The position numbers were made by a program, and so were the translations under genes. Shown here piece by piece: positions 1 through 31,280 of a stretch of DNA of 31,280 bases. Origin of the DNA: a virus; the IMG/VR virus record IMGVR_UViG_3300036801_000195, positions 1 to 31,280 of that record. One strand, 5' to 3'. Each line of letters begins with the position of its first letter. The first letter of the stretch is position 1. Under the pieces are notes generated by a model. That model did not search any database and was not told the DNA's origin. It was given only the letters and a program-made list of their open reading frames with translations.

Positions 1-249
1 TGCGACTCCCCGGGCTGCGATGCCGAGATCGACCGCGGATTAGGTTATGTATGCGGCGGAAAGCCGTACGGTGGAGAGGAAGGCTGCGGGCTGTACTTCT
101 GCGAGAAACATGGAGGGGGAACACTTTGCGCCAGATGTGAAGCTAGTCAGGACCCCCATGAAGCCAAACTTGACCATCCGGACTGGATTCAGCATAAAGC
201 GACCCACCCCAGTTGGGACGAATGGCGCCGGGAACAGCGAGTGCTGTGA
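1..249 (+). CDS. Cys-rich small phage protein, 5' end missing
   Basis: Frame 1 is open from the first base to TGA at 247-249 (82 residues visible), so the start lies outside the window. The fragment has many Cys and His: CDSPGC near the start, then GYVCGG, CGLYFC, EKH and LCARC, and it ends in Trp- and charge-rich sequence (HPDWIQHK, SWDEWRR). Regular Cys pairs suggest one or two zinc sites, probably structural. I recall similar unassigned proteins in phage early regions but cannot name a function. It is rightward, opposite to the virion genes that follow, so it probably ends the rightward early module if the genome is circular. Another frame starting at base 47 is a shadow. Confidence 0.7.
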   Translation, partial: CDSPGCDAEIDRGLGYVCGGKPYGGEEGCGLYFCEKHGGGTLCARCEASQDPHEAKLDHPDWIQHKATHPSWDEWRREQRVL

Positions 250-285
250 GCGCGAAGGGGAACCGCCACACTAGAACGGCACCTT

Positions 286-337
286 CGCAAACCTCTCCGG
301 ACAGTGTTCGTCAGCGACGTCGAACCACTTAGACGTT
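286..337. repeat. Left copy of a ~52-bp inverted repeat near the window ends
   Basis: The reverse complement of 286-337 matches 31114-31164 at about 45 of 52 positions with one gap; the longest shared run is AGTGGTTCGACGTC. It lies in the 105-bp gap between the first gene and the tail-fibre-like gene. On the minus strand the frame following the stop of that gene would read SKWFDV, the same phrase as in the right copy, but there is no start codon. It may be a gene remnant or a repeated non-coding element. Nothing else is recognised in 250-354. Confidence 0.6.
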
Positions 338-354
338 AAATCACCATCAGCAGT

Positions 355-1281
355 TCATTCGCTAGAATCTTCCCACTGGGTTCCGTCATAACACCCGCTC
401 CACACGTTCGAACTTCCCGCGTAGGCGGTTCCGATATTGTTCGCCACGTTGAAATGGCTCTTGATGTTCTTCGCGGTGCCGTTGAACGTGAACGTGTCCG
501 CCCCGGCTTGCAGGGTGTGGACGATTTTCACCGTGACGCACAGGCCCGCTACGAGCGGAACGTTGGTTCCCCCGGCATCGGTGAGCGCGCCCGCAATCGC
601 GTTGTTCGAGCCGGTTTCGCTCGCGATGTAGTTCGGGGCCGTGGCGGCGGTGAACGTCCCCTGGGCGCTCCCGTTGCCCGTGAGGAGGGATACTCCGGTT
701 ACGGTGAGGGTGCCGTCCGCGGTGACGTTGTTCTGGATGTGGCCGTTCACGATCGGGGCCACGGGTACCCACGTGCCGGGAGTGCCGCCCGAGGTGCATA
801 CCCAGCCCAGGACGGCGGAAGCCGAGCCGGCCGCGCTCGAAGGCGTGGAGTTTGCCACATAATCGCCGGTCTGCCACGTGCCCGTGGTGGGAATCGAGGT
901 GGCCGTGTACCGCGCGGCCATCCCGGCGGTGATCTGATCGACGGAGCGAATCAGGGTGCCAGTCGAGCAGGTGCTATCCGTTCCCGCCGTGTAGAGGTTG
1001 ATTTTGTAGGCCCGGTCCTGCGAAAGCCAGATGTTCGCCCGGCCGGTCGAATCGAGCACGATGGCGTTCGGTGGGACGCTATTGCTCACCGTACCGGTCG
1101 AATCCGTGTAGGTGGCAAGGCCGGTTGAGGTGCCCGCCACGTACGTGCAAACCTTCCCCCCGGCGAGAATCCGGCCGGTGTTGTCGGTGAATTGCGTCGG
1201 CTGCCAGGGAAGTAGGGCGGTGGTCTGGGCCTGGGCAGTCAGGCCGATCAGGGCCGATATCGCAAAAAATAGATATTTCAT
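355..1281 (-). CDS. Tail-fibre/receptor-binding-like protein with Sec signal peptide
   Basis: This 308-residue protein is the last gene of the virion block, the place where P22 carries its tailspike. Residues 1-19 form a Sec signal peptide (Lys, hydrophobic core, AQA before the likely cut). Residues 30-100 match the start of many phage fibre proteins: DNTGRILAGGKVCTYVAGTS, then TYTDSTG, VLDSTGRANIWL and YKINLYTAG. The rest is Thr/Ser/Gly/Ala-rich and probably beta-structured, with a few Cys. It should contact the host surface or cap the tail; this is inferred from the N-terminal module and position. A signal peptide on such a protein is odd. The ATG overlaps the upstream stop as ATGA at 1278-1281, implying translational coupling. 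Confidence 0.65.
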   Translation of the reverse strand: MKYLFFAISALIGLTAQAQTTALLPWQPTQFTDNTGRILAGGKVCTYVAGTSTGLATYTDSTGTVSNSVPPNAIVLDSTGRANIWLSQDRAYKINLYTAGTDSTCSTGTLIRSVDQITAGMAARYTATSIPTTGTWQTGDYVANSTPSSAAGSASAVLGWVCTSGGTPGTWVPVAPIVNGHIQNNVTADGTLTVTGVSLLTGNGSAQGTFTAATAPNYIASETGSNNAIAGALTDAGGTNVPLVAGLCVTVKIVHTLQAGADTFTFNGTAKNIKSHFNVANNIGTAYAGSSNVWSGCYDGTQWEDSSE

Positions 1282-2687
1282 CGATTCACCGCCGCAATCT
1301 CCTCATCCGTGAGGGCCGCCGGGTTGTAGCTACCCCGGTATTGCTTCATCGCGCCCATTCCCCCGGCAGGGGCAGCTTGCCGCGGCGAAGTTGCTGCGTT
1401 TTGCTGCAAGATTTCCTGGACCCGCTTCAGCGCCAGCCGCCGGGTGACGAGACTGGGGGCCGTGCCGTTCTTCAGGTTCATGACTTCGGATTGTCCGACT
1501 TGTCCGCCCGCCTGCTCGACTCGCGCCAGTTGATCCTGCTTCATGAGTTGTTTCAGCGCCTTCCAGTTGCCGTCTTTCACCGCGCGCGCCTGGTCCGGAT
1601 CATCGGGTAAACCCTCGGGGCTCTCCAAGGAATCGACGATGGCCTGGGCCTGCTTGGGATCTCGAGTAATGAATTGCGCGATATCCTCGGCGCTCTTTTG
1701 GCTGCGCGCGAGACTCGCGGCCTCGTTGGCCTGCATCTGGGCGCGGGACATCCGGCCCTTGCTTGCTCCAGAAGCGGCCGGTTTGGGGGTAACCCCTGAG
1801 TTCAGTTGCGCTTGCGCCTCGGGCGGCGGGGCGACCGGGGAGTCGGGAGCCGGGGGCTGGGGGCCGGGGGCCGGTTCGGGCGCTTCCGCGTTCAGTTGCG
1901 CGAGGGCCTCGGGAGGGGGCTGGATTGCTTCGCTGGGAGCGGGCGGGGGCGGCGGACCGGCGGCGGGGCGTGCGGGCGGTGGGGCCTGCAATCGGCTCGC
2001 GAGGCTCCGGACCGCTGCTTGTTGTTCCGCTGGGAGATTTGCGAATTTGCGGCCGGTCTGGCTCTGTGCGAGGCCGTCGAGCAGTTCGGTATCCTCCGCA
2101 ACAGCCGCAACTGGCGCAACGGCGGCAGTGGCCCGATCCGTCAGCGCTTTCCTGGCCGCGCGCGCGGCAGCGGACACCACCCGGCCGCCGCCCACCGCTC
2201 CGGCGGCCAGTGCGGGATCGAGGCCGATTTCGTGCGCGGCCATCCCCGCCACGCCCGCGCCGGTCCAGGTCTTCGGTTCGACGAGCGCCTTTGCGCCTGC
2301 CCCGAGACCCGCTTTGCCCGCCGCCGCCACGTTCCCGGCCGCACTCTTGGCGGAGGCCACATCGGGAGGCAGCGCCGCCGATGTGGCCGTGGCGAACGCA
2401 TCCGCGGTGGGATTTTCGGAGAGGAAGCCGCCCGAGGGCGGATTGCCGTGTTTCGCCCAGTTGATGACGCTGGCGGGCAGGTGCATCAGGTCATCGATGC
2501 TCGGCAGACCGAGCGCCTGTTTGGCCGCGTGGAGATATTCTCCGATCGAGCCGACTTGGCCCATATTGGCCTTGAAGGTGTCGAGGCCCGGTTTGGTGTC
2601 GTCCGGAGTGTCGAGCTTGTAGCCAGCGGGCAGTGCGGCGGATCCCGACGCCTGCGAATCGACGGAATATCCAGCGGGTACCGGCAT
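1278..2687 (-). CDS. Putative internal virion / ejection protein (gp20-position)
   Basis: This 469-residue protein starts directly after the stop of the upstream gene (TAG then ATG). Its length is close to P22 ejection protein gp20 (471 residues) and it sits in the same place, but no family motif is recognised. The N-terminus has two PAGY-x-x-D repeats (residues 4 and 21). The middle (about 90-200) is very rich in Ala and Gly and could form hydrophobic helices able to enter a membrane; residues 230-300 are Pro/Ala-rich and probably disordered; the C-terminal third is charged and helical. An ejection-protein role is inferred from synteny. Large open frames on the opposite strand are composition shadows. 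Confidence 0.5.
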   Translation of the reverse strand: MPVPAGYSVDSQASGSAALPAGYKLDTPDDTKPGLDTFKANMGQVGSIGEYLHAAKQALGLPSIDDLMHLPASVINWAKHGNPPSGGFLSENPTADAFATATSAALPPDVASAKSAAGNVAAAGKAGLGAGAKALVEPKTWTGAGVAGMAAHEIGLDPALAAGAVGGGRVVSAAARAARKALTDRATAAVAPVAAVAEDTELLDGLAQSQTGRKFANLPAEQQAAVRSLASRLQAPPPARPAAGPPPPPAPSEAIQPPPEALAQLNAEAPEPAPGPQPPAPDSPVAPPPEAQAQLNSGVTPKPAASGASKGRMSRAQMQANEAASLARSQKSAEDIAQFITRDPKQAQAIVDSLESPEGLPDDPDQARAVKDGNWKALKQLMKQDQLARVEQAGGQVGQSEVMNLKNGTAPSLVTRRLALKRVQEILQQNAATSPRQAAPAGGMGAMKQYRGSYNPAALTDEEIAAVNR

Positions 2688-4403
2688 CTATTTCACGGGT
2701 TTGCCGGTTTGCGTGTCGAACCACGTTTTGCCGTTATCATTTGAGCCGATCTTGTGGCCCTGTGGATTGGTGGCCGTCATGGAGTAGGTGGCCGGCGCTT
2801 TGCGGATGTTCGGGGCTTCCGCGGTGGGCTGGAATTTCGCGCCCGTCCGTTGATTGAGCGACGCGAGCCCACTGGTGTATTGCCGGTACGCGCCTTCGCC
2901 CAACTGCTGGTGCAGTTCGCGAATGTCATCGCGGACGCTGGCCGGAATCGGCTGCCCTTCGGTCCAGCCTTCGAGCTTGCCCTGAATCTTTTGCAGCAGA
3001 GAACCCGCCGTACCGTACTGCGCGATCTCCGCAGAGTTGATGCGCTTGATCCCGTTGATCGCGTTCGCCGCCCCGACTCCGACCATGGGGATATTGGCGC
3101 CCGCCGCGGTGTTCCCTTTATCGGCGAGATCGAGCAACTTGCCCATCGCCTCGGTGGCTTCCCGCGCTTTCACATAATCCTGGTCGAGCTTGTTGGCGTC
3201 AGTGACGGCTTTGGACGCCAGCGCTGGCGGAACACCGGCAAGGGCCGGATTATCGGCCTCACTCCGCGCTTTCGCTGCGTTCAGCGCCGCCGTCTCACGA
3301 ATCGGAATGAGCTTCTTTTCGCGGTCGAACGTGTTCGATTCATCGACGGCCTTCTGGATGGCGCTGTTGACGGCCGTCTGTTTTTCTTTCGGTGTGCCGG
3401 GCATCTGCCAGAGACCGTAAATCTGATTTTTCAGCCGCGTGGCGGCGTCTGTGTCCAGGTTCAACCGGTCCACCATGCCACCTGTCCCGAGCACCGCCGC
3501 GGGGTTCTTCACAAATTCCGCCGCGGCATCGTTGGAGAGCTTGAGCATTTTCGTTTGCTCAGCCGTCTGCTCGGCGCGCGCTGTCGCCTCAGTCGTGCGC
3601 GCCTTCGCTTCCGTGGTTTCGGCTTCGGTGCTCTGACCCTTCAGAATCGCGTTGTGCTGGTCGATCAGCTTGTCCTGCCCGATCAGTGCCGCGTGCGCCG
3701 GCGCCGCCCACGTCGGGTCGAAGTGATCCTGAACTTTGACGCCCAACTGCTCAAGCTGGGGTTTCATCTGCTGATACTGCGCGTCTGCCGTGGCTAACCC
3801 TGTCGGGTCCGTCGTGAGATCGCCCTTCGCCCAGTTCGGCTGCGCGGTCTGGAGAAGGCCGCCCAACATCTGCCCGGCCGTCGAGTTCTTGGTCTGGAGC
3901 GTCTCCAGCTCTTTTTTCGCGTTCTCCGCGTCTTTCTGGCGGATCTCCCGTCCGGTCTTCGCGGCGGTCATGGCGCCGTCCGGATCGCCCATTTGCAAGA
4001 GCTTCACGCTGTAGCCGTCCCAGTCGAAATGAGGCACCGGGTTCGAGGCCTGCGCGGCCGCCTGGTGCCAGTTCGGATCGTAGATGGGGTTGCCTTCGTC
4101 ATCCGAGCCGGTAATCTGCGGCGCGGGAAACCCGGAGGGCGGAGGGGCACTCGGAACGGACGATGAGAAATCCTTGGCCGCCTGGCGCCGCTGCTGGTCG
4201 AGTTGCAGGTCCCGCTGGGCCTTCTGGTTGCCGAGTGCGGTTTCTTGCGCTTGCTGCTGATGCAGTCCTGCGTCGGCTTGCAGGTTGCCAGCCTGCGCCT
4301 GGGAGAGTGCGCGCTGGTCCATCCACTTCCCTACGTCGAAGGGTTCAACGTGCGGGCCGTTGGCGAGTGCCGCGGAGAAAATGCCGAGAGGGTTGGTAGC
4401 CAT
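2688..4403 (-). CDS. Putative internal virion / ejection protein, coiled-coil rich (gp16-position)
   Basis: 571 residues, ATG four bases after the stop of the Pro-rich gene. The N-terminal 90 residues are Gln/Ala/Leu-rich with heptad character (QAQAGNLQADAG, HQQQAQETALGNQKAQRD), predicting coiled coil. Residues 160-300 are again helical, with a Thr-Glu-Ala repeat run (TEAETTEAKARTTEATARAE). No enzyme motif is seen. Its size (P22 gp16 is 609 residues), helical content and place before the last virion genes fit a protein ejected with the DNA. Function is inferred from context only. Confidence 0.5.
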   Translation of the reverse strand: MATNPLGIFSAALANGPHVEPFDVGKWMDQRALSQAQAGNLQADAGLHQQQAQETALGNQKAQRDLQLDQQRRQAAKDFSSSVPSAPPPSGFPAPQITGSDDEGNPIYDPNWHQAAAQASNPVPHFDWDGYSVKLLQMGDPDGAMTAAKTGREIRQKDAENAKKELETLQTKNSTAGQMLGGLLQTAQPNWAKGDLTTDPTGLATADAQYQQMKPQLEQLGVKVQDHFDPTWAAPAHAALIGQDKLIDQHNAILKGQSTEAETTEAKARTTEATARAEQTAEQTKMLKLSNDAAAEFVKNPAAVLGTGGMVDRLNLDTDAATRLKNQIYGLWQMPGTPKEKQTAVNSAIQKAVDESNTFDREKKLIPIRETAALNAAKARSEADNPALAGVPPALASKAVTDANKLDQDYVKAREATEAMGKLLDLADKGNTAAGANIPMVGVGAANAINGIKRINSAEIAQYGTAGSLLQKIQGKLEGWTEGQPIPASVRDDIRELHQQLGEGAYRQYTSGLASLNQRTGAKFQPTAEAPNIRKAPATYSMTATNPQGHKIGSNDNGKTWFDTQTGKPVK

Positions 4404-4406
4404 GAA

Positions 4407-5369
4407 TTACTCATCACCGCTGAAGTAGCCGTAATCGCTTGTATAGTCGCCAGCGTCTCCGCCTCCGTGATCGGCTGCCCAGGAGGGATCGACATAGCCG
4501 GTATCGTCTCCCCCGCCGTTGTAGGTGATACCGGGCGGAACGACGTAGCCCGGAGTGCCCGTGTAAACCGGGTAGCTGCCAGACGTATCCCAATAGCCGG
4601 TGCTGGGGTCGCTGCCGTCGTCTGGGTTGGGCTCGTCGGGGCCGTTTTCCCCACCGCCGGCGCCCTGATCCGTGTTCGAGGGTGGCTCTTCCCCGCCTCC
4701 GTCGCCCGGCGCCGGGCTGTTGGTTTCTCCGCCCGCATCGCCGTTTTCCCCGCCCAGAATGCCTGAGCCAGTGGGTAATCCGGTTTCGGGATCGGTGGGA
4801 ATCGAGGCCCCGGTGTTCGGATCGGTCCAGCCGCCGTCGCCTGAGTTCGGATCGACTTTCCACACGTCGCCGGTAGCCGGGTCTTTCTCGCCATCGAAAT
4901 GAATCGTGCTGTCCGAGGTGGTTTGAGTGTTATTGGGCGGCGGAGGCGGCACGGTGGGGGAATTCACCACGGGAGGATTCACCACGGTAACCGGCTCACC
5001 CGTAACCGGATTCGGCGGATAGCTAATCGTGCTCGTGGTGCCGTTGCCGGCCGGGGGCTCGGGCACTTTTCCGGTCTGGGTACCCGGCGGGGGCGGCGGA
5101 GGCGGAGCGGACGTGATGGGCGGCCGGCCTACGGGCGGCGGGGGCGGCGGCTGCTGAGGTGGCTTGGGCGTCTGGGGAGAACCTGCGACTGGCGGCTTCG
5201 CGGGATTCTGCTGTAGCCCCTTGGCTGCCTGCAAAAGCTGCTGGAGGATGTTCGGCGGCAGCTTGAACACTTCGAGCGGATCGGATGGCGTGCCATTGGT
5301 CACCGCAAAGGGATTGCCGTATTGCGAGCCGGTTGAGGGCGCGGCGTAGGGATTCAGGGGCGGAAACAT
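4407..5369 (-). CDS. Proline-rich disordered virion-cassette protein
   Basis: 320 residues of very low complexity. After a short ordered start with a helical LPPNILQQLLQAAKG, residues 55-185 contain runs of Pro (up to eight in a row) mixed with Gln, Thr and Val. Residues 195-320 are Gly/Asp/Glu/Ser/Tyr-rich and strongly acidic. Nearly all of it should be disordered. The start follows the previous stop directly (TAAATG) with GGAG upstream. It lies between the gp7-like and the putative ejection genes, so a flexible, packaged protein is plausible. No homologous family is recognised. Confidence 0.6.
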   Translation of the reverse strand: MFPPLNPYAAPSTGSQYGNPFAVTNGTPSDPLEVFKLPPNILQQLLQAAKGLQQNPAKPPVAGSPQTPKPPQQPPPPPPVGRPPITSAPPPPPPPGTQTGKVPEPPAGNGTTSTISYPPNPVTGEPVTVVNPPVVNSPTVPPPPPNNTQTTSDSTIHFDGEKDPATGDVWKVDPNSGDGGWTDPNTGASIPTDPETGLPTGSGILGGENGDAGGETNSPAPGDGGGEEPPSNTDQGAGGGENGPDEPNPDDGSDPSTGYWDTSGSYPVYTGTPGYVVPPGITYNGGGDDTGYVDPSWAADHGGGDAGDYTSDYGYFSGDE

Positions 5370-6809
5370 TTAGGCTCCAGTCAGGGCGGAGATGACGCCA
5401 GAGAGCGAATTGTCCGAGCCCGTCAATCCGAAGGGGTTGGGGAGCGGGTTGCCGTTGCCGTTTTGACTCGTGTTGAACAGACTCAGCATCGAGGTCATCA
5501 ACTGCTGGATGAAGGCCTGTTGCTGCTGGGCGATGTCGATCTGCGCTCCGGCTTGCGCGCCGGCTCCGGTCACATTGGCATTCCCCTGGTATTGGGAGCC
5601 CGTGACGTCCATGTTGCCGCCGTACATCGAGGAGTTGATGGTGTTCGAGGCTTGCGGCGCTCCGAATTGCGAAGCGGCGGAGATGTCCTGGCTGTTGGCG
5701 GTCGAACCGAGACCGGCGGTGTTGTAGAGATTGCCGAAGAGGTTCTGTTGTTGCGTCTGCTGGTTCTGAAATGCCTGCTGATAGGCGGAGTCGGCGGATT
5801 GCCCCTCGTAATCGGCAAGCGCCTTTTGCGCGGCTCCTGAGTCCGTGCGCCCTTCCGCCGCCATGGCGTTCTCGATGCCTTGCGCGCCTTGGCCCAGCCG
5901 GAACTGGTAGCCGGGATTCTGCTGAAGGATCTGGTCGGGGGTGAGGTTCTGGTTCAGCGCGCCGCCGGGAGCGAGTCCCGAGGTGATCTGCTTTTCCGCC
6001 GCCGTGCCGCCCTCTTGATAAGGGGTGAGGTTCCCGCCGGTCTGGGAGAAGAGATTGGCGAGCGTGTTGTTCGCGACCCCGGTCGCCTGGTTGACGCTGC
6101 CCGCCGCGCCTTGGGCGGTCTGGTTCACCTGTTGGCCGGCCGCCGTCTCGGCGTTGTTCACCAGGTTTCCGGCGTTGTTGTACTTATCCGAGGAGCCGAG
6201 GTAACTCCACAGGCCCATGCCGGAAGCGAGAATGGCGGGCAAGAGCGCCGAGGTGTTGAGCGATCCCAAATCCAATCCGCCGATGTTCAAGGGAAGTCCC
6301 GACGAGCTACCCATCCCTGGGGTCGATCCGTTCGCGGCCGTGCCGGTCGAGGAACCCGTCCAGGAGGGAGTGCCGTCCGCCAATCTCCCGATTTGGACTC
6401 CGGGAGTCCCTGCCCCCGGCTGAACGGTTTGCGGAGATCCCGCCGGCGCCGGATTCAGAAGGCTCTGCGGTACCGGGGTGGGAGTCGCGCCCGGATCGAG
6501 CACGTTCGCGCCGTAAATCAGGGAACCGGCCGGCGCGTTCGGAACCCCCACGGAACCGGGCGCGGTGGTCGCGAGATTCGTGACGTTCCCGGCGGAGGTC
6601 GCGTTGTAGGGGACGCTCGCTGGCGATCCGTCCGGAAGCGTGCCGACAACCGAGGGCATCGCCGGGTACTGAAGCGAACCGGCAAGCGACTGCGCGATGG
6701 CGGGGTTGTTCGCGGCGGCGGGATTCGCCGCGAATCCCATCAGCTCCTTGTACATCGCGGAGTTGGGATCGTAGTTGGCGGCGAGGGCGGAGAAATTGGG
6801 GGAGGCCAT
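5370..6809 (-). CDS. gp7-like DNA transfer / internal virion protein
   Basis: 479 residues, much longer than P22 gp7 (229). The C-terminal half carries a pattern I associate with podoviral DNA-transfer proteins: LTPDQILQQNPGYQFRLGQG, AIEN-like GIENAMAAEGRTDSG, KALADYEGQ, and repeated Gln/Asn blocks around residues 345-365. A hydrophobic stretch near residue 190 (LLPAILASGMGLW) may enter a membrane. The N-terminal third is Pro/Ala/Gly/Thr-rich linker. Such proteins are packaged in the head and released to help DNA cross the envelope. The family call rests on this motif and on synteny after the tail accessory genes. Confidence 0.65.
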   Translation of the reverse strand: MASPNFSALAANYDPNSAMYKELMGFAANPAAANNPAIAQSLAGSLQYPAMPSVVGTLPDGSPASVPYNATSAGNVTNLATTAPGSVGVPNAPAGSLIYGANVLDPGATPTPVPQSLLNPAPAGSPQTVQPGAGTPGVQIGRLADGTPSWTGSSTGTAANGSTPGMGSSSGLPLNIGGLDLGSLNTSALLPAILASGMGLWSYLGSSDKYNNAGNLVNNAETAAGQQVNQTAQGAAGSVNQATGVANNTLANLFSQTGGNLTPYQEGGTAAEKQITSGLAPGGALNQNLTPDQILQQNPGYQFRLGQGAQGIENAMAAEGRTDSGAAQKALADYEGQSADSAYQQAFQNQQTQQQNLFGNLYNTAGLGSTANSQDISAASQFGAPQASNTINSSMYGGNMDVTGSQYQGNANVTGAGAQAGAQIDIAQQQQAFIQQLMTSMLSLFNTSQNGNGNPLPNPFGLTGSDNSLSGVISALTGA

Positions 6810-6836
6810 GGGAGGTTTACACGCTGAAACGTGGTG

Positions 6837-7073
6837 TTACACGCTGGACAGATTGAGCAAGAGTCCGAGGATCAAGGCGAGGGCCTGTTGCTGCTGCTGC
6901 GCGGTGGCGCTTCCGGCTTTGAGTTGGGCGATGAGCGCGAGCGCGGCGGTGCGGATCGGCGGAATGAAGAGGGCTGGGGCAGGGTCGCATCCCACCTGCG
7001 AAACGGTGTTGCCTTGATCGTCGCGGGTGATCGTGTACTGGTGGCCGTTGATGGTTTCGATGTCTGAGGTCAT
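6837..7073 (-). CDS. Small hypothetical virion-cassette protein
   Basis: 78 residues. The ATG overlaps the stop of the upstream gene (TAATG at 7071-7075), which fixes the start and implies coupling. The first 30 residues look like a beta hairpin (INGHQYTITRDDQGNTVSQV); the rest is Ala/Leu/Gln-rich, with a five-Gln run and a hydrophobic C-terminus (ALALILGLLLNLSSV) that could be a helix or membrane anchor. No family recognised. Position suggests a minor structural or assembly protein. Confidence 0.6.
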   Translation of the reverse strand: MTSDIETINGHQYTITRDDQGNTVSQVGCDPAPALFIPPIRTAALALIAQLKAGSATAQQQQQALALILGLLLNLSSV

Positions 7074-7870
7074 TACGCGATCAGTTGGGCGTAGGAGGCC
7101 GTCGCGCGGGCGGTCCCGGTGATGCCGACGCCTGTTACCACCACCTGCACCACGATGGAAATCTTGAAAGAGATGTTGAACGGAGCAATCTGGATGCTTG
7201 CCGGGGCCGTTCCCCCGATGGAACTTCCGGTCCACCCGTTATCCGCAGTCCCGGCGGTGTAAATCGGATATGTCTGCGCGCCCTGCCCGTCCACATTCAC
7301 GGTGAAGCTGATGTTGGTGAAGCTGCCAAACGTGGCGAGGTTGAAGCCGAGCGAGATCAAGCCGCCCGAGCCGGTATAGGAGAGCAGTGTGAAAGTTCCG
7401 GCTCCCGTCAGATTGATCGTCGCCGGGGGCTGAACCTGATAACCGGGAGGGAGTAAGTTTCCGACCACTTGGGAAGCCTGAACGCTGTTAACCGCGACTT
7501 TGTCCCAGGCGGTATCGACGGTGCCCTGGTTGTTCGTCAGGATGGCGAACGTCGTGGGACCCGGAACGTAGCTGTTGCCCATCGAAAACGCGGTCGCTCC
7601 GACGGTCCAGTACACGAACATCTCGGCCGCGGCGGTGTTGCCGGCTGAAATGGGATAGGGAGTCCCCTGATACCAGACCGTGCATGCGGACCAGGCGATG
7701 TTGCCGCCGGTGGGCGTATTGCTGCGGACGGTGAGGCCCGAGACAAACAGGCTCGCATTGACCGCGGCCTGCGTGTTCGAGATTTTGTGGATGGTATCGA
7801 CCAGCCATTTGTAGGAGCCGCCGAGCAGATCCCGCATCGACGTCGGGGGCGGCTGGATTGTGTTCGACAT
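7073..7870 (-). CDS. Putative tail protein at the tail-needle position
   Basis: 265 residues. An N-terminal helical segment (about residues 8-40, DLLGGSYKWLVDTIHKISNT) is followed by beta-rich, Gly/Thr/Val-heavy sequence to the end, as is usual for trimeric tail parts. The gene follows the gp10-like gene, where P22 places the needle gp26, but the trimeric coiled coil of gp26 is not evident, so another tail protein is possible. Its ATG overlaps the upstream stop by one base at 7870. Confidence 0.5.
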   Translation of the reverse strand: MSNTIQPPPTSMRDLLGGSYKWLVDTIHKISNTQAAVNASLFVSGLTVRSNTPTGGNIAWSACTVWYQGTPYPISAGNTAAAEMFVYWTVGATAFSMGNSYVPGPTTFAILTNNQGTVDTAWDKVAVNSVQASQVVGNLLPPGYQVQPPATINLTGAGTFTLLSYTGSGGLISLGFNLATFGSFTNISFTVNVDGQGAQTYPIYTAGTADNGWTGSSIGGTAPASIQIAPFNISFKISIVVQVVVTGVGITGTARATASYAQLIA

Positions 7871-9360
7871 TACGCGCCACTGCCGGCCGTACTTTCGACA
7901 AAGGCATCGACCAGCGCAATCGGGATCGGCTCAGACGTTGACCACTCAAACGCGCGGTCTTGCGAGCGCCCGAGGTTCCGCCAGATCGAGCCGTAGTTGT
8001 ACTGCCCGATGAAGCCCATGGGCATCTCAATCGGGTTTCCCCACGTTTTCCCGCCGTCGTCTGACAGGCGCAGATACGCGAGCGGTTCCGTTCCCGCGCC
8101 GTTCACGCCGTCCGCTTCCCCGGTGTTCTGGTAGACCGTGAGGCGCGAGTAATACATCCACTTGCGCTCCTGGAAGACCGAGCAGCTCCGCAGTCTCCGG
8201 ATGGGATTTCCCGCGTCCGTATACGTGTCGAGCGATTGCTGGTAGATCTTGCCGCTCGCGCGGTCCGAGACGAGATGTTTGCCGAAAGCGTACACATGCG
8301 CCCGCGCCAGATCCGCGTGATACCCGCCGTTGAGGGGGTCCCACCAGGCGCGCTGATGCCACAGGTGTGTGGCGCAGTCGTAGACCCAGGTCGCATCGCC
8401 CGTGGGGAAGTAGAGCGCGTAGAAGGTGTGCCCTTCCTCCTGGTAAATCCAGGCCTCGGCGTCGCTCGTCGTGCCGTACTTCGACCAGATGAATTCAAGC
8501 GCGTGAGTGGAAATGCGTTGCGCGTCGTAGCCGTTCGAGCGATAGCAGATGTTCGCGCCGTGCTCGCTGCCGCCGAGCCAGAAGACTCCGCCGTCGCAGC
8601 GCTTGAACGTGTTGGCGGCGGTTACGCCGACTTCGATTGAGGCTCCCTGGACGCGCTCAAAGGGAAAGCTCGGATCGCCCGCATCCCACCAGACCTCTCC
8701 GCGTTCCGTGCCCATCAGCCACAGCTCGCGCTTGTTCATCAGCATCGTGATGAGGTTGTCCGGCCAGGAATCTTTCGATGCGAAGTTGAGCGCCGCCCAG
8801 TCCTGTCCATCGGCGACAAACGACGTGAAAAATTGCCGCGTGCCGGGGTTCAGCGAAATGAAAAACATGTCGAGCAGCTCGAACTCGGCCGCTCCCGGAA
8901 ATCCGGACGCTCCCGGCTGGTTCGAGCTGACGAACGGGAAATTAGCGGTGTTGATCTGCTGGAGCGTGTTCGTCGCGAGGGTGAACAGATACCCGTTGTT
9001 GTTCGAGCTGATGACGAGCTGCGAGCCGTTTGACCGCATCGTGACGGGAGCGGTCAGGCCGGGGGGTTCCGCGAGGTTTCCCCGTGCGGTGGAGGTGCCG
9101 TTCGCCGTGAGTTCGTAGATGACGTTCGAGGAAACCGCGAAAACGCGGCCGGTCGCAGGCTCTTTCCAGAATCCACGCGCAGGGTACGTTCCGGCGCCCA
9201 TCGTCGAAAAGAGCGTCTTGCCGGGCGTTCCGAGCAGCACCGTGGGCGCTTTGGCTTCCGGGGTCTCGATCTTTTCGGGAAAGAGATTGATGCACTGCTC
9301 GGCCGCGGCGATTTTCGTCCGGCCCTGGTAAGCAGCGCCGATGAAGCCGAAACGCGCCAC
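7870..9360 (-). CDS. Packaged-DNA stabilisation protein, P22 gp10-like
   Basis: 496 residues (P22 gp10 is 472). Recognisable family features are EQCINLFPE near residue 22, then SLNPGTRQFFTSFVADGQ and WAALNFASKD, SWPDNLI, ELWLMGTERGEVWWDAG, FPFERVQGASIEVG, FWLGGSEHG and DAQRISTHALEF, as in the Phage_stabilise family. gp10 is the hexameric tail hub added after DNA packaging to close the portal channel and bind tailspikes. Start is GTG immediately after the TAA of the gp4-like gene, with no gap. Confidence 0.88.
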   Translation of the reverse strand: MARFGFIGAAYQGRTKIAAAEQCINLFPEKIETPEAKAPTVLLGTPGKTLFSTMGAGTYPARGFWKEPATGRVFAVSSNVIYELTANGTSTARGNLAEPPGLTAPVTMRSNGSQLVISSNNNGYLFTLATNTLQQINTANFPFVSSNQPGASGFPGAAEFELLDMFFISLNPGTRQFFTSFVADGQDWAALNFASKDSWPDNLITMLMNKRELWLMGTERGEVWWDAGDPSFPFERVQGASIEVGVTAANTFKRCDGGVFWLGGSEHGANICYRSNGYDAQRISTHALEFIWSKYGTTSDAEAWIYQEEGHTFYALYFPTGDATWVYDCATHLWHQRAWWDPLNGGYHADLARAHVYAFGKHLVSDRASGKIYQQSLDTYTDAGNPIRRLRSCSVFQERKWMYYSRLTVYQNTGEADGVNGAGTEPLAYLRLSDDGGKTWGNPIEMPMGFIGQYNYGSIWRNLGRSQDRAFEWSTSEPIPIALVDAFVESTAGSGA

Positions 9361-10134
9361 TTACTGCACCTGGCCCGTGATGTACGAAAAATCGGCGTTG
9401 CGATCGTCGCCCATCGAACCCATCCCGAGGTCCTGACCCGTGCGGGGCGGCGGCGGCGCGTTGTTCCCCGCGACCAGCGCGCGGTATTTCGCGGCGAGCC
9501 GTCGCACGCGGGCGACATTCACCTCGGGGGCGGCGAACTCTTCCAACTCTTCCGCAAGCCCGTAGATGAGCATCGCGGCATAGCCGGGAGGGAAGGCGTA
9601 ATCGGTGGTCAGATCCGCGAACTGCGAAACCTGGACGGTCGAGAGAAACTCAAAATCGGGTAAGGGCGCCGAGGGGTACGGGTTGAAATAGATCCGTCCG
9701 AGGCCTGCGGTTGCGAGAGCGGGCGCCACACCCGGAGTCGAAACGAACCCTCGGTCGTAATACGCCTTGATCGGGATATTCGTCGCGACGAGCGGCGCCG
9801 CGATCCCCAGCCACTCGATGCCGGTCAGCATCGTGCACGGCATGTGAATCGGCGGGGTGGTGTTGGTGATGACGATGTTGGCGCGGAGGATGTGGAGGGG
9901 CCGTGTGGTGTTCAGGTCTCCGCCCGGGCCGATGGTGTAGCTCTGCTGCGAGCCCGGGAACGTGATCTGAGTGAGCGTCTTTCCCCAGACCAGGATCTTT
10001 TTGAGCGCCAGCGCTTCGACGAGCTGGTTGAGCGTGTCGAGCCCGTCGGCCGCTTCTGACGCGGTGGGCGCCCTTCCGGGATCGAGCGCGCCCAGTTTCC
10101 GCATCGCGCGGGTGAGGATATAGAGACCGGTCAT
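9361..10134 (-). CDS. Tail accessory factor, P22 gp4-like
   Basis: 257 residues, longer than P22 gp4 (166). The N-terminus (LYILTRAMRKLGALDPG, then EAADGLDTLNQLVEAL) matches gp4-type adaptors, which start with an amphipathic helix, AxRKLG and a pattern of paired Leu. Residues 60-190 are beta-rich with the usual PLHILRANI and a central W/Y-rich region; the end (ELEEFAAPEVNVARVRRLAAKYRALV) is helical. gp4 joins the portal to gp10 and prevents DNA leakage. Gene order (gp4 then gp10) agrees. No strong ribosome site precedes the ATG, and a divergent gene begins 14 bp away. Confidence 0.8.
   Translation of the reverse strand: MTGLYILTRAMRKLGALDPGRAPTASEAADGLDTLNQLVEALALKKILVWGKTLTQITFPGSQQSYTIGPGGDLNTTRPLHILRANIVITNTTPPIHMPCTMLTGIEWLGIAAPLVATNIPIKAYYDRGFVSTPGVAPALATAGLGRIYFNPYPSAPLPDFEFLSTVQVSQFADLTTDYAFPPGYAAMLIYGLAEELEEFAAPEVNVARVRRLAAKYRALVAGNNAPPPPRTGQDLGMGSMGDDRNADFSYITGQVQ
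10096..10124 (+). promoter_or_regulatory. Weak candidate promoter for the 10149 gene
   Basis: TTTCCG at 10096-10101 and TATAGA at 10119-10124 are 17 bp apart, just upstream of the rightward gene and inside the 5' end of the gp4-like gene. The -35 match is poor, so this is only a suggestion that the gene is transcribed on its own. GGGAGA at 10135-10140 is a good ribosome site for the ATG at 10149. Confidence 0.3.
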
Positions 10135-10148
10135 GGGAGAATCGGCAA

Positions 10149-10427
10149 ATGGAAACTTTCGAAGCTAAACAGGCGTGCGTGGATATCACGCGAGCTGCGG
10201 GCGTCACACCTCAAGTGGCGGAGGCGCTCCGCGATATGTTCGAGTACCACAAGTGGACTCCGGAGCAAGTCGAGAAGGGCGCGAAGATTCGCGAGGCGCT
10301 GAAATTGGCGGCTGCGGTGATTATCGACGGGGCTCCGCCGTCGCCTGATCGGAGCGCGGCCCTGCGAAAGCTCCGCGAGGCGCGAATGGACGCCAATTCC
10401 GCGATCACTCACGGAGGCAAATACTGA
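10149..10427 (+). CDS. Acb2/Tad1 hook-like small protein (possible anti-CBASS sponge)
   Basis: 92 residues, read against the surrounding virion genes. Residues 31-90 follow the pattern I associate with the small phage family grouped as Acb2/Tad1 hook: MFEYHKWTPEQ, a helix GAKIREALKLAAAVI, then PP-x-PDRSAALRKLREARMD and ANSAITHGGKY; other members share F-x-YH, a D-R-S-x-A-x-x-K-x-x-EA-x-M-x-AN-x-AI core. Acb2 and Tad1 bind cyclic oligonucleotides and blunt CBASS or Thoeris signalling. The family call is from memory of the motif; cyclic-nucleotide binding by this member is inference. It has its own ribosome site and a strong hairpin just behind it, a moron-like unit. The first 30 residues are an extra helical extension. 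Confidence 0.6.
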   Translation: METFEAKQACVDITRAAGVTPQVAEALRDMFEYHKWTPEQVEKGAKIREALKLAAAVIIDGAPPSPDRSAALRKLREARMDANSAITHGGKY

Positions 10428-10430
10428 AGG

Positions 10431-10489
10431 CGGGGGCGCCCGGGGTTGACGGACTCAGCCGGCGGGCCGGGTCGGTCGGGGCGCCCCCG
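10431..10489 (+). terminator. Long GC hairpin after the hook-like gene
   Basis: Arms CGGGGGCGCCC (10431-10441) and GGGCGCCCCCG (10479-10489) are perfectly complementary over 11 bp with a 37-base loop. It begins three bases after the stop at 10427. There is no T-run, so it is not a classic intrinsic terminator; it may stop or stabilise transcripts from both directions, since the leftward gp4 operon also crosses it. Confidence 0.5.
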
Positions 10490-10545
10490 TGCGTCTGCTG
10501 CGTTGCCCCAAGGAGGTAAGGCAGCGCTCGGCAGACGCGAGCTGG

Positions 10546-10908
10546 TTAGCTGTTGTCGGCCGGCTTGTCTTTGCCGGGCTTTTTCTTGCTGATCATGTCC
10601 GCGAGCATCGCCTCAAGCTGCGTCACGCGGTCTTCGAGTTCGGAGATGCGCTGGTCATCTTCCTGACTGAGTTCCGCGGGCGCTCGCTCGGGTTTCGGTT
10701 CGGCGGGGGCCTCGTGGCCGGGGGAGACGAATTCGATGCCGTGCTTTTCGTTCAGGGCGTCGTGCTCTTCTTTCGATTCCACGAGTTTCTTGCCGTGCTT
10801 CTCGTGTTGCACGATTCTCGGATATTGGTTGAGTTCGGGCCGGTAGATGGTAACGGGAGCGTCCTCATCTTCGAAGGCCCGGCGGAATTGCTGGTTTTCG
10901 TGTGCCAC
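10546..10908 (-). CDS. Small coiled-coil virion-cassette protein
   Basis: 120 residues from a GTG start at 10908. The start is decided by AGGAG at 10919-10923, ten bases upstream; the frame is open further but without a ribosome site. Residues 1-50 are polar (NQQFRRAFEDED, YPRIVQHEKHG, ESKEEHDALNEKHG); residues 60-75 are Pro/Glu/Ala linker; residues 78-105 (DDQRISELEDRVTQLEAMLA) form a clear coiled coil; the tail is Lys-rich. It may be a minor head or assembly protein. No family recognised. Confidence 0.65.
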   Translation of the reverse strand: MAHENQQFRRAFEDEDAPVTIYRPELNQYPRIVQHEKHGKKLVESKEEHDALNEKHGIEFVSPGHEAPAEPKPERAPAELSQEDDQRISELEDRVTQLEAMLADMISKKKPGKDKPADNS

Positions 10909-10937
10909 TCTAAAAAATCTCCTGTATTGAAATGGGT

Positions 10938-10965
10938 GGGCGGCGTACAAATGCAGAGGCCGCCC
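10938..10965 (-). terminator. GC hairpin between two leftward genes
   Basis: GGGCGGC (10938-10944) pairs with GCCGCCC (10959-10965) around a 14-base loop, between the end of the secreted-type protein gene and the ribosome site of the coiled-coil gene. No T-run follows in the leftward direction, so attenuation or RNA protection is as likely as termination. Confidence 0.35.
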
Positions 10966-10990
10966 GGCTGGGTTTGGTTCGAAGGATGGG

Positions 10991-12061
10991 TTAGTAGACC
11001 GCCATCAACACGCCCTTACCGGCGGTGAAGGTGGTTGTGGGAGTGATGGACGGCTGAGTGCCGAAGGTGACACCGGTTTTCGAGGTGGCGCCGTAGTTCT
11101 TCGGAGTCGAGCCCGCCGGGTAGGCCTGGAAAGAGGCCGCGGTCGTACCGTTGCCTTGGACCCCCACAAAATAGCTCTGCGGACCCTGCACGTTGACGGT
11201 AGCGGTGAAGGCGATGCACTGGTATTGCGTGGCGCCCGCGGAGGCAGTGCCAGCCAGAGCCGTATTGGCGACAAGCGCGCCGGTCTGATCCCACAGGAAG
11301 AGGATGACGCTATCGGTTCCCGCTCCGGAGCCGTTCATCACGCAGGCCCCGGTGAGTTTGGCGTTGACCGGAATGAAAATCTGATCAAACCAGACCGTGG
11401 TGGCCACGTCCGTAACGGCCGTGAGGGTCACGCCGGTGGGTGAGTAGGGCGTTTGAAATCCGCCGAAGGGCTGCGCGTAATTGATTTGCGGATCGGCCGC
11501 GCCGGGAAGGTTGGCGGTGTTGGTGACCACGCGGCCGTTGATGCAATCTTCGACCAGCGGGCCGATATTGGCGAAGGTCGCCCCCGAAAGGACAATGCGC
11601 GGGGAATAGGTCCAGGCGCCTTGACCGGCAGTGCAGGCCGTGCCCGCGGGAACGAACGTGGTGCCGAATTTATCGGGCGTCCCCACGTACACAATCGCCG
11701 CAGAGGCATGAGGGACCGCGGCCGTGCCATCGGTACCGCGCAAAACCTGGATCGCGCAGGTGGTTGAGTTGAGAACCGCCTGAACGTCCATCGCCTCGGC
11801 ATCGATGAGCAGCTTCACCGGAGCGGATACGCGATTGAAGTTCGACATATCGGTCTGGTTGCAGGCTGCCAGGAACACGATGGTGTTGAGCGAATTAGAG
11901 CTGCCGCCCACCAGGCCCAGGGTGGACGTGGAGGGATCGGGAGCGGAAATCGCTTGCGAGAGTGTGGTCGTAGAAACCGCGGTTTGCGCGGGAGCGGGCG
12001 CGGTGAAGGCGAGCGCCAGGGCGAAAGCGAACAGCGAAACGAGGATTCGTTTGGTATTCAT
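10991..12061 (-). CDS. Sec-signal protein next to the coat gene, possible capsid decoration
   Basis: 356 residues from ATG at 12061, with GGAGAA about 14 bases upstream. The first 25 residues are a textbook Sec signal peptide: MNTKR, a long Leu/Ala/Phe core, and APAPAQ before the predicted cut. The mature part is beta-like and rich in Gly, Thr, Ala and Val; residues 80-110 hold DAEAMDVQAVLNSTTCAIQV, a RGTDGT turn and PHASAAIVYVG, a pattern I have seen in phage proteins coded beside capsid genes. It lies directly downstream of the coat gene, where decoration proteins often occur. Role and localisation are inferred; a signal peptide on a virion protein would be unusual. Confidence 0.55.
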   Translation of the reverse strand: MNTKRILVSLFAFALALAFTAPAPAQTAVSTTTLSQAISAPDPSTSTLGLVGGSSNSLNTIVFLAACNQTDMSNFNRVSAPVKLLIDAEAMDVQAVLNSTTCAIQVLRGTDGTAAVPHASAAIVYVGTPDKFGTTFVPAGTACTAGQGAWTYSPRIVLSGATFANIGPLVEDCINGRVVTNTANLPGAADPQINYAQPFGGFQTPYSPTGVTLTAVTDVATTVWFDQIFIPVNAKLTGACVMNGSGAGTDSVILFLWDQTGALVANTALAGTASAGATQYQCIAFTATVNVQGPQSYFVGVQGNGTTAASFQAYPAGSTPKNYGATSKTGVTFGTQPSITPTTTFTAGKGVLMAVY

Positions 12062-12089
12062 GTGAGTGTTGTTTTCTCCGAGTGAGATA

Positions 12090-12116
12090 GGCCGGATGCC
12101 CGAAAGCACGCCGGCC
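12090..12116 (-). terminator. GC hairpin downstream of the coat gene
   Basis: GGCCGG (12090-12095) pairs with CCGGCC (12111-12116) in the 66-bp gap after the coat gene stop. No T-run follows leftward. It could reduce read-through from the coat gene or protect the 3' end of its message. Confidence 0.35.
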
Positions 12117-12127
12117 CGTCTTCGCTG

Positions 12128-13366
12128 TTACGCCAGCGACAAAACGCGCACTGCGCAGTTATCGGGATAGAGACTTCCCAGCCCGATCACGGTTTCGATG
12201 CGGTGCGTCATCATTCCGCGGTTGGGGTCCCAGGCCTTCACGATGCGAATCGAAAGACCGGTGACCGGATCGCGCTTCTGCGTCGAATACTCGACCGCCT
12301 TGGGGGTCTGGAGCTTGACGCCGACAAGCGCGAACGCGTCCTTGTTGAGCATCAGGCCGTTGACCCCGGCTTTCGCGTTGGGCGAAGAGGTCCCCGGAAA
12401 GAGCGTGATGGTCGCGCCAGTGAGCGGGATCGAATCGACGTTCTGGTAGGGGTCGCCCGGTCCGATGATCGGGGGCGAGAACGAGAGCACATCGGCGCCC
12501 CCGCCCACGGCCGTGAAGCCCTGGGTGATGACGAAGTACTTCTGTTCTCCCGTGGACCGGCGGGTGACCGGGTTCACGTTGAACACTTTGTTGTTCGCGG
12601 TGATCGCGAAGACGTCGCCCTGGTTGACGGTGTCGCCGACAGTCAGGTTGACCGTGAGAGTCGAGCCGGATTGGTTTGAGCCGTTGACGGTCGGAGTCGT
12701 CCAGCTTCCGGCGGTGTGGGAGTAGAGCTGGTTCGATTCGTACCAGTCAAACCCGCGCGCCTTGCCGATCGAGCCTTCCCGGTACAACTTCGAGATGTCC
12801 GAAGACGGATTGAACTGGGTGACGGTGGCTTCGCCCAACGTCTCGTTCATTTGCGGGGTGAGGATGAAGCCCCGTTCCCCTGGCGTGCACGAGTTGACGT
12901 TCAGCAGTGTGCGGCCGTGGTTGATCGTGGTCATGGTGCTCGGAGTCGTCCCGAGCACGCCCGTGATGTTGTTGGTGTTCTGGTAGGCGAAGAGTGCGCA
13001 GCGGGCGTCGATCTCGGCCGCGATCTGCTTAATGGCCGGGGCTACGTACTGGTCGTAGACCTGTTCTTTTGAGCGCTCGACCTTGAGAGCGGCTTCGATG
13101 TCGTCCCACTGGAAGTGCACGCCGAAGGGCTGGCCGATGGTGACCGTGGTGTACTTGCGCTTGATCGCCTGCGGCTGGTATTGCAGGCCGTTTGAGATCA
13201 GCCAGCGCTGGGGCAGTTTGACGCGGACGGTATCGCCTACCGCGTACTCTTCTTCGAATTCGGCGTTGTGATCGGTGTTGAAAAACTGCGCGACTTGCGA
13301 TTTGTTGATCAGATCGGCAAGCGATTTCATGCCGATCCAGTCAACAACCTGGAAAATGTTGGCCAA
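12128..13366 (-). CDS. Major capsid protein, P22 coat (gp5)-like
   Basis: 412 residues (P22 gp5 is 430). The N-terminus (ADLINKSQVAQFFNTDHNAE), the segment EEYAVGDTVRVKLPQRW and the helix VERSKEQVYDQYVAPAIKQIAAEIDAR match P22-type coat proteins. Residues 210-300 are an inserted beta-rich region (repeated TVxLTVGDTVNQGDVFAI) corresponding to the extra I-domain. The C-terminus has NKDAFALVGVKLQTPKAVEY and SIRIVKAWDPNRGMMTHR, typical of the HK97-fold A and P domains. Start is TTG with GGAG seven bases upstream (13374-13377). It follows the scaffold gene, as in P22. Confidence 0.88.
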   Translation of the reverse strand: MANIFQVVDWIGMKSLADLINKSQVAQFFNTDHNAEFEEEYAVGDTVRVKLPQRWLISNGLQYQPQAIKRKYTTVTIGQPFGVHFQWDDIEAALKVERSKEQVYDQYVAPAIKQIAAEIDARCALFAYQNTNNITGVLGTTPSTMTTINHGRTLLNVNSCTPGERGFILTPQMNETLGEATVTQFNPSSDISKLYREGSIGKARGFDWYESNQLYSHTAGSWTTPTVNGSNQSGSTLTVNLTVGDTVNQGDVFAITANNKVFNVNPVTRRSTGEQKYFVITQGFTAVGGGADVLSFSPPIIGPGDPYQNVDSIPLTGATITLFPGTSSPNAKAGVNGLMLNKDAFALVGVKLQTPKAVEYSTQKRDPVTGLSIRIVKAWDPNRGMMTHRIETVIGLGSLYPDNCAVRVLSLA

Positions 13367-13386
13367 GAGAGGGCTCCGTGCGAGGG

Positions 13387-13403
13387 GCGCCCTGAGCGGG
13401 CGC
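13387..13403 (-). promoter_or_regulatory. Small hairpin between scaffold stop and coat start
   Basis: GCGCCC (13387-13392) and GGGCGC (13398-13403) form a 6-bp stem touching the scaffold stop codon, about 20 bases upstream of the coat gene start. It could tune coat versus scaffold expression. No T-run. Confidence 0.3.
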
Positions 13404-14479
13404 TATTTGCGGATGGCGAGGTCTTTCCGGAGTTGGATATCCATAAACTGCCGGACGTCGTCGTTTCGCACTGCGGCCTCTTCCTCGTCAGCGGGCGCCG
13501 AATTGCGCGCCCCGAGGTCGGGGCCAGGCTCAGGAGTGCGGGATGGTTTTTTAGGAGCCGGAGCCGAATGAGCAGAAGACGATGCAGGGGCCTTGCCGCC
13601 CGGAGTTGCAGCGGGTTTTCCGCCGAACTCCGATTCGAGGCGGCTTAAGGCGCGGGCCGCGCTGAACGGATCGCTCTCGGCGATCTGGAGGGCAAGCTGG
13701 GGATTCTGACCGAGGTGATAGAGGATCTTGGGGCCGACTTCGGAAGTCACGATGAAGCCGTGCATGGTGGGGCTCACCGGCAACTTCGGGTTGAAGGCGA
13801 CTTTTTGGAAATCCGTCATCTCCGTATCGGCGATGGCGGTGTCACAGCGCTGTTTCCAGGACTGGCCGATCTGCGCGGCGTGGGCCTGGATTTGGCGCGT
13901 GTGCTGCTCGCTGGTCGCGCGGCGCTGGCCTTCGCGAATCAACCACTCGTCTTTGGCGGTCTCGTACTCCGCCCAATCCTTCCACTTCGTCCCATCCGAT
14001 TTCTTGGCGGGAGTCGGTTTCGGATCTTGCGCCGCCGGTTGCGGTTGGGCAACGACGGGTTGGGGCTGGGCAGCAACAGGGGGAGCGGCCACGGGGGGCG
14101 AAGTCCGGGTTACGCCGGTTTCCACTTCCTTATGAAGCTGATTCCGCTTGGTGAGTAGTTCCTGAATCTCCTGGTTGAGTTCTGTTTTGCGATCCTCCGC
14201 GGTCTTTGCTTTCCGCGGGGCGGTCTGCTTATTCGGTTTCGGTTCCTGGGTAGCCGGTTGCGAGGCCGGGGCGGGTTCGACGGTTTTCCCGTCCGCTTTT
14301 GCCGTGTCTGTCTCTTCAGCCGAGGGGGGCGAGTCCTCGGTAGTTTCGCCGGCGAGAGGAATCTCGCCCTTGAGGAGCCAGGCGTTGCGTTGGTCCGCCG
14401 TCATCGAACTGGGTTCGACATACTGCGGGATTTCCTGCGTGGCGGTGGACGACTCCGCCGTTACGTCGTTTTGGGGCAT
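13403..14479 (-). CDS. Scaffolding protein, P22 gp8-like by position
   Basis: 358 residues from ATG at 14479; upstream frame is open but belongs to the portal region, so this start is chosen. The protein is highly charged and Pro/Ala/Glu/Gln-rich (AEETDTAKADGKTVEPAPAS, long QPQPV tracts), with a helix-rich middle and a short basic end (VRQFMDIQLRKDLAIRK). P22 scaffold likewise is extended, helical and binds coat through basic C-terminal residues. It sits between portal and coat exactly as gp8 does. Sequence identity to gp8 is not claimed; the call rests on position and composition. Confidence 0.7.
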   Translation of the reverse strand: MPQNDVTAESSTATQEIPQYVEPSSMTADQRNAWLLKGEIPLAGETTEDSPPSAEETDTAKADGKTVEPAPASQPATQEPKPNKQTAPRKAKTAEDRKTELNQEIQELLTKRNQLHKEVETGVTRTSPPVAAPPVAAQPQPVVAQPQPAAQDPKPTPAKKSDGTKWKDWAEYETAKDEWLIREGQRRATSEQHTRQIQAHAAQIGQSWKQRCDTAIADTEMTDFQKVAFNPKLPVSPTMHGFIVTSEVGPKILYHLGQNPQLALQIAESDPFSAARALSRLESEFGGKPAATPGGKAPASSSAHSAPAPKKPSRTPEPGPDLGARNSAPADEEEAAVRNDDVRQFMDIQLRKDLAIRK

Positions 14480-14562
14480 AAAACGGGTGTTGCTAAACTT
14501 GTGGGCGCGCGCATCGCGGCCGGATGTGGGGGCGATACGGAACGCTTGCCGCGCCGGCCGCG

Positions 14563-16749
14563 CTATCCCTGGGGCTGTACGGGGGGCTGCGGTTGCTGCG
14601 CCTGAAACTGTTGCTGTTGCGAAGTCTGGGCGCGTTCGTGCTGCCGTTGGGCTTCCGATTGAATCGCGTCGTGCATCAGTTGAGCCGACGCCTGCAAGCC
14701 TTCGTGCTGTCGCTCCCACTGATCGCTGTCGGCGGTGAGTTGGCGTTCGAGCGCGGCCTGGTCGGCGGAATACCCGGCCTTGATCATGGCCGCCGCAATC
14801 ACCCCGATGGTCTGCATCCGCTGCTTTTGGAGCTGCGTCTGCTGCTCCATCGTGGCCTTCTGGAGTTGGCCCTGCATTTTGACCGTCTCGGCCTGGCGTT
14901 CCTGCATCAACTGCTGGACGGTGCCCTGGAGCTGCTGGAACTGCGCCGCGACTTGCGGGGGTAATCCGGGCTGGCGCTTCGCCGGGTCAAACCGGTCCGC
15001 CATCTCATCGCCCAGCGGTCCCAAATTCCGCATCTTGATGATGAGGTCCATCACCTGCATGGCGGCCTCGGGAATCCGCAGCAAATCCTCAGCGAAATCC
15101 GCCGCGCTCTGGGCCTGGTTTACCGCGCTCGGGCCTGTCGAAACATCCACATCGTGCTCGCCCGCGTCGGTCTGGAAGCCGATCGGCTGCCCGTCGGGAC
15201 CGAGCACGTTAATCTGTTCGGCGGAATGCACTCCCGCGGCGGTGCGCATGCCGGCCGAGCGCGTGCCGTCATAAACCGTGGTCAGCAGCGTGTTTAACTG
15301 CCGCCCGCCGTTCTCAATCGCCATGTCGAGGTTATCCACGAAATGGAAGTTCCCGGTCGATTCCTGGGCATCGAGGGCCTGTAATGCCTTGCCGCTATTG
15401 GGAGCGGCGGCCATCTCGGTCCCGTTGAGCAGGCCCGTGATCCCCATGGCCGACTGGATCGCCTGTCTGCACGAGTTGGCGGTGATCTCCATCGCCTGAA
15501 TCCCCGAGGCGTCGAAAATCAGCCGTTGCGGCAGAGGGAGCCGGGGATCGCCTCCGCCTCCGTTCGCAGCCGCCTCTTCCGATTGCGGAGTGGTGAGATT
15601 GAATTCCGCGTAGGCGGTGGGGATCTTGTGGATATTCTTAAAATCGGTGTTGGTGTCGAACTGCCCGACGAACCCGGCGAACATCGCCTTGGGAGACTGC
15701 TGGACGAGTTCCATCTGGGCCGTGCGGGTGTAGCAATACGCCATGAAGGGCGACCGCGCCAAACGGACGAGAGACAAGAGCTTGCGCTCGGCGCCCGCGC
15801 CCTGGTCCACCCAGATTTCGCGGCCGAATACGGGAATGATCGGGATGTTTTCGCCCGGCCACTCGTGCTCTTCGAGGATCTCCAGGCCATTCGTGAGGTA
15901 CTGGCAGACCCGCCGCTTTTCGACCTTGCGCCGCTTCAGGAACTCGAGCGTGTCGCCATTCTGCAGCTCGATGTAGTTCGCTCCGACTTTCTTCGGCTTT
16001 CCGAACTGCTCGGAGATCTCGCTGAGCTTGGCGGTCGATTCGTTGGCAAATTGAAACAGCGTGTCTTCGTCGCGTTCGAGCTTCCAGTAGTTCGCGACCA
16101 TGACGCGGTCGCTTTTGACCCACGCCGGGAACATCCGGGTGAATTCGTTGTTGAAAAACTGGTAGGTGGCGTTCTTGTACTTCGACCGATACGCGCGCTT
16201 GGGCATCGTGTCGAACTCGAACGCATACCCCATGTCCGAGCAGTCGGCCTCTTTGCAGTCCCAATCGACCAGGATGGTTTCCGGGTTGGGGACGCGGACG
16301 TAAGCGACTTCCTGGTCCCAGGAGGAATCGGAGACAAACTGCGTCTTGAACTTGTAGTAGCCGAAGCCGCGTTGCACCGCTCCCTCGAACGCCGTGCGGA
16401 TCGCCGCCTGAGCTTTGGATTTGTATTCGATCTCCCGGATCATCCCGGCGCGCTTTTGCGCCGTCTCTTCGGTGGCTCCCAGGCCCTTGGGAACCACGCG
16501 CACCGAGCGGGGATTCTGGCGGTAGTTGTTGATGACCTGGTTGGTGTACTGGTTCAGCTCGTCGAACGTCAGAATCAGCCGGTCCGCGTGCTCGCGCGCG
16601 CGGCGCTCTTTCGGGTCCCACGGATCGCCCGAGAGATACCGCATATCCGTGCGGCCATCGTCATAAATGGCTCTCCATTGGGAGTCCAGGTAGTCGAAAT
16701 TCTCCCTGAGTTCCGTGAGGAGCGGGGAGTCGTAGTCAGTGCGAGCCAA
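14563..16749 (-). CDS. Portal protein, P22 gp1-like
   Basis: 728 residues (P22 gp1 is 725). Family features are the N-terminal DMRYLSGDPWD, RLILTFDELNQYTNQVINNY followed by PRSVRVVP, then VQRGFGYYKF, DPxSILxD-like PETILVDWDCKEADCSDMGY and a C-terminal Gln-rich helical barrel (residues 610-728). It forms the dodecameric ring at one capsid vertex through which DNA enters and leaves. Start is TTG at 16749 without a visible ribosome site; no better in-frame start fits. Long open frames on the opposite strand are shadows. Confidence 0.92.
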   Translation of the reverse strand: MARTDYDSPLLTELRENFDYLDSQWRAIYDDGRTDMRYLSGDPWDPKERRAREHADRLILTFDELNQYTNQVINNYRQNPRSVRVVPKGLGATEETAQKRAGMIREIEYKSKAQAAIRTAFEGAVQRGFGYYKFKTQFVSDSSWDQEVAYVRVPNPETILVDWDCKEADCSDMGYAFEFDTMPKRAYRSKYKNATYQFFNNEFTRMFPAWVKSDRVMVANYWKLERDEDTLFQFANESTAKLSEISEQFGKPKKVGANYIELQNGDTLEFLKRRKVEKRRVCQYLTNGLEILEEHEWPGENIPIIPVFGREIWVDQGAGAERKLLSLVRLARSPFMAYCYTRTAQMELVQQSPKAMFAGFVGQFDTNTDFKNIHKIPTAYAEFNLTTPQSEEAAANGGGGDPRLPLPQRLIFDASGIQAMEITANSCRQAIQSAMGITGLLNGTEMAAAPNSGKALQALDAQESTGNFHFVDNLDMAIENGGRQLNTLLTTVYDGTRSAGMRTAAGVHSAEQINVLGPDGQPIGFQTDAGEHDVDVSTGPSAVNQAQSAADFAEDLLRIPEAAMQVMDLIIKMRNLGPLGDEMADRFDPAKRQPGLPPQVAAQFQQLQGTVQQLMQERQAETVKMQGQLQKATMEQQTQLQKQRMQTIGVIAAAMIKAGYSADQAALERQLTADSDQWERQHEGLQASAQLMHDAIQSEAQRQHERAQTSQQQQFQAQQPQPPVQPQG

Positions 16750-16811
16750 GGTGGTGGTGGTTAACGAAAGTGAATCTGTGGAACGGGCCTGCGGGCGGTT
16801 AGGCTCGGGGA

Positions 16812-17165
16812 ATGTCTACCCCTCATGACCGTGCCCGTGAACAACAGCGCGACGAAGACGCCGCCCGATACTCAACCCAGGTGAGCGACTGGAACCCGCG
16901 AACCGAAACCTTCGATCCGTCGTATTCCCCGCGCCCGCATCCGAGCGAAGCGGCGGCCCGCGCTTACGCGGCCGATATCTTCAAACGGAAAAAATGCAAC
17001 GTTCAGGTGATCGCCCCGCGCTCAAAAGGCGGCGCGATTGTCGAAGATCTGCGGTTCGATCCGGAGACGGAAAAGCTACAGCGCGATGAGCGCGTGGCCG
17101 AATCCTACGAGGGCGCCCCGGCGGTTACCGGGTTCGCGGTCGATCCGGAAGGGGAAGCGGCCTAA
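16812..17165 (+). CDS. Hypothetical protein read against the virion block
   Basis: 117 residues, ATG at 16812 preceded by a G-rich stretch. The protein is hydrophilic: an N-terminal RAREQQRDEDAARYS, a middle with HPSEAAARAYAADIFKRKKC and a KxKGGAIVEDLRFDP segment, and an acidic end. No family is recognised. It diverges from the portal gene (62 bp between starts) and converges with a 44-residue zinc-ribbon gene; the two stop codons share bases 17163-17164. Its strand and place suggest an accessory gene with its own promoter, like the hook-like gene at 10149. Confidence 0.6.
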   Translation: MSTPHDRAREQQRDEDAARYSTQVSDWNPRTETFDPSYSPRPHPSEAAARAYAADIFKRKKCNVQVIAPRSKGGAIVEDLRFDPETEKLQRDERVAESYEGAPAVTGFAVDPEGEAA

Positions 17166-17296
17166 GCGAAGCACTTCGGACACACCGCCGAGCCATCGAG
17201 CGCGATCCGCCAGCCCGCGCCCTGCGCGCGTAAATCCGCGACCGCGCGGGTGTCCGCGTTGAACCGCTCGGAGCGGGTGCACTTCTTACAGGTCAT
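17162..17296 (-). CDS. 44-residue zinc-ribbon miniprotein
   Basis: ATG at 17296 to TAG at 17164-17162. The N-terminus is MTCKKC and the C-terminus is CPKCFA, so two CxxC knuckles frame the protein with 33 residues between, a minimal treble- or ribbon-type zinc fold. The middle (ADLRAQGAGWRIALDG) looks like helix then strand. Its start overlaps the end of the next upstream gene by 11 bases. A DNA- or protein-binding role is possible. Function unknown. Confidence 0.6.
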   Translation of the reverse strand: MTCKKCTRSERFNADTRAVADLRAQGAGWRIALDGSAVCPKCFA

Positions 17297-17546
17297 CGTC
17301 AGAAACCCTTCGGCGGCTTGCGGTTCCATTGCGGACTCCGATTTTCTGCTGGTCGTAAATCACCGTGCTGAAGATCTGCGCCATGATCTGAGCGCGCAAG
17401 CCATCCGCCGAGCGGCAGGTTTTGCAGACGTTCTGGATCGAGCACGTGCGGCGGTGCCAGAGCAGGAACTCCAGATACCGCAATAGCTCGGAATCGAGCG
17501 ATTCCCGATTGAGCCCGAGGCGCTTAATCACGCGCGAATTTCCCAT
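17286..17546 (-). CDS. Small hypothetical protein with Cys triad
   Basis: 86 residues, mostly helical and charged (RVIKRLGLNRESLDSELLRY), with Cys-rich CSIQNVCKTC at about residues 35-44 and a basic end (RRRVSDDDL). Its ATG lies inside the last codons of the basic miniprotein gene upstream (23-base overlap) and its end overlaps the zinc-ribbon gene, so these three genes are tightly coupled. No family recognised. Confidence 0.55.
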   Translation of the reverse strand: MGNSRVIKRLGLNRESLDSELLRYLEFLLWHRRTCSIQNVCKTCRSADGLRAQIMAQIFSTVIYDQQKIGVRNGTASRRRVSDDDL

Positions 17547-17652
17547 CGTGTCCCCGTCCGGCCTTGTCCCGCCAGTCGTAGGCGTGGGTTTCGCCTTCCA
17601 GTTTCCGGGCTTTCTTGGTTTTGGGCTTTCGCTTGGCGGGTTTTGGCTTCAC
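17524..17652 (-). CDS. Basic 42-residue miniprotein
   Basis: GTG at 17652, one base after the stop of the large secreted-type gene, to TAA at 17526-17524. The first 18 residues are almost all Lys, Arg and Pro (KPKPAKRKPKTKKARK), followed by GETHAYDWRDKAGRGHDGKF. It could bind nucleic acid or the capsid interior. Adjacent tight spacing supports translation. Confidence 0.5.
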   Translation of the reverse strand: MKPKPAKRKPKTKKARKLEGETHAYDWRDKAGRGHDGKFARD

Positions 17653-17653
17653 G

Positions 17654-19198
17654 TCAGTAGGCCAGGGTTGCCGAGCCATATAGGTAATCGACCAGCACCG
17701 CAGATGAGTAGAAGTGCGTGCCGGCGGTGTAGGTGTCCGCGCTCGCGCCGAGCGGCGTTACTGAGTTTGTTCTCAACGTGCCGGCAGAATGCGCGCCGGT
17801 TTGAGTGCCGATCAGTGTGGGGGTGCCACTACAGCCAGCGCCGCTATACGTATAGAACTCAGATTTATTTGTGCCGCCCACGGTCTCGGTCAACCGGATT
17901 CCGTACCAGGTGTTCGGGCTCCAATTTATTGTTGGAGTGCTCACTGTTCCGCTGGGCATCTCGGTCAGAAACGTCCCCGAACCTCCGTTCGAGTTCATCT
18001 GGATGTTGACGAAATCGGAGTTATCATTCACCCCGAGGCGCCACAGATCGAACGTTCCCGCGTTAGCGATCGGCGTGTCGGTCATGAAACAACCGAATGC
18101 CGTGGTGGTTGCTGAGGACGAATCAAAGGCGATTGTTGGCCCCGAGGTCGTGGTGCTCGATGCTCCCACGAGGCCGACGCTCGATGTTCCAGGGATGGTG
18201 TAGAACGGACAGTGTCGGGCCGTCTGGAGAGCCTGAAACCCCGTCGATGAGTAGGTAATTCCGGCCGCGCCGACGTTCGTCCAGCCGCCGGGAGTCGCGC
18301 CGCCATTGCAGCCTAGGCAGCGATCCGAGTTCGGCTGTGGTTTGTTTCCGTGCGTGCTGCTCTGTAAATCCGCGCTGGCCGGGGTTGAGCCGTTAGAGCC
18401 GGCCGACCAGTCAAGCACCATAGAGGCGCCGCAAAGGCCGCTCTGCTTAGGCGCGAACGCGCTCATCAGGGCTGCGAAGGCATTGGTACCGGTCGCGTTG
18501 GTGTAGGACCCATTGCTGGCCGTCGCGCTGGTCTGAATTACGTACTCAGGGTAAAGGGCATCAGATGCCGAGGGCGTTGCGGTGCCGGCATTCTCGATGA
18601 GCGTAAAACCAGATCCCGCGGTTGTGGTGCCGCTATCGAACAAAAGAGCGTTAAATAGAAAGCGCCCCGAGCCAGCAGGCGTGAGCGTGCTCCCGGTGGT
18701 CGGGTTCGCGGCGAGGATCGCCTGAGACGCCACAAACGAGCTGTCCGCCGCGTAGCTCGTCGGAACATTTTGGACTTCGACGCACGCCATCTGCCCGTTT
18801 GGTTCGGCCGGCGCGTACGTGAGGCTAACAGTTGTCGCGCTCGCCGCCACATTCTCGTGGTAGTAGATCGCGCCGTTATAGTTGTGGTTCGGCTCGCGCA
18901 ATCCGCTCACGAGCGGCGCGTAGTTTCCGCTGTTGATGTTATCCGCGACGCTGGTCAATGCGGCTAGGTTCGACCACTTAATCGCGCATGCGAGGACAGA
19001 TCCGGCCTGTTGGGGCGTGATGCTCACTGAGACGGTGGCCGATGAGGAACTCGCGTTGTCGGTGTGGGCGTGAGTGCCGAGAGTGAGGGCTGGAAAGCTC
19101 GATCCGGCCGAGCTGCCCACCCCGGTCAACAGAATCGACTGAGCGGAAACCGACTGAACCACCAAACCCAGCGCGAGGAATAGAGATAGGACTCGCAT
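17654..19198 (-). CDS. Large Sec-signal surface-type protein
   Basis: 514 residues. Residues 1-19 are a Sec signal peptide ending SVSA-Q. The mature chain is Ser/Thr/Ala/Gly-rich and beta-like. The C-terminal 200 residues (FDLWRLGVNDNSDFVNIQMN, INWSPNTWYGIRLTE, then a strand-rich end) resemble the concanavalin A/laminin-G type sandwich by eye, which would suggest carbohydrate binding. A Cys-rich strip (DRCLGCNGG) lies in the middle. The gene is between terminase and portal, an unusual place, and overlaps the next gene as TAATG at 19198. Function is inferred; it could alter the host surface or be a virion adhesin. Confidence 0.5.
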   Translation of the reverse strand: MRVLSLFLALGLVVQSVSAQSILLTGVGSSAGSSFPALTLGTHAHTDNASSSSATVSVSITPQQAGSVLACAIKWSNLAALTSVADNINSGNYAPLVSGLREPNHNYNGAIYYHENVAASATTVSLTYAPAEPNGQMACVEVQNVPTSYAADSSFVASQAILAANPTTGSTLTPAGSGRFLFNALLFDSGTTTAGSGFTLIENAGTATPSASDALYPEYVIQTSATASNGSYTNATGTNAFAALMSAFAPKQSGLCGASMVLDWSAGSNGSTPASADLQSSTHGNKPQPNSDRCLGCNGGATPGGWTNVGAAGITYSSTGFQALQTARHCPFYTIPGTSSVGLVGASSTTTSGPTIAFDSSSATTTAFGCFMTDTPIANAGTFDLWRLGVNDNSDFVNIQMNSNGGSGTFLTEMPSGTVSTPTINWSPNTWYGIRLTETVGGTNKSEFYTYSGAGCSGTPTLIGTQTGAHSAGTLRTNSVTPLGASADTYTAGTHFYSSAVLVDYLYGSATLAY

Positions 19199-19635
19199 TA
19201 GTTATAGCGGACCGATCCAAATACGCCGGTTGCGGCGTTGGTGTTATCGGTTGATCCAGAGCCGCCGGTAAAACAGAAGCCGAGTCCGGCGGTGAAGGTG
19301 CTCGAGGGGACGGTCAGATCCACCACGATTCCCCCGGCCTGGCCCGCCGAGCCCCCGGGCGGGATCGGGATTGAAATGACAAAGCCGGTGGCTGAGCTAC
19401 AGGTGGGCGTCGTGGCGAGGTTATAGAGACGCAGGTAGTAGATGGTGGTGGTCGAGTTCACCATCCAGAGGCCGTACCATTTCGCGGAAGCCGCCTTGCA
19501 CAGCGTGGCGTTTGTCGATGCCCCGGAAGTCAGGGTGCAATCGAGGGTTGTGCCGAGCTGCGCTCGGGCCGGGGCCGCCACGAGCGCGAGCGCGAGCAGC
19601 AGCATCAAGGAGAGGAGGAAACGTTTACTCATCAT
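19198..19635 (-). CDS. Small Sec-signal protein
   Basis: About 145 residues, starting at one of two adjacent ATGs (19635 or 19632). A clear Sec signal peptide (MSKRF, long Leu/Ala core, APARAQ) is followed by a Thr/Gly/Ser-rich beta-like domain with five Cys (CTLTSG, LCKAAS, TCSSAT, FCFTGG). The start lies inside the last codons of the upstream gene (overlap of 8-11 bases). No family recognised. It forms a pair with the large secreted-type gene downstream. Confidence 0.55.
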   Translation of the reverse strand: MMSKRFLLSLMLLLALALVAAPARAQLGTTLDCTLTSGASTNATLCKAASAKWYGLWMVNSTTTIYYLRLYNLATTPTCSSATGFVISIPIPPGGSAGQAGGIVVDLTVPSSTFTAGLGFCFTGGSGSTDNTNAATGVFGSVRYN

Positions 19636-19903
19636 CGGAGGTCGCTTTCGATTTCGAGAGGCCGAGGTGTTGCGCGATATGGTCGAGGACTTTGCCGCCG
19701 TCGCCGGCCGAGAACGGATGTTCCTCGGCTTCCTTGTAAACGCCGGGGCCGTCATTGTCGAAGCGGTGGGTGACGATGAAGCCGCCGTTGGCCGCGCGCT
19801 TGGCGCTCACCTCTTTGACCTTTTTGTTCTTGAGTTGCGCGGCGCGCTGCTTTTCGCGCTCGCGCCAATCGGCCTGTTCGTTCGTCCTAATGCCTTCAAC
19901 CAT
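19625..19903 (-). CDS. Small hypothetical protein after the large terminase
   Basis: 92 residues from ATG at 19903, with AGAGG about eight bases upstream. The chain is charged; residues 17-35 (REREKQRAAQLKNKKVKEV) are helical, then GGFIVTHRFDNDGPGVYKEA, and the end HPFSAGDGGKVLDHIAQHLG is helical. I recall similar small proteins (VTHRFDNDG ... HVAxHLG) in phage genomes without known function. It lies 22 bp after the terminase stop. Confidence 0.65.
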   Translation of the reverse strand: MVEGIRTNEQADWREREKQRAAQLKNKKVKEVSAKRAANGGFIVTHRFDNDGPGVYKEAEEHPFSAGDGGKVLDHIAQHLGLSKSKATSDDE

Positions 19904-19925
19904 CTGCTGAACCTCTGAGGTGGAA

Positions 19926-21410
19926 TTAGCCCCAGGCCGTCCCTTGGTACGCGGGCGCCGGCGGGGCCTTCGGTTTCTTTTGCGGCGCGACTTTCTGCGC
20001 GAAGGTGAGCGCGAGCGCGTCGGCATCGTCCGGAGACGCTACCCCGCGCTTCGCCATGTCTTGCTTGGACTCGATCACGAGCTGGTTTTGCCGGTTGACG
20101 TGGTAGCCCGGCCCGGTCAACTGCGTTTCGAGCTGGATGTCCCCAGGGATTCCGCCCGTGAGCAGCCAGTCTTTCACGCCGCTCCACATATACGCGCGCA
20201 TGTTGAGTTGGTGCGGATCGATCGACGATGCTCCGAAATTGACCTCAACCACGTTCTTGTGGCCGAGGACGCGAAGGCGCTCGACGATCGGCGAGCCAAA
20301 CGCCGAATCGATGAACATCACCGCCGGTCTGCGTTCCGGCCGGGGATCGGAGAGAATATCCGCCAGTTTCCCGACAATCACGTTGCGGTCACGCGACTGT
20401 TCGCCGGTCAGCCGCATTCTCGGCAATACCCGCCCGTCTTTGCCTTTGCGGAACGCGCACACCGTCCAGGCCGCGCCGCCGCCCGAGACGTCAACCCCGG
20501 CAATCAGCGGGTCATCGTCCAAGGGCATCACCTTGCGCTTCTGGGCGTCGTTCACGCGCTCTTGATCGATGAACTGAAGCTCGGAGGCGCTCGGCGGCAA
20601 CCCGCGCACGCGGACACGGAAGAAATCGCTATCCTCGCCATAATCTTCGAGCCACTCCGCGATCTGCTCTTTGTTGGTAAGCGAGGAAGTGCGGCTGTCG
20701 ATCGAGCGGTGAATCCAGCGGTGCTGCTCGTTGCCAAAACAGATGCGATGGAACTTGCCGCTTGACCGGGTCGGGTTGCCGAAACAGAAAATCATCGGCT
20801 CGCCGTCCGTGAGTCCGCCCTCGGCCACTTCCCAGATCTTGTCTGGGATCGCGCTCGCCTCGTCGAAGATGTAAAACGAGGTCGAGGTCTTGGCGTGCTG
20901 CCCCGCGAAGGCTTCCGAGTTTTCTTCTTTGCAGGTCTGGGCGGTGCAGAACCACTGCTCCGGCTTCTGCTTGTGCCGCATCGCGTTGCCGGTGATGCGG
21001 AACGCCGGGGCGATCAGGCTCCCAGCCGTCCATCGCTGAATCGCCGCCCAGGTCTTGGTTTCGAGCTGGGGAACCGTGTTGGCCGTCACCGTCCCGATCG
21101 AATTCGGGCGGGTAGCCATGATCCAATCGACTACCCAGGCGGTCCAGGTGGATTTCCCGATGCCGTGGCCCGACGCGATGGCGTGGCGGATCGGCTTAAC
21201 CGCGACGACTCCGTTGAAGTGGCGGCTCTTGACCTCTTCCCCGATGCGGCGCAGCTCGTCGGCTTGCCACTCGTCGGGGCCGTCGAAGGCTTCGAGCCCT
21301 TTTCCCGGCCGTCGCCACGGATACGCCCAGCGCACGAAGCCCAGCGGATCGGCGTAGAACTCCGCGACCTGGCGGGAGAAGGCTTGGCTATCGAACGCGG
21401 GACCGGGCAC
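19926..21410 (-). CDS. Terminase large subunit
   Basis: 494 residues (P22 gp2 is 499). ATPase: Walker A SGHGIGKST at residues 80-88 and Walker B FYIFDEA at 179-185. Nuclease (RNase H fold): GVDVSGGG around D307, FIDSAFG around D368, and SPDDADALAL around D461-D464. These are the acidic residues of viral DNA-packaging motors. The protein cuts concatemers and pumps DNA through the portal. The gene for the likely small subunit is at 22.8 kb. The start overlaps the end of a 59-residue gene by 23 bases. Confidence 0.93.
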   Translation of the reverse strand: MPGPAFDSQAFSRQVAEFYADPLGFVRWAYPWRRPGKGLEAFDGPDEWQADELRRIGEEVKSRHFNGVVAVKPIRHAIASGHGIGKSTWTAWVVDWIMATRPNSIGTVTANTVPQLETKTWAAIQRWTAGSLIAPAFRITGNAMRHKQKPEQWFCTAQTCKEENSEAFAGQHAKTSTSFYIFDEASAIPDKIWEVAEGGLTDGEPMIFCFGNPTRSSGKFHRICFGNEQHRWIHRSIDSRTSSLTNKEQIAEWLEDYGEDSDFFRVRVRGLPPSASELQFIDQERVNDAQKRKVMPLDDDPLIAGVDVSGGGAAWTVCAFRKGKDGRVLPRMRLTGEQSRDRNVIVGKLADILSDPRPERRPAVMFIDSAFGSPIVERLRVLGHKNVVEVNFGASSIDPHQLNMRAYMWSGVKDWLLTGGIPGDIQLETQLTGPGYHVNRQNQLVIESKQDMAKRGVASPDDADALALTFAQKVAPQKKPKAPPAPAYQGTAWG

Positions 21411-21567
21411 GTTTCGGAGAGGGTGTCGGAGCGAGAGCTTTTACCGCTGGAATGAACTGATCGTAGAACGCCTCAAGCGGATCACAGAGATGGCATCTGT
21501 TGGGAGGCGTCGTCACGAGCATCTCAACCTCGCGCTCATGGTCCTTGCACACTCTCACGAGTGCCAT
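21388..21567 (-). CDS. 59-residue Cys/His miniprotein overlapping terminase
   Basis: ATG at 21567 to TAG at 21390-21388. Motifs: VCKDHEREVE near the start, then RCHLCDPLEAFYDQFIP, so one C-x2-H and one C-x2-C pair could hold one zinc; the end is basic (SPKRARSRVR). Its last 23 bases overlap the terminase start, suggesting coupled translation. A short leader ORF overlaps its 5' end. The role is unknown; position near the terminase hints at packaging or DNA binding. Confidence 0.55.
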   Translation of the reverse strand: MALVRVCKDHEREVEMLVTTPPNRCHLCDPLEAFYDQFIPAVKALAPTPSPKRARSRVR

Positions 21568-21616
21568 CAGAGAGCGGGCTGAGCCGCCGCTCGACCGCTG
21601 TCTGCTTTCGTTTCAT
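21536..21616 (-). CDS. Possible 26-residue leader peptide
   Basis: ATG at 21616 follows the stop of the previous gene directly (TAAATG) and has a strong AAGGAG at about 21622-21627. It reads a basic peptide (MKRKQTAVERRLSPL...) to TGA at 21538-21536, overlapping the 59-residue gene by 32 bases. It may serve to deliver ribosomes to the next start, or the two frames may once have been one gene. Confidence 0.35.
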   Translation of the reverse strand: MKRKQTAVERRLSPLSDGTRESVQGP

Positions 21617-21766
21617 TTACTTCTCCTTGGGTTGTTGGGGCCACTCCTGGAGATACATCCCGGTGGCCAGGTTGAGCCGGAAGGTGCGATCGCGATCCTC
21701 GATCGTCAGAGGAAGCGAAGCGTCGGGAGGTCCGGCGCCATCGCCGGGCCAGAAGATGGGTTGCAT
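21617..21766 (-). CDS. 49-residue hypothetical protein
   Basis: ATG at 21766, seven bases after the stop of the Tat-signal gene. The peptide has a Pro/Gly-rich start (FWPGDGAGPPDASLP), then LTIEDRDRTFRLNLATGMYL, likely two strands, and a Pro/Gln/Lys-rich end. Upstream in-frame codons overlap the Tat gene in another frame and are not used. No family recognised. Confidence 0.45.
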   Translation of the reverse strand: MQPIFWPGDGAGPPDASLPLTIEDRDRTFRLNLATGMYLQEWPQQPKEK

Positions 21767-21773
21767 TGAAAAG

Positions 21774-22037
21774 CTAGGCCGTGTACTCGCGTTCCATCTG
21801 GGGGGGCATCCGGAAGAAACCGGTGCCGCGCCCGCATTCGTAGGCGATAAAGCGGGCCACATCCGCGTCGATCTGGTTAGCGATCGCTTCGGCTGCGGGG
21901 TCAAGATAACGCCTCGCCAGTTCCCAGTTCAGCGCTCTGGGGTCAAATGCTTCGGCGGGGGCGACCTTTGAGATTGCCGGAGCCGCGGCCACGGCCGCGA
22001 TTGCGCCCAGAAATCCGCGACGGGATAGGCGAGACAC
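21774..22037 (-). CDS. Small protein with twin-arginine (Tat) signal
   Basis: 87 residues. The N-terminus MSRLSRRGFLGAIAAV has the Tat consensus S-R-R-x-F-L followed by an Ala-rich hydrophobic stretch to about residue 28. The mature part of about 58 residues includes LNWELARRYLDPAAEAIANQ, which by eye resembles the helix near the N-terminus of phage coat proteins, then a Cys. Export of a folded protein across the inner membrane, or membrane anchoring, is predicted from the motif. It is eight bases from the next Tat-signal gene. Confidence 0.6.
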   Translation of the reverse strand: MSRLSRRGFLGAIAAVAAAPAISKVAPAEAFDPRALNWELARRYLDPAAEAIANQIDADVARFIAYECGRGTGFFRMPPQMEREYTA

Positions 22038-22045
22038 TCAGGCAG

Positions 22046-22288
22046 TCACTTTCTGGCGTGAGTTCCGAGTGGTGGCAAAATCTGAACGAACGCATGAGGA
22101 TGAAACTGGAACGGTTCGCCGTACGCCGTCACGAATCGCACGGGCTTCTTTACGATGATCGTGTCGCCGATCTTCACAGGCGCGGTTTTCGGAAGCGCCT
22201 TCACTGGCGCGCTTTTCGGAAGGGCCTTCACCGCAACCGGCACCGCCGCGGCGCTCAGGAACAGGCCGAACAACGATCGCCGAGTCAT
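22046..22288 (-). CDS. Second small protein with twin-arginine (Tat) signal
   Basis: 80 residues from the ATG at 22288; an upstream ATG at 22321 in the same frame would add 11 polar residues. MTRRSLFGLFLSAAAVPVAV fits the Tat motif with a hydrophobic core. It is followed by a short repeat (SAPVKALPKTAPVK) and a probable beta domain (GDTIIVKKPVRFVTAYG, FQFHPHAFVQILPP). No family recognised. Two adjacent Tat-signal genes suggest one envelope function. Confidence 0.55.
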   Translation of the reverse strand: MTRRSLFGLFLSAAAVPVAVKALPKSAPVKALPKTAPVKIGDTIIVKKPVRFVTAYGEPFQFHPHAFVQILPPLGTHARK

Positions 22289-22301
22289 GACGGATATTTT
22301 C

Positions 22302-22391
22302 TCATTTTCGCCGCCAGCCATAGTCAAACGCCAATATCGCGGCAACCCCCGCGAAAGTTGCTTTCGCCAAGATCACAAGCCAGCCGATCAT
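22302..22391 (-). CDS. 29-residue single-span membrane peptide
   Basis: ATG at 22391 overlaps the stop of the small terminase as ATGA; stop TGA at 22304-22302. Sequence is MIGWLVILAKATFAGVAAIL followed by a short basic end (WRRK), a typical one-pass membrane peptide with positive cytoplasmic end. The overlap argues for translation. Could be a lysis or exclusion accessory peptide. Confidence 0.5.
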   Translation of the reverse strand: MIGWLVILAKATFAGVAAILAFDYGWRRK

Positions 22392-22789
22392 TTCCGCGCC
22401 GCCTCCGTCGCGTGGTGTTTCGCCAGCCGGTCCCGCGCCGCCGTCAGTTCCTCTTCGAGCAGCCGCATTTCGCGCGAGTTATCGATTTCGAACTTGGGTT
22501 TGTAACCCGCGCGGTCAAGGATGTCTTTCATGAGCAGATAATCGACCTTATCGAGCGAGAGGCGCGCGCCTTTTTTCCGCGCCGTCTGGATCTTGTGAAC
22601 GAGGTCGCGTTCGAGCAGCTCCAAGACCGGGTCCACCATCGCGGCGATCCGCTCTTTCGCTGCCTTCTGGACCTGGGGAGCCCCGCCGCCGTGAAACCGG
22701 CAAACCGTCCCGCCGGGGATCGGAGGACGTTTGCAGCGTTGCTTGGTCTGTTTCGAGTTCGCGGTGCACTGCCGCTTTTCTTCGCTCAT
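22388..22789 (-). CDS. Putative terminase small subunit (HGG-motif)
   Basis: 133 residues from ATG at 22789. Near the N-terminus are C8, C19, C30 and H33 in the pattern SKQTKQRCKRPPIPGGTVC then RFHGGGAPQV, a motif I know from proteins annotated as phage small terminases or HGG-domain proteins. The rest is helical (AAMVDPVLELLERDLVHKIQ, a coiled RLLEEELTAARDRLAKH). It would recognise packaging sites and hand DNA to the large subunit coded 1 kb downstream. Starts by ATGA overlap at 22786-22789 with the upstream gene. Confidence 0.65.
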   Translation of the reverse strand: MSEEKRQCTANSKQTKQRCKRPPIPGGTVCRFHGGGAPQVQKAAKERIAAMVDPVLELLERDLVHKIQTARKKGARLSLDKVDYLLMKDILDRAGYKPKFEIDNSREMRLLEEELTAARDRLAKHHATEAARK

Positions 22790-22968
22790 GCACTCGCGCG
22801 GATCAGGCGCAACAGGGTCCAGGAGCCGGGGGCCGGGGGTTGGGGCGCGGGCTGGGGCGCGGGCTGGGCCGTGATCCGCAGCGGCTGTTGCCGCTGCTCC
22901 CGTTGGGCCGCCAGCCATTGCTGTGTGTCGGCGCAGTGGCGCGCGCCGGGGGTGCTACCGCGTGTCAC
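22786..22968 (-). CDS. 60-residue Pro/Gln-rich small protein
   Basis: GTG at 22968, ending in the ATGA overlap with the small terminase. Residues 8-30 (ARHCADTQQWLAAQREQRQQ) are polar and helical; residues 32-48 are repeated PAPQP; the end is TLLRLIRAS. A ribosome site is not obvious, but the overlap with a real gene supports expression. No family recognised. Bases 22969-23011 appear empty. Confidence 0.45.
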   Translation of the reverse strand: MTRGSTPGARHCADTQQWLAAQREQRQQPLRITAQPAPQPAPQPPAPGSWTLLRLIRASA

Positions 22969-23011
22969 GGGCGTTTTGGGGGTCCATGTGGTCGGAGGGT
23001 GCCATCCGGTG

Positions 23012-23212
23012 CTATCTCTTGGCCGCGGCCGCGCGGTGCGGCTGCACGTTCGGGCGGCGCTCGTAGCGGGCGTCCACCCAATCCTTGAGCCCGTCGATGT
23101 GCTTCAGCAGCTTATTCTCGATACGCAGATTCACGAGAGTCCACGCAGCGTTACTGATAATGCCGAGAGCCGAGAGGCCAGCGATGATCCACTGCGGATT
23201 GAGGGAGTCCAT
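23012..23212 (-). CDS. Holin-like small membrane protein
   Basis: 66 residues. One hydrophobic span at about residues 8-29 (WIIAGLSALGIISNAAWTLV) precedes a charged amphipathic segment (LRIENKLLKHIDGLKDWVDA) and a basic tail. One-span proteins with a charged tail act as holins, pinholins or exclusion proteins in phages; no endolysin is visible, so which is open. Confidence 0.5.
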   Translation of the reverse strand: MDSLNPQWIIAGLSALGIISNAAWTLVNLRIENKLLKHIDGLKDWVDARYERRPNVQPHRAAAAKR

Positions 23213-23234
23213 AAAAAAGGAGAGAGCCGCGGCA

Positions 23235-23351
23235 TCATTTGATACCCAGCGCGCGGAAAGCGTGAAGGCGAGAGTGCTTCAAGAGCGAGTCGGGGTTGCT
23301 GAACCGGCCGAGCAGCAGCGTGATGAGCTGGCAGAGCAGAGCGCGGATCAT
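23235..23351 (-). CDS. 38-residue hydrophobic small protein
   Basis: ATG at 23351 overlaps the stop of the truncated integrase as ATGA; stop TGA at 23237-23235. MIRALLCQLITLLLGRFSNP is amphipathic to hydrophobic and the end is basic (KHSRLHAFRALGIK). It would be made only if the upstream fragment is translated, evidence that this truncated region is still an operon. Confidence 0.45.
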   Translation of the reverse strand: MIRALLCQLITLLLGRFSNPDSLLKHSRLHAFRALGIK

Positions 23352-23761
23352 TTCCAGCCCTTTAGCTGATCCGCGACTTGTTCACGAGTCTTCCCCAGCA
23401 CCTGCGCGTAAATCTCCGTCGATTGAATCGAGCGGTGGCCCAGGTGATCCTTCACCTTCACCAGGTCTTTCACCCGCGCGAGTACGTGCGTGCCACAGGA
23501 ATGCTTGAGGGAGTGCGGATGCGCCAACTCCGCCGGGATGCCTGCCGCGATCGCGTAGCGCCGCATCAGACGATGGACCTGGCGCTCCCCGAGGGCTCGA
23601 TGGTTCCGCGAAACGAATAACGGACCTGCCGCAGTCCCCCGCTTCTTCACCCACGCGCGCACCGCCCGCGCCTCGACATCCACCAGCCGGTATTTCCCGC
23701 CCCTCGATCCTTTCTTCCTCCGGAACGTCAGCACCCCGGCCGCACCATCCCAATCGCTCAT
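23348..23761 (-). pseudogene. 5'-truncated tyrosine recombinase
   Basis: The frame from ATG at 23761 gives 137 residues that align along their full length with the C-terminal two thirds of the intact integrase at 24895-25554 (for example PHSLKHSCGTH, VKVKDHLGHRSIQSTEIYAQ and VLGKTREQVADQLKGWK). Kept: the hairpin Lys (RRKKG), H-x-x-K, H109 and Tyr118. Lost: everything upstream, including the first catalytic Arg (GLRASE in the paralogue). It cannot be an active recombinase alone. The truncation point coincides with the end of the HNH-like sequence and with the 97-bp inverted repeat, so it arose by recombination. It may persist as a short DNA-binding protein. Confidence 0.8.
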
Positions 23762-23993
23762 GGTAGGAAATCGGGGAAGTCCGATGGCATTTGTGACAGA
23801 GCGGCAGCGCCTGCCGATCGTCGGATTTCTGGCCCAGTCCCCGCGGGCCGAAGTGAGCGGCTTCGATCTGTCTCGGATGTTTGCCGCACGCCACACAGGA
23901 GAGCTGGCGGAGGTAACGCAGGTAGGCTGCGTCTTTGACTGGCTCTTGCTTGCCGTAGAGACGTTGGCTGTTGACCGCGAGGATAAAGCTCAC
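23382..23993 (-). pseudogene. HNH-like gene fused out of frame to the integrase fragment
   Basis: From GTG at 23993 the first 79 residues match the complete HNH-like protein at 29746-30075: LAVNSQRLYGKQEP, CVACGK, EAAHFGPRGLGQKSDD and ALPLCHKCHRTSPISYHE. After this point the frame runs on for 124 Gly/Arg-rich residues that are simply the integrase fragment read in the wrong frame, to a stop at 23384-23382. The native C-terminus (LGPVKFALAHK... in the other copy) is missing. Zinc-type Cys and His are kept. Thus it is a 3'-replaced copy, probably not functional as a full enzyme, though the metal-binding part is intact. Confidence 0.75.
23756..23852. repeat. 97-bp perfect inverted repeat, left copy
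   Basis: Its reverse complement is identical to 29884-29980 over all 97 bases, from TTCGGCCCGCGG to CCTACCATGAGC. Beyond it the sequences diverge at once on the 3' side, while on the 5' side the two HNH-like genes are only moderately similar. It encloses about 6.1 kb with the integrase and early genes. Confidence 0.92.
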
Positions 23994-24047
23994 CTCCGCT
24001 GCTCTTTCCCGATGACCAGCGTCAGTGCGGAGAGTTTCCGATCGCGC

Positions 24048-24248
24048 TCAGAGGATAATTGCTCGCTCCCGATAGAAGCTGCACGAGGGATCGTGCTCGC
24101 TCGATTTGCCGCGGGCCTGGGCACGGGCGAGCGTCATGGTCTGGCAGGGGCAGCGTTTGGCTTTTGACCGCGGCCGCCCTGCATTGGTGGTGATCTTGCG
24201 GGCCTTGTTCATCTGGCGGGCGGCTTCTGAGAGGAGAGAGGATTTCAC
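24048..24248 (-). CDS. Small basic protein with Cys motif
   Basis: 66 residues from GTG at 24248; an in-frame ATG at residue 13 is an alternative. NAGRPRSKAKRCPCQTMTLA is a basic AT-hook-like stretch (GRPRSKAKR) followed by CPC, and the end holds HDPSCSFYRER, so two Cys pairs or a Cys/His zinc site is possible. I recall similar R-C-x-C-x-x-M-T-L-x-R-A proteins in phages and bacteria. It is two bases behind the next upstream gene, in one operon. A DNA-binding role is inferred. Confidence 0.55.
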   Translation of the reverse strand: MKSSLLSEAARQMNKARKITTNAGRPRSKAKRCPCQTMTLARAQARGKSSEHDPSCSFYRERAIIL

Positions 24249-24250
24249 GG

Positions 24251-24511
24251 CTACAGGGCCTCCACTCCGACGCGGGTCCCCACTAGCAATCCGTCGAAGG
24301 CCGGAGCGAACTGAGATTTCAGGAGCTGCGCTTGCTTGCGCCCATCGATCCGCTCGCTGACAGTTCCACCGCCCATCCGGCTATAGACCACAGGCTGATC
24401 ATTTTGGAGCATGAGCTCGAACTTCGGATTCAGAAGCAACCGCCCCCCCGAGATGCGCGCATTCGGATAGCTCGTTTTCACCATTTCCAGGATGTCGTTG
24501 AGGTTGGTCAT
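24251..24511 (-). CDS. First gene of a short leftward early operon, unknown
   Basis: 86 residues from ATG with a good AAGGAG about 12 bases upstream. Sequence NLNDILEMVKTSYPNARISG is helical, then strands (GRLLLNPKFELMLQNDQPVV) and a Gly-rich turn, ending VGTRVGVEAL. No helix-turn-helix is obvious, so I do not call it a repressor. It sits directly behind the operator-rich promoter region at 24531-24608 and so is probably regulated early in infection or in the lysogen. Confidence 0.65.
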   Translation of the reverse strand: MTNLNDILEMVKTSYPNARISGGRLLLNPKFELMLQNDQPVVYSRMGGGTVSERIDGRKQAQLLKSQFAPAFDGLLVGTRVGVEAL

Positions 24512-24530
24512 TTTGTCGTTTGCTCCTTAC

Positions 24531-24608
24531 ATGATCATAGTGACATAATCACGTTATTCTGTCAACTAAACTGAAGTACCAATGTTGTGAGAAAGTACCA
24601 ATCATGAT
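24531..24608 (-). promoter_or_regulatory. Early promoter with several operator-like repeats
   Basis: An AT-rich island in GC-rich DNA, upstream of the 24251 gene. It holds palindromes ATGATCAT (24531-24538) and ATCATGAT (24601-24608), an inverted repeat GTGA-N5-TCAC (24540-24552), and a direct repeat AAGTACCAAT at 24574-24583 and 24593-24602 (19-bp period). On the minus strand a TTGACA and a TATGAT flank the GTGA/TCAC element, but 20 bp apart, longer than the usual spacer, so exact promoter elements are uncertain. The layout suggests repressor control. Confidence 0.5.
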
Positions 24609-24635
24609 TGCCGCCCTCTACGCCCCGCCACGCCC

Positions 24636-24890
24636 CTACTCGGGCCTTTTCTTTGCCTGGAGTTCCGAGATGCGTCCTTCAATGAGCTTGATCGCTTCTC
24701 GAAGCTCCGAGATCTGAACGTCGATCAGCGAATTCTGGACCCGATCCCAATGCTGGTCGAGCGTAAGGCCCGGACGCGCCCAATCGGGCTGGTGACACTT
24801 CGGGCAGCGCCGCGGCTCGTTCTCTGTTTGTCCCGTCCAATCGTGATCGCACAATATGCAGTGGAATTGCGGTCTTGTCTTCTTCGGCAT
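24636..24890 (-). CDS. Zinc-ribbon small protein
   Basis: 84 residues. HCILCDHDWTGQTENEPRRC then PKCHQPDW gives two CxxC pairs about 17 residues apart, a classic zinc ribbon, followed by a helical, coiled C-terminus (ISELREAIKLIEGRISELQA). The GGAGG ribosome site is inside the last codons of the integrase gene, four bases before its stop, so integrase and this gene are coupled. It may help integrase or bind DNA as a regulator; family not identified. Confidence 0.7.
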   Translation of the reverse strand: MPKKTRPQFHCILCDHDWTGQTENEPRRCPKCHQPDWARPGLTLDQHWDRVQNSLIDVQISELREAIKLIEGRISELQAKKRPE

Positions 24891-24894
24891 CCTA

Positions 24895-25554
24895 CTACCT
24901 CCAGTCGCGGAGCTGGTCCGCGACTTCCTCTCTCGTCTTCCCCAGCACCTGGGCGTAGATCTCGGTCGATTGGATCGAGCGATGGCCCAGGTGATCCTTC
25001 ACCTTCACCAGATCGTTGACGATCGATAGCACGTGAGTCCCGCAGGAGTGCTTAAAGGCGTGCGGATGAGCGAGAGACTCGGGGATTCCGGCCGCGAGAG
25101 CGTACTGGCGACACAGATGGTAAACCATCCTCCGCGAGATCGCGCGATGGTTGCGCGTGATGAAGAGAGGTCCGGCCGCCTGCCCGCGGCGCTTAATCCA
25201 TGCGCGGACGGCTTTGGCCTCGACTTCGACCAGGCGATAGGTGCCTGATGCCGATCCCTTCTTGCGCGTGATGCGCAGCGTGCCGGCCGCGGCGTCGAAA
25301 TCCCCGAGCTGGACGAGCCCGGCCTCGGAAGCGCGGAGGCCGCGATGGTAAATCACGCGGAATAACGCCCGATCGCGGGGCGATTTCACCGCCGCGAAAA
25401 ACTGCGCTATCTGCTGCTCGGACAAGTATTTAAGTTCGTCGGAACGCTGCTGGAAACGCTTGATCCTGCGGGGCTTGGCGAGTTGCCCAGTCTCATTAGA
25501 GTGAGCAATTCGGGGAGCCGCTGCAGCGGATCTAAAGGATTTGTTTGTCAGCAC
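24895..25554 (-). CDS. Tyrosine recombinase (integrase), catalytic-domain type
   Basis: 219 residues from GTG at 25554. Catalytic set: Arg74 in YHRGLRASE, Lys98/99 in the beta hairpin (ITRKKG), H165-x-x-K168 in PHAFKHSCGTH, His191 in LGHRSI and nucleophile Tyr200 in STEIYAQ. Lys in place of the usual Arg in box II is also present in the truncated paralogue and occurs in other integrases I recall. The protein lacks a normal ~100-residue N-terminal core-binding domain, so it is short like FimB/FimE. It should insert or excise the phage, or invert DNA. attP cannot be located by eye. Start overlaps the upstream gene by 23 bases. Confidence 0.88.
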   Translation of the reverse strand: MLTNKSFRSAAAAPRIAHSNETGQLAKPRRIKRFQQRSDELKYLSEQQIAQFFAAVKSPRDRALFRVIYHRGLRASEAGLVQLGDFDAAAGTLRITRKKGSASGTYRLVEVEAKAVRAWIKRRGQAAGPLFITRNHRAISRRMVYHLCRQYALAAGIPESLAHPHAFKHSCGTHVLSIVNDLVKVKDHLGHRSIQSTEIYAQVLGKTREEVADQLRDWR

Positions 25555-25795
25555 GGTGCGACGATCTTAACGTAACTGAGCAATTGACGGATTCCCCCGC
25601 CCTCGGAGCGTTCGCAGGCTCCGGATGGAGCGCCACCGACAAACTCAACGCTCGCACCACCTGGTGGACGTCCGCCAGCTCCACCTGGTCGCGGGCAAGC
25701 TCCGCCGCCGGCCATTGTCCCTGCAGGATGACTCTCGTTCGCCCGCGCCCTTCGCGGATTCGGCGAGACTGATCGGCCGCGGAGCAGACTCTCAC
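25532..25795 (-). CDS. Hypothetical protein upstream of integrase
   Basis: 87 residues from GTG at 25795, with the upstream stop in a GTGA overlap (25792-25795). SRRIREGRGRTRVILQGQWP is basic; AAELARDQVELADVHQVVRA is a helix; the rest is a Ser/Cys/Arg mix ending RADKQIL. It may be an excisionase-type or recombination partner because of its place before the integrase, but no such motif is visible, so this is speculative. Confidence 0.45.
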   Translation of the reverse strand: MRVCSAADQSRRIREGRGRTRVILQGQWPAAELARDQVELADVHQVVRALSLSVALHPEPANAPRAGESVNCSVTLRSSHRADKQIL

Positions 25796-26058
25796 CGAGC
25801 CTCCACCTTGCCGGCGCGTCCCAGCATGACGGTGCAGCCCCCGGACATGCCGGTGTGCCAGTGAAACGAACGGCCGTGGAGGGGATCGAAGGGGGAGAAG
25901 GTCCGGGCGACGAGCACGAGTTCGCCCTGATCGTTCAATCGCGCGATGCCGTCGAGGACGTATTGCCGAGCCCGGCCGGGAGAGGTAAAGCCTCCGCCTG
26001 AGAGCGGGACACGGGAGCGTTTGCGCGCCTGGCGGCGTGCGCGATGGGATAACGACAC
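25792..26058 (-). CDS. Hypothetical small protein
   Basis: 88 residues from GTG at 26058. The first 20 residues are very basic (RARRQARKRSRVP), then GGGFTSPGRARQYVLDGIARL and a strand-rich section (ELVLVARTFSPFDPLHGRSFH) ending in a Cys and Met-Leu-Gly turn. Nothing in it matches a known family. GTGA overlap with the next gene supports co-translation. Confidence 0.5.
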   Translation of the reverse strand: MSLSHRARRQARKRSRVPLSGGGFTSPGRARQYVLDGIARLNDQGELVLVARTFSPFDPLHGRSFHWHTGMSGGCTVMLGRAGKVEAR

Positions 26059-26111
26059 TTGGATTGTTGCCTCTGGGGGAGCCGCTCTATCCCGAGCGAC
26101 GAAATGGAGGG

Positions 26112-26136
26112 GGGCGCCCGATGTTTGCGGGCGCCC
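26112..26136 (-). terminator. Strong GC hairpin ending an upstream leftward unit
   Basis: GGGCGCCCG (26112-26120) and CGGGCGCCC (26128-26136) form a perfect 9-bp stem with a 7-base loop, in the 143-bp gap between the 51-residue gene and the 25792 gene. No T-run, yet it is the clearest hairpin in this region and probably ends or slows the 26.2-27 kb transcripts. The rest of 26059-26201 shows no gene. Confidence 0.5.
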
Positions 26137-26201
26137 GATTATGAATGAAACAACCGTTGGTGCGCTAGGAAAGACTCTACGTCACGATCGATTGGAATGC
26201 A

Positions 26202-26357
26202 TTACCCAAACAGATAGGTTCCCAATGTTAATCGAAAAGCTCGGGTGCGTCGTGCTTGCGGGCGCGTGCCTACCTGCGTCGGGTCGAGGATCCATTTCAT
26301 CGACGTGCCATCCCATACCCACCAGTTCCCATCGCTGCGCAGCCATCGCTCTGTCAT
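26202..26357 (-). CDS. 51-residue Trp-rich small protein
   Basis: ATG at 26357 overlaps the upstream stop as ATGA; stop TAA at 26204-26202. Sequence MTERWLRSDGNWWVWDGTSM then KWILDP and a basic stretch (RPQARRTRAF) ending LTLGTYLFG. Five Trp in 22 residues is striking for a miniprotein and suggests a small beta sheet. No family recognised. The overlap plus sensible composition support it. Confidence 0.55.
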   Translation of the reverse strand: MTERWLRSDGNWWVWDGTSMKWILDPTQVGTRPQARRTRAFRLTLGTYLFG

Positions 26358-26746
26358 GCTGCCTTCAGCGCCGTGACCGACACAATTTCTCGGGGCCCAA
26401 TCTGCTCGGTCTCCGTCAGATCCTCGAGCCCGGCTTCTCTCACCGCTTTGAGCGTGATCCCCGCGATTTCGATGAAGGTTTTCTGGCCGAGGCGCTGAAA
26501 CACTTCCATCTTGTCCGTGATCCAGCTCTTGTTTTCGCGCGCCGAGAGCAGCACGCGGAACTCGCGGCTGTCAAACGTAGGGCGGTCGGTGGCCTTGAAG
26601 CTCTCGGCATCTCCCCAGGAGAGGATTTCCGCTTTCAGTTCCTTGTGACGGTCGAGCTGGGGCTTGTAGAGCTTCAGCAGCCGGTCGAGTTCGGCGAATT
26701 CGTCGATCAGTTCTTTGCGGGAGGGAGATTTCGAGGGGCGGGGCAA
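26354..26746 (-). CDS. Hypothetical early protein
   Basis: About 130 residues from TTG at 26746, a weak start but no ATG occurs before residue 80. Helical N-terminus (KELIDEFAELDRLLKLYKPQ, coiled), then a beta section (TFDSREFRVLLSARENKSW) and FQRLGQKTFIEIAGITLKAV. I recall small phage proteins with this LLSAxxxxxxI ... RLGxxxFxEI ... PRxIxV pattern of unknown role. It lies leftward of an AT-rich gap with palindromes. Confidence 0.6.
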   Translation of the reverse strand: MPRPSKSPSRKELIDEFAELDRLLKLYKPQLDRHKELKAEILSWGDAESFKATDRPTFDSREFRVLLSARENKSWITDKMEVFQRLGQKTFIEIAGITLKAVREAGLEDLTETEQIGPREIVSVTALKAA

Positions 26747-26848
26747 GCAGTCTTCAGTGTCGGATCAAAGAGTAGGCGGAGGAAAGATTCACTGTGGTTA
26801 GTATGTGTATCCAGAGTGTCGCACGCCCGAGACACTTTGCATTGTGGA

Positions 26849-26867
26849 AATCATTTCGGAAGTGATT
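26849..26867. promoter_or_regulatory. 19-bp near-perfect palindrome, operator candidate
   Basis: AATCATTTCGGAAGTGATT pairs at 8 of 9 positions around a central G. It lies in the 174-bp non-coding, AT-rich gap 26747-26920 between two leftward genes, together with GTGTC...GACAC (26816-26835) and GTGGT...ACCAC (26876-26891). No clear -10/-35 pair found. Such a cluster fits binding by dimeric repressors. Confidence 0.45.
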
Positions 26868-26920
26868 GATTTTTTGTGGTGCGTTGACCACGAAATGTAG
26901 GAGTTTTCGAATAGCCTAAC

Positions 26921-27433
26921 TCATTGATTTACCGTTCGGCCGCGTCCACCGGTTTTGCCGCCCTTCCGGTTGCGTCGAGCAGTGGGAGTTTCGAGGCTCG
27001 CCGCGTACAATTCCGTGGCCCGGTCTACCGTCATGTCCGGCGCTCCGGCGAAGTAGGGCGCGAGTTTCGGTTCGAGCCGCTTCATCTCGCGCAGCTCGCG
27101 CTTGTCTTCCTTGAGCCGCTCTGGACTCCTGCGTTCGTAGTTGTAAGAGCGAATGCGCCGTTCGAGCGCTGTGATCCGCGCCCGGTACCGGTCGAGCGTC
27201 TCGCCCTCCACGATCCAAACGTGCTGAAAGCCCGCAAAGCTCAACTGCCGCGCATCCGGCGTCTTGCGTTTGATAGCCCGGATCTGCCCGGCGATGGAGC
27301 GGCGCGCGATCTGGTGGCTCACTTCCGCCCAGCGTTCCGCGCCTAGTTCTCGGATGAGCGCATCGGCCAGGCGCTCCGGGTCACCGGGGCGCGCGGCGAA
27401 TTCTCGGAGCTGCTGAGCGAGAAGGTCAGGCAT
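26921..27433 (-). CDS. Hypothetical protein, charged and helical
   Basis: 170 residues. Helical, with LLAQQLREFAARPGDPERLA at the start, RRSIAGQIRAIKRKTPDARQ in the middle, a clear coiled-coil stretch (ALERRIRSYNYERRSPERLK, then KRELREMKRLEPKL) and a Gly/Arg/Lys-rich basic tail (RRNRKGGKTGGRGRTVN). Likely nucleic-acid binding from charge; no family known to me. ATG 11 bases after the secreted-type gene. Confidence 0.55.
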   Translation of the reverse strand: MPDLLAQQLREFAARPGDPERLADALIRELGAERWAEVSHQIARRSIAGQIRAIKRKTPDARQLSFAGFQHVWIVEGETLDRYRARITALERRIRSYNYERRSPERLKEDKRELREMKRLEPKLAPYFAGAPDMTVDRATELYAASLETPTARRNRKGGKTGGRGRTVNQ

Positions 27434-27444
27434 GGGCTGCTTGA

Positions 27445-27933
27445 TTAGTGCCAGTTAAAATCGCCACAGGCAGCTCGCACTCTGACACCTTGGGAGGTCA
27501 ATTGAACCTGGGTGTGACTAGCAGCGGCGAGCCGCCCAAAGGTAAGGAGTTCAGCGATACATAAATCTGGAGCGCCGTTGAACCGAGCCGCGACGATCTC
27601 CATTACCATAAGTGTCGAAACCATTCGATTTTCTGGCTCACTATAAATCCGATCCATCGCATCGAGCGTAGTACCCACCTTCATCGCCGTGTTTGCAAAA
27701 AAGGATCCAGGAATCTCTGTGATCCGATGAATATCGGTTTTGTTGAGTTTTCCGGTTCCGATGATCTCCGCCCGCGCTGCAACCACTGAGCTCGCGTCCT
27801 GAACCCCTTGAATGTAGGCGATTCGCGCCGAAGTCCCCCACTTCAGCCAATCACTCCCGTTCGCGCTCTCCAGCGAGTCGCCTTCCCCGCTGGCAAGTGC
27901 GCCTAGGGCGAGAGCTAAAAACAAGAATTTCAT
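27445..27933 (-). CDS. Sec-signal small protein of the early region
   Basis: 162 residues from ATG at 27933, which overlaps the stop of the frameshifted upstream gene as ATGA. MKFLFLALALGALASG is a short Sec signal peptide. The mature part is W-x-x-W-G-rich then helical (SARIAYIQGVQDASSVV, GTTLDAMDRIYSEPENRM), resembling secreted YIxGxxD ... DxxYxxPEN proteins I recall from environmental bacteria, of unknown function. It may act in the periplasm, for example in superinfection control. A longer in-frame ORF upstream (to 28089) arises only from the frameshift and is not used. Confidence 0.55.
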   Translation of the reverse strand: MKFLFLALALGALASGEGDSLESANGSDWLKWGTSARIAYIQGVQDASSVVAARAEIIGTGKLNKTDIHRITEIPGSFFANTAMKVGTTLDAMDRIYSEPENRMVSTLMVMEIVAARFNGAPDLCIAELLTFGRLAAASHTQVQLTSQGVRVRAACGDFNWH

Positions 27934-28068
27934 AATTTGCTCCGCTTCTTCTTCGCCCATCTCGCCTTTGCAGCTTTCCGCGCCCGCCTCTGCGCGTTCT
28001 TTGTCGGTCCGCTTCGCTGCCGTGGCATGGCCGCCCTTCGAACCCAACTCCTGCGCTGCTGTGTTCAT
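27930..28068 (-). pseudogene. KGG-type small basic protein with one-base frameshift
   Basis: ATG at 28068 reads LGSKGGHATAAKRTDKERAE, the start of a common small protein (KGG-x-ATAAKR-x-x-x-ER). The expected end (RARKAAKARWAKKKRSKL then TGA) is present but in the next frame. The region is 139 bases, one more than a multiple of three, and the switch falls at a GGG in GCGGGCGCGG (plus-strand 27983-27985). Without the extra G the protein is about 45 residues and its stop overlaps the next start as ATGA. A real mutation, programmed slip or sequence error are all possible. Confidence 0.7.
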
Positions 28069-28071
28069 GGC

Positions 28072-28101
28072 TTGGCAACAGTACCACAAATCCCGTAGAA
28101 T
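28072..28101 (+). promoter_or_regulatory. Rightward early promoter, leaderless-type
   Basis: TTGGCA (28072-28077), 18-bp spacer, TAGAAT (28096-28101). The next start codon is at 28110, only eight bases after the -10 box, so the transcript would start within a few bases of the ATG, a leaderless message. It lies in the 41-bp divergent gap between leftward and rightward early genes. Confidence 0.5.
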
Positions 28102-28109
28102 GTGAATGC

Positions 28110-28286
28110 ATGATTAAAAGGGGCAGTACCAGCGTTTCTGATGCCGCTAGGCTCATGAACGCGGCCCGGAAGACCAAAAGTGGCGGCCGCAAGCCGGTAA
28201 TGCGTCCCTGCCCATACTGCAAGAGGAAGTTCAGCGCCCGCGAGATTCGCATCCACAAGCCCACCTGCATCGCTCGCAAAAAATAG
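28110..28286 (+). CDS. 58-residue zinc-finger protein, first rightward early gene
   Basis: ATG at 28110 to TAG at 28284-28286. The C-terminal half is PCPYCKRKFSAREIRIHKPT then C, a C-x2-C-x12-H-x3-C finger (C34, C37, H49... C53 region) with basic ends, as in many phage and eukaryotic C2HC fingers. The N-terminus is polar (SVSDAARLMNAARKTKSGGR). As the first gene of the rightward unit, from a leaderless-type promoter, it is a good candidate transcription regulator. Confidence 0.65.
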   Translation: MIKRGSTSVSDAARLMNAARKTKSGGRKPVMRPCPYCKRKFSAREIRIHKPTCIARKK

Positions 28287-28317
28287 TACTTTTCTCAAGC
28301 CGTCAGCGTTTTTGTCC

Positions 28318-28346
28318 TTGCACAAACAACGTGACAGGTGTACGAT
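28318..28346 (+). promoter_or_regulatory. Weak candidate second rightward promoter
   Basis: TTGCAC (28318-28323), 17-bp spacer and TACGAT (28341-28346) lie in the 85-bp gap before the 28372 gene. Both boxes are imperfect. A ribosome site AAGGAG follows at 28356-28361. Confidence 0.3.
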
Positions 28347-28371
28347 GATTTCAGTAAGGAGTACGAAGGCG

Positions 28372-28632
28372 ATGGGTTACCAGGACGAAGCGAGCAGGGA
28401 TTGGGAGCGGGAGCAGAGCGCGGAGCGGCGGGCGGCGGAATTAGAGAACTCGGGCGAATTCCGGGATCTGACGGAAGACGAAATCGAAGAACGCGACCGG
28501 GCGTGGGAGGCGCGGCGGTCGATCTGGGATGTGTACCAGGAGCGGTTCGAGATCGAGAACGCGGTCGAGATCCGGGAGTTCGTCCGCCGGCCGGCGGGAA
28601 TGCAGGGCCGGTTGTTTGAGGAGGTGGCGTGA
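28372..28632 (+). CDS. Very charged small early protein
   Basis: 86 residues from ATG at 28372, chosen because AAGGAG lies ten bases upstream; an earlier ATG at 28345 would add nine residues. The protein is almost all Glu, Arg, Asp and Ala (REQSAERRAAELENSGEF, EERDRAWEARRSIWDVY), a long helix, ending PAGMQGRLFEEVA. Acidic helical phage early proteins can mimic DNA or bind polymerases; no evidence for either here. TGATG overlap links it to the next gene. Confidence 0.6.
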   Translation: MGYQDEASRDWEREQSAERRAAELENSGEFRDLTEDEIEERDRAWEARRSIWDVYQERFEIENAVEIREFVRRPAGMQGRLFEEVA

Positions 28633-28895
28633 TGAACGAGAAGGATCAGAAGGAACTAGATCGGCGGCATGGCGAATTGCTGGACCGGGTTAATGAACTA
28701 TGGGCTTTTTGCGCGGCCCTGCAGGCGGTTCTAGAGAAGCATCGGATTCCGCGGGCTGAGATTCACCAGGAATTCGGCCGGATGTTGGAGTTGACGGCCG
28801 ACACGAAGAAAAAGACCCTAGCAGCCCTCGAATCCCGCAAGCGTCTTGAATGGCTCGACGAGCTGCTGCGGAACGCGCCTCCAACAAAGCAATAG
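28632..28895 (+). CDS. Small helical early protein
   Basis: 87 residues; ATG at 28632 with GAGGAGGTG just upstream and a one-base stop/start overlap. Predicted helices KELDRRHGELLDRVNELWAF and ILEKHRIPRAEIHQEFGRML-like segments, then KTLAALESRKRLEWLDELL. No domain recognised. Bases 28896-28964 contain only the ribosome site of the next gene. Confidence 0.6.
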   Translation: MNEKDQKELDRRHGELLDRVNELWAFCAALQAVLEKHRIPRAEIHQEFGRMLELTADTKKKTLAALESRKRLEWLDELLRNAPPTKQ

Positions 28896-28964
28896 GGGCG
28901 TCGCGGTCATCCATCGGTTTCCAGTGTAGCCGTTGCTGGCTCAAAAAAGCGAGAGGAGAGAATC

Positions 28965-29633
28965 ATGCAAGGACGAGGACTGAGCGAAGTAGTCGATTTC
29001 CCCTTCGGCGAACCCGTGCAGGTTGCGCTGAAATACGAAGGCTTGGGCAAAGCGTGCGCCACGGCGGGCGGACGGACGCGGTATCTGTTCACCCTGAGCG
29101 ATGGGCGCGTGATGTTCCACGAGGAAGCGGAGGCGCAGAGACTCACGCAGTTCCGCGCGGGCGAGACGTTCTGGATGCGGCGCAAGCGCGGCGCGGGGAA
29201 GGGCGCGCCCCCGCTCTGGGAGATGTGGCGCGGCGCGGAGTCGGGCGCGGCCGAGCGCGCGCTCGCTCCGGACGCGACGCCGTTACAGCGGGACCTGGCG
29301 CGGAGTCTCGATCGCACGGCTCCTCACTCAAACGGCGGGGGATCGCTGCACGGGGAGCTGGTGGTCAGAAAGGAGGCGAGCACGGCGGGCGCTGCTCCAT
29401 CGGAGGTGAGACCAGCGCCCGCACGCATGGACGAACAAACGAGCAAGCCCAGTATCGCACGCCCGAAGACGCAGCTCGAGGGCGCATTGTGCACCGCGAT
29501 CGCGGCGGCGAAAACCGCCCAGGAGTACGCGCGGGAGATCGGCTTCAGCGTCACTTTCCAGAGCGAGGATATCCGGTGCATGGCGAACACCGTGCTGATC
29601 GGCATCCAGCAGCGGAACGGACACGCCGCATGA
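28965..29633 (+). CDS. Phage early protein, possible nucleic-acid binding
   Basis: 222 residues; AGGAGAG close before ATG. Residues 10-85 are strand-rich with a pattern I recall from phage proteins of unknown role: VDFPFGEPVQVALKYEG, RTRYLFTLSDGRVMFHEEAE, FRAGETFWMRRK, possibly an OB-like barrel. A Gly/Ala/Pro linker (90-160) leads to a conserved helical end (LEGALCTAIAAAKTAQEYAR, FQSEDIRCMANTVLIGIQQR). ATGA overlap at 29630-29633 joins the next gene. A DNA-handling role is a guess. Confidence 0.55.
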   Translation: MQGRGLSEVVDFPFGEPVQVALKYEGLGKACATAGGRTRYLFTLSDGRVMFHEEAEAQRLTQFRAGETFWMRRKRGAGKGAPPLWEMWRGAESGAAERALAPDATPLQRDLARSLDRTAPHSNGGGSLHGELVVRKEASTAGAAPSEVRPAPARMDEQTSKPSIARPKTQLEGALCTAIAAAKTAQEYAREIGFSVTFQSEDIRCMANTVLIGIQQRNGHAA

Positions 29634-29749
29634 CCACTCAGGAACTTCGCGACGAGGGATTCGTTCCGTATTCCGAGGTGCTGCGCTTGAGGCGCTGGTG
29701 CGCGATCGCGTGGGTCGCGGGTCTCGTGATCGGGTGGTTCGCCGGATGA
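29630..29749 (+). CDS. 39-residue membrane miniprotein
   Basis: ATG at 29630 in an ATGA overlap with the preceding gene; TGA at 29747-29749 overlaps the HNH-like start as ATGA. The N-terminal 21 residues are polar and the end RRWCAIAWVAGLVIGWFAG is one membrane span. Being between two coupled genes it is surely translated. Function unknown, maybe exclusion or lysis support. Confidence 0.6.
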   Translation: MTTQELRDEGFVPYSEVLRLRRWCAIAWVAGLVIGWFAG

Positions 29750-30075
29750 GCTACATTCTCGCGATCGCGAGCCTGCGACTGTACGGCGGAGAACGGCCGC
29801 TGGTGGATGAGGCGTACAAGCGCTTCATCCGCCGCGAGCCGTGCTGTGCGTGCGGGAAAGCGAAGCGCAGCGAAGCCGCCCATTTCGGCCCGCGGGGACT
29901 GGGCCAGAAATCCGACGATCGGCAGGCGCTGCCGCTCTGTCACAAATGCCATCGGACTTCCCCGATTTCCTACCATGAGCTTGGTCCGGTAAAATTCGCG
30001 CTGGCGCATAAGCTCGATGTGGCGGCGCAGATTGCCAAGCTGAATGCATTCTACGAGGAGAAACTGAAACCATGA
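29746..30075 (+). CDS. HNH-like endonuclease, complete copy
   Basis: 109 residues. Zinc/HNH pattern: C33-C34-A-C36-G, AAH at residues 44-46, PLCHKCH at 63-69 and H77 in ISYHELG, in the layout of small phage HNH / DUF968-type proteins (CxxCG ... AAHxxG ... SDxxxxPLCxxCH). Such proteins are metal nucleases or recombination partners coded near ninG-like genes. The C-terminal 30 residues (VKFALAHKLDVAAQIAKLNA...) are absent from the broken leftward copy. Contains the right arm of the 97-bp inverted repeat. ATGA overlaps on both sides. Confidence 0.7.
   Translation: MSYILAIASLRLYGGERPLVDEAYKRFIRREPCCACGKAKRSEAAHFGPRGLGQKSDDRQALPLCHKCHRTSPISYHELGPVKFALAHKLDVAAQIAKLNAFYEEKLKP
29884..29980. repeat. 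97-bp perfect inverted repeat, right copy
   Basis: Identical, in inverted orientation, to 23756-23852. Lies inside the complete HNH-like gene, codons for residues 47 to about 79. Just past it this copy continues TTGGTCCGG, the other GATTGGGATGG (leftward strand). Confidence 0.92.
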
Positions 30076-30410
30076 GCGACAAGACAGACACGTCGGCGCC
30101 GGATCTCCAGCGCTACGACGTCATCAAGCTCGGCGTGCTGGAAAACCCAGAGGGTTACCAAGCCGCACCTTCGTCCATCCGCTATCGTGATTCGCGCGAG
30201 TGGATCATCCAGCGTTGCACCCAGGAATGGATCGGCATCGAGTTGCAATACCAAGACTGGGGACCATACGGTCCTGGGACGATGGCTCCGCTCACACGCG
30301 ATGAGATGATCGAAGCCCTTGATGCATTTCAGAAGAAATGGCCCGATGACGAATTTCGCGGCCACAACATCAGCGGTTGTAAATGCCATCGTGGAACCTC
30401 TCCGGAATAG
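30072..30410 (+). CDS. Hypothetical early protein
   Basis: 112 residues from the ATGA overlap with the HNH-like gene. Mixed composition: DLQRYDVIKLGVLENPEGYQ, RYRDSREWIIQRCTQEWIGI, YQDWGPYGPGTMAP, DEMIEALDAFQKKWPDDEF and a Cys-rich end (SGCKCHRGT). No family recognised. Likely the last of the coupled early set. After it, 30411-30576 is lower in GC and shows no convincing gene; it may hold a promoter for the next gene. Confidence 0.6.
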   Translation: MSDKTDTSAPDLQRYDVIKLGVLENPEGYQAAPSSIRYRDSREWIIQRCTQEWIGIELQYQDWGPYGPGTMAPLTRDEMIEALDAFQKKWPDDEFRGHNISGCKCHRGTSPE

Positions 30411-30576
30411 CTAAGCGGCAGAGCCCTATCCTCAGATTGTTCAACGCAAATCAAAATGCGTATCTTCTCTCCGCCACGGAAACTCCTTTACTTCGGATGG
30501 TTACTACCCCAGTCCCCTATCCCCTCGATTTCCCCGCTTTGCGAAACATCTTTCTGTCACTAACATTCCTCTCACG

Positions 30577-31095
30577 ATGACCCCGGCCCCGCAGGTATCG
30601 CGGCGTATCCAATTGCCTCGATCCTCGACCCGGCTTGTGCAAGGCTATGCCCACTGCCGCGTCCTCACAGCGGTGAGCCAAAAATCAATGGGAGCCAGTT
30701 TCGAGGGCAAGATCTATTCCCCGGGGCGCGTCTTGGAGCGTTCCGAGCTGCCGGCGCCGCTCGTGGTGCTCGAATGCGCGGGACCCACCGGACCGGCGCG
30801 GGGACACCGCCGGGCCGCAGTGGTCTGGATTCTCTGGGAATGGAGAGACGAACAGTGGATCGAACTCGCCCGCAGCGCGGCCGTCAACTGGGAATGGACG
30901 CTCGATCTGCGCGGCCCCGCGTTACGAGCGTTACATCCGGACCGGGAGCTGTTCGATGTGTTGCGGGAGGGAAGGGAGCTGGCCGAGGGAATCCTCGATC
31001 TGATCGATAAGCGTTTGGAGACGGAGCGGGAGGATTTGCGGCAGTCTACCTTGGGAGCGCTCTATGATCGGGTGTCGGCTCGGATGAGTGGCTGA
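30577..31095 (+). CDS. Hypothetical protein, mixed beta then helical
   Basis: 172 residues. The N-terminal part is beta-like (LVQGYAHCRVLTAVSQ, GKIYSPGRVLERSELPAPLV, RAAVVWILWEWRDEQWIELA, VNWEWTLDLRGPAL) and the last 60 residues are a charged helix (DVLREGRELAEGILDLIDKR, EREDLRQSTLGALYDRV). I have seen similar VLxxxELPxPLVVLECAG proteins in phage genomes, role unknown. ATG at 30577 has no clear ribosome site, although a 65-codon frame ends there by ATGA. Confidence 0.6.
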   Translation: MTPAPQVSRRIQLPRSSTRLVQGYAHCRVLTAVSQKSMGASFEGKIYSPGRVLERSELPAPLVVLECAGPTGPARGHRRAAVVWILWEWRDEQWIELARSAAVNWEWTLDLRGPALRALHPDRELFDVLREGRELAEGILDLIDKRLETEREDLRQSTLGALYDRVSARMSG

Positions 31096-31102
31096 CAGGT
31101 GG

Positions 31103-31177
31103 ATGGCTCCGCCAACGTCTGAGTGGTTCGACGTCATTGCAAACACTGTTCGGAAAGGTTTGCGTGAGGGGAGATGA
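31103..31177 (+). CDS. Possible 24-residue small ORF
   Basis: ATG at 31103 with AGGTGG just upstream; MAPPTSEWFDVIANTVRKGL followed by REGR and TGA at 31175-31177, which overlaps the next ATG. It carries the SxWFDV phrase found in the left repeat at 286-337 in the same reading frame. Too short to be sure. Confidence 0.35.
   Translation: MAPPTSEWFDVIANTVRKGLREGR
31114..31164. repeat. Right copy of the ~52-bp inverted repeat
   Basis: About 87 percent identical, by hand alignment, to the reverse complement of 286-337, with one single-base gap. Confidence 0.6.
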
Positions 31178-31280
31178 GACCAAGGCCCGACGCACATTCT
31201 CACGCGCCCGAAAGCACGACGCACCGAGATCTTCTGAAACCATTTGCGGGTGAGTTCACAATAATCCACCGTGGCACTTT
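31174..31280 (+). CDS. Partial ORF running off the window
   Basis: ATG at 31174 in an ATGA overlap with the 24-residue ORF; 35 codons remain open to the window end. The visible part is polar, with several His, then DLLKPFAGEFTIIHRGT, which looks like the start of a folded domain. No family can be named from this. Confidence 0.4.
   Translation, partial: MRPRPDAHSHAPESTTHRDLLKPFAGEFTIIHRGT

Follow-up and report, generated by a model that had tools for sequence, protein, structure and literature searches.

Two HNH-like genes of a metagenomic soil phage contig share a long perfect repeat in inverted orientation, which raises the question of whether the DNA between them is a phase switch, whether the repeat is the scar of a recent recombination, or whether it reflects an assembly join, the three readings that had been offered from the sequence alone. 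The window analyzed here is the whole IMG/VR record, a linear metagenomic viral contig of 31,280 bases whose head module is P22-like (coat, PF11651; portal, phrog_156; scaffold, phrog_8865; and the large terminase listed below). For the early region, the closest named relative was L118, which comes from a MAG of the Terriglobia (Acidobacteriota), and the host of the phage is therefore probably acidobacterial. No close DNA relatives were found among phage records, and in the terminase relatives, which are up to 77% identical, the HNH/Int region was absent from the DNA examined. The features on which the analysis rests are as follows.

19926-21410: large terminase
23348-23761, minus strand: Int1, a headless tyrosine recombinase, C-terminal 137 aa (PF00589 profile positions 49-168 of 172)
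23756-23852, minus strand: the HNH1 arm of the 97-nt repeat, matching 29884-29980 in HNH2 exactly
23853-23993, minus strand: N-terminal part of HNH1, diverged from HNH2, with a GTG start and a Shine-Dalgarno-like AGCGGAG upstream
23853-29883: segment of 6,031 bp that, from the geometry of the arms, would invert if they recombined
24895-25554, minus strand: Int2, a complete short tyrosine recombinase of 219 aa, catalytic domain without recognizable core-binding domain
28312-29749, plus strand: early genes running into HNH2, with similar-looking genes in L118
29746-30075, plus strand: HNH2, a complete DUF968/HNH gene, by matches to PF06147 and phrog_96/131 and by its relatives
29884-29980, plus strand: 97-nt repeat arm in HNH2, an exact match to the HNH1 arm

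The exact 97-nt inverted repeat reported by the sequence-only reading was borne out at these coordinates, and its ungapped extension retained 108 of 110 identical nucleotides (23756-23865 against 29871-29980). Within the 31,280-base window there was no other exact inverted match above 16 nt, the next longest being of 16 nt. The HNH1 arm encodes most of the HNH zinc-binding core. The gene parts preceding the repeat had been described as moderately similar, in agreement with the 56 of 135 nucleotides (41%) and 21 of 45 residues at which HNH1 and HNH2 differ there. Among the codons that specify the same residue in this upstream part, 11 of 24 (46%) were synonymously different, as against 0 of 32 codons differing within the repeat. 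At the upstream synonymous rate, the chance of finding all 32 codons unchanged would be near 3e-9 even with every residue held fixed, which argues that the 97-nt tract was copied or exchanged recently; judged by its codons, the repeat is a very recent copy and not mere conservation. The two edges of the tract were of different kinds. Toward the HNH N-terminal parts the repeat grades into homology, with 11 of the next 13 nucleotides matching, and at 23756 it breaks abruptly into sequences that had been called unrelated and did prove so upon alignment. Elsewhere in IMG/VR, the 28-nt core of the repeat had no match, and a degenerate pattern spanning the HNH-Int1 junction matched no other record in a search that may have missed near-identical ones. 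A second inverted repeat, of 25 nt with one mismatch, was observed at 26244-26268 and 31201-31225 (24-nt pattern, 0 expected by chance). Both of its arms lie outside the main predicted genes, one within and one beyond the 6.1-kb segment; it was absent from the relatives examined and is possibly a regulatory or recombination site.

Both HNH genes belong to the DUF968/Orf-HNH family, with PF06147 scores of 33.4 bits for HNH2 and 30.4 bits for HNH1 against a cut-off of 27.8, both matches being confined to the HNH portion (profile positions 83/88-141 of 171) and leaving out the Orf-like N-terminal domain. Members of this family have been described as Orf-like recombination mediators fused to an HNH domain (PMC4118853). 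HNH2 overlaps both operon neighbors by ATGA, one at each end, and its C-terminus, previously taken to be native, recurs in relatives, among them L004, L095, and L096. HNH1 is without a C-terminus of its own, and after CATGAGC its frame enters the interior of the integrase Int1. In L118, similar-looking genes of 97 and 206 aa precede the HNH gene in the same order as here, a likeness that was read by eye and not scored. The L118 DUF968 homolog itself (7740-8135, minus strand) has lost the four zinc-binding cysteines, with LPSAVSG and PLTWEEH in place of LPCxxCG and PLCxxCH, a loss that may have cost it the zinc binding of its relatives.

The description of Int1 as headless was likewise accurate, since the gene comprises just the C-terminal 137 aa of the PF00589 catalytic domain. 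It retains the His/Lys/His and Tyr end of this domain and is without the first ~83 aa, including the GLRASE arginine (the first catalytic arginine), as gauged against intact relatives (L089-L102, L118-L120) and the Int2 of the same window; Int2 spans the complete catalytic domain (2-168 of 172), whereas Int1 alone does not (49-168). No recognizable ribosome-binding site was present at the Int1 ATG, on which ground the gene is probably dead. Against the L118 integrase, its dN/dS was ~0.1, so Int1 was a real gene under constraint until recently. Its C-terminal part was 83% identical in amino acids to this Terriglobia prophage integrase and 72% to Int2, and an origin of Int1 as a duplicate of Int2 was rejected because Int1 is the nearer to L118. 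In the simple two-domain definition of tyrosine recombinases, a core-binding domain lies upstream of the catalytic domain (PMC8138268). Int2 departs from it, as no core-binding domain was matched in this protein, and Int2 and most of its close relatives have merely ~20-50 aa ahead of the catalytic domain. More broadly, Int2, L033, L089-L116, and L118-L122 belong together as one family of tyrosine recombinases that are short, mostly of ~180-230 aa, have no recognizable core-binding domain, and carry HPHxxKH(S/T) where HxLRH is usual. The family is found both in phage contigs from the environment and in MAGs of acidobacteria, and its genes frequently neighbor a DUF968 HNH gene or immediately precede the terminase genes. 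Int1 and Int2 are paralogs located 1.5 kb apart in one contig, and related records carry one gene of that type.

The HNH gene was found in 15 of 18 related records and the close short integrase in 11 of 18. Fourteen of the 15 records matched had a single HNH copy, the fifteenth (G002) having an extra weak match (E 1e-4), and each of the 11 carried one clear copy of the close short integrase, with distant ordinary integrases besides. Because the relatives have essentially one copy each of the HNH gene and of the short integrase, the doubling is peculiar to this contig. None of these relatives had paired inverted HNH copies, and in the seven related loci checked there were neither such pairs nor comparable repeats across HNH. 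One of the related stretches, L093, has an unrelated 59-nt inverted pair. The synteny with L118 is confined to the interior of the segment and thus cannot settle its orientation.

Among the three readings offered, a recent scar gave the best fit to the identical tract, the abrupt edge, and the truncated genes. We consider it fairly probable that the 97-nt repeat arose recently as a templated patch, the scar of a single episode of break repair in a P22-like phage of mosaic make-up. Homology at one edge together with microhomology at the other is a trace of break repair with a copied patch, and, as in a gene-conversion scar, identity in the tract rises sharply above that of its flanks, with homology at an edge. 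The break would have fallen between the old HNH1 gene and the old Int1 gene, and the inverted paralog HNH2, ~6 kb off, would have served as the repair template. The HNH1 end would then have paired with HNH2 by homology and copied ~97 nt of the HNH2 core, though copying in the opposite direction, from HNH1 to HNH2, may have taken place instead. A short microhomology, probably TGAGC, would have joined the new end to sequence inside Int1, leaving HNH1 truncated and Int1 beheaded in one event and not two, with the intact HNH2 and Int2 presumably carrying the functions. As far as the bases at the break indicate, the 23756 junction probably sits in this TGAGC microhomology of ~5 nt. The residues MS that precede DWD at the break agree with the intact relatives, which follow [LM][SGTEA]D[WYF] (LSDWD in L093, MSDYR in L096). 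Because these relatives have L or M, often followed by S, before D[WYF], the ATGAGC of the junction is likely native, whole or mostly, to both the HNH gene and the integrase. Against a single event, no intact HNH1-Int1 ancestor was found, and two separate events, a conversion and then a deletion, therefore fit equally.

Such a templated patch has precedents in phage recombination. Phage recombinases readily use diverged templates, and lambda Red recombines genes diverged by 22% (PMC2327257). The mosaicism that homeologous or illegitimate recombination creates in temperate phages (lambda Red, PMC2327257; Rad52-like recombinases, PMC3945230) shares with this locus a short recent patch between diverged genes, abrupt intragenic junctions, and truncated leftovers; the difference is that the donor in this contig would be the phage's own inverted paralog. 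No Red/Erf-like gene was recognized among the window proteins scanned. Once formed, the repeat could now allow the segment to invert occasionally through general homologous recombination, which would be a side effect of the scar and not the work of a dedicated switch.

The alternative that survives best, possible though rather unlikely in our judgment, is a mis-resolved assembly, in which the repeat is genuine, as are the four junctions flanking it, and the wrong flanks were linked, either as a 6.1-kb flip or by joining two co-occurring phages through the 97-mer. The earlier argument from k-mer size retains part of its force, given that 97 nt exceeds several of the k-mer sizes generally used in short-read metagenome assembly, that the record is a linear contig of metagenomic origin, and that under either linkage one HNH gene is complete and the other truncated; the linkage of flanks, and with it above all the orientation of the 6.1-kb segment, could thus be mis-resolved. 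Invented breakpoints are another matter, and here the argument was weaker than stated. For a k-mer (de Bruijn) assembler, false links can arise only over stretches shared for the length of k, and at 23755/23756 and ~23852/23853 the shared sequence beyond the tract amounts to only ~10 nt or less, so that both breakpoints were present in sequenced molecules. Under either linkage, the junctions of HNH1 with the repeat and of the repeat with Int1 need real molecules. That the C-terminal part of Int1 is closer to an integrase of another phage than to Int2 would suit a join of two phages, but in the drawn linkage HNH2 is normal and full-length, with neighbors overlapping on both sides, and assemblers normally break at unresolved repeats instead of crossing them. 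A laboratory chimera, produced by template switching during PCR or amplification and carried into the assembly, appears improbable. Polymerase template switching would also suit homology at one edge with probable microhomology at the other, and the junction was seen in no other IMG/VR record; two switches within 97 nt, assembled as the only path, are nevertheless unlikely for sporadic chimeras.

Still less probable, and very unlikely overall, is a functional inversion switch in which the arms recombine through the phage tyrosine recombinase or homologous recombination and exchange the HNH N-terminal part. The 6,031-bp segment holds Int2, the N-terminal parts of HNH1 and HNH2, and the early genes, and recombination is predicted to give a complete 110-aa HNH1N-R-HNH2C frame and an HNH2N-R-Int1 product. 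Each orientation would thus yield one complete HNH frame, and a tyrosine recombinase gene does lie inside the segment. The predicted inversion swaps just the HNH N-terminal parts, however, and would also move the early genes while leaving the integrase broken in either orientation. The phase switch put forward earlier is accordingly disfavored, since inversion restores nothing in the integrase, paired inverted HNH copies are absent from the relatives, and no invertase was recognized in the window proteins scanned. A maintained switch would more likely show two intact or mirrored gene ends. Type I hsdS loci, whose inversions operate with 15-85 bp repeats and a locus-encoded recombinase, share with this locus two inverted partial gene copies with an identical internal segment and a nearby tyrosine recombinase gene (PMC7394358). 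The resemblance is formal only, as the gene here encodes an HNH nuclease in place of a specificity subunit, the early genes are carried along, and the arrangement is known from one orientation and not conserved in relatives. A narrower proposal, in which Int2, although without a core-binding domain, acts at a site in the HNH core to invert the 6-kb early segment where its own gene lies and exchanges the N-terminal part of an Orf/HNH-family nuclease, would make a phage counterpart of the inverting hsdS loci, and we hold it to be marginally less probable again. The invertible Mu G and P1 C segments also place phage DNA between inverted repeats, but these have a serine invertase (Gin/Cin-type) and defined crossover sites. 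No member of the serine invertase/resolvase family was recognized among the window proteins scanned, from a contig that is perhaps incomplete. Finally, long-standing purifying selection on an HNH core that was conserved and not copied is consistent with the zinc-binding cysteines and histidines located there, but it was rejected as having almost no probability, since third positions are also identical across the tract (0 of 32 codons against 11 of 24 just upstream) and other family members differ within the core itself.

The locus advises caution, since an inverted repeat of ~100 bp in a metagenomic phage makes it uncertain how the sequence on its two sides is ordered. Detection of both orientations would make the locus a new kind of phage gene-shuffling switch. 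Read as the scar that we favor, it would document recombination within a genome, between inverted paralogs, as an expected route to mosaic phages and to broken integrase genes.
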